Assembly (NCBI GenBank): GCA_016124795.1
Contig: WGNB01000042.1
Location: 1-64,000, forward strand
Reading direction: 5' to 3'
Length of the DNA stretch: 64,000 bases
DNA from: Rhodopseudomonas sp.
Lineage (GTDB): Bacteria; Pseudomonadota; Alphaproteobacteria; Rhizobiales; Xanthobacteraceae
Shown: positions 1 through 64,000 of the stretch, piece after piece
Position numbering within the stretch: position 1 is the stretch's first letter
Layout: the number at the start of each line of letters is the position of its first letter
Notes under the pieces: generated by a model
The model's input: the letters and a program-made list of their open reading frames with translations, nothing else
Told to the model about the DNA's origin: nothing
Database searches by the model: none
Translations under genes and position numbers: made by a program

Positions 1-227
1 CCGGCGTTACTTGCAGAGCCTATAGCGTCATCCTACGTATAGTGTCGAAGAGCAACTGGCGTACAAAATCATCTTCGTTTTCGACCGGGTGAGGCCTTCG
101 GGCATTCCGAAGGGCCTCGGGACTTTCAAGCGTCCCGCGACCGCTTACCCACCTTATCGGCACTGTCCGGCGATGCCGCATCTGCGGGTCCTCGAACAGG
201 GGCACAACAAAAAAGGACTGGAAGCCA

Positions 228-2666
228 ATGACCACCAAGCCACGACCCACGCTGCAGCCGGGCGACACCCGGGCTTATCCAGTTTTGCCACTGCGCGACA
301 TCGTGGTGTTCCCGCACATGATCGTTCCGCTCTTTGTCGGCCGTGAAAAGTCGATCAAGGCGCTGGAAGAGGTGATGCGCTCCGACACCTTCATCCTGCT
401 GGCGACGCAGAAGAATGCGTCCGACGACGATCCGGCCACCGACTCGATCTTCGAGGTCGGCACGCTGGCCAGCGTTCTGCAACTGCTCAAGCTGCCCGAC
501 GGCACCGTCAAGGTGCTGGTCGAAGGCGCGACCCGCGCCAAGGTGCTCAAGTACAATGAGCGCGAGGATTATTACGAAGCCGACGCCACCGCGCTTGCCG
601 ACGATCTCGGCGAGAAGGTTGAGGCCGAGGCGATGGCGCGTTCGGTCGTCACCGAATTCGAAAACTATGTGAAGCTGAACAAGAAGGTGTCGCCGGAAGT
701 CGTCGGCGTGATCCAGCAGATCGAGGATTACGCCAAGCTCGCCGACACCGTCGCCTCGCATCTGGCCGTCAAGATTCCGGACAAGCAGGACATCCTGGAG
801 ACGCCGTCCGTCACCCAGCGCCTGGAGAAGGTGCTCGGCCTGATGGAGAGCGAGATCTCGGTGTTGCAGGTCGAGAAGCGCATCCGGACCCGCGTCAAGC
901 GGCAGATGGAGAAGACCCAGCGCGAGTACTACCTCAACGAGCAGATGAAGGCGATCCAGAAGGAGCTTGGCGACGAGGAAGGCAAGGATGAACTTGCCGA
1001 GCTCGAAGACAAGATCAAGAAGACCAAGCTGTCGAAGGAAGCTCGCGAGAAGGCCACGCATGAGCTGAAGAAGCTGCGTCAGATGTCGCCGATGTCTGCC
1101 GAGGCGACGGTGGTGCGCAACTATCTCGACTGGCTGCTGTCGATCCCGTGGGGCAAGAAGAGCAAGGTCAAGAAGGACCTGGCGGCTGCCCAGACGCTGC
1201 TCGACACCGATCACTTCGGTCTGGAAAAGGTCAAGGAACGCATCGTCGAATATCTCGCCGTGCAGCAGCGTGCCAACAAGCTGACCGGTCCGATCCTGTG
1301 CCTCGTCGGCCCGCCCGGCGTCGGCAAGACCTCGCTCGGCAAGTCGATCGCCAAGGCGACCGGCCGTGAGTTCGTCCGTGTGTCGCTCGGCGGCGTGCGG
1401 GACGAGGCCGAGATCCGCGGTCACCGGCGGACCTACATCGGTTCGATGCCTGGCAAGATCATCCAGTCGATGCGCAAGGCCAAGACCTCGAACCCGCTGT
1501 TCCTGCTGGACGAGATCGACAAGATGGGCGCCGATTTCCGCGGCGATCCGTCGTCGGCTTTGCTCGAGGTGCTCGACCCCGAACAGAACGGCTCGTTCGC
1601 CGACCATTATCTGGAAGTCGAATACGACCTGTCGAACGTGATGTTCATCACGACCGCCAACACGCTGAATATCCCGGCGCCGTTGATGGATCGTATGGAG
1701 ATCATCCGGATCGCCGGCTACACCGAGGACGAGAAGCTCGAGATCGCGCGCAAGCATCTGATCCCGCACGCGGTCGCCAAGCACGGCCTCGAGATGAAGG
1801 AATGGTCGATCGACAATGACGGGCTGCTGCTGCTGATCCGCCGTTACACGCGGGAAGCGGGCGTCCGTAACCTCGAGCGCGAGATCTCGACCGTGATCCG
1901 CAAGGCGGTCAAGGAACTGACGCTCGACCCGAAGAAGAAGTCGATCGCGGTTACCGCCGCCAATCTGGCCGATTATCTGGGCGTGGCGAAGTATCGCTAC
2001 GGCGAGATCGAGTCCGAGGATCTGGTCGGCATGGTCACCGGTCTGGCCTGGACCGACGTGGGCGGCGAGCTGCTGACCATCGAAGGCATCATGATGCCGG
2101 GCAAGGGCAAGATGACCGTCACGGGCAATTTGCGTGACGTGATGAAGGAGTCGATTTCGGCGGCGGCGTCCTACGTCCGCTCGCGCGCGGTCGCCTTCGG
2201 CATCGAGCCGCCTTTGTTCGACAAGCGCGACATTCACGTGCACGTGCCGGAAGGCGCGACGCCGAAGGATGGACCGTCGGCCGGTGTGGCCATGGTCACG
2301 GCGATTGTCTCGGTGATGACCGGTATTCCGGTTCGCCGCGACGTGGCGATGACCGGCGAGATCACGCTGCGCGGCCGGGTGCTGCCGATCGGCGGCCTGA
2401 AGGAGAAGATGCTGGCAGCGGCGCGCGGCGGCATGAAGACGGTCTTGATCCCGGAGGAGAACGCCAAGGATCTGGTCGACATCTCCGACACGATCAAGAA
2501 GGGCCTGGAGATCATCCCGGTCAGCCGGATGGACGAGGTGATCAAGCACGCGCTGGTCCGTCCGCCGGTGGCGATCGAATGGGACGAGGCGAGCGCCAAG
2601 CTCGCCGCCACGGCGGCCAAGGATGCGGCCGCCGAGGAAGATGGCTCCGGCCTGACCGCGCACTGA
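228..2666 (+). CDS. lon: ATP-dependent endopeptidase Lon (La)
   Basis: Full-length ORF: N-terminal LON domain, Walker [11 protein letters not shown]-terminal protease motif [14 protein letters not shown]. Confidence 0.98.
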
Positions 2667-2690
2667 GCGGGACGGCTTTAACGCTATGGC

Positions 2691-2716
2691 AAAACGGCGC
2701 CGCAAGGCGCCGTTTT
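2691..2716 (+). terminator. Hairpin terminator after lon
   Basis: AAAACGGCGCC-GCAA-GGCGCCGTTTT, perfect 11-bp stem 25 nt after the lon stop codon. Confidence 0.8.
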
Positions 2717-2798
2717 CGCATTTTCGGGCGGGTTTAGGGCGTCGTTGTGCTTGCGTCCGGGCGCCGGATGGCGATAAATCCACACGGTTCGTTGGTTC

Positions 2799-2874
2799 GG
2801 GCGATTAGCTCAGTTGGTAGAGCGCCTCCTTTACACGGAGGATGTCGGCGGTTCGAGTCCGTCATCGCCCACCA
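2799..2874 (+). tRNA. tRNA-Val (anticodon TAC)
   Basis: GGGCGAT/ATCGCCC acceptor stem, anticodon stem-loop CCTCC-TTTACAC-GGAGG, GGTTCGAGTCC T-arm, encoded CCA. Confidence 0.96.
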
Positions 2875-2915
2875 GAATTTCGGGTCAGTCCCGACCCGGA
2901 AATCCGTCGACATCA

Positions 2916-3587
2916 ATGGCAACAACCAGCAAGCCGAAAACCAAGAAGGCGCGCAAAACGGCTTCCCGCGATGGCGCGCGCACCGCGCGCCGCCTGCTGG
3001 AGGCCGCGACCGCCGAGTTTTCGCGGCGCGGCTACGAAGGCGCGCGCATCGAGCGCATCATAGCCAAGGCCGGCTGCAATATGCGCATGCTGTATCACTA
3101 TTACGGCAGCAAGCAGAAGCTTTACCTGGCCGTGCTCGAGCGGATCTACGCCGACATTCGCGAAAAGGAACAGCAGCTGGCGCTCGATCACCTCGCGCCG
3201 CTCGAAGGCATCACCGCTCTAGTCGACTTCACCTATTCGCACTTCGCCGAGAACAAGGACTTCGTCCAGATCACGCTGAATGAAAACGTCGAGCGCGGCG
3301 TCCATCTCGCCCGCTTGCACAGCGTGCAGGAGAAGTCGTCGCCATTGCTGGCGCAGATCACGACGCTGTTGAAGCGCGGTCGCGACGACGGCGTCTTTCG
3401 CGATGGCGTCGACGCATTGCAGCTTTACGTATCGATCGTCGCGTTATCCTGCCACCATATCAACAACGTCTACACTTTGTCGCTGACCTTCGGTACAGAC
3501 CTCGGATCGGAAAGCTGGCGCAAGGAGCGGCGCGGCCATGTCAGGCAGATGATCCTGTCTTACCTGACGGATATGCGGTCCGTTTAG
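2916..3587 (+). CDS. TetR/AcrR family transcriptional regulator
   Basis: N-terminal HTH RRLLEAATAEFSRRGYEGARIERIIAKAGCNMRMLYHYYGSKQKLY; start trimmed from track ORF 2814, which overlaps the tRNA. Confidence 0.9.
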   Translation: MATTSKPKTKKARKTASRDGARTARRLLEAATAEFSRRGYEGARIERIIAKAGCNMRMLYHYYGSKQKLYLAVLERIYADIREKEQQLALDHLAPLEGITALVDFTYSHFAENKDFVQITLNENVERGVHLARLHSVQEKSSPLLAQITTLLKRGRDDGVFRDGVDALQLYVSIVALSCHHINNVYTLSLTFGTDLGSESWRKERRGHVRQMILSYLTDMRSV

Positions 3588-4804
3588 AGCGGCGCCATCG
3601 ACGGAACGCGGTCGATCATCGATTGAATGACCCTGGCCATGGCGATGGTCTTGCGATCGGAGCCGGGGCGGCCGGCGAGCATGACGGCCAGCGGCAGGCC
3701 GTCGCCGTTCAACTCACCGGGCACAGTTACCAGCGGACCATGAAAGGCGGTCCACGGCGTCTGGTAACTCTGGTCGCCGGTGGTCGCAAAGCCGCGCGGC
3801 GCGGCGCTCGGCGTCGGCTGCAGGATGACGGCGTCGAAGTCTTTCAACTGGTCCCAGGCCTGCTGGCGGGCTGCCGTCAACCGTTGCGCGGCCGCGACGG
3901 CATCGGATTCGATCAGAGTGGCGGCGAACAGCAGCGCATCGTGAAACAGGGGTTTGAGAAGGTTGGCGTGGCTCTTTAGCAGGCTGCCATGCGCGGCGTA
4001 GGCTTCCCACAACATCACGGTTCGATGGTCCTGGATCACCGCTGCGAAATCGATGTCGAATTTCGCGCGTTCGACGAAGATCCCGGCGCGGGTCAACTTG
4101 GCAATCGTCCGGTGGTGGAAATCCCTTACGTCGGCGGAACTGTTGGCGCTGTATCGATCCGGCAGGTAGGCGAGTTTCATCCTGCCTGCCGGCTCGCCGT
4201 TGGCAAGGCTGGGTAAAGCCGCCATCACGGCGAGCGCTTGCGCTGCCAAGCCGACATGACGCGCCATAACGCCCGGCGTATCGAAGGAAGGCGATAGCGG
4301 CACAACGCCGTCGGTTGGCAGCAGGCCGTAGCTCGGTTTGATGGCCGCGACCCCGCAATAGGCGGCGGGCCGGCACAGCGAGCCGGCGGTCTGGGTGCCG
4401 AGCGCGACGGGGACCATACCGGCCGCCACCGCCGCGGCGCTGCCGCTGCTGGATCCGCCCGGACTGTGCATGAGAGCGTAAGGATTGCGCGTCGCAGCGG
4501 GATCGACAAAGGCAAATTCGGTCGTCACGGTTTTGCCCAAGGGGATGAAGTCGGCGTTGCGTAACCGGCGGACAATGGTTGCGTCGGCGGACGCCGGCGT
4601 GATGTCGCGTCTCGTCTCCGATCCGGCGCGCGTCCGCATCCCGCAGACATCGATGACATCTTTGACGCCGAGAAAGGTGCCGTTCCTCGCGACGGCCAAT
4701 GGGTCGATATAGGCCCAGGCGCCGACCTTGGATTCCCATGATTGGATGGCGGCGCGATGGTTGGGGCCTGTCGCAGGCTCCGGCACTTGGCGGTTTTCCG
4801 TCAT
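3584..4804 (-). CDS. Amidase (amidase signature family)
   Basis: Signature region SPGGSSSGSAAAVAAGMVPVALGTQTAGS. Confidence 0.9.
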   Translation of the reverse strand: MTENRQVPEPATGPNHRAAIQSWESKVGAWAYIDPLAVARNGTFLGVKDVIDVCGMRTRAGSETRRDITPASADATIVRRLRNADFIPLGKTVTTEFAFVDPAATRNPYALMHSPGGSSSGSAAAVAAGMVPVALGTQTAGSLCRPAAYCGVAAIKPSYGLLPTDGVVPLSPSFDTPGVMARHVGLAAQALAVMAALPSLANGEPAGRMKLAYLPDRYSANSSADVRDFHHRTIAKLTRAGIFVERAKFDIDFAAVIQDHRTVMLWEAYAAHGSLLKSHANLLKPLFHDALLFAATLIESDAVAAAQRLTAARQQAWDQLKDFDAVILQPTPSAAPRGFATTGDQSYQTPWTAFHGPLVTVPGELNGDGLPLAVMLAGRPGSDRKTIAMARVIQSMIDRVPSMAPL

Positions 4805-5007
4805 GCGTGGCCCATGGGCTGTGCCCTTGCCACATTATGCGGCGGAGCGGGCCTGAAGCTGGCGTCGATTTGGGCAACCGCCCGAACCGCTTGAGCGGGC
4901 CGTCTCCGCGCAAATGCCGGCACCTCGGACGACATTGTCTGAATCTCGCGGTCGATCAATTCGTTAGGTCGTGAATTCGCGGTCATGACGCCTCTTGGCA
5001 TGCATCT

Positions 5008-5029
5008 TGTAAGTAAGAATATACTTACA
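5008..5029. promoter_or_regulatory. Palindromic candidate operator in amidase/SBP divergent promoter
   Basis: TGTAAGTA-AGAATA-TACTTACA, perfect 8-bp inverted repeat in an AT-rich patch. Confidence 0.6.
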
Positions 5030-5064
5030 TAAGCTGCCAACGCATTGCAACGGAGGATCGGACG

Positions 5065-6681
5065 ATGAACCGCAGGCGATTTCTGACCCAGACAGCTCTT
5101 ATCGGCTCAAGCGCGATAGTGCCGTGGCTGAAATACATTCCGGCCGAAGCGGCGACGCCGGGCAATACCTTGGTGCTGGTGGCGGAGGACGGGCCCAATG
5201 GCCTCGATCCGCAGGGGGCGGCGACGTCGCGGCCGGTCTTCGGCGTCGCCTTTAACGTCTATGACCGCCTGATCACTCATGGCCGCAAGAAGCGGCCGGA
5301 CGGTTCGCTGACCTACGATTACAGCACCTTCGAACCGGAACTCGCGGAATCCTGGACGGTGTCGCCGGACGGCAAGACCTTCACCTTCAGACTGCGCCGT
5401 GATGCCAGATTCCATGATGGAACGCCGGTCACCGCCGAAGACGTGAAGTGGTCGTTCGATCGCGTTGTATCGGTGGGCGGCTTCCCGAGTGCACAGATGA
5501 GTTCGGGAGCGATGAAGAAGCCGGAGCAGTTCACCGTCGTCGATCCGCACACATTCCGGATTGAGATTCCGGCCAAGAACAAGTTGACGCTTCCCAATCT
5601 CACGACTCCGGTGGCCGTGATCTATAATTCGAAAGTCGCCAAGGCCCATGCCACCGAGAAGGATCCCTGGGCACGCGACTATCTCAAGATCACGGCGGCC
5701 GGCGGCGGCGCCTTTAAGGTCGCGGAATGGCAGTCCGGGCAGCAGATCGTTTATGCCCGTTTCGATGGCTGGAAGAGCGGCCCGCGTCCCGCCTTGGAGC
5801 GCGTGGTCATGCGCCAGGTCCCCAATGCCGGAAATCGCCGCGCGATGCTCGAACGCGGCGACACCGATATGGTCTATGGCCTTAATCCCAAGGATGCCAG
5901 CGAACTGGCGGCCGCCGGCGCGATGAAAGTAGTCGGCACGCCGATCGAGAACAGCATGTGGTATCTCGGTATGAACGTCACCAAGCCGCCGTTCAACAAC
6001 GTGCGCCTGCGCCAGGCCATCGCCTATGCCGTGCCTTATGAAAAAATCATGCAAATCGCGACCTATGGCCGATCTCGCCCGCTATTCGGCGCGACCAAGC
6101 CGATCGATGCAACCTGGCCACAGCCATTTCCTTACAAGACCGACATGGCCAAGGCGAAGGCGTTGCTCGCCGAATCCGGGGCCGGCGGTACTCTCAGCGT
6201 TCCGTTTTATTACAACACCGGGGCAGGGACGCTCATGGAGCCTACCGCCATCCTGATCGCTGAAAGTCTCGGCCGACTCGGCATCAAGACCACGATCGAA
6301 AAGATCCCCGGTTCGGTCTGGACCGCCAAGCTGCTGGAAAAATCCATGCCGCTTTATCTCAATACATTCGGCGGCTGGCTGAATTACCCGGAGTATTTCT
6401 TCTACTTCTGCTACCACGGCGCCAACCGGCTGTTCAACACGATGGGCTACAAGAACCCGGCCATGGACAAGCTGATTGATGCCGCCGCGGTTGAGACCGA
6501 TCCGGCTAAATATGCCGATGATGTCAAGGGTTTCGTCAAGATGGCGATCGATGATGTGCCACGGGTGCCGTTGTTCCAGGAATATCTCGAAGTGGCCATG
6601 GCGAAATCGGTCGACGGTTATACGTACTGGTATCATCGCCAGTTCGACGCCCGGCCGATTTCGAAATCATCCAAGGTTTAA
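5065..6681 (+). CDS. ABC transporter substrate-binding protein (family 5, peptide/nickel type)
   Basis: Tat-like signal MNRRRFLTQTALIGSSAI; SBP_bac_5 pattern LAESWTVSPDGKTFTFRLRRDARFHDGTPVTAEDVKWSFDR. Confidence 0.92.
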   Translation: MNRRRFLTQTALIGSSAIVPWLKYIPAEAATPGNTLVLVAEDGPNGLDPQGAATSRPVFGVAFNVYDRLITHGRKKRPDGSLTYDYSTFEPELAESWTVSPDGKTFTFRLRRDARFHDGTPVTAEDVKWSFDRVVSVGGFPSAQMSSGAMKKPEQFTVVDPHTFRIEIPAKNKLTLPNLTTPVAVIYNSKVAKAHATEKDPWARDYLKITAAGGGAFKVAEWQSGQQIVYARFDGWKSGPRPALERVVMRQVPNAGNRRAMLERGDTDMVYGLNPKDASELAAAGAMKVVGTPIENSMWYLGMNVTKPPFNNVRLRQAIAYAVPYEKIMQIATYGRSRPLFGATKPIDATWPQPFPYKTDMAKAKALLAESGAGGTLSVPFYYNTGAGTLMEPTAILIAESLGRLGIKTTIEKIPGSVWTAKLLEKSMPLYLNTFGGWLNYPEYFFYFCYHGANRLFNTMGYKNPAMDKLIDAAAVETDPAKYADDVKGFVKMAIDDVPRVPLFQEYLEVAMAKSVDGYTYWYHRQFDARPISKSSKV

Positions 6682-6733
6682 GCGGAGCGGGGGACGGTCG
6701 ATCGATGCGGCCGTTCCCCGCGCAGGGGGCTGA

Positions 6734-7207
6734 ATGACAGAGGATATTTTTGACAAGCGCGTGGCGGCTCTCGGGCTGGTGCTGCCCGCGGTTCCGAAAC
6801 CGATCGCGAATTTCCTTCCGTTTCGTCGGGAGGGTTCTACGATCTATCTCGCCGGCCAGGTGTGCGAACTTGAAGGCGAGGTGGTCTATCGCGGCAAGGT
6901 TGGTCGGGACTTTGACCTTGCAACCGGGCAAGCCGCGGCCCGGATCTGCGCGCTGAATCTGCTCGCCGCGTTGCGGCTGGCCTGCGGCGGTTCGTTCGGG
7001 CCAGTCAAGGCCTGTATCCGGCTTGGCGGCTTCGTGAATTGCACGCCTGATTTCGAGCAGGCGCCACAGGTGATCAACGGCGCGTCGGATCTATTCGGCG
7101 AGATTTTCGGCGAGGCCGGGCTTCATGCCCGCACCGCCATCGGGGTTGCGGCCTTGCCCCGTGGCGCGGCGGTCGAGGTTGATGCCTTCGTGGCGGTCAA
7201 AAGCTAG
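6734..7207 (+). CDS. RidA/YjgF-like family protein
   Basis: Reading of YjgF-like fold: YLAGQVCELEGEVVYRGKVGRDFDLATGQAAARICALNLLAAL. Confidence 0.8.
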   Translation: MTEDIFDKRVAALGLVLPAVPKPIANFLPFRREGSTIYLAGQVCELEGEVVYRGKVGRDFDLATGQAAARICALNLLAALRLACGGSFGPVKACIRLGGFVNCTPDFEQAPQVINGASDLFGEIFGEAGLHARTAIGVAALPRGAAVEVDAFVAVKS

Positions 7208-7288
7208 CGACGCTGACAGGACCGGAACACCAACGGACGACAGAGGCCTTGCTGTCGAAGATGGGCCTTGCCGCGGACGCCGATGGGG

Positions 7289-8542
7289 CTATGCCCGCTC
7301 TTCCCACAGCGCGGCCAGATGCACGATGGTGCGCACGGCCGCTTCCATGTCCTGCACCGACACCCATTCCAGCGTGGAATGGAAGGCGTGTTCGCCGGCG
7401 AAGATGTTCGGGCAGGGCAGCCCCATGAAGGACAGTCGCGAGCCGTCGGTGCCGCCGCGAATGCTGCCTTTCACCGGCGACAGACCCGCGCGGCGCACCG
7501 CCTCCAGCGCGTTGTCGACCACTTGCGGGTAACGGTCGAGCACGTCCTTCATGTTGCGGTATTGGTGGGTGACTTCCAGCCGATACGTCGAGCGCGGATA
7601 ATCGCGCATGACCTCTTTGACGGTTGCATCGAGCAGCGCGGCCTTGTCGCGCAAACCCTGCTCGGTGAAATCGCGGAGGATGAATTTCAATGTCGCCTGA
7701 CCGAGCGCGGCATTGACGCCATGCGGATGGATGAAGCCCTCCTGGCCTTCGGTCGTTTCCGGTGAGCAGGTATTTTTCGGCAGGGCATCAATAATGCGGG
7801 CGGCGATCTTGATGGCGTTTTCCATTGCGCCTTTGGCAAAGCCGGGATGGGCGCTGACGCCATCGATGACGACGGTCGCGGCATCGGCCGAAAACGTCTC
7901 GTTCTCGACATGGCCTGCGGTCTCGCCGTCGATGGTATAAGCGAAGTCGGCGCCCAGTCGTTTCAGGTCGGCCTTGTCGACGCCGCGGCCGATTTCCTCA
8001 TCCGGCGTAAACAACACCTTGATCGCGCCGTGCTTGATCTCAGGGTGGGCGGCGAGGAAACGCATGGCGTCGACGATCTCGGCGAGCCCTGCCTTGTTGT
8101 CGGCGCCGAGCAGCGTGGTGCCGTCCGAGGTGACGATGTCGTTGCCGATCTGGGTGGCGAGCGCGGGATGCTCGGCGGCGCGGATGATCTGGCTGCGATC
8201 GCCGGGCAACACGATATCGCCGCCGGCATAGCCACGCACGATCTGCGGCTTCACGCCGGCGCCCGTGCAATCCGGCGAGGTGTCCATGTGCGAGCAGAAG
8301 CAGATCGCCGGCACCGTCTTTCCGGTATTGGCCGGCAAGGTGGCATAGACATAACCGTTGTCGTCAACCGCGGCATCGGTCAGTCCGATGTCGTGTAACT
8401 CAGTCACCAGCAGACGGCCGAGGTTCTTCTGCTTTTCCGTCGACGGGCATGTCGGCGAGTCCGGGTCGGACTGGGTGTCGATTGCGACATAGCGCAGGAA
8501 GCGTTCGAGGACGGTGTAGTCGAATTCAAATGGCGATGGCAC
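7289..8542 (-). CDS. pepT: Peptidase T (M20 tripeptidase)
   Basis: M20 motifs CFCSHMDTSPD, LLGADNKAGLAEI, FTPDEEIGRGVD. Confidence 0.93.
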   Translation of the reverse strand: MPSPFEFDYTVLERFLRYVAIDTQSDPDSPTCPSTEKQKNLGRLLVTELHDIGLTDAAVDDNGYVYATLPANTGKTVPAICFCSHMDTSPDCTGAGVKPQIVRGYAGGDIVLPGDRSQIIRAAEHPALATQIGNDIVTSDGTTLLGADNKAGLAEIVDAMRFLAAHPEIKHGAIKVLFTPDEEIGRGVDKADLKRLGADFAYTIDGETAGHVENETFSADAATVVIDGVSAHPGFAKGAMENAIKIAARIIDALPKNTCSPETTEGQEGFIHPHGVNAALGQATLKFILRDFTEQGLRDKAALLDATVKEVMRDYPRSTYRLEVTHQYRNMKDVLDRYPQVVDNALEAVRRAGLSPVKGSIRGGTDGSRLSFMGLPCPNIFAGEHAFHSTLEWVSVQDMEAAVRTIVHLAALWEERA

Positions 8543-8665
8543 GTTGGGTCTCGATCCGGCTTGGGGCGATGATTGGCGGCACCGCCTTTTACAGCGCCAA
8601 AGCCGCCGGTTGGAGTCCGCCGCCCGGAGGACGGCATCCGCGTTATCGCGCAGCGCCGTGGCGGA

Positions 8666-9355
8666 TCACGGGCCGGGCGGGGCCAGCATTCCGGCCGACA
8701 GAAAGCGCACGAGTGCGTCGATCACCGCGGCCGGGTCCGACGTATCGGCGCCGCCCTCCGACACCCGACGCAGCCGATAGCCGCGCGACGGATCCAGCAG
8801 AATGTGAATGAGCGCGCCGACCATGAAGTCGAAGCGCCAATACATGGTGGCGCGGTCGAAGTCGGGCAGGGCGGCGACCAGGGCGTCGACAAAGCGCGCC
8901 GCGACGCGGTCGGTCTGTTCCGACATCACTTCATCGACGAAGGGCTGGCGCAAGGCAAAGGTCAGCACCAGAACACGCGCATAATGCCGTTCCGGGCCGA
9001 CGCCGCCCAGACAGGCGCGCACCGTCGGTTCGACCATCGCCCGCACGACATCTTCGTGCCTGAGCGGCGCGCCGGAGGCTTCCAGCGCATCGAGCGCGGC
9101 GAGACGCTGTTCGTTCAGCGGCGCCACCACGGTCCGGATCGCCTGCTTAATCAGGCTCTCCTTGGCGCCGAAATAGTAGCTGATGGACGCCGGATTGGCG
9201 GCGGCATGTTCCGCGATATCGCGAACCGTGACCTCGCTGAAGCCGCGCTGGGCAAACAGCGTAATGGCGCTTTCCAGAATTCGGGCATCGGTGCCGGTTT
9301 CCGACCGTTCCCGTAAGGGCGGTCCTGACAGCACGGAGGATTTGGGCATTTTCAC
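8666..9355 (-). CDS. TetR family transcriptional regulator
   Basis: HTH ARILESAITLFAQRGFSEVTVRDIAEHAAANPASISYYFGAKESLI. Confidence 0.9.
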   Translation of the reverse strand: MKMPKSSVLSGPPLRERSETGTDARILESAITLFAQRGFSEVTVRDIAEHAAANPASISYYFGAKESLIKQAIRTVVAPLNEQRLAALDALEASGAPLRHEDVVRAMVEPTVRACLGGVGPERHYARVLVLTFALRQPFVDEVMSEQTDRVAARFVDALVAALPDFDRATMYWRFDFMVGALIHILLDPSRGYRLRRVSEGGADTSDPAAVIDALVRFLSAGMLAPPGP

Positions 9356-9398
9356 TTTCCGTTCGCGGTTCGCGGCATTGACAAAGAATACCTAAAAT

Positions 9399-9415
9399 GT
9401 TTGTTTTAAACAAAC
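9399..9415. promoter_or_regulatory. Palindromic candidate TetR operator
   Basis: GTTTGTTT-T-AAACAAAC, perfect 8-bp inverted repeat between divergent tetR and deacetylase; degenerate second element AAACAAATGTTTG just downstream. Confidence 0.65.
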
Positions 9416-9450
9416 GTATAAAACAAATGTTTGAAAAGGGACGGACCAGG

Positions 9451-10362
9451 ATGGCGACACTCTCCCCGATGGCGCAGGCTTCTGCGGGCGGTTTGCAAGC
9501 CGGCGCGAGGCAGCGCCTGGCGCGCAGCAAAGCACCTGCCGGGTGGCCGGAAGCGGCGCCGATCGCATTATCGGTCAGTGTCATGCTGGAGGGCTGGACG
9601 GACGACGCCGCGCCCGGCATTGGCCCGATGGGTAATCCGCTGCGGGCCGGCGTCTACGACAGTCAGGCCAAATCCTGGGCCGACTATGGCGCGCGGACCG
9701 GGGCCTGGCGGCTGCTCGACATTCTCGACGACACCGGCGTCAAGGCGGTGTTCTACATCAGTGGCGTCCTGGCAGCGCGCTTCCCCGAGCTGATGCAGGC
9801 GATCGTGGCGCAGGGCCACGTCGTTGCGGCGCATGCCTGGTCGCAGCACATCATCCCGGCCTATCAGACCCGCGATGAGGAGCAGGCCGATCTGCGCCGG
9901 TGCGTTGCCGCGCTTGAAGCCGCGACCGGCACGAAGCCGATGGGCTGGATCAGTCCGCGCGCGACACCCAGCCTGAATACCGCCGAGCTGCTGGCCGAGG
10001 AAGGCATGGCCTGGATCGCCGATGCCTTCGATCGGGATTTGCCGTATCGCCTCGACACGCCACGCGGGCCGATCACCGCCATTCCGTTCACCACCGAGGT
10101 CAACGATTTCCCGCTGGTCATTCGTTACGGCAACGAACCGGAGGCTTTCGTGCGCGCGCTGACATCAATCCTGGAAGGGTGGCCGGAGATCGGCAGTCCG
10201 CCGGCCTGCCTCGATCTCACAGCGCATGCTCACGTCTTCGGCCGTCCGGCTGGCGCAATGGCCTTCAAGGCGGCGATCCGGCGTGCGCAGCAAAGCGCGC
10301 TCACCTTCATGACCGATCACTCCCAACTGGCGCAGTGGCACGCCGCCGCCGGCGCGCCCTGA
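9451..10362 (+). CDS. Polysaccharide deacetylase (NodB-like/PuuE-like) family protein
   Basis: Deacetylase-like GVKAVFYISGVLAARFPELMQAIVAQGHVVAAHAWSQH; start moved to ATG 9451 because track start 9397 overlaps the operator. Confidence 0.82.
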   Translation: MATLSPMAQASAGGLQAGARQRLARSKAPAGWPEAAPIALSVSVMLEGWTDDAAPGIGPMGNPLRAGVYDSQAKSWADYGARTGAWRLLDILDDTGVKAVFYISGVLAARFPELMQAIVAQGHVVAAHAWSQHIIPAYQTRDEEQADLRRCVAALEAATGTKPMGWISPRATPSLNTAELLAEEGMAWIADAFDRDLPYRLDTPRGPITAIPFTTEVNDFPLVIRYGNEPEAFVRALTSILEGWPEIGSPPACLDLTAHAHVFGRPAGAMAFKAAIRRAQQSALTFMTDHSQLAQWHAAAGAP

Positions 10363-10393
10363 TCCGACTTTCACGCTTTGGAGAACCGACACC

Positions 10394-11167
10394 ATGCTCA
10401 CGCTCTATAACGCCGCGCATTCGACCTGCAGCCAGAAGGTCCGGATCTGTCTGGCTGAAAAGCATCTGCCGTTCGAGGATATCCGCCTCGATCTCGGCAA
10501 GGCGAAGGAGCACCTTAAGCCCGATTACCTCAAGCTGAACCCCAATGGCGTGGTGCCGACGCTGGTCGACGACGGTCGCGTGGTCATCGATTCCAGCGTG
10601 ATCTGCGAATACCTCGAAGAGAAGTATCCGGAAGTGCGGCTGTCGCCGGACGATCTGGTCGAGCGCGCGCGAATGCGCGCCTGGATGCGTTTCCTCGAAG
10701 AGGTGCCAACCGCCGCGGTGCGGGTGCCGTCCTTCAACATGGGCTTCCTGCCGCGTTATGAGGGCATGGACCGCAAGACCTTCGAAGGCGTCGAGTCCGA
10801 TGTCCGTCCGATCCGCAAGCAATTCTACCGGCGCATGGGGCCGAACGGATTCAAGAAAGAGGACGTGCAAGCCTCGCTGGAGCAGATGGGCAACACCTGC
10901 GCGCGCATGAACGCGGCGCTTGCGAATGGTCCGTGGCTGCTCGGCGACCAGTTCACGCTGGCCGACATCATCGTCGCGCCCCTGATCGATCGCATCGCCG
11001 ATCTCGGCATGGACGACATCTGGACCGAGAAATATCCGCGCGTCACCGACTGGTACCAACGCATACAAACAAGGCCGGCCTTTCAGGAAACCTTTTATCC
11101 GGGCGCGCGGATGTCCGAATTCCTGCCATTGCAGCCGGCCATCAAGGAGGAAACCGTCAATGAATAA
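10394..11167 (+). CDS. Glutathione S-transferase family protein
   Basis: Thioredoxin-fold N-terminus STCSQKVRICLAEKHLPFEDI, LKLNPNGVVPTLVDDG, IDSSVICEYLEEKYP. Confidence 0.92.
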   Translation: MLTLYNAAHSTCSQKVRICLAEKHLPFEDIRLDLGKAKEHLKPDYLKLNPNGVVPTLVDDGRVVIDSSVICEYLEEKYPEVRLSPDDLVERARMRAWMRFLEEVPTAAVRVPSFNMGFLPRYEGMDRKTFEGVESDVRPIRKQFYRRMGPNGFKKEDVQASLEQMGNTCARMNAALANGPWLLGDQFTLADIIVAPLIDRIADLGMDDIWTEKYPRVTDWYQRIQTRPAFQETFYPGARMSEFLPLQPAIKEETVNE

Positions 11168-12137
11168 CAAGAGCCGAATAGGGCTTGTTGCGGCGCTGGC
11201 GTTGCTGTCGGCGATGCCGGCGTTTGCGCAGTCGTTCCCGAGCCGTCCGATTTCGATCATCGTGCCGTTTCCAGCCGGCGGCCCGATCGATACCACGACG
11301 CGCATCATCGCCAACAAGATGAAGGACGAATTGGGCCAGACCATTATCGTCGAGAATATCGGCGGTGCGGCCGGCAGCCTCGCCGCGGCCCGCGTCGCCA
11401 AGGCCGCACCCGATGGCTACACCTTGATCAGCGGCATCTGGGGCACGCACGTCGCCAATGGCGCGGTCTACAAGCTGCCTTACGATGTGCAGAAGGACTT
11501 CACGCCGGTTGCGCTGCTGACCTCGAACCCGCTGCTGATCGTCGCGGCGAAGAAAACCCCGGCGACTGATCTCAAGGGTTTGATTGCCTGGCTCAAGGCC
11601 AATCCCGACAAGGCGGCGCAGGGCACCTCCGGCGTCGGCAGCGTCGGCCATATCGCCGGCGTGTTCTTCGAGAAGACGACCGCCACCAAGTTTCGTTTCA
11701 TTCCGTATCGCGGCCTGGCGCCGGCCATGCAGGACCTTAACGCCGGAACTATCGATCTGATGTTCGATACACCGGCGACCTCGCTGCCGCATGTCCGCGC
11801 CGGCAACATCCGGGCTTATGCCGTGACGGCAAAGACCCGGCTCGTCTCGGCGCCGGAAATTCCGACCGTCGATGAAGCCGGACTGCCCGGTTTCTATATG
11901 TCGACCTGGACGGCCTTCTTCGGTCCCAAGGGGCTCGACAAGGCGGTCGTCGACAAGCTGAGCGCCGCCGCGATGAAGGCGCTGGCCGACCCGGATGTGC
12001 AGAAACGTCTGGCTCAGGTCGGGCAGGACGTCTATCCGGCCTCCGAGCAGTCGGCGGCCTATCTGGCGAAGTTCCAGGATCAGGAAATCAAGAAGTGGTG
12101 GCCGATCATCAAAGAGGCGCACGTCAAGATCGAATAG
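11160..12137 (+). CDS. Tripartite tricarboxylate transporter (Bug/TctC) substrate-binding protein
   Basis: Signal peptide plus FPSRPISIIVPFPAGGPIDTTTRIIA and GTSGVGSVGHIAG. Confidence 0.92.
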   Translation: MNNKSRIGLVAALALLSAMPAFAQSFPSRPISIIVPFPAGGPIDTTTRIIANKMKDELGQTIIVENIGGAAGSLAAARVAKAAPDGYTLISGIWGTHVANGAVYKLPYDVQKDFTPVALLTSNPLLIVAAKKTPATDLKGLIAWLKANPDKAAQGTSGVGSVGHIAGVFFEKTTATKFRFIPYRGLAPAMQDLNAGTIDLMFDTPATSLPHVRAGNIRAYAVTAKTRLVSAPEIPTVDEAGLPGFYMSTWTAFFGPKGLDKAVVDKLSAAAMKALADPDVQKRLAQVGQDVYPASEQSAAYLAKFQDQEIKKWWPIIKEAHVKIE

Positions 12138-12166
12138 ACCGCCAATCCGAAAAGTGAAGACACTGG

Positions 12167-12195
12167 ATGGCGGCGCGGGAGTGAGGCGCCGCCAT
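12167..12195. terminator. Terminator-like hairpin between convergent TctC and hydrolase genes
   Basis: ATGGCGGCGC-GGGAGTGAG-GCGCCGCCAT, perfect 10-bp stem. Confidence 0.65.
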
Positions 12196-12203
12196 TCATT
12201 CGA

Positions 12204-12923
12204 TCATGGCAGCGTCAGCAGCATGTCGGTCAATTCCGCGGGTGCCGACACCATGGCGTCGTGGCCGGTGTGGATCTCGAGATATTGCCAGTCGTCGCGC
12301 GATTGCGCGTAGTGGGCGCTTTTGACGGTGTTGGCATAACCCGGATTAGTGCAGCGGATATAGGTCGCCGGCACGCCGTTGCCGAGCGGATGCGTCAGCG
12401 TGATCGGCAATGCATAAGTCGCCGTCGGGTGCGGGGTCAGATGCCGTTCGATCCAGGTGATGTCGGCCGGTTCGGTGACGCCGAAGGCTTCGGTCGGCGG
12501 CGGCGGCATGCTCAGGCCGCCGTCATGCGCCTGCGCCGCCGCGAGGCGCGCGTCGCGTACCGCTGGCGCCATCAGTTCGAAGGCCGACTTGCCATTTTCC
12601 GGCAGACCGGCATCGAGATAGACCAGTCGCCGCAAGCGTTGCGGGATCCGATCGGCGGTCACGCTGATGGAGCGGCCACCAAAGCTGTGGCCGACCAGAT
12701 AGACATCTCTCAGGTCCTCGGCCTCGATCAGGTTGATGATATCGAGCGCGAAGGTTTCCGGCGTCACCTCCGGGGTGAGCAGATGCCGGCGCTCGCCCAA
12801 TCCGGTCTGGGTCGGTGCGAAGGCCCGATGGCCGGCGGCGGTGAGACGATCCGTAACGCGACGCCAGCACCAGCCGCCATGCCATGCGCCGTGGACGAGG
12901 ACGTAAGTTCGTTGTGAGCTCAT
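12204..12923 (-). CDS. Alpha/beta fold hydrolase
   Basis: YVLVHGAWHGGWCW oxyanion region and nucleophile elbow LVGHSFGG. Confidence 0.9.
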   Translation of the reverse strand: MSSQRTYVLVHGAWHGGWCWRRVTDRLTAAGHRAFAPTQTGLGERRHLLTPEVTPETFALDIINLIEAEDLRDVYLVGHSFGGRSISVTADRIPQRLRRLVYLDAGLPENGKSAFELMAPAVRDARLAAAQAHDGGLSMPPPPTEAFGVTEPADITWIERHLTPHPTATYALPITLTHPLGNGVPATYIRCTNPGYANTVKSAHYAQSRDDWQYLEIHTGHDAMVSAPAELTDMLLTLP

Positions 12924-12986
12924 TCGAAGGTGCTTTCGATCCGCGCTTGACCCGGCCCGTCATCCATACGGCAATTTACCGGACGA

Positions 12987-14138
12987 TCAATCCCGCCGTC
13001 GCGCATGCACGAGATAATCCCAGTCGAAGGGCATGCCCCAGCCCGGCTTGTCGGGCAGGGTATAGATGCCGTCATGAAACGGCGTCTGGTCGGCGATTAA
13101 CGAATAGAAGAACGGATCGCGCCACGGCATCATCACCTCGCCGTAGCGGCCATTGACCGCACCGCCGACCAGCATCAGGCCGATCTGCGGTTCGATGTGC
13201 TGCATCATGCCGACGTTGAAGCAGGCGGCGAGTGCGGCGACCCGCCGCCATTCGGTCGGTCCGCCGCCCCATGTCGCATCGAAATTGCAGATATCGACGG
13301 CGTCTGCCAGCATCAGGTCACGGCAGCCGAAGCGCGATATTTCGCTCTGGCCAGCGCTGACCGGCACCCGGCCGATCGCGCGCACCAACGCCATGTCGCG
13401 CCGGTCATTGTCCCATTTGCACGGCTCTTCGAACCAGGCGAGGTTGAGATCGGCGACGCGCTGGGCGAAGTCGATAGCGTCCTCGCGGGTCCAACCCTGG
13501 TTGGCGTCGGCTGCAACGGTGAAGCCGTCGCCGCCGGCGCGGCGGACGGCGGCGACCCGCTCGGCATCCTCGCGCGGCGTGCGGCCGCCGACTTTGAGCT
13601 TCAATCCACCGATGCCGAGCGCTTTGAGTTCGGCGACTTCCTCGGTCAAACCCTCCAACTCATGGGCGTCGCGATAATAGCCGCCGAGTGCGACGGTCTT
13701 GACGTCACGCGACGCGCGCCCCCACAGGAGATGCAGCGGCTGGCCATAGAGTTTGCCGACCGCGTCGTGCAGCGCGCTGTCGATGCAGGACATCGCGCGC
13801 AGCGGCACGCGGCGGTCGCGCAGGAAAGGCTCGGTCGCGATCCGCATCGTCTGCCAGGCTTCCTCGAGGCCGACGACGGGACGTCCGATCAGACGCGGTT
13901 CGAGTTCGTCATGGATGGCGCGGATGACCGCACCCTGCAATTCGTCGTCGTTGCCGTTGAAGCATTCGCCGATCACGCCGGCGTCGGTGTGAATGCGGGT
14001 GACGATGGTGCAGCGATGGGTAAGCTTGAGCGTAGAACCGGCCGCAGGCCGTTCGAGCCTGACCTTGAGCGGAATGGTCTCAATGCGCTCGATCTTGACG
14101 TCGACGGACGATGGGTTTTGCAGGGTCATCGGAGCCAT
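12987..14138 (-). CDS. Mandelate racemase/muconate lactonizing enzyme family (enolase superfamily)
   Basis: KLKVGG...DANQGW...WFEEPC and VSAGQSE in enolase-superfamily order. Confidence 0.9.
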   Translation of the reverse strand: MAPMTLQNPSSVDVKIERIETIPLKVRLERPAAGSTLKLTHRCTIVTRIHTDAGVIGECFNGNDDELQGAVIRAIHDELEPRLIGRPVVGLEEAWQTMRIATEPFLRDRRVPLRAMSCIDSALHDAVGKLYGQPLHLLWGRASRDVKTVALGGYYRDAHELEGLTEEVAELKALGIGGLKLKVGGRTPREDAERVAAVRRAGGDGFTVAADANQGWTREDAIDFAQRVADLNLAWFEEPCKWDNDRRDMALVRAIGRVPVSAGQSEISRFGCRDLMLADAVDICNFDATWGGGPTEWRRVAALAACFNVGMMQHIEPQIGLMLVGGAVNGRYGEVMMPWRDPFFYSLIADQTPFHDGIYTLPDKPGWGMPFDWDYLVHARRRD

Positions 14139-14183
14139 TGAATCATCGGACCCATCGCGTTATCGGGGTCATCGTAGGGGGCG

Positions 14184-14213
14184 CGGCGGACGGCGCTGGT
14201 GCGCCGCCCGCCG
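14184..14213. terminator. Hairpin between TctC and MR/MLE gene
   Basis: CGGCGGACGGCGC-TGGT-GCGCCGCCCGCCG, 13-bp stem with one G:U-type mismatch. Confidence 0.45.
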
Positions 14214-14225
14214 GCTTTGAACGTG

Positions 14226-15197
14226 CTAGTTCAGCTTGATGTCGAGCTTCTTGATGATCGGCGCATAAGCGTCGCGTAGCGCATGCATCTCCTTGCTGAG
14301 CTCTTCGGGCATCATCGGCGTTGCCTCGAGACCGGCCTTGAGGAAGTGTTCCTGCAAGTCCTTTTCGCCGACGACCTTATAGAGCGAGGCGCTGATATCG
14401 GCGACGACACCCTTTGGAGTCTTGGCCGGCGCGAACAACAGGAACTGGATGCCGGCGAGCAAGCCGGGGAAACCCTGTTCGGCCGCCGACGGCACATTCG
14501 GCAGCAGAGCAGACCGCTTGTCCTGCAACACCGCGATGGCCTTCAGCTTGCCCTGTTCGACGAATGCCTTGGTGGTGCCGCCGAGCAGCGTGCCGAAATC
14601 GACGCGGGCCGACAACACATCGGTCAGCGCCGGTCCGCCGCCCTTGTAGGGCACGGTGACGAATTTCGCGTCGGTCCGGCGAGCGATTTCGACCGTCGCC
14701 AGATGCTGTTGCAGACCGTAGCCGGCGATGGCGAAGGTCAGGCCGTTCGGCTTCGACTTGGACAGCGCGACCAGGCCCTTGATGTCGTTCGCGGCCAATT
14801 GCGGCGCGGCCAGAATGATCGACGGCGTGCTGCCGAGACCGCCGACCGGCGTGAGGTCAGTGAAAGGGTCGTAGCGCAGGTTCGGGAAGCTGTCCTTGAA
14901 GGTCGCGATGACGGTGCCGTTGACCAGCAGGGTGCATCCATCCGGATCGGACTTGGCGACATAATCGTTGCCGATATTGCTCGCGGCGCCGCCCTTGTTT
15001 TCGACGTAGAACGTCTTGCCCATTTCCTTGGTCAGACGATCGGCGACAAGGCGCGCCGCGACGTCGGCCGATCCGCCGGCGGCGTAGGGCACCACAATCT
15101 TGACGCGGGCGCAGTTGAAGTCGGCGGCCACGGCCGGCGTGGCGATGGCCGAGGTCGCGCTGAGACCGAGCGCGATGAGCATTGCAATGGGACGCAT
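14226..15197 (-). CDS. Tripartite tricarboxylate transporter (Bug/TctC) substrate-binding protein
   Basis: MRPIAMLIALGLSATSAIA signal, KIVVPYAAGGSADVAARLVADRL; start 15197 has GGAGGAAAC upstream (track ORF starts at 15341). Confidence 0.9.
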   Translation of the reverse strand: MRPIAMLIALGLSATSAIATPAVAADFNCARVKIVVPYAAGGSADVAARLVADRLTKEMGKTFYVENKGGAASNIGNDYVAKSDPDGCTLLVNGTVIATFKDSFPNLRYDPFTDLTPVGGLGSTPSIILAAPQLAANDIKGLVALSKSKPNGLTFAIAGYGLQQHLATVEIARRTDAKFVTVPYKGGGPALTDVLSARVDFGTLLGGTTKAFVEQGKLKAIAVLQDKRSALLPNVPSAAEQGFPGLLAGIQFLLFAPAKTPKGVVADISASLYKVVGEKDLQEHFLKAGLEATPMMPEELSKEMHALRDAYAPIIKKLDIKLN

Positions 15198-15601
15198 GTT
15201 TCCTCCGTATTGTTGGGCGGCGTTATGGGTGGTCTCAGCCGCAATCCGTCGGATCGCGGGTGTGTTGATTCGGTATAGCGGTATCCTCGGATCGTTCGCA
15301 ACTTGGAATGAGATTCTCCGGCTTAGGGGCCGCTTTGCCATTTCGCATAGCGTGGATATCAGGCACCCTGAGTGGTGTGATCGGCGCTTGCAATCAGTGA
15401 TGGCCGGGCGGGGTTAAGCGACGGGCTTGCGGTCGCCGTGTCCGCGTGCGCTTCGCTCGCCCGTTCGTTCTGCCCACTTGGTCAAAGGCTGGGCATTGGG
15501 CAACACGACCACCAGCGACGCGGATGCACGGGTCGTTGCGTGATCGCCGTGTGGGGCTATCAAGAGGCCGCGCCGGTTAGAGGCCGGCGAGACGGGAGCA
15601 G

Positions 15602-15629
15602 GGCGCCGCTCGCGAGCCTCAGCGGCGCC
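15602..15629. other. Strong hairpin in long non-coding interval
   Basis: GGCGCCGCT-CGCGAGCCTC-AGCGGCGCC, perfect 9-bp inverted repeat. Confidence 0.5.
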
Positions 15630-15922
15630 GGCTCAGGACCGCGCACAGCTTGCCGCAAGCCGAACGCCTGAGATGCGATCAGGATCGACCTGGTCGCGTC
15701 CGCTCAAGCCACCGCAGCCTGGGGCCTATGACGGTTGCTTCGAGAACCATGCGGGACCGACGTCGTGGTGACGACATCGGGTCGATGGCGAGATCCGGTC
15801 GATCGGGCCCGGGTAATGGCGCGCGATCGACATCCGGCGGGATTATGGGCTCATGACGCCAGATTCGCATAAGACATATTATGGAATATATCGAGTGGAT
15901 CAATTACGGGAAGAAGGCTATG

Positions 15923-15937
15923 TAAAACACTGTTTTA
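15923..15937. promoter_or_regulatory. 15-bp palindrome in AT-rich segment
   Basis: TAAAACA-C-TGTTTTA. Confidence 0.45.
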
Positions 15938-16247
15938 GCTCAATATTTATATAGAAATAGATGGATCTGACCCGGGGTCCGTTTCCCGACTAAGGACATA
16001 CCTATGACCGGTGCTGGCCGAATTGAGCCCGCGAATTGAGCCTCGAAAAACTGCCCAGTGGATGGCCGGCAAGGCGGCATACGCAGGCTTGAGGCAGAAG
16101 ATCGCTCGCTGTTCCGGGGCCAGACGGCAATGATCATTGTCGGGTTCGAAAGTCGTGCAGAATCCGGTGTTTTCCGTTGCGGTGGTGCAGACGACACGAT
16201 TTGGTAGATCGCGCCCCCGCCCCATCCCGCAGCCTGCAGGCCCTGCC

Positions 16248-17078
16248 TTGAAGCCGTCCCGCGATATTGCCCGGCTGATCGAAATCATGGCGGCGCTGCG
16301 TACGCCGGTCACCGGATGCCCCTGGGACCTGGAGCAGAATTTCGGCTCCATCGCGCCTTACACCATCGAGGAAGCCTACGAGGTCGTCGACGCCATCGCG
16401 CGCGGCGATCTGGAGGACCTGCGCGATGAACTCGGCGACCTGTTGCTGCAGGTCGTGTTTCACGCCCGCATGGCCGAGGAGCAAGGCGTCTTCGATTTCG
16501 GCGGCGTCGTCGAGGCGATCACCAGCAAGATGATCCGCCGTCATCCGCATGTCTTCGCCGATGCCGATGGCAAGACCACGACGGCCGTCAAAGGCATGTG
16601 GGAAGAGATCAAGGCGAAGGAGCGCGCCGACAAAAGCGGCACGCCCGACGATGCCAAGCCGGCGAGCGCGCTCGATGGCGTGCCGGTCGGCCTGCCCGCT
16701 TTGACGCGGGCGCTGAAGCTTCAACAAAAGGCCGGACGGGTCGGCTTTGACTGGAACGATCCGCGTGCGGTGCTGGCGAAAATTCGCGAGGAGGCCGACG
16801 AGATCGAAGCCGAACTCGACGCCGCCGACCGGATCACCGATGCGATCAAAGCCAAGGCCGCGGCCGAGGTGGGCGACCTGTTGTTCGCGGTCGTCAACCT
16901 CGCGCGTCATCTCGATGCCGATCCGGAGGACATCCTGCGCGCCACCAATCGCAAGTTCGAGCGCCGCTTCGGTGCGATCGAGCGCGCGCTGGCGGCCGAA
17001 GGCAAGACGCCGAAGGAAGCCACGCTCGACGAGATGGACAAGTTGTGGGACGCGGCGAAGCTGGACGAGAACTCCTGA
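16248..17078 (+). CDS. mazG: Nucleoside triphosphate pyrophosphohydrolase MazG
   Basis: LRTPVTGCPWDLEQNFGSIAPYTIEEAYEVVDAI and DELGDLLLQVVFHARMAEE; TTG 16248 fits the usual N-terminus, track start 16137 is also possible. Confidence 0.92.
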   Translation: MKPSRDIARLIEIMAALRTPVTGCPWDLEQNFGSIAPYTIEEAYEVVDAIARGDLEDLRDELGDLLLQVVFHARMAEEQGVFDFGGVVEAITSKMIRRHPHVFADADGKTTTAVKGMWEEIKAKERADKSGTPDDAKPASALDGVPVGLPALTRALKLQQKAGRVGFDWNDPRAVLAKIREEADEIEAELDAADRITDAIKAKAAAEVGDLLFAVVNLARHLDADPEDILRATNRKFERRFGAIERALAAEGKTPKEATLDEMDKLWDAAKLDENS

Positions 17079-17092
17079 GCGGTTGGGCCAAG

Positions 17093-17125
17093 CCTGTACA
17101 GTGCCTGTACGGTGCCTGTGCGGGT
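17093..17125. repeat. Three tandem 11-bp direct repeats
   Basis: CCTGTACAGTG CCTGTACGGTG CCTGTGCGGGT. Confidence 0.6.
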
Positions 17126-17209
17126 CGCTTTGGCATCGGGCGCGGGTTGAAGAAGTAACGGCGCGGCTGGGACGGCAAGATCCCGCGAGCGCGTTATGGC
17201 GGAGGAAGC

Positions 17210-18379
17210 ATGTCGGTGGTCGATCGCGCCATCACTATCGCGGAGCTGCGGCGTTTGGCCTTGCGCCGCTTGCCGCGTTTCGTCGGGGATTATCTGGAGG
17301 GCGGCGCCGGCGATGGCGGCGGCGTCACCCGTAATGTCGATGCCTTCCGAAAATATCGGCTGATACCGCGGGCTCTGGTCGAGCCGACACCGATCGACAC
17401 CACGGTCGAACTGTTCGGCCGGCGTTATGCGAGCTTGTTCGGAATCTCGGCGGTCGGCCTCGCCGGCATCTATCGTCGTCATGCCGACGAGCTATTGGCG
17501 GAGGCCGCGCGCGCCGCCGATATCCCGTTCATCCTGTCGGGGGCTTCGACCGCCTCGATCAAGACCGTGTGCCGGATCGCGCCGGATCATACCTGGTATC
17601 AACTCTACGGCGCGCATCGTCCCGAGGTCACCGAGTCCATGATGGCCCGGGCACGCGACGCCGGCGTCAAGGTGCTGGTCTATACCGTCGACTATCCGGT
17701 GGCGCCGCGTTCAGAAGTGGTCGGACGCACGGGTGTGTCGATGGCGCAGGGGCCCTCGCCGCGCACCTTTCCGCGGCTGTTTGTCGATGCGTTGCGTCAT
17801 CCCTTCTGGACCGCCGACTATCTGCGCAGCGGCGGTTTGCCCAAGCTCGAGAGCTGGTCGCCCTACGCGCCCGCCGGCAGCAATGCCCGAGAAGTGGCGG
17901 CTTACTACGTTCAGAATTGGTCCAATGCTCAGACATGGCGCGATCTCGATCGCGTCCGCGCCTTCTGGCAGGGACCGCTGGTGGTGAAAGGGCTGGTGCA
18001 TGGCGACGACGTCACGCGCGCGGTCCAAGCGGGCGCGGACGCGGTGACGATTTCCAATCACGGCGGCAACAAACTCGACTGCATGCAGGCAACCCTCGAC
18101 GCCCTGGCCCAGATCAAGCCATCGACGAATGGCAAGGTGCGCCTGCTGTTCAACGGCGGCATCCGGCGCGGCTCCGATCTGATCGTGGCCAAAGCTTTAG
18201 GGGCCGACTTTTGTTTTACCGGGCGAGCGACGATTTATGGCGTCGCAGCCGGTGGCTTGCGCGGCGCCAAGCGGGCGATCGATATTCTGCAATCTGATTT
18301 GACTTATACGATGGCAATGATCGGCCAGCGGTCGGCAGCCGCAATCACACAGGACTGTCTGGCCCTGGATCAGGCGTAA
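17210..18379 (+). CDS. FMN-dependent alpha-hydroxy-acid oxidase family protein (atypical active site)
   Basis: LldD/glycolate-oxidase fold: WYQLYG, VKGLVHGDDVTRAVQAGADAVTISNHGGNKLD, LLFNGGIRRGSDLIVAKALGAD. Confidence 0.88.
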   Translation: MSVVDRAITIAELRRLALRRLPRFVGDYLEGGAGDGGGVTRNVDAFRKYRLIPRALVEPTPIDTTVELFGRRYASLFGISAVGLAGIYRRHADELLAEAARAADIPFILSGASTASIKTVCRIAPDHTWYQLYGAHRPEVTESMMARARDAGVKVLVYTVDYPVAPRSEVVGRTGVSMAQGPSPRTFPRLFVDALRHPFWTADYLRSGGLPKLESWSPYAPAGSNAREVAAYYVQNWSNAQTWRDLDRVRAFWQGPLVVKGLVHGDDVTRAVQAGADAVTISNHGGNKLDCMQATLDALAQIKPSTNGKVRLLFNGGIRRGSDLIVAKALGADFCFTGRATIYGVAAGGLRGAKRAIDILQSDLTYTMAMIGQRSAAAITQDCLALDQA

Positions 18380-18636
18380 AAAGGCGGTGTCTCGGCTTAA
18401 GCCGCTAGCGCCTTGGCGCTGCGGCCGGCGACGCCGGTGCGGCAAGTTGACAAAGGTTGCGACGCTCGGCGAAATCCGCGCCCATCGATTAAAAAATTCA
18501 ATGAAATCAACTGTTTGCTGTGGCGGAGCGTCCTCGGTGTCGGCCATCGTTGCCGAGACTTCCTCCCTTTCTGGCAACCGTTTCGACACCTTTTGTGTCT
18601 AAATGTTTCTCACGGAATTGATTGTGGGTACGATTT

Positions 18637-19800
18637 ATGACTTTAGCGGAAAGTGCGCCGAGAGCTCTGCGATCGACGCACACAGAATCGAAAATTGCAC
18701 GTGCCCCTCAATTTACACTGGAATACACCAGCGGCGCCATTTGGGATAAATCCATCGGCGATTTTGACGACGTTTGCACCGAGCAGACCTTCGCCTTCGC
18801 GGCCAGGCGATGGTCTGAATTCGTTCATGAGCCATTGATTTTCCGGCGCGGCGGCGATGTCGTCGGCGGCGCCTTGATGTTGGTGCGCCGGCTGCCTTTG
18901 GGCATTGGCTCGATTGCCGTCGGCAAATGGACGCCGATGATCGGGAGGCGCACCGACGGCGACCAGCTTGCAGTCTATAAATCGATCATCGAGACTTTGA
19001 TCGCCGAATACGCCCAACGCCGCGGCATGATGCTGACCTTGCTGCCGCGTGTCAGCCCCCTCGGCGACCGGAGCGAGGTCGCCTTTCTCCATGAGCGTGG
19101 TTTCGTTGAGGCGTCGAACGTCCCCTTTCCGAACCGCTATATTGTCGACCTGCGTCCGGCGGAAGATGTCCATCGAAAGGCGCTGGACTCGAAATGGCGC
19201 TATCACCTCCAGCGCGCCGAGAAGGCCAATCTTCAATTCGACGTGGCGACGCCGGATGCGTTTCCGGCTTTCCTTGAGATCTATCAGGCGATGAGCGACC
19301 GGAAAAAATTTCCGGACTATTCGGCCATCGAATCCGTTCCAGCCCTGCTCGCATTGGAGGATGAATCGCTCCGTCCGCAGATTTTCTTCGTGCGGCGGGA
19401 CGACCGGATCATTGCCGGCGCAATCGTCTTCAAGGCGGGCGACACGGCGGTTTACCTTTACGGCGCGACCAAAGACGATGCGTTGCCGTTGCGTGCCGGT
19501 TATTTCATGCAGTGGAATATCCTGCGCTGGTTGAAAGCCAACTGCCGGGCGCGGTGGTACGATCTGGGCGGCTGTGATGGCTTCAGCGGCCTCCACCAAT
19601 TCAAGAAAGGATTGGTCGGCAAGGCCGGTGCCATCGAGCCCATGCCGGCGGTCCATCACTACGCCGAGAAGCGGTCGACACTGGCCATTGGCCGGGCTGC
19701 TTTTGCCCTGCGTGACGTCGTGCTAATCGCGCGACATCATTTGTTAAGCCGCAGCAAGAATCTGGCCAAACCTGATCTCAAGCCGCGTCGCGTTCAATGA
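18637..19800 (+). CDS. FemAB-like / GNAT-superfamily acyl- or aminoacyltransferase
   Basis: FemX/CelD-like layout: SKWRYHLQRAEKANLQFDVA, DRIIAGAIVFKAGDTAVYLYGAT, WYDLGGCDGFSGLHQFKKGLVG; start ATG 18637. Confidence 0.8.
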   Translation: MTLAESAPRALRSTHTESKIARAPQFTLEYTSGAIWDKSIGDFDDVCTEQTFAFAARRWSEFVHEPLIFRRGGDVVGGALMLVRRLPLGIGSIAVGKWTPMIGRRTDGDQLAVYKSIIETLIAEYAQRRGMMLTLLPRVSPLGDRSEVAFLHERGFVEASNVPFPNRYIVDLRPAEDVHRKALDSKWRYHLQRAEKANLQFDVATPDAFPAFLEIYQAMSDRKKFPDYSAIESVPALLALEDESLRPQIFFVRRDDRIIAGAIVFKAGDTAVYLYGATKDDALPLRAGYFMQWNILRWLKANCRARWYDLGGCDGFSGLHQFKKGLVGKAGAIEPMPAVHHYAEKRSTLAIGRAAFALRDVVLIARHHLLSRSKNLAKPDLKPRRVQ

Positions 19801-21107
19801 CGGTTGCGCGCCGGCTGGTGCCCCTCACCGTCGCGTTGTTCGCCGGCCGACTGGCCGGCGCATTTATCGCCTTCGTCACCCAGGCCTTGATCGCACGATC
19901 ATGGAGCGCCGCGACGCTCGGCGAGTATCTCTTTTTGCTGGCTAGCATTAATGTCGCCGCGACCCTAATGCCTCTCGGCTTTCAGGTCGTCGGTGGATAT
20001 TTCGCCGCCGAATATCGGGCGGCAAGGTCGCGCAGATCGTTACGCGCTTATCTTGGTCAAAGTTACCTGCAGATAGTAGCCGTCATTGCGATTTTAGCGG
20101 CCTTTCTGGCGGTTGCGCGGTTCTGGGCTGCCCCTACGAACACCTTGCGTGACTTCGGTTTGCCATGTCTGTTGATGGCCGCGGCTACGGCATTCATATA
20201 CGTCAATGGCGCGGTGCTGGTGGGCTTGAAGCATCCTGTTGCCGGCCTTTTTGCCGATACGCTGTTACGTCCGCTGCTGGCGATCGCTGCGTTCTTCGCG
20301 GTCGCCTGCTTTGCCGGTATGGCGCAGCCGTTGATACCATTGATGTGGATTGTCGCGATCGGCTATGCCGGGATTGCGCTATGCCAGATGCTTTTGACTC
20401 ACCGGGCGATTCGGACCGTTGGCGATGAAGCGCCGCCCGCCCCCACCATGCGGGGGCGCTGGTGGCGCTTTGCTTTGCCGTGGACGGTCATTGCGCTCGC
20501 GACCGATTTCTTCTTCGATATCGATCTGCTTTTGCTTGGCCACATGATGAACCGGGAGGAACTCGCGGTCTTCGGGGTGTGCGCGCGGATCTGTTCGTTG
20601 CTCGGCTTTGGCGTCGCGACGGCATATACGGTCATGATGCCGGATATTCTGGAATCCGCCGTGCATCGTAACGAAGGCGACTTTCTGCGCCGCTTGGCGG
20701 ATACCAATTTGGTCGCGACAGGCTTTGCCATCGCATTGACGGCATGCATGTTCTTGACTGGCCCCTTGCTTGCGCTGATGTTCGGCAGCCGCTTTGCCGA
20801 TGCTGGCTTTCCGCTTGGGATTATGTCGCTGGCGTTCGTCATCCGTGCCGCCTTTGGACCGGCTTCGCTCGTCCTGTCGTTTTACGATCGGCCTTATGCA
20901 GGCGTACCGGCGGCGGTGCTGGGCCTGGTATCGTTGTTGATTGCCGATGCCATTTTGGTGCCGGCATTTGGTTTGATCGGGGCGGCATGGGGCGCGACGA
21001 TCGCGACCGGGCTATGGTGCGTTACGCTGTGGTTGACCGCGCTGCGAAACCTCAAAATCGATGTTTCGGTGCTGCCGCGCCTGCAGACAATCCTGTGCGG
21101 TGCGTGA
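19797..21107 (+). CDS. Oligosaccharide flippase / Wzx-like (MOP superfamily) membrane protein
   Basis: About 12 hydrophobic segments, N-terminus RLVPLTVALFAGRLAGAFIAFVTQALIARSWSAATLGEYLFLLA; ATGA overlap with upstream gene. Confidence 0.82.
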   Translation: MTVARRLVPLTVALFAGRLAGAFIAFVTQALIARSWSAATLGEYLFLLASINVAATLMPLGFQVVGGYFAAEYRAARSRRSLRAYLGQSYLQIVAVIAILAAFLAVARFWAAPTNTLRDFGLPCLLMAAATAFIYVNGAVLVGLKHPVAGLFADTLLRPLLAIAAFFAVACFAGMAQPLIPLMWIVAIGYAGIALCQMLLTHRAIRTVGDEAPPAPTMRGRWWRFALPWTVIALATDFFFDIDLLLLGHMMNREELAVFGVCARICSLLGFGVATAYTVMMPDILESAVHRNEGDFLRRLADTNLVATGFAIALTACMFLTGPLLALMFGSRFADAGFPLGIMSLAFVIRAAFGPASLVLSFYDRPYAGVPAAVLGLVSLLIADAILVPAFGLIGAAWGATIATGLWCVTLWLTALRNLKIDVSVLPRLQTILCGA

Positions 21108-21130
21108 GAGGCTTTTAAAAAAAACGGGCA

Positions 21131-21742
21131 CTAGCGTCCAAACAGTATCGCGAGTTTTATCTTCAGCCGCTCAAGGCGTCGCAGCCGCGTGCCGGAATCG
21201 TAAGTTGGATTGGTCTTGGTCAGCGGACGTTCCATGAGAATGAAGCCGTTGCCGAAAATGTGGTTTTCAAGATAAGCGATTTTCTTGAAGCCAAAGCGCC
21301 GGAATATCGTCAGCGCCGTCCTGTTTTCCGGGTGAACGTAGCAAGAGATCTTGTGAAAGCGATTGTTGTCCCAATACTTCAGCGCTGACCGGATGAGTGT
21401 GACGGCCGTCGCACTCGTTCGGAACTGAGGTTTGACGTAAATCCAGGGCGACCACAGGGTTCCGTATTCCGGGATTGTTACCGCGATGCCGATCACATCC
21501 GTTCCCTGCGTCACGACACAAACGTGCCATGGATCGAGGGCGATCAACGTCCTGATGAAGGCTTCGGAGAACCGATCCTTTTCAAACCTGCGAAATTGTT
21601 CATCGTAGAATGGCACTTCATCGATGGCCGACAGGATTAGTGTGCGGACCTGGCGTGCCTCGTCCGGCCGCGCGCCTCGCGGCACTGCCGATCCATCAGC
21701 GACGGGCCGGACGGCGTCTTGCGCTGAATTGGGGTCACTCAC
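21131..21742 (-). CDS. GNAT family N-acetyltransferase
   Basis: GNAT C-terminal pattern CYVHPENRTALTIFRRFGFKKIAYLENHIFGNGFILMERPL; ATGA overlap with hflX. Confidence 0.82.
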   Translation of the reverse strand: MSDPNSAQDAVRPVADGSAVPRGARPDEARQVRTLILSAIDEVPFYDEQFRRFEKDRFSEAFIRTLIALDPWHVCVVTQGTDVIGIAVTIPEYGTLWSPWIYVKPQFRTSATAVTLIRSALKYWDNNRFHKISCYVHPENRTALTIFRRFGFKKIAYLENHIFGNGFILMERPLTKTNPTYDSGTRLRRLERLKIKLAILFGR

Positions 21743-23103
21743 GATAGCCCGAACTTCGCCCGCACCCGAGCGGTGTTTTCCGGCTCAGCGCGGACCGTCA
21801 CCAGCAGACTGCCGTCCTCGTTCATGTTTTTGGCCAGCACTTCGGCGTGACGATAAAGCCAGCTTAATCCCGCGCCGTCGGATGGATCGAGCGTCACATC
21901 GAGGGTCAGTTTGGTCTCGGCCAAACGGGCCTCGATCACTGCTGTCAACTGATCAAGGCCCTCTCCGCTAATCGCCGACACCGCGACCGGACGACGGTCG
22001 TCGGGCTGGCGCTCGATCAAATTCGTCAAGCGCTCGTGGTCTTCGGCGTCGAGCCTGTCGATCTTGTTCCAGACCTCGATGATGCGGCGGTCGGTCGGAT
22101 CGATGCCAAGTTCGCTCAGGACTTTTTCGACGTCGTGCGATTGTGCGCCGGCGTCCTCATGCGACAGGTCGCGGACGTGCAGGATGATATCGGCCTCGAT
22201 CACTTCCTCCAGCGTGGCGCGGAACGCCGCGACCAGCATGGTCGGCAAATCGGAGATGAAGCCGACGGTGTCCGACAGAATGATTCGGTTGCCGTGCGGC
22301 AGGTCGATCGCGCGCAAGGTCGGATCGAGCGTGGCAAACAGCATGTCGGCCGACAACACGCTGGCTTGCGTCATGCGGTTGAACAGCGTCGATTTACCGG
22401 CGTTGGTATAGCCGACCAGTGCAACGATCGGATAAGGCACGCGCTTGCGCGAGTCGCGGTGCAGCTTGCGGGTGCGTTTGACCTTTTCGAGCTCGGCTTC
22501 GATGCGGACGATTTTTTCCGACAACATGCGTCGGTCGGATTCGATCTGCGTTTCGCCCGGTCCGCCGAGAAAGGCGCCGCCGCCGCGCTGGCGTTCGAGA
22601 TGGGTCCAGGAGCGGACCAGCCTGCCCTTCTGATAGGTCAGATGCGCCAGTTCGACCTGCAACGCGCCTTCGCGGGTGCGGGCGCGCCGGCCGAAGATTT
22701 CCAGGATCAGCCCGGTGCGGTCGATGACCTTTGCGTTCCAGGCTTTCTCGAGATTGCGCTGCTGCACCGGTGTGATCGCGCAGTCCATGATCACGACGGC
22801 GGCGTCCAGGCTTTTGGTCAGGCCGGCGATCTCGTCAACCTTGCCTTTGCCGACATAGGTCGCCGGACGAACGGCGTTCAGCGTGACCAGGCCGCCCTCG
22901 ACGACGTCCAGATCGATGGCGCGCGCCAGTCCCGACGCTTCCTCGAGGCGGGCCTCGGGCGTGCGGCTATCGCCAGCCGCGCGCGGGCCGCCCTGGCGCG
23001 CGTTCGGGTGTTTGATCCAAGGCTCGATGACGATGGCACGGCCACTTCCCGATCCCTTTGGAGTCAGGAGGTCCGTGTCATCGTCGCGCTGGCGTTGTTC
23101 CAA
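21739..23103 (-). CDS. hflX: GTPase HflX
   Basis: HflX domain GGPGETQIESDRR plus G1 VGYTNAGKSTLFN, DTVGFISDLP; TTG start directly abuts hfq stop. Confidence 0.96.
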   Translation of the reverse strand: MEQRQRDDDTDLLTPKGSGSGRAIVIEPWIKHPNARQGGPRAAGDSRTPEARLEEASGLARAIDLDVVEGGLVTLNAVRPATYVGKGKVDEIAGLTKSLDAAVVIMDCAITPVQQRNLEKAWNAKVIDRTGLILEIFGRRARTREGALQVELAHLTYQKGRLVRSWTHLERQRGGGAFLGGPGETQIESDRRMLSEKIVRIEAELEKVKRTRKLHRDSRKRVPYPIVALVGYTNAGKSTLFNRMTQASVLSADMLFATLDPTLRAIDLPHGNRIILSDTVGFISDLPTMLVAAFRATLEEVIEADIILHVRDLSHEDAGAQSHDVEKVLSELGIDPTDRRIIEVWNKIDRLDAEDHERLTNLIERQPDDRRPVAVSAISGEGLDQLTAVIEARLAETKLTLDVTLDPSDGAGLSWLYRHAEVLAKNMNEDGSLLVTVRAEPENTARVRAKFGLS

Positions 23104-23364
23104 TCAGGTTTTTTCCACGGCGAACGGCTCTTCGCTGCCTTCGAACAGCTGGATCGGGTGACCCGGCATGATGGTCGAGATCGCATGTTTGTAGACGAGT
23201 TGGGAATGCCCGTCGCGCCGCAGTAACACGCAGAAATTATCGAACCACGTCACCACGCCCTGCAATTTCACGCCATTGACGAGGAAAATTGTTAGCGGGA
23301 TCTTTGCCTTGCGGACGTGGTTGAGAAAAGTGTCCTGTAAGTTTTGTGCTCGTTCGGCTGCCAT
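23104..23364 (-). CDS. hfq: RNA chaperone Hfq
   Basis: [62 protein letters not shown]; start trimmed to MAAERAQN. Confidence 0.98.
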
Positions 23365-23631
23365 GGCCGTGTTCCATTTTTTAGCTCGCATCTTAACGCG
23401 CGAGACATTCGTTGCCCGTTGGTCCTTGGCCTTCGCGAACGGCGCGAAAGCACCCGCTGCCCTCAGCGGCAGCGGCCAGACTTCGAGAAAGCGTATTAGA
23501 TGGCAGGCGTTCAGCGGGCGCAAGCAGTAGTTCGCGTGCAGCGCGGCAAGTCACTGAAAAAGTTACAATTTAGGCCATTTTGCGGCAACCGTAGCCGCCG
23601 TCGGACGCTTAAATCCGGTATTATGGTATAT

Positions 23632-24489
23632 TCAACTTACGGCGGCCATCTGGGAATAGCCGCGCCGCAGCAGACCGGCCATCAATCCCGGAGCGCCATT
23701 GCCGACCGGACGGCCGTCGATGGTCACGACCGGCATGACCAATTGGCTTGCCGACGTGACGAAAGCCTCTCGCGCCGCATAGGCTTCCTCGACCGTGAAC
23801 GGCCGTTCCTCGAAGACCAGGCCTTCCGCCGCGATCAGATCGAGCACAACCGAGCGGGTGATGCCGGGCAGGATGCCGGTGCCGAGCGGCCGGGTGATCA
23901 GCTTGTTGTCGCGCGAGACGATCCAGGCATTGGACGACGCGCCCTCGGTGACAAAGCCCTCAGCGTCGACCAGCCAGGCTTCACGGCCGCCCTGCTCCTT
24001 GGCGGCCTGCTTGGCCAGCACGTTCGGCAATAACGCGACCGATTTGATGTCGACGCGCTGCCAGCGAATGTCTGGCATGGTGACGACCGCGATGCCTTGT
24101 TCGGCCAGTTGATCGATCCGCGCTCGGTCGTGATGACGCGCGGTGACGACGACGGTTGGTGGCGTACCGGCTGGCGGGAACGGGAAGTCGCGTCGCATCT
24201 CGCCACGGGTGATCTGGACATAGATGATGCCGTCGCGCACCCGGTTGCGCGAGACGGTCTGGCGCATCACGAGTTTCAGTGCCTGAGGCGGCATTGGGTG
24301 ATCGATCCGCAGTTCTTTAAGCGAGCGATCGAGACGCGCCATGTGGCGCGCTTCATCGATCAGGCGGCCGCCTTTGACTTCACAGACTTCGTAGACGCCG
24401 TCGGCGAATTGAAAGCCGCGGTCTTCGATCCCGACGCAAGCCTGCGCATGCGGGACATAGCGGCCGTTGACGTAAGCGATGCGGGACAT
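23632..24489 (-). CDS. dat: D-amino-acid aminotransferase (PLP fold IV)
   Basis: YVNGRYVPHAQACVGIEDRGFQFADGVYEVCEV, class IV aminotransferase pattern EGASSNAWIV; start MSRIAYV at 24489. Confidence 0.93.
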   Translation of the reverse strand: MSRIAYVNGRYVPHAQACVGIEDRGFQFADGVYEVCEVKGGRLIDEARHMARLDRSLKELRIDHPMPPQALKLVMRQTVSRNRVRDGIIYVQITRGEMRRDFPFPPAGTPPTVVVTARHHDRARIDQLAEQGIAVVTMPDIRWQRVDIKSVALLPNVLAKQAAKEQGGREAWLVDAEGFVTEGASSNAWIVSRDNKLITRPLGTGILPGITRSVVLDLIAAEGLVFEERPFTVEEAYAAREAFVTSASQLVMPVVTIDGRPVGNGAPGLMAGLLRRGYSQMAAVS

Positions 24490-24526
24490 GGGGATGGCTC
24501 GTCGTTTCGGAGTGGCAGCGGATGGA

Positions 24527-25894
24527 TTACCCGATCCCCAGCGCCTTGAGCTTGCGATGCAGCGCCGAGCGTTCCATGCCGACAAATTCGGCGGTGCGCG
24601 AGATATTGCCGCCGAAGCGGGAAATCTGCGCCACGAGATATTCTCGCTCGAACACTTCGCGGGCGTCGCGCAATGGCAAGCCCATCAGTTGCTCGCCGCC
24701 ATTGCCGTTGGGCATCGCCGGCACCATCGAGCCGACATCGGGCGGCAGCATCGACGCCGACAGCACCGCGTCGGGTTCGCCGCCGGCCAGGATCATCAGC
24801 CGTTCGATGTTATTGCGAAGCTGGCGGACATTGCCCGGCCAGCTATGCGATTGCAGCACCGCCATCGCGTCCTCGCCGATCCGCCGCTTCGGCAGACCGG
24901 TCGATTGCGAGATCTGGCTCATGAAATATTCGATCAGGTCCGGGATATCCTCGCGCCGCTCGGAGAGCGCGGGCACCTTGATCGGCACCACCGACAGGCG
25001 GTGATAAAGGTCCTCCCGGAAGGCTCCCTCCGCGATCAGCGCTTCGAGATTGCGCGCGGTCGACGCAACGATACGGACATCGACCGCGACCTTGCCAGTG
25101 CCGCCAACCCGAAGGAAAGTCTGCTCGACCAGCACGCGCAGGATCTTGTTCTGGGTCTCGCGCGGCAAATCGGCGACGTCGTCGACGAACAGCGTGCCGC
25201 CATGGGCTTCTTCGAGCGCACCGGGCTTGCGCGGTTCGCTGCCGTTCTGCTCGACACCGAACAGCTCGATCTCCATTCGGTCGGGCGTGATCGACGCGGC
25301 ATTGATGACGATAAAGGGACCGTTGGCGCGCGCCGATAGCTGATGCATGGTGCGCGCCGCCAGTTCCTTGCCGGCGCCCGATGGGCCGACAATCATCACC
25401 CGGCTGTTGGTCGGGGCGACCCTCTCGATCGCCTGACGCAACTGCGACATCACCGCCGAGCGCCCGATGAGGCTCGACGGCAGGGGCGCCATCTGTTTGA
25501 GGTGCTTCAGCTCGCGCTTGAGCCGCGAGGTCTCGAGCGCGCGATCGGCGACCAGCACCAGCCGGTCGGCTTTGAACGGCTTCTCGATGAAATCGTAGGC
25601 GCCGTGCTTGATGGCGGCGACCGCCGTTTCGATGTTGCCGTGACCGGAAATCATCACCACCGGAATTTCCGGGTGCTCGGTCTTGAGAATGTCGAGCAAT
25701 TGCAGGCCGTCCAGCTTCGAGCCCTGCAGCCAGATATCGAGGAAGATCAGGTTCGGTCGCCGTGTCGCGACCGAAGCCAAAGCATCATCCGAGTTGCGTG
25801 CCGTGCGCGCGACAAAGCCCTCGTCCTCCAGGATGCCGGCGACCAGATCGCGGATATCGGCTTCGTCATCGACGATCAGAATTTCAGCAGCCAT
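24527..25894 (-). CDS. ntrX: Nitrogen assimilation response regulator NtrX
   Basis: Receiver domain plus AAA+ domain, GPSGAGKELAARTMHQ; gene order with ntrY. Confidence 0.94.
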   Translation of the reverse strand: MAAEILIVDDEADIRDLVAGILEDEGFVARTARNSDDALASVATRRPNLIFLDIWLQGSKLDGLQLLDILKTEHPEIPVVMISGHGNIETAVAAIKHGAYDFIEKPFKADRLVLVADRALETSRLKRELKHLKQMAPLPSSLIGRSAVMSQLRQAIERVAPTNSRVMIVGPSGAGKELAARTMHQLSARANGPFIVINAASITPDRMEIELFGVEQNGSEPRKPGALEEAHGGTLFVDDVADLPRETQNKILRVLVEQTFLRVGGTGKVAVDVRIVASTARNLEALIAEGAFREDLYHRLSVVPIKVPALSERREDIPDLIEYFMSQISQSTGLPKRRIGEDAMAVLQSHSWPGNVRQLRNNIERLMILAGGEPDAVLSASMLPPDVGSMVPAMPNGNGGEQLMGLPLRDAREVFEREYLVAQISRFGGNISRTAEFVGMERSALHRKLKALGIG

Positions 25895-25900
25895 GCGAAT

Positions 25901-28201
25901 TTACTCGGTTGACGTCGCGTCGGAAACGAAATCGGGCGCGGCGGACGCGACCCTTTCGGAATTGGTCTTGGCATTCGCCATCGGCTTTACATCGGCGCTG
26001 GGCTTGCCGTCGGCGGCGAACCAGAGACGCACCCAGGCGCCGCGCTGGCCGGGGATCTTGTCGGCGGCGTCGCGCAATTCGAGCGCGCCGCCGTGTTCCT
26101 CGAGAATGCGGCCGACAATTGCCAGTCCGAGGCCGGTGCCTTTCTCGCGGGTGGTGACGTAAGGCTCCATCAGCCGGCTGCGGTTTTCCTGCGGCAGCCC
26201 GATGCCGTTATCGACGACATCAATCGCGATATTGGCGCCCTCGCGCGCGGCGAATACCTTGATGCTGCCTTTGCCGAGCTGGTCGGGCGGCACCGCCGAT
26301 ATCGCCTCGGCGGCATTCTTGATGATGTTGGTCAGCGCCTGCGACATCAGCCGTCGGTCGAACTGCGCCGGCATCGGCGTCTCTGCGATATCGGCTTCGA
26401 TGTCGATATCGGCATGGCCGACGCGCATCAGGAACACCGCCTGACGCACGGTGTCGGCGGCGTCCTCGGCGACGATGACCGGCTTGGGCATGCGGGCGAA
26501 TTTGGAGAACTCGTCGACCATGCGCCGGATATCGTCGACCTGACGCACGATGGTGTCGGTGCATTGCTCGAAGATCTCGCGGTCCTCGACGATCACCTTG
26601 CCGTATTTGCGCCGCAGCCGTTCGGCCGACAATTGAATCGGCGTCAGCGGGTTCTTGATTTCATGGGCGATGCGGCGCGCGATATCGGCCCAGGCCGAGG
26701 TGCGTTGCGCGGTGACCAGTTCGGTGATGTCGTCCAGCGTGATGACATAGCCGTGGTCGCTTTCGCCGGACTGTTCACCGGTGACGCGAACCGACAGATT
26801 ACGGTCGCGGCGGTCGCGATGGATGGTGACCTGGTCCTGCATGCGCGCGCCGGTCTTGGCCGCCAGCAGGATGCCGGCAAGTTCGGGAAACACCTCGTCG
26901 AGCGGTTTGCCTAATGCCTCGGCCTCGCTGCAGCCGATCAGCTTTTCAGCCGAGCGATTGAGAATGCGGACATTGCCCTGGCTGTCGACGCCGATGACGC
27001 CGGCAGACGCGCCGGCGAGCACGGCTTCGGTGAAACGGCGGCGGCGGTCGATCACGTCGCGCGCCCGCACGATGTCGTCGCGCTGGGTGCGCAATTCCTG
27101 GGTCATGCGGTTGAAGGTTTCGCCGAGATGGGCGAGATCGCCCTCCGATTGACGGACCGGCACGCGGACGTAGAGGTTGCCTTCCGACACCGCGTTGGCG
27201 GCACCGATCAGCCGGCGGATCGGCGCGACCAGGCGGTTGGCAAAGTTGAGGCCGATCCACACCGCCGACAACAGCACGATCAGCGCGATCACCGTATACA
27301 TCAGGCCGAAGGCGACCTGGACGCCGAGCCGGCGCGACTCGATGGCGGCATATTCATTGACGCTGCGGCGGGTCTCCTGCAACTGCGGCACGACGCGCGG
27401 ATCGAGCAGCCGGGTCACATAGAGAAAGCGGTCCTGATAGTTCTGCAACCGGATAATGGCCGCGACGTAGTTGGTGTCCGGCAATAGAACCACCTGCGGT
27501 TCCTTGTCGGTAATCTTGGGCAGCGCGTCGCGCGGCGGCAGCGCGAATGTCTGGTTGATCTTGACGTCGGCGCGGGCCACGGTTTTCAGGTTGTCGTCGA
27601 GCACGATGGCCGCCGCCAGACCGCGGACTGATGCCTGGAAGGTGAGAAACTGCTGGAGCTTGTCCGGCTCCTTGTCGAACAGTTCCTTGGAACGGCCGAT
27701 GTCGAAAGCCATCACCATGATGTCGGAACGCACGATCTGGGCGTGATCGCGCAGATAGGCTTCGGCCACGATCAACGAGTTCTCGATGGCGGCGCGGGTG
27801 CGCGTCGAAAACAGCCGGTCGAGACCGCGGTCCAGCGTCACACTGGCGACGATGGCGACTAGAATGGCGGGCGCGGCGGCGATGATCGAAAACAGGCCGA
27901 CGATGCGGACATGCAGACGGGCCGCCGCCCGGCCCGATCGCCGCGCCTGCACCACCTGCCAGACTTCGCGGATGATGATCGTCAGCAGCAGGATGACGGT
28001 CGCGGCATTGACCAGCAGCAGGGTCACGACGACGTAATGGGTCGGTGCAATCGGCGTCAGGTCGGCCAGCACGACGAAGGTGATGAAGGCCGAGATTAGC
28101 GCCAGCGCGACCGCCAGCGGGCCCATGATACGGGTCTCGCCGCGTTTGGACGACGGGGCGGCCAGCGGAGTATCGGCGGACGTGGCCTGTTCGACGCTCA
28201 T
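25901..28201 (-). CDS. ntrY: Sensor histidine kinase NtrY
   Basis: TM segments, HAMP, PAS, H-box [26 protein letters not shown]; start MSVEQATS at 28201. Confidence 0.94.
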   Translation of the reverse strand: MSVEQATSADTPLAAPSSKRGETRIMGPLAVALALISAFITFVVLADLTPIAPTHYVVVTLLLVNAATVILLLTIIIREVWQVVQARRSGRAAARLHVRIVGLFSIIAAAPAILVAIVASVTLDRGLDRLFSTRTRAAIENSLIVAEAYLRDHAQIVRSDIMVMAFDIGRSKELFDKEPDKLQQFLTFQASVRGLAAAIVLDDNLKTVARADVKINQTFALPPRDALPKITDKEPQVVLLPDTNYVAAIIRLQNYQDRFLYVTRLLDPRVVPQLQETRRSVNEYAAIESRRLGVQVAFGLMYTVIALIVLLSAVWIGLNFANRLVAPIRRLIGAANAVSEGNLYVRVPVRQSEGDLAHLGETFNRMTQELRTQRDDIVRARDVIDRRRRFTEAVLAGASAGVIGVDSQGNVRILNRSAEKLIGCSEAEALGKPLDEVFPELAGILLAAKTGARMQDQVTIHRDRRDRNLSVRVTGEQSGESDHGYVITLDDITELVTAQRTSAWADIARRIAHEIKNPLTPIQLSAERLRRKYGKVIVEDREIFEQCTDTIVRQVDDIRRMVDEFSKFARMPKPVIVAEDAADTVRQAVFLMRVGHADIDIEADIAETPMPAQFDRRLMSQALTNIIKNAAEAISAVPPDQLGKGSIKVFAAREGANIAIDVVDNGIGLPQENRSRLMEPYVTTREKGTGLGLAIVGRILEEHGGALELRDAADKIPGQRGAWVRLWFAADGKPSADVKPMANAKTNSERVASAAPDFVSDATSTE

Positions 28202-28427
28202 GGATTTCCGGCGGCCTGGATGAGACGAAGCTTGATCGGTGCGCGGTGTCGGTAGAATCGGCCCGCGTAATGATGCTTTTATACAACAATGTTGCCAAAT
28301 TGCGACAAGACTGGGGCCCGCCTCCATTAGCCCTGCATGGCTGAGGCCTGACCGCCAGCCGTTGGCATCGGCGGAAGACGCCTATCGCTGCTCGGCGCCA
28401 AAGAATGGCCTCCGATTTTCACTTGAT

Positions 28428-28447
28428 TAGGAAACGATTGTTTCCTA
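28428..28447. promoter_or_regulatory. Candidate TetR operator (site 1)
   Basis: TAGGAAAC-GATT-GTTTCCTA, perfect 8-bp inverted repeat just upstream of tetR ATG. Confidence 0.75.
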
Positions 28448-28457
28448 TCTCGGCGAT

Positions 28458-29078
28458 ATGAAAAGCAGCTCATCGACATCCCTCCCCCGCCGTGGTCCAG
28501 GCCGGCCACGCGAGTTCGATCCGGACGTCGCGCTCGATCGGGCTCTGCTGGTGTTTCGCGAACGCGGCTATCATGCCGCCTCGATGGGCGATCTCAGCGC
28601 CGCGATGAAACTCACGGCCGGCAGCATCTACAAGGCATTCGCCGACAAGCGCGCGATCTTTCTCGCGGCCTTCGACCGCTACGTCGATCTTCGCCATGCC
28701 CAGCTGCAACCGTTGCTCGACGCTGAGCGCAATGGATTCGGCAAGCTGCGAGCCTTGCTGCGCTTCTATGCCGAGACCTCGCACGATCTTGAGGGCCGGC
28801 GCGGCTGTCTGGTGATCAGCGGCGCCGCCGAGCTTGCGACATTCGACAAGGAGATGGCGGCGCGTGTCACCGCGGCCTTGCAGCGGGTCGAGACGCTGCT
28901 GCGCGATCTCATTGGGCGGGGCCAGGCCGACGGTTCCGTACCCGCCGCCCTCGATCGCAATGCGACGGCGCGCGCGTTGCTGTGCCTGGTACAGGGCCTG
29001 CGTGTGGTCGGCAAGGTCGGGCGGAGCCGCGCCGACATGATCGCCGCCGCCGACCGCGCTTTACAGCTGCTCGCCTAA
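28458..29078 (+). CDS. TetR/AcrR family transcriptional regulator
   Basis: RPREFDPDVALDRALLVFRERGYHAASMGDLSAAMKLTAGSIYKAFADKRAIF. Confidence 0.93.
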   Translation: MKSSSSTSLPRRGPGRPREFDPDVALDRALLVFRERGYHAASMGDLSAAMKLTAGSIYKAFADKRAIFLAAFDRYVDLRHAQLQPLLDAERNGFGKLRALLRFYAETSHDLEGRRGCLVISGAAELATFDKEMAARVTAALQRVETLLRDLIGRGQADGSVPAALDRNATARALLCLVQGLRVVGKVGRSRADMIAAADRALQLLA

Positions 29079-29122
29079 AACAACGCTTTATCTCGAAACC
29101 GTATCCCGAAGCGTCGCCTATT

Positions 29123-29142
29123 TAGGAAACGATTGTTCCCAT
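29123..29142. promoter_or_regulatory. Candidate TetR operator (site 2)
   Basis: TAGGAAACGATTGTTCCCAT, 17/20 identical to site 1, upstream of MFS gene. Confidence 0.7.
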
Positions 29143-29155
29143 TATGGAGAGAACG

Positions 29156-30385
29156 ATGAACATGACCTATGCGCCGCGGGCCGCGGTGCGGCAGGCAGCC
29201 ACGCTGCCACCATGGCTGACATTGCTGCTGGCGACGGCTGCCGGCTTGATCGCCGCCAATGTCTATTACGCCCAGCCGCTGGTCGGTGCGATCAGCGCCG
29301 CACTCGGCATGTCGCCCCAGGCGACCGGGTTGATCGTCACCATGACGCAGATCGGTTATGGCGCCGGTCTGTTGCTGGTGGTGCCGCTCGGCGATCTCGT
29401 CGAGAACCGCCGCCTCATCGTCATCATTCTGGCGATCGCGACATTGGCGCTGATCGGCGCGGCCGTGTCGTCGCATGTTGCCGGCTTTCTCACGGCGGCG
29501 CTGCTGATCGGCGTCGGCGCTGTGGCGGTGCAGGTGCTGGTGCCTTATGTCGCGCATCTCGCGCCGGAGCAGGCGCGCGGCCGCGTCGTCGGCAACGTGA
29601 TGAGCGGCTTGATGCTGGGTATCATGCTGGCCCGCCCGGCCGCGAGCGTGGTTGCCGACCTGTGGTCGTGGCACGGCGTGTTCGTCATATCGGCGGTGCT
29701 GATGGCCGGATTGGCGGTCGTGCTGCGGCTGGCCCTGCCCAAGCGGCAGCCGGCGCCGGGCCTGAGCTATATCGCCCTGCTGGCATCGATGGTGCGGCTG
29801 GCCCTTCATACCCCGGTTTTGCAGCGCCGCGCGCTGTATCAAGCTTGTCTGTTCGGCGCCTTCAGCCTGTTCTGGACCACGGTGCCGCTCCTGTTGGCCG
29901 ACACCTTCGGCATGTCGCAGCGTGGCATCGCGCTGTTCGCCCTTGCCGGCGTTGCCGGTGCGATCGCCGCGCCGCTGGCCGGTCGCGCCGCCGACCGGGG
30001 CTGGAGCAAGGCCGGCACTGGCGTGGCGATGATCACGGTGAGCCTGTCGCTGCTGCTGGGCTGGTTCGGCCTGTCCGGTTCTTACGCCGGCCTTGCCGCG
30101 CTTGTCGCCGCCGCGGTGCTGCTCGACTTCGGCGTCACCGGACATTTCGTGTTGGGACAGCGCGCGATCTTCTCATTGCCCGCCGCCTATCGTGGCAGGC
30201 TCAACGGCCTTTACATGGCGACGTTCTTCACCGGCGGCGCAATCGGCTCCGCGCTCGGCGGCTGGACCTATGCCGAAGGCGGCTGGCCGCTCTCGATGGC
30301 CGTTGGCGCCGCACTGCCCTTGTTGGCCTTCGTCGGTTATCTGGTCAATCCGTCGGCGGCGGAAGTCGAAGGTAGCGCGCCATGA
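29156..30385 (+). CDS. MFS transporter
   Basis: 12-TM MFS pattern ANVYYAQPLVGAISAALGMSPQATGLIVTMTQIGYGAGLLLVVPLGDLVENRRLI; ATG 29156 with GGAGA upstream. Confidence 0.92.
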   Translation: MNMTYAPRAAVRQAATLPPWLTLLLATAAGLIAANVYYAQPLVGAISAALGMSPQATGLIVTMTQIGYGAGLLLVVPLGDLVENRRLIVIILAIATLALIGAAVSSHVAGFLTAALLIGVGAVAVQVLVPYVAHLAPEQARGRVVGNVMSGLMLGIMLARPAASVVADLWSWHGVFVISAVLMAGLAVVLRLALPKRQPAPGLSYIALLASMVRLALHTPVLQRRALYQACLFGAFSLFWTTVPLLLADTFGMSQRGIALFALAGVAGAIAAPLAGRAADRGWSKAGTGVAMITVSLSLLLGWFGLSGSYAGLAALVAAAVLLDFGVTGHFVLGQRAIFSLPAAYRGRLNGLYMATFFTGGAIGSALGGWTYAEGGWPLSMAVGAALPLLAFVGYLVNPSAAEVEGSAP

Positions 30386-30394
30386 CCCGCGTCG

Positions 30395-31438
30395 TCAGGC
30401 AACCATGTCGCGCACCAACGGGATGACCTTGCGGCCATAGAGTTCGATGCACTTCATCATCTTGTCGTGGCTTAGCGGCCCCGCCGAATATTTCATGTCG
30501 AACCGCTCGGCCCCGAGCGCCTTGACCGTCGCGGCGATCTTGCGCGCGACGGTTTCAGGGCTGCCGACATAAAGCGAGCCCTGCGCGATTTCGCGCTCGA
30601 ACTCGGCCTTGCCGAAAGGCGGCCAGCCGCGTTCGGCGCCGATCTTGTCGCGCATCCGCTTGTAGTCGTCGAACAGTTCGGCTTTGGCGTGATCGTCGGT
30701 CTCGCCGACAAAGCCGTGAGAATGAACGCCGACCGGCAAGGCCGGCTTGCCGGCCTCACTGAGGGCACGGCGGAATAAATCGGCATAAGGCGCGAAGCGC
30801 TTCGGGTCGCCGCCGATGATCGCCAGCATCATCGGGAAATTGTAGTGGGCCGCGCGCATCACCGATTCCGGCGTGCCGCCGACGCCGATCCAGGTCGCCA
30901 ACGGCTTATCGAGCTTCGGATAGACGCTTTGATCTTTCAGCGGCGGCCGCGTCGAGCCCTGCCAGGTGACGGCATGCTGCTTGAGAACCTCGGCATAGAG
31001 GTCGAGTTTCTCGTTGAACAGGACTTCGTAGTGATTGAGGTCGAAGCCGAACAAAGGAAATGACTCGATGAACGAGCCACGGCCGAGACAGACCTCGGCG
31101 CGACCGTTCGAGGCGGCGTTGAGCGTGGCGAAGCGCTGATAGACCCGGATCGGGTCGTCCGACGACAGCACGGTCACCGCCGAGCCAAGCTTGATGCGTC
31201 TGGTTCGTCCGGCGATGGTCGCGAGGACCATCTCCGGCGAGGTCACGGCGAAATCGGCACGATGGTGTTCGCCAATGCCAATGGCATCGACGCCGGTTTC
31301 ATCCGCCAGCACCGCCTCCTCGATCAGGTTGCGGATGACGTGTGCGGCGTGGAGCGGTTTGCCGTCCGGCCCATCGGTGATATCGCCGAAGGTGTCGAGG
31401 CCGAGTTCGATGGGGGGCATTTGTCTTTCTCCGCTCAT
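30395..31438 (-). CDS. LLM class flavin-dependent oxidoreductase
   Basis: Luciferase-like fold: VDAIGIGEHHRADFAVTSPEMVLATIAGRTRRIKLGSAVTVLSSDDPIRVYQRFATLN. Confidence 0.92.
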   Translation of the reverse strand: MSGERQMPPIELGLDTFGDITDGPDGKPLHAAHVIRNLIEEAVLADETGVDAIGIGEHHRADFAVTSPEMVLATIAGRTRRIKLGSAVTVLSSDDPIRVYQRFATLNAASNGRAEVCLGRGSFIESFPLFGFDLNHYEVLFNEKLDLYAEVLKQHAVTWQGSTRPPLKDQSVYPKLDKPLATWIGVGGTPESVMRAAHYNFPMMLAIIGGDPKRFAPYADLFRRALSEAGKPALPVGVHSHGFVGETDDHAKAELFDDYKRMRDKIGAERGWPPFGKAEFEREIAQGSLYVGSPETVARKIAATVKALGAERFDMKYSAGPLSHDKMMKCIELYGRKVIPLVRDMVA

Positions 31439-31516
31439 TCCCGCATCAGTAGGGTCGAGCGGTCAATACACCAGCCATCCGATATTACATAATCCTCACT
31501 CGTCGGCCGCCAAACA

Positions 31517-32749
31517 CTACCGGGCTTCGATGCCCTGCCCGGCGCGTAACGATCGGCTCATGCGATCAACGGTTGCGTCCCAGCGGGTCTTCTGGTCGGC
31601 CGGATAGCTGACCGCCAGACAGTGGATGACGTCGTTTGGCGCTTTGGAGAAATTGCACCGCTGATAGAAAATGTCGCCGTCGCGGGTACCGGATATGGCG
31701 AAGAACGCCGCCGTGACCCGCCGGAAACTGAGACCGTCCCGGCCGATATATTTGTTGAGGTAGTTTTGCGGGCTGTCGCCGTCGAGATTGTGACTGGCAT
31801 AGATCGTCAGCCGTGCGCGGCCGTCGGCACTGTGGAAAACCCGGCCATCGCCGTTTTCCGATGGCGGTTCCGGCGCGCTGAATATTCCAGCGGGATACTC
31901 AACCGTCGTGCCGTAACGAGCGTTTTCATAAACGGTCCAATTTTCCGGCGAGGCCGCGGACTGGACTTGTACCGGCGCAGGCGCTGCTTCGACGGTGGCG
32001 ATACCTTGCTTTTCGGCGCAAGACACCAACACCGGAACCATCGTCGCGTCAAACCGGTAGACGGCGACGATATTGGCGGCCTTCGCGCCGCGCTCGGATT
32101 GCACGACAACGAATTCGCCTTTGGCGGCTGCAACCATCTCCAGAAAGCGCTTTGCATCGGCCTTGCCGACCGCGGTGAAGCCGCCCTTTTTCGGCTCCGG
32201 CACGGAAAAAGCAACCGGACCATCATAGGCTTTCAGTATCGTGTATTCACCGGTCGTGAATTCATTGCCGCCTACTCGTCGGGTCTTTTCCTTGCCGGCG
32301 AAAATGCGAACCGGTGGGGTCGGTGTTGCCTCGCGCGGTTCCGGCGTTGCAAGGCGCACGAAAGCGCCAGGCGCGGCTATACCGATGTCGAGCCTGTGGC
32401 TGTCGCCCTCCTCGCGGAAATAGCAAGCGACCGCACCCGTCGGCGATTTGCCGACATAGACGCGCTTGGCCCGATCGAAGACGCCGGTCGGCGTCAACGA
32501 TCCAATCGGATCGTTCGTGCTGACAAACGGCGGGTCGCTCGGGCGCCGCCGCTCCGACGGCGGTTGCGGCGCGGGAGTTGCCGGGACGGGATGTCCAGCG
32601 CCCCGATTCTTTCTCAGACTGTTGAGATCGATATCGCCAAAGGGATCGCTCGATTGCGCCAATGCCGCAATGGGGGCCATGTCCGACGCGGCGATGATGA
32701 AAATCGCTGAGCTAACGGCAATGAGAGGCAGGACTCGGCGGCACGGCAT
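31517..32749 (-). CDS. Exported protein of unknown function
   Basis: Complete ORF with signal sequence MPCRRVLPLIAVSSAIFIIAASDMAPIAALAQ, Pro-rich linker, C-terminal ENWTVYENARYGTTVEYPAG domain. Confidence 0.8.
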   Translation of the reverse strand: MPCRRVLPLIAVSSAIFIIAASDMAPIAALAQSSDPFGDIDLNSLRKNRGAGHPVPATPAPQPPSERRRPSDPPFVSTNDPIGSLTPTGVFDRAKRVYVGKSPTGAVACYFREEGDSHRLDIGIAAPGAFVRLATPEPREATPTPPVRIFAGKEKTRRVGGNEFTTGEYTILKAYDGPVAFSVPEPKKGGFTAVGKADAKRFLEMVAAAKGEFVVVQSERGAKAANIVAVYRFDATMVPVLVSCAEKQGIATVEAAPAPVQVQSAASPENWTVYENARYGTTVEYPAGIFSAPEPPSENGDGRVFHSADGRARLTIYASHNLDGDSPQNYLNKYIGRDGLSFRRVTAAFFAISGTRDGDIFYQRCNFSKAPNDVIHCLAVSYPADQKTRWDATVDRMSRSLRAGQGIEAR

Positions 32750-32827
32750 ATTTGTTGTCTCCGAACTAGGGCCCCAACGGCGCGCCAAGACGTGTCAACT
32801 TTGTCGGAGGATCGCGGTAGCCGGACG

Positions 32828-32841
32828 TTGATCTACGTCAA
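32828..32841. promoter_or_regulatory. Candidate FNR/FixK-type box
   Basis: TTGATCTACGTCAA (TTGAT-N4-GTCAA), centre about 85 bp upstream of start codon at 32749. Confidence 0.55.
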
Positions 32842-32870
32842 CCGACAAAGCATCGGGGCTGAGGCGATCT

Positions 32871-34712
32871 CTATTGGCGAGAAATGTTCCACTTGCCGTT
32901 TCGCGGCGCTTTCCACAACGGCTTGCTGGTCCGGCGCAACGAAAGCGACCCTGCTGCTCTCCTGTCGGTAATTCGACCGTCGAGTTGCGCGGTAAAGGGA
33001 TAATTGTAGATCATCGCCATGACGTCTTGCATCGCTGCGCCAACAGCAGCGCCGGTGTCGCGAATGTCGACGGGACCGCGACCTGACACGGCGTCGGCCT
33101 TTACGGAGCGGCCGGTGAGCGTTGCGACAATATGGCCATCTTGCGAGACCTGGCCCGTAACGGTCGCACTTTGGCGAACCTTGGCTTTCGCGAGAATGGC
33201 GTCGAACGTTCCGGTCACGCGGTCACGGGTGATCGTCAATCTCAGCGTGAACTGGGTCTGCTCATAGCCGGGAATTCCGTAGCTGCCACGGCCGACATAA
33301 ATCCCGTCGAAGCCCTCCGGCTCTTCAAGGATATTGACGAGTTCCGCCACTTGGGCGGCGCGCTTGTCGTCCGGGCATATGGCGAGGCTATTTTTGAAGA
33401 AAGGCACCGCCTCGGCCGGCTTGCCGGCATTATAGAGCGACTGCCCGTGCTTCCAGAGCCGCAATGCCTGTTCCTGGGCGTCGGCGATACAGGCGCCGCC
33501 GATATTCGCCGCGACCGCCATTTCCCGAGCTTGCTTCACGGCGTCGGCGGCGTCGGCATATTCCTTGCTGTCCTTGCCGTAGATCAGCGCGGAGGACAGC
33601 ATCCGCGATGCCAGTGTCAGGTGACGGTCGTTGTTCGGATCAAGCTCAGGCATGTTTTCCATGCCGGCGATCACTCGGTCGAGATAGGTCTTGAGGTTGT
33701 AAGGGTTATTGTCGAGCGCGTGGCGGCCGTCCTTGCGCTCAATGGCATCCTTAAGCGGGCCCAGAATGATGTCGGTTTTTTTCTCGGCCGCGACCGCGGC
33801 GTCCGCCCGCGCCTTGTCATCCTTTTCCTTCTTGATCCGGCCGTCGAACGATTTGACGATGCTGGCGATAATCTCGTCCTCGGTGGTTTTGGTCAGGCGT
33901 TCGCGCAGGCCGTCGTTCGCGGAAGCCGCGGCGTCGCCAATTGCCGCTGTCTTCTGGGCTTCGAGATCGCGGCGGCGTACATCAATGACATAAGCATAAC
34001 CGCCGGTACCGGCGCGCACTTGATCGAGGATCAATTCGCGCGCCTTGGCATCGCCGTTCTTGTAATCCCTGTAGAGATCCTCGATCTTGCTATCGACGTA
34101 TTCGCCCTTGGCGTATTTCATCGCGCCGGCAGAGGCTTCATAAAAACCGATCACGCCGGCAGCTGGCGTCAGACCGATCAGCGCCTGACCGACATATTCG
34201 GCCGCGGCGCGCTGGCCACCCTTGGTGCCCGACATGGCGTTGCCGAGCGCTTGCGAAATTTCCCGAACCTTGTCGGCCTTGCCGATCATGGAGCCGAGCA
34301 TCTCGCGCGTCTCCGCGTTCGAACTGAGACGCGCAAATTGTTCACCGAATTTCACTGCCACCGATTCGGACGCGGCGCGGATCTTGTCGGGATCGCCAGA
34401 AGCATAAGCGTCGGCGGTATCTTCGGCGAGTTTTTCGAAATCCGGAGTCATGACCGCGACTTCGGCAAGGGCGCGGGACGCCGTCGGGTTTATCGTTTTT
34501 CGTGCCGCGTAAAGCTTCTTATAGAGCGCGAAGATGGCGGCCTTGGACTGCGATCTGACCAGTTCGTCTTTCTTCTGGTCGGCATAATTGAGCGCGGCCT
34601 CCCTGGCGTCCTTGCGCCAATCGGCATGGGCCGGGAAAAGTACGCATCCCGACAAGATGAGCGCAACAACGGCCGTCGATAAAAAGCTGCGTGTTCCTGC
34701 CTTCAACGACAT
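32871..34712 (-). CDS. Exported/lipoprotein-like protein of unknown function with TPR-like segment
   Basis: Signal MSLKAGTRSFLSTAVVALILSGCVLFPAHA (LSGC lipobox-like), Ala/Gly-rich hydrophobic centre, TPR-like QALRLWKHGQSLYNAGKPAEAVPFFKNSLAICPDD, beta-rich C-terminus. Confidence 0.8.
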   Translation of the reverse strand: MSLKAGTRSFLSTAVVALILSGCVLFPAHADWRKDAREAALNYADQKKDELVRSQSKAAIFALYKKLYAARKTINPTASRALAEVAVMTPDFEKLAEDTADAYASGDPDKIRAASESVAVKFGEQFARLSSNAETREMLGSMIGKADKVREISQALGNAMSGTKGGQRAAAEYVGQALIGLTPAAGVIGFYEASAGAMKYAKGEYVDSKIEDLYRDYKNGDAKARELILDQVRAGTGGYAYVIDVRRRDLEAQKTAAIGDAAASANDGLRERLTKTTEDEIIASIVKSFDGRIKKEKDDKARADAAVAAEKKTDIILGPLKDAIERKDGRHALDNNPYNLKTYLDRVIAGMENMPELDPNNDRHLTLASRMLSSALIYGKDSKEYADAADAVKQAREMAVAANIGGACIADAQEQALRLWKHGQSLYNAGKPAEAVPFFKNSLAICPDDKRAAQVAELVNILEEPEGFDGIYVGRGSYGIPGYEQTQFTLRLTITRDRVTGTFDAILAKAKVRQSATVTGQVSQDGHIVATLTGRSVKADAVSGRGPVDIRDTGAAVGAAMQDVMAMIYNYPFTAQLDGRITDRRAAGSLSLRRTSKPLWKAPRNGKWNISRQ

Positions 34713-34724
34713 CGCATACCGTTC

Positions 34725-34773
34725 GCCGCGCGGTTATGTTGGTCTGACTTCTAAGGCCAGATAACCGCGCGGC
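34725..34773. repeat. 13-bp perfect inverted repeat
   Basis: GCCGCGCGGTTAT-(23 nt)-ATAACCGCGCGGC between ntrC and the exported-protein gene. Confidence 0.7.
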
Positions 34774-34786
34774 AAGCAGCGATATG

Positions 34787-34800
34787 TTGATCTCGATCAA
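34787..34800. promoter_or_regulatory. Candidate FNR/FixK-type box, perfect consensus
   Basis: TTGATCTCGATCAA (TTGAT-N4-ATCAA), centre about 81 bp upstream of start codon at 34712. Confidence 0.7.
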
Positions 34801-34842
34801 TGAAGCCCGTCGCAGCCGGGCACCGATCAGCCGTTCGTGCGG

Positions 34843-36285
34843 CTAGTTCCCGCCCCTGAATACCTGAATATCGAGATCGCGGATCTTCTTGCGCAGCGTA
34901 TTACGGTTGACGCCGAGCAGATCGGCGGCGCGGATCTGGTTGCCACGGGTGGCCGCCAGCGCCGCCGTCAGCAATGGGTACTCGATCTCGCGCAGAATGC
35001 GGTGATAGAGACCGGCCGGCGGCAAGCCGTCCTCGAAGCCGCCGAAATAAGTCGACAGATGACGCTCGACAGCGGCCGACAGATTCTCCTCGCCGCGCGG
35101 TTCGTCGCCGCCGACCGGCAAGGCCGGTTGCGCGAGCTCGGCGTCCATCACGGCGGCGGTGATGGTTTCCTGCGGGTAAAGCGCGGCCAGACGCCGGGCG
35201 AGATTTTCCAGTTCGCGGACGTTGCCCGGCCAGCGGTGGCGCTTGAGCCGCTCCTGCGCAGCCTGATCGAGTTGCTTTGGCGGCAGACCCTCGCGCGCGG
35301 CCTGCGCGAAGAAATGCCGGATCAGATCGGGAATGTCCTCGGTGCGTTCACGCAAGGGAGGCAGCCGCAGCGGCACGACGTTGAGCCGGAAGAACAGGTC
35401 TTCGCGGAACAGGCCCTGCTGGATCTGCAAGCGCAGATCCTTGTTGGTGGCGGCGATGATGCGCACGTCGCTCTTGATCGGCGTGCGGCCGCCGACTGTC
35501 GTATATTCGCCCTGTTGCAAGACGCGCAGCAAACGGGTTTGCGCCTCCATCGGCATATCGCCGATTTCGTCGAGGAACAGCGTGCCGCCTTCGGCCTGCT
35601 CGAAACGGCCGGCCGAGCGCGTATTGGCGCCGGTGAATGCCCCCTTCTCATGGCCGAACAATTCCGACTCGATCAGGTCGCGCGGGATCGCCGCCATGTT
35701 GATCGCGACGAAAGTGCCGGCGCGGCGCTTGCCGTAATCGTGCAACGCCTTGGCCACCAGTTCCTTGCCGGTGCCGCTTTCGCCGGAGATCATCACCGTC
35801 AGGTCGGTCTGCATCAGACGCGCCAGCACGCGATAGATTTCCTGCATCGCCGGTGAGCGGCCGACCAGCGGTATGGAATCGAATTCTTCCGGCTTGGCGC
35901 TTGATGCCCGCGGCTCCTTCGGCTCCGACATTGCGCGGCCGACGATACCGATCAGTTCCTTCAGATCGAAAGGCTTCGGCAGATATTCGTAGGCGCCGCG
36001 CTCGCTGGCGCGGATCGCGGTCATGAATGTGTTCTGCGCGCTCATGACGATGATCGGCAAGTCGGGCCGCGCTTTACGAATGCGCGGGATCAGGTCGAAA
36101 GCATTTTCGTCCGGCATCACCACGTCGGTGATGACCAGATCGCCGTCGCCCTGGCTGACCCAACGCCACAGCGTGGCGGCATTGCCGGTCGAGCGCACTT
36201 CATAGCCGGCGCGCGACAGAGCCTGATTCAACACGGTGCGGATTGCCGCATCGTCATCGGCGACAAGGATGCTTCCCGTCGGCAT
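34843..36285 (-). CDS. ntrC: Nitrogen regulation response regulator NtrC
   Basis: Receiver, AAA+ with GAFTGA ([36 protein letters not shown]), Fis-type [26 protein letters not shown]. Confidence 0.97.
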
Positions 36286-36294
36286 GGTTTTACC

Positions 36295-37440
36295 TCACGG
36301 GCTTTGGACGGACGGCGCGTCGTCGGTGACGGCGTCGTCGCCATTGTAAATAGGCATCAGCACGCGGAAGGTCGTTCGCCGCGGCTGAGATTCGCACTCG
36401 ATAATTCCGCCGTGGTCGCCGACGATCTTGGCGACCAAAGCGAGGCCTAAGCCGCTGCCGGTCCGTTTTGTTGTGACAAACGGATCGAACAGATGCGGCA
36501 TTAGATCTTCCGGTACGCCCGGGCCGTTGTCCCTGACGCAAAACTCGAGCGGCAAGGAAACGCGGGCATTGGTACCAGGCACCGACAGACGCACGCCGGG
36601 CCGGAAGGCGGTGGTCAACTGGATCTCGCCATCGCTGGCGTCTTCACCGATCGCCTCGCAGGCGTTCTTGACCAGATTGAGGAAGACCTGAACGAGCTGA
36701 TCGCGGTTGGCCAGAACCGGTGGCAGCGACGGGTCATATTCCTCGATGAATTTGACATGGCGGGCAAAGCCGGTCTGCGCCAGACGTTTCACATGGTCGA
36801 GAACGACGTGGATGTTGACCGGTTCGCGCTCGACCGGACGTTCGTCGGCGAAGACTTCCATGCGATCGACCAGCTTCACGATCCGGTCGGTCTCGTCGCA
36901 AATCAGGGTGGTGAGTTGACGATCTTCGTCGGTGGCCGACTGTTCGAGCAGTTGCGCCGCGCCGCGGATGCCGGACAGCGGGTTCTTGATTTCATGCGCC
37001 AGCATGGCGGCCAGCGCGATGACGGAACGGGCGGCACCGCGATGCGTGAGCTGCCGATCCATTTTGTCGGCGATGGTGCGCTCCTGAAGCATCACGATGA
37101 CGTGGTCGAGATATTCCGGCAATGGCGCCATATGCAGATCGACCAGCCGTTCGCCGGGATTGCGCGGCGTCGCCAGGTCGACCTTGTATTCGTTGACCGC
37201 CGATCCGCTGCGGCGGACTTGTTCGATCAGCGTCAAGAGCGGCGAGCCGAACGGCACCAGTTCACGCAACAGGTGGCGACGCAGCATCGGGATCGAGGCT
37301 TCGAAAAATTGTTCGGCGGCGACATTCGCATCGGCGATCTTGCCGTCGGCCGAGATCATCAGCACCGGATGCGGCAAGGCATTCAACATGGCGTCGGCCG
37401 AAATGTTGATCGGCGCGGCGACGGCATGGGCGCGGCTCAT
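36295..37440 (-). CDS. ntrB: Nitrogen regulation sensor kinase NtrB
   Basis: PAS plus H-box [24 protein letters not shown] and HATPase; adjacent to ntrC. Confidence 0.96.
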
Positions 37441-38492
37441 GCGGCGGCCCTCCAGGCAAAAGCATCATAGGCATCGGCCAAGAGGCGGCGCGCTTTGGCG
37501 GGCTCTTCGGCGGTGAGCACCTGGGCACGATGCTGTTTCAACAATTCGGCCGGCGCACCGGCCGTTTCGGCGGCGCTGTCGAGCGCCCAGCCAAGGTGTT
37601 TGCGGGCATGACGGCGGCCGATCCTGACGCCGTGATGGGCGATCATTTCATCGTAGAGCGTTTCGATCAGTTCGCGTTGGGCGGCCAGCGTCGGGTCGGC
37701 GCGGCGCTCGCCGGTTGCGAGGAAGTGGGCCACCTGCCCCGGCAGCCACGGTCGGCCTTGCGCAGCGCGCCCGACCATTACGGCATCGGCGCCGGAGGCT
37801 TCGAGCGCGGTAATCGCATCGTCGCAGGAACGGACATCGCCATTGACGACGACCGGAACGCTCACGGCCTCCTTGACGGCGCGCACGGCCGACCAGTCGG
37901 CGTTACCGGTATAGAACTGGCAGCGGGTCCGACCATGCACCGTTATCATCCGTACACCGGCGTCCTGCGCGCGCTGCGCCAAGGCCGGTGCGTTGATGCT
38001 GTCGGTATCCCAACCGAGCCGCATCTTGAGCGAGACTGGCACGGCGACCGCGTTGACGGTCGCGTCGATCAACGTCAGCGCATGATCGAGGTCGCGCATC
38101 AGGGCCGAGCCTGAAGCGCCGTTGGTGACTTGTTTGGACGGGCAGCCCATATTGATATCGATAACCTGAGCCCCTTGTGCTTCGACAATGCGCGCGCCTT
38201 CGGCCATCCAGTGCGCCTCGCAGCCGGCGAGCTGGACCACGTTAATGGCGACGCCTGCCCCTTCACTGCGAGCCCGCGCTTCTCGCTCGCCTTTGGCCAG
38301 ACCGGCGCAGGCGGTCATTTCCGAGACGACCAGCCCTGCACCGAGGCGTTCGGTCAGGCGACGGAACGGCGCATCGGTGATGCCGGACATGGGAGCCAAA
38401 ATCACGCGGTTCGGCACCGTAACTGTACCGATATGCAGTGACGCAGCCGAAAACACATCTCTCTCGCCCCGCTCGGGATGGCTGCCTAGCAT
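37437..38492 (-). CDS. dusB: tRNA-dihydrouridine synthase (NifR3/DusB)
   Basis: [53 protein letters not shown]. Confidence 0.95.
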
Positions 38493-38597
38493 TTAGGCTG
38501 AACCTTTCATTGCTTAGAGTTTAGCCATTTTGGCAGAGGGCGCAAGTGCTGCACTGCAATATATTGTTTATGCTTAAGAACCGAACAGGCCTGCTCC

Positions 38598-38629
38598 TAG
38601 CGCGTTTCCGGCCGGCCCGGAACGCGCTA
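38598..38629. repeat. Imperfect 32-bp palindrome in dusB/ispDF intergenic region
   Basis: TAGCGCGTTTCCGGCCGGCCCGGAACGCGCTA. Confidence 0.6.
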
Positions 38630-38660
38630 AAGCGACAGTCCAATTTCGGAGCACAGAATT

Positions 38661-39839
38661 ATGCCGCTGATAGCAGCCATTATCGTCGCGGCCGGGCGTG
38701 GCAGTCGCGCCGGTGGCGACGACATACCCAAACAATTCCGGCAAATCGGCGGCCAAACCCTGTTGCGCCGGACGCTGAGGGTGTTTGCCGGCTATGACGG
38801 CATCGACCTGATCCAGACGGTCATCCGCTCGGAAGATGGCGATCTGTATCGAGCTGCCACCGGCGGTATCCAGACGCTGCCGCCGGTCGAAGGCGGTACG
38901 ACCCGCCAGGCTTCGGTCTACGCCGGTCTGAAAGCGCTTGAGGCCCATGCGCCTGACATGGTGCTGATCCACGATGCCGCCCGGCCCTTCGCGACCCCGG
39001 CACTTATCGGCCGCGCCATCGCCGCCGCCGAGCGCACCGGTGCCGCCATTCCGGGTCTTGCCGTCACGGATACGATCAAGGTCATTGACCATCACGGACT
39101 GGTTGGCGAAACGCCGGAGCGGGCGCAATTGCGCGCGGTCCAGACTCCGCAGGCTTTTGCTTTTGCCCCCTTGCTCGAAGCGCATCACCGCGCGGCCCGA
39201 GAGGCGCGCCACGACTTCACCGATGACGCCGCGCTCGCCGAATGGACCGGCATGCAGGTCGTGGTGTTCGATGGCGAACCGGGCAATATCAAGATTACCC
39301 ATCCGGAAGATTTCATGCGCAGCGAGGCGATGGCAAAACAAGCGATGACTTCAGCGTTCACCGATATCCGCACCGGCACCGGCATCGACGTGCATGCCTT
39401 TGGCCCCGGGGACCATGTCATCATCGGCGGCATTCGCTTGCCACACGACAAGGCCCTGACCGGTCATTCCGATGCCGATGTCGGACTTCACGCTCTGACC
39501 GACGCGATCCTTGGCGCCTTGGCCGATGGCGATATCGGTTCGCATTTCCCGCCGAGCGATCCGCAATGGCGCGGCGCGTCGTCGGACCGGTTCCTTCAAT
39601 TCGCGGTCGGTCGCGTGACCGCGCGCGGTGGCGCCATCGCGCATCTCGACCTGACGATCGTTTGCGAGGCACCCAAGATAGGGCCGCATCGCGATGCCAT
39701 GCGGACGCGTATCGCGGCTATCGCCGGGCTCGATGTCGAGCGGGTCGCGGTCAAGGCGACGACCAGCGAGCGCCTCGGCTTCACCGGGCGCGGTGAAGGC
39801 ATCGCGGCCTATGCCACCGCCACTGTGCGACTGCCGTGA
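38661..39839 (+). CDS. ispDF: Bifunctional IspD/IspF (MEP cytidylyltransferase / MECDP synthase)
   Basis: Isp[23 protein letters not shown] fused to Isp[27 protein letters not shown]...[20 protein letters not shown]. Confidence 0.97.
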
Positions 39840-39860
39840 CATGTAATCGGGAGTGATGCG

Positions 39861-40355
39861 ATGAATGACGATCTGCACCAGGCCGCCGTTGCCGTTCTGG
39901 AGGCTTGCCGCGCGCGTGGGCTGATGGTCGCCACGGCCGAGTCCTGCACCGGCGGCCTTGTGGCCGCCGCCTTGACCGAAATCGCCGGCTCGTCCGACGT
40001 GGTCGATCGTGGTTTCGTGACCTATTCGAACGCGGCCAAGCAGAAGATGCTCGGTGTGCCGGCGGCGACCTTGGCCGCGTATGGTGCGGTGAGCCGCGAA
40101 ACCGCCGAAGCCATGGCGCGCGGCGCGCTGGGCGAAGCGGCCGCCGACCTGACCGTCGCGATCACCGGCGTTGCCGGACCGGGCGGCGGCACGCCGGATA
40201 AACCGGTGGGGCTGGTGCATTTTGCTGCCGCATCCCGTGCCGGCGCGCTCATTCACGCCGAGATGCGATACGGCGATATCGGCCGCGACAAGGTTCGTCA
40301 CCGGTCCGTGTTGCAGGCTCTGGCGATGCTGAAGGAACTGGCGACCCGATCCTAG
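39861..40355 (+). CDS. CinA-family nicotinamide-nucleotide amidohydrolase (PncC)
   Basis: VATAESCTGGLVAAALTEIAGSSDVVDRGFVTYSNAAKQKMLGV, ITGVAGPGGGTPDKPVGLV. Confidence 0.95.
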   Translation: MNDDLHQAAVAVLEACRARGLMVATAESCTGGLVAAALTEIAGSSDVVDRGFVTYSNAAKQKMLGVPAATLAAYGAVSRETAEAMARGALGEAAADLTVAITGVAGPGGGTPDKPVGLVHFAAASRAGALIHAEMRYGDIGRDKVRHRSVLQALAMLKELATRS

Positions 40356-40534
40356 TGCGGGAGCGCAAGCCGTCGGGCGCTATTGGTTGATGAACGGGTC
40401 GCATCGGCACAAAACTGTCTCCCATTGGAAACCGCGGCGGCTTGCGCTCTGCCGCCAGCTTGCATCGCAACATGCAACCAAATTCTCGGCGGCGGCATTC
40501 TGATATAGATTATTCGGCTATCCCGTCATCGGTT

Positions 40535-41062
40535 ATGTGGCATTCGGTCGAACAGGAAAAAGTCATCGTGGAACGACAGGAATCAGGTTCGTGGCAACGT
40601 GATGTCAGTTTGGCGGCGTGGCCCTTGGCCGCGGTCGTCGCCGCGTCGGCGCTGGGACAATGGGCGACCTTCCCCAATTTGCCCTGGTACGCGACGCTGA
40701 TGAAGCCGTCGTTCAATCCGCCGAACTGGTTATTCGGGCCGGTCTGGACCGGGCTTTATGCCTTGATGGCCTTCGCGGCCTTCCGGATATCTCGGCTACC
40801 GGCGTCGCCGGTTCGCCGCAATGCGCTTGTGCTGTTCTTTGCTCAATTGGCGCTGAACGCGGCGTGGTCCTGGGCTTTTTTCGCCGCTCACAATCCGTTG
40901 CTGGGGCTGATCGATATCGTGCCGCAACTGCTCTGTGTGTTGGCGACCTGTATTGCCTTTGTAAGGCTCGATCGTGCCGCCGGGCTTTGTCTTGTGCCGC
41001 TGGCGTTATGGGTCGGGTTTGCCACTGTGCTGAATGCGGCGATCGTTGTTCTCAACCGTTGA
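40535..41062 (+). CDS. TspO/MBR family protein
   Basis: WYATLMKPSFNPPNWLFGPVWTGLYALMAFAAF and five TM segments; internal start preferred over track 40442. Confidence 0.93.
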   Translation: MWHSVEQEKVIVERQESGSWQRDVSLAAWPLAAVVAASALGQWATFPNLPWYATLMKPSFNPPNWLFGPVWTGLYALMAFAAFRISRLPASPVRRNALVLFFAQLALNAAWSWAFFAAHNPLLGLIDIVPQLLCVLATCIAFVRLDRAAGLCLVPLALWVGFATVLNAAIVVLNR

Positions 41063-41068
41063 CGGCCG

Positions 41069-42070
41069 TCAGGCTTCATCCGGCGGATTGCGCGGGAAAG
41101 CCACCAGCGTGCCGATCAAAGCGATGCCGCCACCGAGCAGCACGTCCTGAAGCCGTTCGGTCAGCAGCCCCTGCATGATGCGCGGGTCGAGCGCGGCCAG
41201 ATCGTACGCGAGCAGGATCAGCAAGGCGATCAGCGCGGTATGCAGCCAATACCGATGCCGCAGATGATGCGGGATCAACGGCGCGACGCATAGCAGGACG
41301 ATGGCGATCGGCCATGGGGCGTGCACCTGGCTGGTGATCGCGAAGGCCACAATGACGCCGAGTACTGTGCCGGCGATACGCTGCACGATCAGCACGTAGC
41401 TAGTGCGCGCGTCCGGCTGCATGACGACCAGAGTCGTGACCACCACCCACAGAACGCGGCTCGGATCGATCGCCACGCCCAGTGCCAGACTGGCGCAGGC
41501 GGCCGCGGCATAGGCGAGCGCAAAGCGCAGCCAGCCGCCCGACGGCACCTGGCGCGGCCGCGCCCGCTGCTGCGGCAAGGGACCAAAGCAAAGATGATCG
41601 GCCAAACGTATTATCGCAACGAAGGCAAAGGCACCGGCGGCGAAAACGATTTCGGCCGGATGGAATTCCGGTGCGCCGCTGGTCACGACCAGTGCCATCG
41701 CACCGAAGCGCGCCGCCAGCGTCTGCGCCTTGCCGACGCCAAGGCACCAGCCGCTGGTGAAGGTTGCCGCCGCAAACAGAACCCAGAGCGGCCAGGCGAA
41801 ATCCCGAAACAGCAAGCCGAGGCTGCCACAGACAAGAACGCCAGCGGCGACATAGCCGAGGACGGTGAAGCGCCGCCGCAGGCTGCCTTCGTCGTCGGCA
41901 AAGGACAGGATCATGCCGGTGATCGCGCCAAGCAGGGCACCGGCCGGCTCGTCGATAAATACACCGACGCAGAACGGCACGCCGATGCCGAGCAGAAACA
42001 ACGCAGCGCGGCGCAGGCTGCCGGGCGGCAACGGCGGTAGCTTCGGTACTTTAAGCTTCGCCACGGCCAT
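41069..42070 (-). CDS. FUSC-family membrane protein
   Basis: Multiple TM segments with repeated FUSC-like halves, RIAGTVLGVIVAFAITSQVHAPWPIAIVLLCVAPLI. Confidence 0.75.
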   Translation of the reverse strand: MAVAKLKVPKLPPLPPGSLRRAALFLLGIGVPFCVGVFIDEPAGALLGAITGMILSFADDEGSLRRRFTVLGYVAAGVLVCGSLGLLFRDFAWPLWVLFAAATFTSGWCLGVGKAQTLAARFGAMALVVTSGAPEFHPAEIVFAAGAFAFVAIIRLADHLCFGPLPQQRARPRQVPSGGWLRFALAYAAAACASLALGVAIDPSRVLWVVVTTLVVMQPDARTSYVLIVQRIAGTVLGVIVAFAITSQVHAPWPIAIVLLCVAPLIPHHLRHRYWLHTALIALLILLAYDLAALDPRIMQGLLTERLQDVLLGGGIALIGTLVAFPRNPPDEA

Positions 42071-42512
42071 AAATCTCGTCCGCCCGCTTTTCAAACGCCG
42101 CCGCCATGCGGCGGAATACCGTATCGAACATCGCGCCCATCAGCATGCCGAGAGTGCGACTCTTGAATTCGTAATCGATGAAAAAATCGATCTCGCAAAT
42201 ATTGTCGCCGGTTGGTTTGAAGGTCCAGCGATTCTGCATGCGCGAGAACGGCCCGTCGAGATACTCGACCAGAATCTTCAGGTTCGGTTTGTCGACCGTG
42301 GCCCGGCTGGTGAAGGTCTGGCGGATCATCTTGTAGGCGACGGTCATCGCGGCGACCAGCACGGCCACGCCCTCGCCTTTGTCGGCGCGGCTGCGCACCT
42401 TCATGCCGTCGCAGAGCGGCACGAATTCCGGATACTTTTCGACGTCGGCGACCAGGTCGAACATATCGGATGCGGAGTGCCGGACGCGGCGTTTGGTCGA
42501 AAATTGCGGCAT
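42051..42512 (-). CDS. RatA/COQ10-type START-domain protein (ubiquinone-binding)
   Basis: RRVRHSASDMFDLVADVEKYPEFVPLCDGMKVRSR, FIDYEFKSRTLGMLMGAMFD. Confidence 0.92.
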   Translation of the reverse strand: MPQFSTKRRVRHSASDMFDLVADVEKYPEFVPLCDGMKVRSRADKGEGVAVLVAAMTVAYKMIRQTFTSRATVDKPNLKILVEYLDGPFSRMQNRWTFKPTGDNICEIDFFIDYEFKSRTLGMLMGAMFDTVFRRMAAAFEKRADEIYGRGEA

Positions 42513-42522
42513 GATTGTCGAT

Positions 42523-42570
42523 CCGTCACCCCGAGGTGGCTGCGCGCCGCGGGCCATCGAAGGGCAGCGG
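42523..42570. repeat. REP-like palindromic unit, class A copy 1
   Basis: CCGTCACCCCGAGG...ATCGAAGGGCAGCGG. Confidence 0.6.
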
Positions 42571-42592
42571 CCAAGGCGTTGGTACAATGGGG

Positions 42593-42637
42593 CCGTCATC
42601 CTTCGAGACGAGTGATGCTCGCACTTCAGGTTGACGG
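42593..42637. repeat. REP-like palindromic unit, class B copy 1
   Basis: CCGTCATCCTTCGAG...TTCAGGTTGACGG. Confidence 0.65.
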
Positions 42638-42644
42638 ATTGGCG

Positions 42645-43598
42645 TTATCTCGCCTGCGCGTCGCGGGCGGCCTTCAGTTTCGCGAAATCCTCGCCGGCGT
42701 GATGCGACGAGCGCGTCAAGGGTGAAGCCGACACCATCAGGAATCCTTTGGCGTAGGCGACCGTCTCCAGCGATTTGAATTCGTCCGGCGGCACGAAGCG
42801 TTTGACTTCATGATGCTTGCGCGTCGGTTGCAGGTATTGCCCGATAGTCAGGAAATCGACATTAGCGGAACGCAGGTCGTCCATGACCTGAAGGATCTCG
42901 TTCCGCTCTTCGCCAAGACCGACCATGATGCCCGACTTGGTGAACATCGTTGGGTCCTGTTCCTTGACCTGCTGCAACAGCCGCAACGAATGGAAATAGC
43001 GTGCGCCGGGGCGAACCGTCAGATAAAGCGACGGCACGGTTTCCAGATTGTGGTTGAACACGTCGGGCTTCGCGTCGACGACGATCTCGAGCGCGCCGTC
43101 CTTGCGCAGAAAATCCGGGGTCAGGATTTCGATCGTGGTGCCGGGTGCATGCGCGCGGATCGCGCGGATGGTGTCGGCGAAGTGCCGCGCGCCGCCGTCC
43201 GGCAGATCGTCGCGGTCGACGGAGGTTACGACGATATGGGCAAGCCCGAGCTTGGCGGTCGCCTGCCCGACATGCTCCGGCTCGCTGGCATCGAGCGCGC
43301 CCGGCAGGCCGGTCTTGACGTTACAGAAGGCGCAGGCCCGCGTGCAGGTATCGCCCATGATCATGAAAGTGGCGTGCTTCTTGTCCCAGCACTCGCCGAT
43401 GTTCGGGCAACCGGCCTCCTCGCAGACCGTGACCAGCTTGTTCTCGCGCATGATCTGGTGGGTGGCGTTAAACCCAGCCGACACCGGGGCCTTGACCCTG
43501 ATCCAGTCCGGCTTCTTCAGCAGGGCGGAATCCGGCTTATGCGCCTTTTCCGGGTGGCGCGGACGCGGATTGTTGATCAGATCGAGAACGACGGCCAT
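42645..43598 (-). CDS. lipA: Lipoyl synthase
   Basis: Radical-SAM [10 protein letters not shown] and N-terminal cluster [13 protein letters not shown]. Confidence 0.97.
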
Positions 43599-43659
43599 GG
43601 GTCCTACTTACGGCGGCGGACGGCGGCCCGCAAGGCTGCCGCCCCCTGCTGGACGCGGA

Positions 43660-43902
43660 TCAGGCCCGCCGGATTGCCCGCCAGATCAAGAGGAAAACGA
43701 TAGCGCCGACGGTGGCGGTAATCAGGTTGCCCCAGAAGTCCGGCATGACGTGCAGGTTCAGCTTCTCGAACAGGAAGCCGCCGACAATCGCGCCGACCAG
43801 ACCAACGGCGAGGCTGCCGAGAAACCCGCCACGGCCGCCGAGGATGACGTGTGCGAGCCAGCCGGCGATCAGGCCGATCACGATCCAGGCGATGATACCC
43901 AT
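43660..43902 (-). CDS. GlsB/YeaQ/YmgE family stress-response membrane protein
   Basis: MGIIAWIVIGLIAGWLAHVILGGRGGFLGSLAVGLVGAIVGGFLFE. Confidence 0.92.
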   Translation of the reverse strand: MGIIAWIVIGLIAGWLAHVILGGRGGFLGSLAVGLVGAIVGGFLFEKLNLHVMPDFWGNLITATVGAIVFLLIWRAIRRA

Positions 43903-43918
43903 CGGAATGCCCTGCTCC

Positions 43919-43961
43919 TAAGCCGCCTTTGGCGGCTTCATATTAAGCCGCCTTTGGCGGC
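43919..43961. repeat. Tandem 25-bp-period duplication of a hairpin across the cysK stop codon
   Basis: TAAGCCGCCTTTGGCGGC at 43919-43936 and 43944-43961. Confidence 0.85.
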
Positions 43962-44998
43962 ATGCGATGGTTTGGCGTCGAGTTGGAAATCGACAGTTCC
44001 TCGTCATTCATATCGGCAGCGACATCGCCGAACAACGGCGTCGACAGATAGCGCTCGCCGGTATCCGGCAGCATGCACAGAATGGTCGAACCGGGTGCCG
44101 CTGTCCTGGCGATCTCGAGCGCGCCGGCGAAGGTCGCGCCGGCGGTGATGCCGACGAAGATGCCTTCCTGCTGCGCCAGCGCCTTGGAATACTTCATGGC
44201 GTCCGGCCCGGCGACGGTGAGGATGCGGGAGATCAGCTTCTCGTCGACCGCCTCGGCGGTGATCTTCGGGATGAAGTCGGGCGACCAGCCCTGCATTGGG
44301 TGCGGCTTGAAGGCGGCATTCGGCGCCGAAGGCGAGCCATCCGGGTTGCGCGCTTGCGGCGTCTGGGTCGACAGCATCGGCGCGTCAGCCGGCTCGCAGA
44401 CGACGATCTGGGTATCGGGCATTTCCTTTTTCAGAACGCGGCCGACGCCGGTCAGCGTGCCGCCGGTGCCGAAACCGGTGACCCAGTAATCGAGCTTGCT
44501 GTCCTTGAAGTCGGCGACGATCTCGCGCGCCGTGGTGCGCGAATGCATGTCCGGGTTGGCCTCGTTCTCGAACTGGCGGGCCAGGAACCAGCCATGGGTC
44601 TTGGCGAGTTCGGCGGCCTTCTCGACCATGCCAAAGGCGCGCGCGCTGCCGGGTGTCAGCACCACCTTGGCGCCGAGGAAGCGCATCAGCTTGCGTCGTT
44701 CGACAGAAAAGGTTTCCGCCATCGTGATGACCAGCGGATAGCCCTTGGCGGCGCAGACCATCGCCAGTCCGATGCCGGTGTTACCCGAGGTACCCTCGAC
44801 CACGGTCATGCCGGGCTTGAGCGCACCGGATTTCTCGGCGGCTTCGATGATACCGAGCGCGAGACGGTCCTTGACCGAGCCGAGCGGATTGAACGCCTCG
44901 ACCTTGACGTAAAGGTTGATGCCGGGAGGCGCCAGCTTGTTGATCTTCACGACTGGTGTGTTGCCGACGGTGCCGAGGATCGAGTCGAACTTGGCCAT
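43943..44998 (-). CDS. cysK: Cysteine synthase A
   Basis: ILGTVGNTPVVKINKL, PLOP motif GSVKDRLALGIIEAAEK, EGTSGNTGIGLA; start MAKFDSIL at 44998. Confidence 0.95.
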   Translation of the reverse strand: MAKFDSILGTVGNTPVVKINKLAPPGINLYVKVEAFNPLGSVKDRLALGIIEAAEKSGALKPGMTVVEGTSGNTGIGLAMVCAAKGYPLVITMAETFSVERRKLMRFLGAKVVLTPGSARAFGMVEKAAELAKTHGWFLARQFENEANPDMHSRTTAREIVADFKDSKLDYWVTGFGTGGTLTGVGRVLKKEMPDTQIVVCEPADAPMLSTQTPQARNPDGSPSAPNAAFKPHPMQGWSPDFIPKITAEAVDEKLISRILTVAGPDAMKYSKALAQQEGIFVGITAGATFAGALEIARTAAPGSTILCMLPDTGERYLSTPLFGDVAADMNDEELSISNSTPNHRMPPKAA

Positions 44999-45017
44999 GA
45001 GGAGCCTCCCGATATTG

Positions 45018-45062
45018 ACCGTCACCCTGAGGCGCGAGCGCAGCGAACCTCGACGGGCGACG
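45018..45062. repeat. REP-like palindromic unit, class A copy 2
   Basis: CCGTCACCCTGAGG...CCTCGACGGGCGACGG. Confidence 0.65.
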
Positions 45063-45077
45063 GCTTGTTATAGCGTG

Positions 45078-45126
45078 GCCGCTCATCCTTCGAGGCGCGC
45101 CGTGCGGCGCGCACCGCAGGATGACG
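45078..45126. repeat. REP-like palindromic unit, class B copy 2
   Basis: CCGCTCATCCTTCGAGGCGCGCC-GTGC-GGCGCGCACCGCAGGATGACGG. Confidence 0.75.
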
Positions 45127-45132
45127 GATCGA

Positions 45133-46551
45133 CTACATATTCAGCACGCGGCCGTAAGCATCCAGCACCGCTTCCTTCATCATTTCCGACAAGGTCGGAT
45201 GCGGGAAAACGGTGTGCATCAATTCTTCCTCGGTGGTTTCGAGGTTCATCGCCACCACATAGCCCTGGATCAATTCGGTAACCTCGGCGCCGACCATATG
45301 CGCGCCGAGCAGTTGTCCGGTCTTTTTGTCGAAGATCACCTTGACCAGACCCTGATCCTCGCCGAGCGCAATCGCCTTGCCGTTGCCGACGAAGGGGAAG
45401 CGGCCGACCCGGATATCGAGCTTCTTGTCCTTGCAGGCCTGCTCGGTGAGACCGACCGAGGCGATCTGCGGCGAGCAATACGTGCAGCCGGGGATCATCT
45501 GCTTGTTCATCGGATGCGGGTGCAGGCCCTTGATCGCCTCGATGCAGACAACGCCTTCATGCTCGGCCTTGTGCGCCAGCATCGGTGGGCCGGCGACATC
45601 GCCAATGGCATAGATGCCCGGCACGTTGGTTTTGCCGTAACCATCGATCACGACGCAGCCGCGTTCGGTTTTGACGCCAAGCTTTTCAAGCCCGAGGTTC
45701 TCGATATTGCCGACGACACCGACCGCCGAGATGACGCGCTCGACCGTGACCTGCTGCGTCTTGCCGTCGGCCTCAATAGTTGCAGTCACGCTGTCGGCTT
45801 GCTTGTCGAGCTTCACGACCTTGGCGCCGGTCATGATCTTGATGCCCTGCTTCTCGAAGGCCTTGCGCGCGAAGGTCTGGATTTCGTGGTCTTCGACCGG
45901 CAGCACCTGCGGCAGCACTTCGACCACGGTCACGTCCGCGCCCATCGTGCGGAAGAACGAGGCGAATTCGATGCCGATGGCGCCGGAGCCGACGACGAGC
46001 AACGACTTCGGAATCGACGGCGGCACCATCGCTTCGAAATAGGTCCAGACCAGCTTCTTGTCGGGTTCGAGCCCCGGCAGCACGCGCGGCCGCGCGCCGG
46101 TCGCGATAATGATGTGCTTGGCCTGATAGCTGCCGGCGCCGAGCGCGCCCTTCGGGCCTTCGACGCTCGATGCCTTGACCGTCACCTTGCCGGGCGCGTC
46201 GACCGCCGCCTCGCCCCAGATGATCGAAACCTTGTTCTTCTTCATCAGGAAGCCGACACCGTCGTTGAGCCGCTTCGAGACGCCACGCGACCGCTTGACG
46301 ATGGCCTCGGCATCGAAGCCGATGTTGTCGGCCTTCAGCCCATAATCCTTGGCGTGCTGCATGTAATGATAGATTTCGGCCGAGCGCAGCAGCGCCTTGG
46401 TCGGAATGCAGCCCCAGTTCAGGCAGATGCCGCCAAGATAGGATTTCTCGACGATCGCGACCTTGAAGCCGAGCTGGGCGGCGCGGATGGCGGTGACATA
46501 ACCGCCGGGGCCGGAGCCGATGATGATGACGTCGAAATTGGTATCGGCCAT
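45133..46551 (-). CDS. lpdA: Dihydrolipoamide dehydrogenase (E3)
   Basis: IIGSGPGGYVTAIRAAQLG, redox motif GGICLNWGCIPTKALL. Confidence 0.97.
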   Translation of the reverse strand: MADTNFDVIIIGSGPGGYVTAIRAAQLGFKVAIVEKSYLGGICLNWGCIPTKALLRSAEIYHYMQHAKDYGLKADNIGFDAEAIVKRSRGVSKRLNDGVGFLMKKNKVSIIWGEAAVDAPGKVTVKASSVEGPKGALGAGSYQAKHIIIATGARPRVLPGLEPDKKLVWTYFEAMVPPSIPKSLLVVGSGAIGIEFASFFRTMGADVTVVEVLPQVLPVEDHEIQTFARKAFEKQGIKIMTGAKVVKLDKQADSVTATIEADGKTQQVTVERVISAVGVVGNIENLGLEKLGVKTERGCVVIDGYGKTNVPGIYAIGDVAGPPMLAHKAEHEGVVCIEAIKGLHPHPMNKQMIPGCTYCSPQIASVGLTEQACKDKKLDIRVGRFPFVGNGKAIALGEDQGLVKVIFDKKTGQLLGAHMVGAEVTELIQGYVVAMNLETTEEELMHTVFPHPTLSEMMKEAVLDAYGRVLNM

Positions 46552-46672
46552 TTTTGCTCGTCTTCTTGTTTTGCTGTCGCGGCCGGGTTTGTCCCGGACG
46601 TCCCGTCGCGGGACGCACAGCTATTGCCAATCTGGAAGCCGCCGCCGGTTCAGGCCCGGCGACGTCAGGAAA

Positions 46673-48022
46673 TCACACCACCATCATCACCGGATTTTCA
46701 ATCAGCTTCTTGAAGGCGCCGATCAGTTCGGCGCCCAGCGCGCCGTCGATGGCGCGGTGATCGCAGGACAATGTCACGCTCATGATCGTCGCCGGCACGA
46801 TGACGCCGTTGCGCACCACCGCCCGCTCCTCGCCGGCGCCGACCGCCAGGATCGACGACTGCGGCGGGTTGATGACGGCGGTGAAGTCCTTGATGCCGTA
46901 CATGCCCAGGTTAGACACCGAGGTGGTGCCGCCCTGATACTCGTGCGGCTTTAGTTTCTTGGCCTTGGCGCGGCCGGCCAGCTCTTTCATCTCGTTGGAG
47001 ATTGCCGACAGCGATTTCAGTTCGGCATTGCGAATGATCGGCGTGATCAGGCCGAACGGCAGCGCGACGGCAACGCCGATGTCCGAATGCTGGTGCTTGA
47101 GCATCGCGGCTTCGGTCCACGACACATTGGCTTCCGGAATCTTCTGCAAGGCCAGCGCCATCGCCTTGATGACGAAGTCGTTGACCGACAGCTTGTAGAG
47201 CGGCTTGCCGTCCTTGTCCTTGCCGGCCGCGGCATTGATATCCTCGCGGGCGGCGGTGAGCTTGCCGAGATCGCAATCGACCGTGAGATAGAAGGTCGGC
47301 ATCGAATTGGTCGCGGCGGTGAGCCGCTGCGCAATGGTCCGGCGCATGCCGTCATGCGGCACCGACTCGTAGGAGCCTTCTTCGTAGAGCCCGAGAATTT
47401 GCGCGTCCGTCATGGCCGGCGCTGCGGTGCCTGCGGCGGTTGCCGTGCTGGCCGGAGCCGCCTTGAGTCCCTTGCCCGCTTTGGCGTCATCAATGTCGCG
47501 GGCGATGACTCGGCCGTGCGGACCGGTGCCCGCGACACGGCCAAGATCGATGCCGGCTTCCTTGGCGAGACGTTTGGCCAGCGGCGACGCGAAGATGCGG
47601 CCACCCGCCGGAGCGGCGGCCGGCTTGGCGGCGGGCGAAGCGGCGGCAGGTGCGGCAGGTGCGGCCTTTGCCGGTTCGGCCTTGGGCGGCTCGACTTTTG
47701 TCGTCTCGGTTTTGGCCGCTTCGGCTTTCGGTGCGGCCGGTGCGCTCGCCGCGCTCGACGCCGCCGATTTAACATCCTCGCCATCGGCCACCATCACGGC
47801 GATTACCGAGTTGACGGCGACATCTTGCGTGCCTTCCGGGATAATGATTTTCGCCAGCACGCCCTCGTCGACGGCCTCGTATTCCATCGTCGCCTTGTCG
47901 GTTTCGATCTCGGCAAGAACGTCGCCCGACTTGATGGCGTCGCCTTCCTTTTTAAGCCACTTGGCGAGGTTGCCCTTCTCCATCGTGGGCGACAGCGCGG
48001 GCATGAGAATGTTGGTGGCCAT
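46673..48022 (-). CDS. pdhC: Pyruvate dehydrogenase E2 (dihydrolipoamide acetyltransferase)
   Basis: Lipoyl domain [18 protein letters not shown]3-binding [32 protein letters not shown], catalytic [14 protein letters not shown]. Confidence 0.97.
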
Positions 48023-48034
48023 GATGCTTAAACC

Positions 48035-49435
48035 CTAGCGGTAACAGACAGCTTTGGCAGCCGCGACGACTTCGGCGGCCGAGGGCAAAGCGAGCTTTTC
48101 GAGATTGGCCGCATAAGGCATCGGCACGTCCTTGCCCGACACGCGCAATACCGGCGCGTCGAGATAATCGAAGGCGTGCTCCATGATCCGGGCGGCGACT
48201 TCGGCGCCGACGCCGGATTGCTGCCAGCCTTCTTCCACCGTCACAGCGCGGCCCGTCTTCTTGACCGATGCAATAATGGTGTCGGTGTCCATCGGCTTCA
48301 AGGTGCGCAGATCGATGACCTCGGCGTCGATGCCCTCCTTCGCCAGTTCCTCGGCGGCTTCCAGCGAGTAGCGCATGCCCATCGACCACGACACGATGGT
48401 GACGTCCTTGCCGGCGCGCGCGATCCGCGCCTTGCCGATCGGCAGCACGAAGTCGTCGAGCTTGGGCACCGGCCCGCTCTGGCCATAGAGGATTTCGTTT
48501 TCGAGGAAGATGACCGGATTGGGATCGCGGATCGCGGCCTTCAACAGACCCTTGGCATCGGCCGCGTTCGACGGCGTGACGACCTTGAGGCCCGGTACGC
48601 TCGAATACCACGCCGAATAATCCTGGCTATGCTGGGCGGCCACGCGCGCAGCCGCGCCGTTCGGGCCACGGAATACGATATGGCAACCCATCTGGCCGCC
48701 TGACATGTAGAGCGTCTTGGCCGCCGAGTTGATGATCTGGTCCATCGCCTGCATGGCGAAGTTGAAGGTCATGAATTCGACGATGGGCTTCAAGCCCGCG
48801 AGCGCCGCGCCGACGCCGAGGCCGGCAAAGCCGTGCTCGGTGATCGGCGTATCGATGACGCGCTTGTCGCCGAATTCCTGCAGCAAGCCCTGGGTCACTT
48901 TATAGGCGCCCTGATATTCCGCGACTTCCTCGCCCATTACGAAGACGTCGGCGTCGGCGCGCATCTCCTCGGCCATCGCATCGCGCAAGGCTTCGCGCAT
49001 GGTCATCGTGACCATCTCTGTACCTTCGGGGATGTCGGGGTCTGAAGCGGCCTGGTTGGCGGGAGCTTCGGGGGCAGTCTGGGGGGCAGTCGGGGCAGCA
49101 AGTTCGGTTTTTACGTCAGCTTTGGGTTCGGCTTTGGCCTCTACCGGTTTCGGTGCGGCGGCCTTGGCCGTGCCGATGGCCGAGGCGTCTTCGCCGTCGG
49201 CCAGAATGACGGCAATCGGTGTGTTGACCGCGACGTCCTGACTGCCCTCGGCGACAAGGATCTTGCCGAGCGTGCCTTCGTCGGCGGCTTCGACTTCCAT
49301 CGTCGCCTTGTCGGTTTCGATTTCGGCGATGATGTCGCCGGACTTGATGCTATCGCCCTCCTTCTTCAGCCACTTGGCAAGGTTGCCCTTTTCCATCGTC
49401 GGCGAAAGCGCGGGCATGAGAATGTCGGTCGGCAT
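48035..49435 (-). CDS. pdhB: Pyruvate dehydrogenase E1 beta subunit with N-terminal lipoyl domain
   Basis: Lipoyl motif [17 protein letters not shown] followed by E1-beta [42 protein letters not shown]. Confidence 0.97.
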
Positions 49436-49476
49436 GGGCGCTACTGTTTCCTAACAAGTCTCGTCTTGGCGCATAT

Positions 49477-49510
49477 CCGGTCGTCGGACCGGCGGTCCCC
49501 GTTCGGGACC
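49477..49510. other. Two consecutive hairpins in the pdhA-pdhB intercistronic gap
   Basis: CCGGTC-GTCG-GACCGG then GGTCCC-CGTTC-GGGACC. Confidence 0.55.
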
Positions 49511-49516
49511 GTGCGG

Positions 49517-50569
49517 CTAGCGGTAGATCTCGGTGTAAAGCTCGGACACATCCGGCTCGGGATCGTGGGTTGCGAATTCGGCGGCCTGATTGACGTAGTC
49601 GCGAACCTTCGCGTCGATCTTCTTCAGGTCGTCTTCGGTCGCGAACTTCTTGTCGAGAATGCGCGCGCGCGCCATGTCGATCGGGTCGTGGGTGGTGCGG
49701 ACCTTGTCGACTTCCTCGCGGGTCCGGTACTTGGCCGGGTCCGACATCGAATGGCCGCGATAGCGATAGGTCAGCATTTCCAGAATGTAAGGACCGTGAC
49801 CGCCGCGGCACCAGGCGACCGCCTTGTCGGCGGCGGCCTTGACCGCGCGCACGTCCATGCCGTCGACCTGCTCGCCGGGAATCTTGAACGAAACGCCGCG
49901 CCGCGACAGGTTGGTTTCGGCTGACGACCGCGTCGAGGCGGTGCCCATGGCGTAGCGGTTATTCTCGATCACGTAGATGACCGGCAGCTTCCACAGCTCG
50001 GCCATGTTGAAGCTCTCGTAAACCTGACCCTGGTTGGCCGCGCCGTCGCCAAAATAAGCGACCGCGACATGATCGTCACCGCGATAACGGTTGGCGAAGG
50101 CCAAGCCGGTGCCGAGCGAAACCTGCGCGCCGACGATGCCATGCCCGCCGTAGAAGCCCTTCTCCTTCGAGAACATATGCATCGAGCCGCCCTTGCCCTT
50201 GGAATAGCCATGGGCGCGGCCGGTCAATTCCGCCATCACGCCCTTGGCTTCCATGCCGCAGGCGATCATGTGGCCGTGATCGCGATAACCGGTGATGACC
50301 TGGTCGCCGTCCTTCAGCGCCATCTGCATGCCGACCACGACCGCTTCCTGGCCAATGTAGAGATGGCAGAAGCCGCCGATCAGGCCCATGCCATACATCT
50401 GGCCAGCCTTCTCCTCGAAGCGCCGGATCGTCAGCATCGTTTCGTAAGCCGACAGGTCCTGGGCCTTGTCGAACTCGACGGGCGTGCCCGCGGCGAATGA
50501 TTCGACGGCGTCGCCGGCTGACGGCACTTCGGTTTTAGTGGCAGTGGGTTTGGACTGAACGGCCGCCAT
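49517..50569 (-). CDS. pdhA: Pyruvate dehydrogenase E1 alpha subunit
   Basis: YETMLTIRRFEEKAGQMYGMGLIGGFCHLYIGQEAV, TPP motif GDGAANQGQVYESFNMAELWKLPVIYVIENN. Confidence 0.97.
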   Translation of the reverse strand: MAAVQSKPTATKTEVPSAGDAVESFAAGTPVEFDKAQDLSAYETMLTIRRFEEKAGQMYGMGLIGGFCHLYIGQEAVVVGMQMALKDGDQVITGYRDHGHMIACGMEAKGVMAELTGRAHGYSKGKGGSMHMFSKEKGFYGGHGIVGAQVSLGTGLAFANRYRGDDHVAVAYFGDGAANQGQVYESFNMAELWKLPVIYVIENNRYAMGTASTRSSAETNLSRRGVSFKIPGEQVDGMDVRAVKAAADKAVAWCRGGHGPYILEMLTYRYRGHSMSDPAKYRTREEVDKVRTTHDPIDMARARILDKKFATEDDLKKIDAKVRDYVNQAAEFATHDPEPDVSELYTEIYR

Positions 50570-50673
50570 GGGCGCTCCCTAGACTTCTTGCTCGACGCTT
50601 ATGCTCGGAAGGTAATTGGGCTCGAATATTATGACCCGGCGCGCCGGGCGGTAAACCGTCTCTAACATTTTGC

Positions 50674-50725
50674 CTGCGCACGATCTTTTCGAATAAAGGC
50701 GTCCGCAAGCCGCAATCGTGCGCAG
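50674..50725. other. 11-bp inverted repeat upstream of pdhA
   Basis: CTGCGCACGAT-(30 nt)-ATCGTGCGCAG. Confidence 0.6.
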
Positions 50726-50888
50726 ACCGTTTCTTTCGCACTGCGAAGAGCGCCCGAGGGCGCAAACGGCGACGCAACCGACGTCCCATAGCGTAATTCA
50801 GGCAGGGGCGGAAGCGCGCGGCGGTCTGGCTGCCGTGCGGCTGGCGGCCTTCTAAAGTCCGCCGCCGGTTATTGAATGGGCCGGCCGG

Positions 50889-51206
50889 TTAGCGCGGTGC
50901 GAGCAGAAGAACCACGTCGCGCGGATCGCTATAGCCGAGCAAGGCGCGAGCGCGTTCGTCCAGCATGTCGGGGTCGATCTTGTCGGAGCGCAGCAAGGCG
51001 ACCCGCCGCTCCCAGGTCGTGCGTTCGGCCTTGATGGTCTTGAGCTGCGCCTGCATCAGCGCAAGCTGCTGGTCGAGGTCGGCCTGAGCGCGCAAGCCAT
51101 GATTGCCGGTGAACGCATTCACGGCGAAATAGCCGATGAAGGCGGCGGCGAAGATATAAAGACCGATGGCGGTCAAAATAGCATGGCGGCGGCGGTGAGA
51201 GACCAT
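50889..51206 (-). CDS. FtsB/DivIC septum formation initiator family protein
   Basis: Single N-terminal TM plus coiled coil LDQQLALMQAQLKTIKAERTTWERRVALL, between eno and pdhA. Confidence 0.88.
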   Translation of the reverse strand: MVSHRRRHAILTAIGLYIFAAAFIGYFAVNAFTGNHGLRAQADLDQQLALMQAQLKTIKAERTTWERRVALLRSDKIDPDMLDERARALLGYSDPRDVVLLLAPR

Positions 51207-51263
51207 TTCGACATCAGGCCACAGCGGCCGTTAAGGTGTCTTTAATGACGACCGGGTTCCATG

Positions 51264-51291
51264 AAAAAGGGGCGGCAAAAACTGCCGCCCC
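51264..51291 (-). terminator. Rho-independent terminator of eno
   Basis: On - strand GGGGCGGCA-GTTTT-TGCCGCCCC followed by TTTTT; perfect 9-bp stem. Confidence 0.85.
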
Positions 51292-51319
51292 GCTCTAACC
51301 CGAAATCAGCGCGCCAAAT

Positions 51320-52648
<1,329 letters not shown>

Positions 52649-52784
52649 CTACAGGATGGGACGCGCGCGGCAAAGGGTCGTTTGGTTGTATCGGAGCGAT
52701 ATCGGATTCGTTCCGCAACGCTCCCGGTATCGTCCCGCACGTCTGGTACTTGACCCGGCCGCCGTGTCGCGGCAATGACACGAA

Positions 52785-53261
52785 ATGGCGAAAAAATCGA
52801 AAGTCAGGACCGGGCAGCCCGCCCTGCAACTCGGTCGTCCGGTCCCGCAGGCCGCCTCGCCCGAGGCGGCGGTGCTCGACCGCGTGCCCAATCCGCACGC
52901 CGATACCCATTACGTCGCCCGGTTCACCGCGCCGGAATTCACCACCTTGTGCCCGATTACCGGCCAGCCGGACTTCGCGCATCTGGTGATCGATTATGTG
53001 CCGGACAAATACCTGGTCGAATCGAAGTCTCTGAAAATCTATCTCGCCTCGTTCCGCAATCACGGCGCTTTCCACGAGGGCTGCACCGTCGATATCGGCA
53101 AGCGGCTGAACGCGCTGCTCAAGCCGAAGTGGCTGCGGATCGGCGGTTACTGGTATCCGCGCGGCGGCATACCGATCGACGTCTTCTGGCAGGTCGGCAC
53201 CTTGCCCAAGGGCACCTGGGTGCCGGATCAGGGCGTGGCGCCCTATCGCGGCCGCGGCTAA
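52785..53261 (+). CDS. queF: NADPH-dependent 7-cyano-7-deazaguanine reductase
   Basis: [47 protein letters not shown]. Confidence 0.95.
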
Positions 53262-54427
53262 ACCGGCTTTGTTGCCGGACGGCGCAGGTAATGCGCCACG
53301 ATCAATCCGTTGACGATCAACAACGCGCCGCCGGTAAAGATGACTGGCGAAGCGCCGGCCCAGTCGAAGCCGACTTTGTAGATCGCCGGACCCGCGGCCT
53401 GGCCCAGAAAAAAGAAGAACGAGTGCAAGGCCATTGCCGAGCCGCGCGCTTCCGGGGCCAGTTCGCTGGCATAGATCTGAATGACCGCGTGCATCATGTA
53501 GAAGCCGAGGCCGAGGATCGCGAAGTCGACGACGTCGGCGGGCCACGGCAACCGTAGGCCAATGAAAGCGACGGTGAGGCCCATGACGACACCACCGATA
53601 CGCATCATCCAGGTTTCGCCGAAGGTGCGCAGCAGCCAGCTGACGCGCAGGCTGTAGGCGACGCCGCCGATCGCGAAGCCGCCGATCACCAGCCCCGGTA
53701 TCGATGCCCGCACCTCGCCCATGTCGTGAAACAGTGCGGCGAGATGGGGAAACACGCCATACATCAGCGAGCCTTCGACGAAGACGGCGCCGAAGCAGAA
53801 CTTCGCCAATCGGTTCGAGAAGATCGCCTTGTAGCCGGCATTCGCCGAACCGAGATCGAAGCCGCGGCCGCGGCTGCCGACGCCATGCAGGCCGGGGATT
53901 GCAAAGGCCAGGATCAGGAAGCCGACGATCGCCATGGTCGTGAACACGGCACGCCATCCCAATAAATCGCCGATGAAGCCGGAACTGGTGGCGCCGAGCA
54001 GATTGCCGCTCATGATGGCGAACAGAAGCCGGCCCATCGCCACCTGGCGGGCGTTGAACGGCACGAGATCGCCGACCATTGCAAAGGCAATCGGCACCAG
54101 TCCGCCGGCGGCGATGCCGGCCAGCATGCGTGTGATCATCATCAGCGGAAAGGTCTGCGCCAAAGCGCCGGCAACGGTTGCCACCGCCAGGAGCGCCAGA
54201 CAAATCAGCATCAGCCGCGCCTTGTTGAACATATCGGCGAGCGCACCAAGCAGCGGCTGGACGATGGCAAACGGCAAGGCGAAGGCGGTGGATAGCAAGG
54301 CGGCCGTGGCGGGATCGGTGCCGAGACTATGCGCGATCTGCGGCACGATGGGATCGATCGAGCGCGAGAACAGCGAACTCGCGAAAACAATAAGAGCAAT
54401 AACGGTCAGAATACGGTTCATCGACAA
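53258..54427 (-). CDS. MFS transporter
   Basis: [57 protein letters not shown]. Confidence 0.9.
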
Positions 54428-54484
54428 ATATGACTTTAATTGATCGGCGCCGCCGGCAACGGTCCGGAAGCGGCACGGGACCGG

Positions 54485-55339
54485 TCAGGCCTTGGCCAGC
54501 CGGTCGAAGGCCATCAAATTACGCAGCAAGGATTCCATGTCCCTGAGCGGCATCATGTTCGGTCCATCGGACGGCGCATGGTCCGGGTCCTGATGGGTCT
54601 CGATGAATACGCCAGCGACGCCGACGGCAACGGCGGCGCGCGCCAGAACTGGAACAAACTCCCGTTCCCCGCCCGACGATGTCCCCTGCCCGCCCGGCTG
54701 CTGCACCGAATGGGTGGCATCGAAGATTACCGGCGCACCGGTACGCTGCATGACCGGCAACGACCGCATGTCGGAGACCAGCGTGTTGTAACCGAAGGAT
54801 GCGCCGCGCTCGGTCAGCAGCACGTCGCCGTTGCCGGCGCCAGTCAGCTTGGCGACCACGTTTTTCATGTCCCAGGGCGCCAGGAATTGCCCCTTTTTGA
54901 CATTGACGACCTTGCCGGTTTTGGCCGCAGCCAGCAGCAGGTCGGTTTGGCGGCACAGGAACGCCGGGATCTGAAGAACATCGACCGCTTCGGCGGCACG
55001 GACGCATTGTTCGGTATCGTGGACGTCGGTCAGCACCGGCAGGCCGAGCGTTTCGCGAATCTCGGCAAAAATCGGCAGCGCCGCCTCCAGCCCGATACCT
55101 CGCGCGGCCTTGGCCGAGGTTCGGTTGGCCTTGTCGAATGAGGTTTTGTAGATCAGGCCGATGCCGAGCTTGCCGGCGATTTCCTTGAGCGCCGACGCCA
55201 TTTCCAGCGCATGCGCGCGGCTTTCGAGCTGGCAAGGCCCCGCGATCAACGCCAGCGGCAGGGCATTGCCGAAGCGCACCGAGCCGACCGCGACAACCGG
55301 ATGCGGCGCGTCCGAAGGGGTATCAAGGCGTTGGTCCAA
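54485..55339 (-). CDS. kdsA: 3-deoxy-8-phosphooctulonate synthase (KDO8P synthase)
   Basis: [41 protein letters not shown]. Confidence 0.97.
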
Positions 55340-55439
55340 GACAGTTTTCCTCGTGCGGGCGGACCATGAAGCGTGCGGGCTCCCCGGTCAATCGCATTCG
55401 AAAACGGGCACTTATGCAGAAATCGACCGGCATTGCCGG

Positions 55440-56354
55440 TCAGTCAAAGTCGGGCTCGAAAACAAGCGCCGCGCCGAAGGCCGGCACCGAAACCGCGCCG
55501 CTGTCGGCGTTGAGGACCGCGCCGCCACCGGGAGCCGGTAAGTCGCCGGCGGTGGCCAGCGTCAGGCCGGCCGAACGGACCGCGGCCTTAAGCGCCGCCA
55601 TATCGTGCGATGCGAAACGCAATGCCGCCATCCGCGCGCCATCGCCCAGCGCCGGCGCGGCCAATCCGAAGCGGCGAGCGTATGCGCTCGGTGTCATGAC
55701 GTCGATAGCGCCGCGCGGCAGGTCGATGCTGTAGCCGCCCTCGCCGGCCGGTTCGACCCGCCCGCCGCTGAAGGCGACCAGAAAGTCGAGATGGTTTTCC
55801 GGCCTTTCGGCGACCAGCACAACGCCGGAAATCGCACTCACGCCATTGTCATGTCGTTGGAAAGCCGGGTTCCAGAAATTCTCCGGGAAATGCTGCTGAC
55901 AGGTGGCAAAATGAATATCGGGTGACAAAGGATCGGCGGCGAAGGACAGCGAGAAGCCGACCTTGACCGGTGCGCCGTCCGGCCTTTGGCCCTCGCGCTC
56001 GAAACGCATCGTGTCGGAGGCAGCGATATTGGCCGCACCATAGGCTGTCCTGTCGGCCATCGCATCGGCCGATTCCAGGATCAGCAGCGCCAATCCGTCA
56101 TGGCGGGCGGCAAAGTCGCGCGCATAACCGGCGAACAAAGTCGAGAACCCGTCATCGCCCAGTTTGTCGGGCTCGACCAAGGTCAGAAGTTCGACGAAAA
56201 AGCCCGGCAGTTGCACGATGTGATTATGCGTGCCCCAAGGATGGCGATTGCGCGCGCCGACCGTAAAGCCGAGCTTCCGATAGAACGTGGCGGCGGCATC
56301 GAGGTCGCGCACCGCGTGAACCGCGTGGTCGAGCCCATGCGCCAATGCCGTCAT
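55440..56354 (-). CDS. VOC family (glyoxalase-like domain) protein
   Basis: LDHAVHAVRDLDAAATFYRKLGFTVGARNRHPWGTHNHIVQLPG. Confidence 0.88.
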   Translation of the reverse strand: MTALAHGLDHAVHAVRDLDAAATFYRKLGFTVGARNRHPWGTHNHIVQLPGFFVELLTLVEPDKLGDDGFSTLFAGYARDFAARHDGLALLILESADAMADRTAYGAANIAASDTMRFEREGQRPDGAPVKVGFSLSFAADPLSPDIHFATCQQHFPENFWNPAFQRHDNGVSAISGVVLVAERPENHLDFLVAFSGGRVEPAGEGGYSIDLPRGAIDVMTPSAYARRFGLAAPALGDGARMAALRFASHDMAALKAAVRSAGLTLATAGDLPAPGGGAVLNADSGAVSVPAFGAALVFEPDFD

Positions 56355-56512
56355 CCTCCGCTGTCGCGTTGTGTCACGCGATTCCGACGGCCATCATGAC
56401 AAACTTTTCAGCAAAACGAAAATGGCTACGGCTCCGCGCTTCGCGGCGCGGAACCGTGGCCCGTCGTGTGCGGAGACAACCGTATTGACGCGTTCCGGTT
56501 ATCGCCTGTGCA

Positions 56513-56716
56513 TCAGTGCTTGCGGTGACGCTTCTTGATGATCTTGACCTGCGGGGCGCAAGGGGCGACGTAGCCGAAATAGCCGTCGCTGCCGGTGGTC
56601 GAGATGTTGCACATGTTGCCCTGCTGCACCGGGCCGCCCTGAACATAGTTTTGTGCGCTGGCCGCGGTCACCGACAGGCCGGCGGCGAGAGCGGCGATGG
56701 TCAGAAGAATACGCAT
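56513..56716 (-). CDS. Small exported basic protein of unknown function (67 aa)
   Basis: MRILLTIAALAAGLSVTAASAQ signal peptide; mature NYVQGGPVQQGNMCNISTTGSDGYFGYVAPCAPQVKIIKKRHRKH with two Cys and basic tail. Confidence 0.7.
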   Translation of the reverse strand: MRILLTIAALAAGLSVTAASAQNYVQGGPVQQGNMCNISTTGSDGYFGYVAPCAPQVKIIKKRHRKH

Positions 56717-56900
56717 GGTTGTTTCCTCAGTTGGGGTTCGTAACGATCCAATAAACGGGACGACAACCATCAACCCTGCATAAAGCCGGTGTATTCTTGC
56801 GGACCGGTGCAATATCCGGTTCGTTAGCGTGACGATGCGCTTGAACGTCGTCGCATCAATGACATGCAGTAATTCTTCAACGATACCAGATGTCGCGAGG

Positions 56901-56922
56901 TTCACCTTCGACGATAGGTGAA
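56901..56922. other. Short perfect inverted repeat upstream of small exported protein
   Basis: TTCACCT-TCGACGAT-AGGTGAA. Confidence 0.4.
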
Positions 56923-57180
56923 ACGTAAACCGACCATATCGTTTCGGCATGTGACGCCGGCTCGATGCTGTGGCGGTTGCTTGCTTTACGCTGATTGAGT
57001 GGCGTTGCGGCGTCGGCGGCGCGTCATCATTGCAGCCGACGTCGGGCAGCTTTCATGCCGTCACGGCAACGCCGCCCGTTATTGATATAAATAAAGCGAT
57101 CTTGTCATGGCGACGCCGCGTCCCGCGTCGTGGCCGCGCGACGTTTAATCGAAGTCGATCGGGCGCTGCCGGTTCAGCCG

Positions 57181-58821
<1,641 letters not shown>

Positions 58822-59005
58822 CTAAGCCGGCCAGATCGATTCGACGAGCGCGAAAAGCGAAGGGGTGCCTTGCGCCTGTGTATCGATTCGATTTCGACTG
58901 TCATTTCCGTCGCTTGCATCGCGTTTATGAATCCGTGGAACGGCGCGCCGGCGACCGCCAAGGCAAGCATGGTGGCGCCAGGGGTAACCGGCCGACCTAA
59001 TGCCG

Positions 59006-59027
59006 AAGGGCCGGTTTCCCGGCCCTT
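59006..59027. terminator. Terminator-like hairpin downstream of secG
   Basis: AAGGGCCGG-TTTC-CCGGCCCTT; no clear U-tract. Confidence 0.45.
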
Positions 59028-59036
59028 GGTTGGTGG

Positions 59037-59450
59037 TTATTTCGATTGCGGAACCTGCGGTCCGGCCGGCGCCGCGGGGGCTGCCGGCGCGGCCGGTGGG
59101 CCGCCCTGCAACTGCTTGAGCAGGCCGCCGCCTTCGCCGCCGCCGAGCGGCGGGGTCGAACCCGGCGCGGCCGGGGCGCTGATCGGGGCCGACGGACCGC
59201 TGCCGCCCAGGATCGAGGTCGGTTTACGGCCCATGCCCGCCAGAATCGACAGAATCAGACTGGTGGCGAAGAACAGACCGGCCAGAATCGCGGTCGCCCG
59301 GGTCAGCACATTGCCGGCGCCACGGCTCGACATGAAGCTGCCGCCGCCGCCACCGATGCCCAGACCGCCGCCTTCCGAGCGCTGCAACAGCACCACGCCG
59401 ATCAAAGCGAGCACCAGCATCAGATGAATGACAATAATAACCTGCTGCAT
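59037..59450 (-). CDS. secG: Preprotein translocase subunit SecG
   Basis: VIIVIHLMLVLALIGVVLLQRSEGGGLGIGGGGG, second TM, Pro/Gly/Ala-rich tail. Confidence 0.95.
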   Translation of the reverse strand: MQQVIIVIHLMLVLALIGVVLLQRSEGGGLGIGGGGGSFMSSRGAGNVLTRATAILAGLFFATSLILSILAGMGRKPTSILGGSGPSAPISAPAAPGSTPPLGGGEGGGLLKQLQGGPPAAPAAPAAPAGPQVPQSK

Positions 59451-59689
59451 AAGCCAAAAATCCGTTCAAGCCTGGCCGGCCGGGCGATCCGTCCGGCGGC
59501 GCTCCAAAGCGCCATATAGTCATCCGCGCGATTTTTGTCAGAAAATCGGGAGCCGATCTTCCGGATCGCGGGCTGCCTAGTGGAATTCGACGCGGTCTCT
59601 ACACGATAGTTCGCGGCATTTCCACCCATTGCGCCGCCCCGTAACCAGCCGCGGCGGCCACCGCCGCATTCCGACGCCCCCGTACCTAG

Positions 59690-60442
59690 TTACCGGTAAA
59701 CCGTAGCGATCCCGAGGAAATCGGCAGCGGTCAGGCTGGCGCCGCCGACGAGCGCCCCGTTGACGTCGGCGATCGACAGAAGCTCCTTCGCGTTCGAGGG
59801 CTTGACTGAGCCGCCATAGAGGATGCGGATGCCCGCGCCCTGCTCCGGATAACGTGCGCTCAGCCGCTCCCGGATGAAGCGGTGCACCTGCGCCACGTCG
59901 GCCGGGGTCGGGGTCCGCCCGGTGCCGATCGCCCAGACCGGTTCATAGGCGATCACCAGGTTATCGGCCGTGCCGCCGTCGGGCAGCGATCCGTCAAGCT
60001 GGCCGCTGATAATGTCGAGGGTCCTGCCGGCCTCGCGCTCGCTCAATTGCTCGCCGATGCACAGAACGGCGCAGAGGCCCGCCCGCCAGGCCGCCTGCGC
60101 CTTGGCTTTGACGTCGGCGTCGCTTTCATGATGATCGGTACGACGTTCGGAATGGCCGACGATGACGGCGGTCGCGCCGGCATCGGCCAGCATTTCAGCC
60201 GAAATATCGCCGGTATGAGCGCCCGATGCCTTGGCGTGGCAATCCTGACCGCCGACCTTGAGCGCTGTGCCTTTGGCGGCGGCCGAAAATCCCGCGATCA
60301 AGGTCGCTGGCGGGCAGATCATCAGATCGGCCGCTTTGACCTCGGCGGCGCCAGCCGCCATTTTGCCGAATTCGGCGGTCGCCGCCGACAGGCCGTTCAT
60401 TTTCCAGTTGCCCGCCACCAGCGGACGAATGCCCTGCGTCAT
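59690..60442 (-). CDS. tpiA: Triose-phosphate isomerase
   Basis: [33 protein letters not shown]. Confidence 0.98.
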
Positions 60443-60614
60443 TATAGGAGCCCCTTTTTCGCTCGCGATTACCAGAGCGCGAAAGCCCGCGCCATAGTGT
60501 CCGGCCCTATTCCCCGGATTCGCCGCGATCCCTCTGGCGTTGCCAGCAGTTGGCCCGCTCCCTATAAGGTCGCGACCTGTCTTTTAAGTCCAGCCTGGAA
60601 GAGAACAGCAGCCC

Positions 60615-62525
60615 ATGCTCCGCGGTATTCACAAAGCCTCGTCCACCTGGCTCGGCAAGGCCGTCATGGCCGTGGTCATGGGCTTCCTCGTGATCAGTTT
60701 CGCGATCTGGGGCATCGGCGACATGTTCCGCGGCTTCGGCGTCAACTCGGTCGCTAAGATCGGCGGCACCGAGATCTCGATCGAGCAGTACCGGCAGTAC
60801 TATACTGAGAAATTGCAGGAACTGAGCCAGCGTCTGCGGCGGCCGATTTCGCCCGATCAGGCGCGCGCGCTCGGCATCGACCGGCAATTGCTCGGGCAGT
60901 TGATCGCTGAAACCACCCTCAACGAGCAGGCCCGACAATTGCGTCTCGGCCTGTCCGACGATTCAATCGCCGAACGGATCAAGTCCGATCCGAACTTCCG
61001 CGGCCCGGACGGAAAATTCAGCCCGTCGCGCTTTGCCGAGATTATCCGTCAGGCCGGCTTTACCGAGCAGCGTTACGTCGCCGAGCAACGCAACGTGATG
61101 TTGCGCCGCCAGATCGCCCAGACCGTCAGCGGCGAACTGAAAGTGCCGCAGACGACCCTGGCCGCGATCAACCAGTTTCAGAACGAAAAGCGCGCTATCG
61201 ATTATGTCGCGCTGACGGCGGCGCAGACCGGCACCGTTCCGGCGCCGACGCCGGACGATCTGAACAAGTATTTCGATGCTCACAAGGTGCTGTTCCGCGC
61301 GCCGGAATATCGCAAGGCCACCTTGCTGGCGTTGACGCCGGCCGAGCTTGCCAAGCCCGATGCGGTGTCGGATGCAGACGCCAAGGCCTATTACGACGCG
61401 CGCAAGGAAACCTATGGCACGCCGGAGAAGCGCGATCTGCACCAGATCGTGTTTCCCAGCCCGGAAGAAGCCGCGGCCGCACATGACAAAATCGTCAAGG
61501 GCATGAGTTTTCAGGACCTGGCCAAGGAACGCGGCATGAAGTCGTCCGACGTCGATGTCGGCGTCGTCTCCAAGGCGCAGATCATCGATCCGGCGGTCGC
61601 CAAGGCTGCCTTTGAACTCAAACCGAACGAAGTGTCGGCCCCGGTCAAGGGTACGTTCGGGACAGTGCTGTTGCAGGTCACCAAGATCGAGCCCGGCAGC
61701 CAGAAGACCTATGCGGACGTCGCCGCCGATATCAAACGCAGCCTGGCTGAAAGCCGCGCCAAGACGACGATCGATAACCTGCGCGACAAGATCGAAGACG
61801 AACGCGCCGCCGGCTCGACGCTGGCCGAGACCGCCAAGAAGCTCAACCTCAAGGCGATCATGATCGATGCCGTCGATCGCGCCGGTCGTAGTCCCGACGG
61901 CAAGCCGGTGGCCGACCTGCCGAAAACGCCGGACGTGATCGGTTCGGTCTTTGCCAGCGACGTTGGCGTCGACAACGAGCCGCTGCGTCTGCCCAATGAC
62001 GGCATTCTCTATTACGACGTCACCGGCATCACGCCGTCGCGCGAGCGCAAGCTCGACGAGGTCAAGGATCAGGTCGAAACGCGCTGGCGTGACGATGAAA
62101 TCGCCAAACGGCTGAAGGCCAAGACCGACAAGATGGTCGCCGACCTGAAAGCCGGCGCGACCCTCATTCAGATCTCGACCGACAACAACCTGAAGATCGA
62201 AACCGCCGTCGATCTGCAGCGCGGCAAGCAGGCCGGCGCCGTGCCGGCCCCGGTGATCGAGGCCGCCTTCAAGACCGCCAAGGACGCCGCCGCCGCGACC
62301 GATGGCGTCAAGCCGGGAGAGCGTTACGTCCTGGTCGTGACCGATGTGACCGATCCGAAGTTCGATGCCGCTTCCGCACAGGCCAAGGCGATGGCGGCGC
62401 AAATGCAGAACTCCTACGCCGACGACATCATCGGCCAGTATATCGCGCAGCTCGAAAACGATATCGGCGTGTCGATCAATCAAACCGCGCTCAACCAGGT
62501 CACCGGCGGCTCGACCGGCAACTAA
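60615..62525 (+). CDS. ppiD: SurA/PpiD-like periplasmic peptidyl-prolyl cis-trans isomerase
   Basis: N-terminal TM anchor, SurA_N-like region, parvulin-like KRDLHQIVFPSPEEAAAAHDKIVKGMSFQDLAKERG. Confidence 0.92.
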   Translation: MLRGIHKASSTWLGKAVMAVVMGFLVISFAIWGIGDMFRGFGVNSVAKIGGTEISIEQYRQYYTEKLQELSQRLRRPISPDQARALGIDRQLLGQLIAETTLNEQARQLRLGLSDDSIAERIKSDPNFRGPDGKFSPSRFAEIIRQAGFTEQRYVAEQRNVMLRRQIAQTVSGELKVPQTTLAAINQFQNEKRAIDYVALTAAQTGTVPAPTPDDLNKYFDAHKVLFRAPEYRKATLLALTPAELAKPDAVSDADAKAYYDARKETYGTPEKRDLHQIVFPSPEEAAAAHDKIVKGMSFQDLAKERGMKSSDVDVGVVSKAQIIDPAVAKAAFELKPNEVSAPVKGTFGTVLLQVTKIEPGSQKTYADVAADIKRSLAESRAKTTIDNLRDKIEDERAAGSTLAETAKKLNLKAIMIDAVDRAGRSPDGKPVADLPKTPDVIGSVFASDVGVDNEPLRLPNDGILYYDVTGITPSRERKLDEVKDQVETRWRDDEIAKRLKAKTDKMVADLKAGATLIQISTDNNLKIETAVDLQRGKQAGAVPAPVIEAAFKTAKDAAAATDGVKPGERYVLVVTDVTDPKFDAASAQAKAMAAQMQNSYADDIIGQYIAQLENDIGVSINQTALNQVTGGSTGN

Positions 62526-62550
62526 GACCAGAAGACCGTAAAGTCCGACG

Positions 62551-64000
62551 ATGCAGATCGAGCCGAGCGACAGCGCTTTTGCGGAACGCTACCGGCGGGG
62601 CGAAGCCCAGGTGGTCTGGACGACGCTGGTGGCCGATCTGGAGACGCCGGTTTCGGCCTTTCTCAAACTCGGCGGCGGCAAGCCGCTGAGCTTTCTGCTC
62701 GAGTCGGTGGAAGGCGGCGCGGTGCGCGGCCGGCATTCGATCATAGGCATCGAGCCGGATCTGGTCTGGCGCGCGCAAGGCACGCAAGCCGAGATCAACC
62801 GGCAGGCCCGGACAAAACCGGAGGCCTTTACGCCCTGCCCCGAGCCGCCGCTGACCGCCTTGCGGGCGCTCATCGCGGAAAGCCGGATCGATCTGCCCGA
62901 CAGTCTGCCGCCGATGGCGGCCGGCGTTTTCGGCTATCTCGGCTACGACACCGTGCGGTTGATGGAAGAACTGCCGCCGGCCAACCCGGACCCGATCGGC
63001 ATTCCTGACGCCATCATGCTGCGGCCGACGCTGATCGTGGTGTTCGACGCGGTCAAGGATTCGATTACGGTGGTGACGCCGGTTCGCCCCGAGGCGGGCG
63101 TTGACGCGGCTATCGCGCGGGCGCGCGCGACCGAACGTTTGTCGGCCATCGTTGACCAGCTCGACAAGCCGCTCGACAAATCGCTGGCCGATGACAGCGA
63201 GGGTCCGCTCGACATCGCACCGGTCTCGAACACCACAGCGGACGAATATCGTGCGATGGTGGCCAAGGCCAAGGATTACATCGCCGCCGGCGACGCTTTC
63301 CAGATCGTGCTGGCGCAGCGCTTCGAAGCACCCTTCACGTTGCCGCCCTTTTCGCTCTATCGCGCGTTGCGGCGAACCAATCCGGCGCCGTTTCTGTTCT
63401 TTCTCGATTTCGGCGGTTTTTCGGTCGCGGGATCGAGCCCGGAGATTCTGGTGCGCGTGCGCGGCGACCGAGTCGAGATCAGGCCGCTGGCCGGCACCCG
63501 GCCGCGTGGCCTGACGCCGCACGAAGACAAGGCGCTGGAGGAAGAACTGCTGGCCGATCCTAAGGAACGCGCCGAACATCTGATGCTGCTCGATCTCGGC
63601 CGTAACGATGTCGGTCGCGTCTCCGCCATCGGAACGGTCAAAGTCACCGATCAGTTCTTCATTGAGCGCTACAGCCAGGTGATGCACATCGTCTCGAATG
63701 TCGAGGGCCGGCTCGACCCGAAATATGATGCCCTCGATGCGCTGGCCGCCGGCTTCCCCGCCGGCACGACATCCGGCGCGCCCAAGGTGCGGGCGATGGA
63801 AATCATCGACGAGCTGGAAAAGGAAAAGCGCGGGCTTTATGCCGGCTGCGTCGGCTACTTCTCCGCCGCGGGCGAGATGGATACCTGCATTGTGCTGCGC
63901 ACCGCTTTGGTGAAAGACGGCAAGATGTACGTTCAGGCCGGGGCCGGCATCGTCGCCGATTCAAACCCTGACGCGGAACAGCAGGAATGCGTTAATAAGG
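62551..64000 (+). CDS. trpE: Anthranilate synthase component I, 3'-truncated by window end
   Basis: Open frame from ATG 62551 (absent from the track because it has no stop): LSFLLESVEGG, IAGDAFQIVLAQRF (from YIAAGDAFQIVLAQRFEAPF), GTRPRGLTPHEDKALEEELLADPKERAEHLMLLDLGRNDVGRVS. Confidence 0.95.
   Translation, partial: MQIEPSDSAFAERYRRGEAQVVWTTLVADLETPVSAFLKLGGGKPLSFLLESVEGGAVRGRHSIIGIEPDLVWRAQGTQAEINRQARTKPEAFTPCPEPPLTALRALIAESRIDLPDSLPPMAAGVFGYLGYDTVRLMEELPPANPDPIGIPDAIMLRPTLIVVFDAVKDSITVVTPVRPEAGVDAAIARARATERLSAIVDQLDKPLDKSLADDSEGPLDIAPVSNTTADEYRAMVAKAKDYIAAGDAFQIVLAQRFEAPFTLPPFSLYRALRRTNPAPFLFFLDFGGFSVAGSSPEILVRVRGDRVEIRPLAGTRPRGLTPHEDKALEEELLADPKERAEHLMLLDLGRNDVGRVSAIGTVKVTDQFFIERYSQVMHIVSNVEGRLDPKYDALDALAAGFPAGTTSGAPKVRAMEIIDELEKEKRGLYAGCVGYFSAAGEMDTCIVLRTALVKDGKMYVQAGAGIVADSNPDAEQQECVNK

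Follow-up and report, generated by a model that had tools for sequence, protein, structure and literature searches.

Crp/Fnr-type boxes before a portable pair of genes for exported proteins in Rhodopseudomonas sp., and a possible low-oxygen periplasmic complex

The stretch of DNA considered here, called the window, comprises 64,000 nucleotides of one contig of Rhodopseudomonas sp., and the gene order and product names at the locus were read from the translations of its open reading frames. On the minus strand, the succession is dusB, ntrB, ntrC, gene A, gene B and a gene for a luciferase-like monooxygenase (Table 1). The reading frames of A and B both start with signal-like sequences of the Sec type, in agreement with an earlier note, made from the letters alone, which had described the two products as exported. 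The same note had placed a box of the Crp/Fnr type before each gene, and both were found exactly there, that of gene A being perfect. The distances from box centre to start codon were recomputed and also agree: 81 bp for gene A (ATG at 34712) and 85 bp for gene B (ATG at 32749). In the whole window, the pattern TTGAN6TCAA occurs at these two places only, with about 0.26 occurrences expected from base composition.

Table 1. Coordinates, within the window, of the genes, protein domains and regulatory features of the A-B locus
Feature	Position	Strand	Description
Gene A	32871-34712	-	encodes an exported protein of 613 aa, predicted to be mainly helical; residues 423-449 match TPR weakly
Gene B	31517-32749	-	encodes a two-domain exported protein of 410 aa
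B N-terminal domain	32000-32518	-	residues ~78-250; found on its own as an exported protein in relatives; of no known family
B C-terminal domain	31532-31948	-	residues ~268-406; PsbP/MOG1 fold in the model
Candidate docking motif of B	32615-32647	-	DPFGDIDLNSL, residues 35-45, next to the signal sequence on its C-terminal side
Box A, Crp/Fnr-family	34787-34800	-	TTGATCTCGATCAA; TTGATCGAGATCAA on the minus strand; perfect palindrome
Box B, Crp/Fnr-family	32828-32841	-	TTGATCTACGTCAA; TTGACGTAGATCAA on the minus strand; kept before 6 other B-family genes
Candidate -10, TTATCT	34759-34764	-	23-28 nt downstream of box A; putative class II spacing
Perfect inverted repeat, 13 bp	34725-34773		GCCGCGCGGTTAT/ATAACCGCGCGGC, 23-nt loop; overlaps the candidate -10 of gene A

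The spacing between box A and the hexamer TTATCT, which had been read as that of a class II promoter, was borne out, and the hexamer would thus fit a putative class II arrangement. This presumed -10 and the start region of gene A are spanned by an inverted repeat that is present in a single copy in the genome, which rules out an origin as a repeat element. Folded as RNA, the repeat reaches -37 kcal/mol (z -4.9), and a strong hairpin would be expected from it only in transcripts read through from ntrC.

Occurrences of the boxes were counted as patterns over the genome (5.14 Mb in 76 contigs), with the reversed patterns as controls. The perfect form, TTGATN4ATCAA, was found at 23 places, against none for its control and about 0.7 expected, and the form of box B, TTGACN4ATCAA, at 17 places, again against none. 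These figures indicate that most such sites in the genome are under selection, and they uphold the claim that the boxes are real Crp/Fnr-family sites, beyond chance. A few perfect sites are intragenic, for example in a reading frame read as flgK, so that one site by itself proves nothing. Perfect boxes adjoin ccoN (cbb3 oxidase), cydA (bd oxidase) and the gene for the small subunit of a NiFe-hydrogenase; ccoN, cydA and hydrogenase genes are standard low-oxygen targets. Others lie by a NapC/NirT cytochrome gene and a rhodanese gene, and one is common to a divergent pair formed by an MFS (NarK-like) transporter gene and a Crp/Fnr regulator gene. At the loci L007 and L009, perfect Crp/Fnr boxes stand about 66 bp before genes of the LigAB-type ring-opening dioxygenase and HlyD-type membrane-fusion kinds.

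Regulators of the Crp/FNR family, whose absence would speak against the proposal of the earlier note, are encoded in the genome: 16 proteins match HTH_Crp_2 (PF13545), 11 of them over the cut-off. One of the Crp/Fnr proteins has an FNR-like Cys cluster, and another, encoded at a distance of about 8 kb from ccoN, was read as FixK2-like. Proteins of the NnrR/DNR type sense signals such as NO, nitrate or redox, and the boxes might be real and yet be bound by a paralogue of this kind, in which case the pair would not be controlled by oxygen as such. The 11 proteins over the cut-off favour this explanation, as does the regulator gene that shares its perfect box with the NarK-like gene, and NnrR is reported to have sites much like those of FixK2 (PMC6710368). 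However, sites of the same form adjoin ccoN, cydA and the hydrogenase gene, and control by another signal is considered unlikely, though of appreciable probability. The FixK2 sites of Bradyrhizobium diazoefficiens have the form TTGA/C-N6-T/GCAA and commonly stand upstream of the start codon by some tens of bases up to about 150 (PMC9104804). This bacterium belongs to the same GTDB family as the host of A and B; its FixK2 regulon, which includes many targets of unknown function, shares with the pair the 14-bp palindrome and a similar distance to the start codon, and differs in that the accessible parts of the two reports (PMC9104804, PMC6710368) name neither A nor B as a target.

A profile of the N-terminal domain of B found 15 loci among 392 genomes of the family and, among 397 sampled genomes of the order, none outside the family. 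The pattern TTGAN6TCAA lies at most 150 bp from the ATG in 7 of the 15 B-family genes, these being the gene of this genome, those of three congeners and those of three genomes from two other genera. Two more genes have the box with one mismatch, and a clear box is missing before six; the two B relatives found in the genus Bradyrhizobium have no box upstream. Dinucleotide shuffles gave a mean of 0.019 and a maximum of 1 in 2000 trials, the sequences being related and so not independent. The box centre is 85 bp from the ATG of B both here and in G364, a genome of another genus, and 68-72 bp away in the other boxed B-family genes. Since the flanks of B differ between genera and the box does not, box B is taken to be functional, and the sequence comparisons make Crp/Fnr-type regulation of gene B through this box a well-supported proposal. 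That the two boxes are chance matches, as the promoters lacking one might be held to suggest, is hardly credible in view of the B-family footprint against the shuffles and of the genome-wide excess.

The earlier note had made its proposal depend on conservation of both boxes, and in this respect only half of it stands. The box of gene B is kept exactly before 7 of the 15 B-family genes, in three genera; that of gene A is missing before A in G364, the sole other A gene linked to B, and also before the operons, described below, in which A follows a gene called N, all this among few A relatives. Being perfect and suitably placed for class II but missing in the other A loci, box A is likely to be functional and of recent origin. 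An assignment of the box to ntrC or ntrY, or an ancestral place in the ntr locus, was ruled out, as congeners devoid of A and B have no TTGAN6TCAA downstream of ntrC. At L045, L046 and L047, in three congeners, lone genes for the N-terminal domain of B, with perfect boxes, lie directly behind genes for trypsin-like secreted proteases.

Neither A nor B exceeded any cut-off in Pfam, NCBIfam or PADLOC, and a defence system was ruled out on the lack of a PADLOC match. The statement that the products belong to no recognisable family stands for A and for the N-terminal domain of B, neither of which has a library match, and fails for the C-terminal domain of B, whose PsbP/MOG1 fold in the model means that B is not wholly unrecognisable. 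The AlphaFold model of B has a pLDDT of 75.8, with values of at least 90 across most of the N-terminal domain. In Foldseek, the C-terminal domain of this model matched PsbP (2vu4, target-normalised TM 0.66), Mog1 and DcrB with a probability of 1.00, and also LpqN, Tsi3 and SciW/EagT6; a PsbP/MOG1 fold is thus predicted. The likeness to the PsbP/Mog1/DcrB/LpqN superfamily lies in this predicted fold and in export, which B shares with PsbP, DcrB and LpqN. The C-terminal domain of B differs from it in lacking a match to any named sequence family and in being joined to an unrelated domain and, in the A-linked proteins, also to a DPFxxLDxxxL segment. The 50 best PDB hits included none for the model of the N-terminal domain, and a kinship with IalB, guessed from its topology, obtained no support from Pfam or hhalign. 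Several congeners encode this domain by itself, as a secreted protein about 200 aa long; the C-terminal domain, too, exists alone. For gene A, the match to TPR (PF07719) reached 18.8 bits against a cut-off of 27 (E 0.0017). With a pLDDT of 52, the structure model of A is poor, for which reason its Foldseek matches were discarded as meaningless. A resembles TPR periplasmic scaffold proteins in being exported and, by prediction, helical, with a weak TPR match, and differs from them in that this match falls under the cut-off, the model is not confident and most of the protein has no known relative.

A module of two genes had been proposed from the window, and the same order was indeed recovered in G364, where A occupies L134:6720-8474 and B comes next at L134:8738-9949, between flanks unrelated to those of the window. 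Several congeners have the monooxygenase gene, or ntrY, directly after ntrC, with no A or B between them. The recurrence of the order with other flanks, together with the congeners that have neither gene at this site, argues that A-B is a portable two-gene cassette. The segment between ntrC and the monooxygenase gene (31439-34842) has a GC content of about 0.60-0.61, slightly under that of its flanks. On the tree, the two A-linked B proteins fall together with a support of 91/86, that of this genome being a long branch. Some congeners carry spacers rich in inverted repeats beside ntrC, where A-B would sit.

Gene A has few relatives: within the family sample they come from G012, G364 and G525, and a further one, with a broken reading frame, comes from a Bosea MAG. 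A always adjoins a gene for an exported protein (5 loci), either B or the sequence-unrelated N, behind which it sits in G012, G525 and Bosea. A weak match of N in NCBIfam fell below the cut-off, and a link of N to the C-terminal domain of B and its PsbP fold was dropped after profile comparison gave nothing. In the A proteins linked to B (this genome and G364) there is an additional C-terminal region, which those linked to N (G012 and G525) lack. The N proteins have C-terminal ends reading DPFANLDTDEL, DPYEGLDMNAF or DPFKGLDMSEL, and both A-linked B proteins contain DPFGDIDLNSL just past the signal sequence. The motif D-P-[FY]-x-x-[LI]-D is present in five of five A-neighbours, two of which are close relatives, and in none of the 13 B-family proteins that are not linked to A; with the proline, it appears in no other open frame of the loci examined. 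Given its presence in all A-neighbours and its absence from the other B relatives, the simplest reading is that of a tag binding A, and we infer that B may dock on A through its DPFxxLDxxxL segment.

A and B could, alternatively, have become neighbours by an accident of acquisition, B acting as a microoxic periplasmic protein and A having an unrelated role. Most B-family genes have no A beside them, G525 and Bosea have A and no B next to it, G012 has its A gene and its B-family gene on separate contigs, and box A is not conserved, all of which is compatible with such an accident. It is nevertheless held to be unlikely, as the A-B order reappears in another genus with different flanks, the motif is confined to partners linked to A, which belong to two unrelated families, and both A-linked B proteins group together on the tree.

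The reading preferred here, to which a probability of roughly 45% is given, is that A-B is a portable cassette for a periplasmic complex, with B docked on A, belonging to a low-oxygen regulon of the FixK/FNR type. Briefly, a FixK2- or FNR-like protein would bind each box and activate the promoter as oxygen falls. Binding is strongly indicated at box B by its conservation and is likely at box A, whose site is perfect and whose spacing is that of class II; both oxygen as the signal and the identity of the Crp/Fnr protein involved are presumed. Both products would then be exported to the periplasm, where B would dock by the short segment after its signal peptide on the helical, TPR-like A, which would present the two beta-rich domains of B, one of them of PsbP/MOG1 fold, as an accessory module. 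From this fold and the regulation, it may be guessed that the pair assembles or stabilises envelope machinery used at low oxygen. If so, two unannotated protein families would gain an expression condition, a partner and an interaction motif open to testing, the Xanthobacteraceae FixK/FNR regulon would be extended into envelope proteins of unknown role, and a PsbP/MOG1-fold protein would be at work in low oxygen with a dedicated partner.

The fold matches to the immunity protein Tsi3 and the T6SS chaperones SciW/EagT6, and the patchy, portable distribution, would also suit an antagonism pair, in which A would be an exported toxin-like protein and B its periplasmic immunity or chaperone protein. 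This is highly improbable, since A and B both have Sec-type signals, no toxin domain, adjacent secretion genes or PADLOC match was found, and the box of B persists in B-family genes without A. 

A broader and more tentative form of the docking proposal is that A represents an undescribed, horizontally portable family of periplasmic scaffolds recruiting unrelated exported clients, B and N, by the DPFxxLDxxxL tag, with the B branch in the low-oxygen regulon; if this held, the alphaproteobacterial envelope would contain a modular system of tag and scaffold.

Plasmid carriage of gene A was looked for and none was found; the PsbP/MOG1-like C-terminal domain of B occurs alone, in hypothetical proteins, on Bradyrhizobium and Sinorhizobium plasmids (NZ_CP088101.1 and others). 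In the Bosea MAG, gene A is split by the frame break at approximately 5708-5759, and a perfect TTGATCTCCATCAA (L091:3077-3090), upstream of no clear gene, lies near a gene for a B-type C-terminal domain. At L049:1441-2469, a B-family protein has its C-terminal domain swapped for a different, beta-rich-looking sequence.
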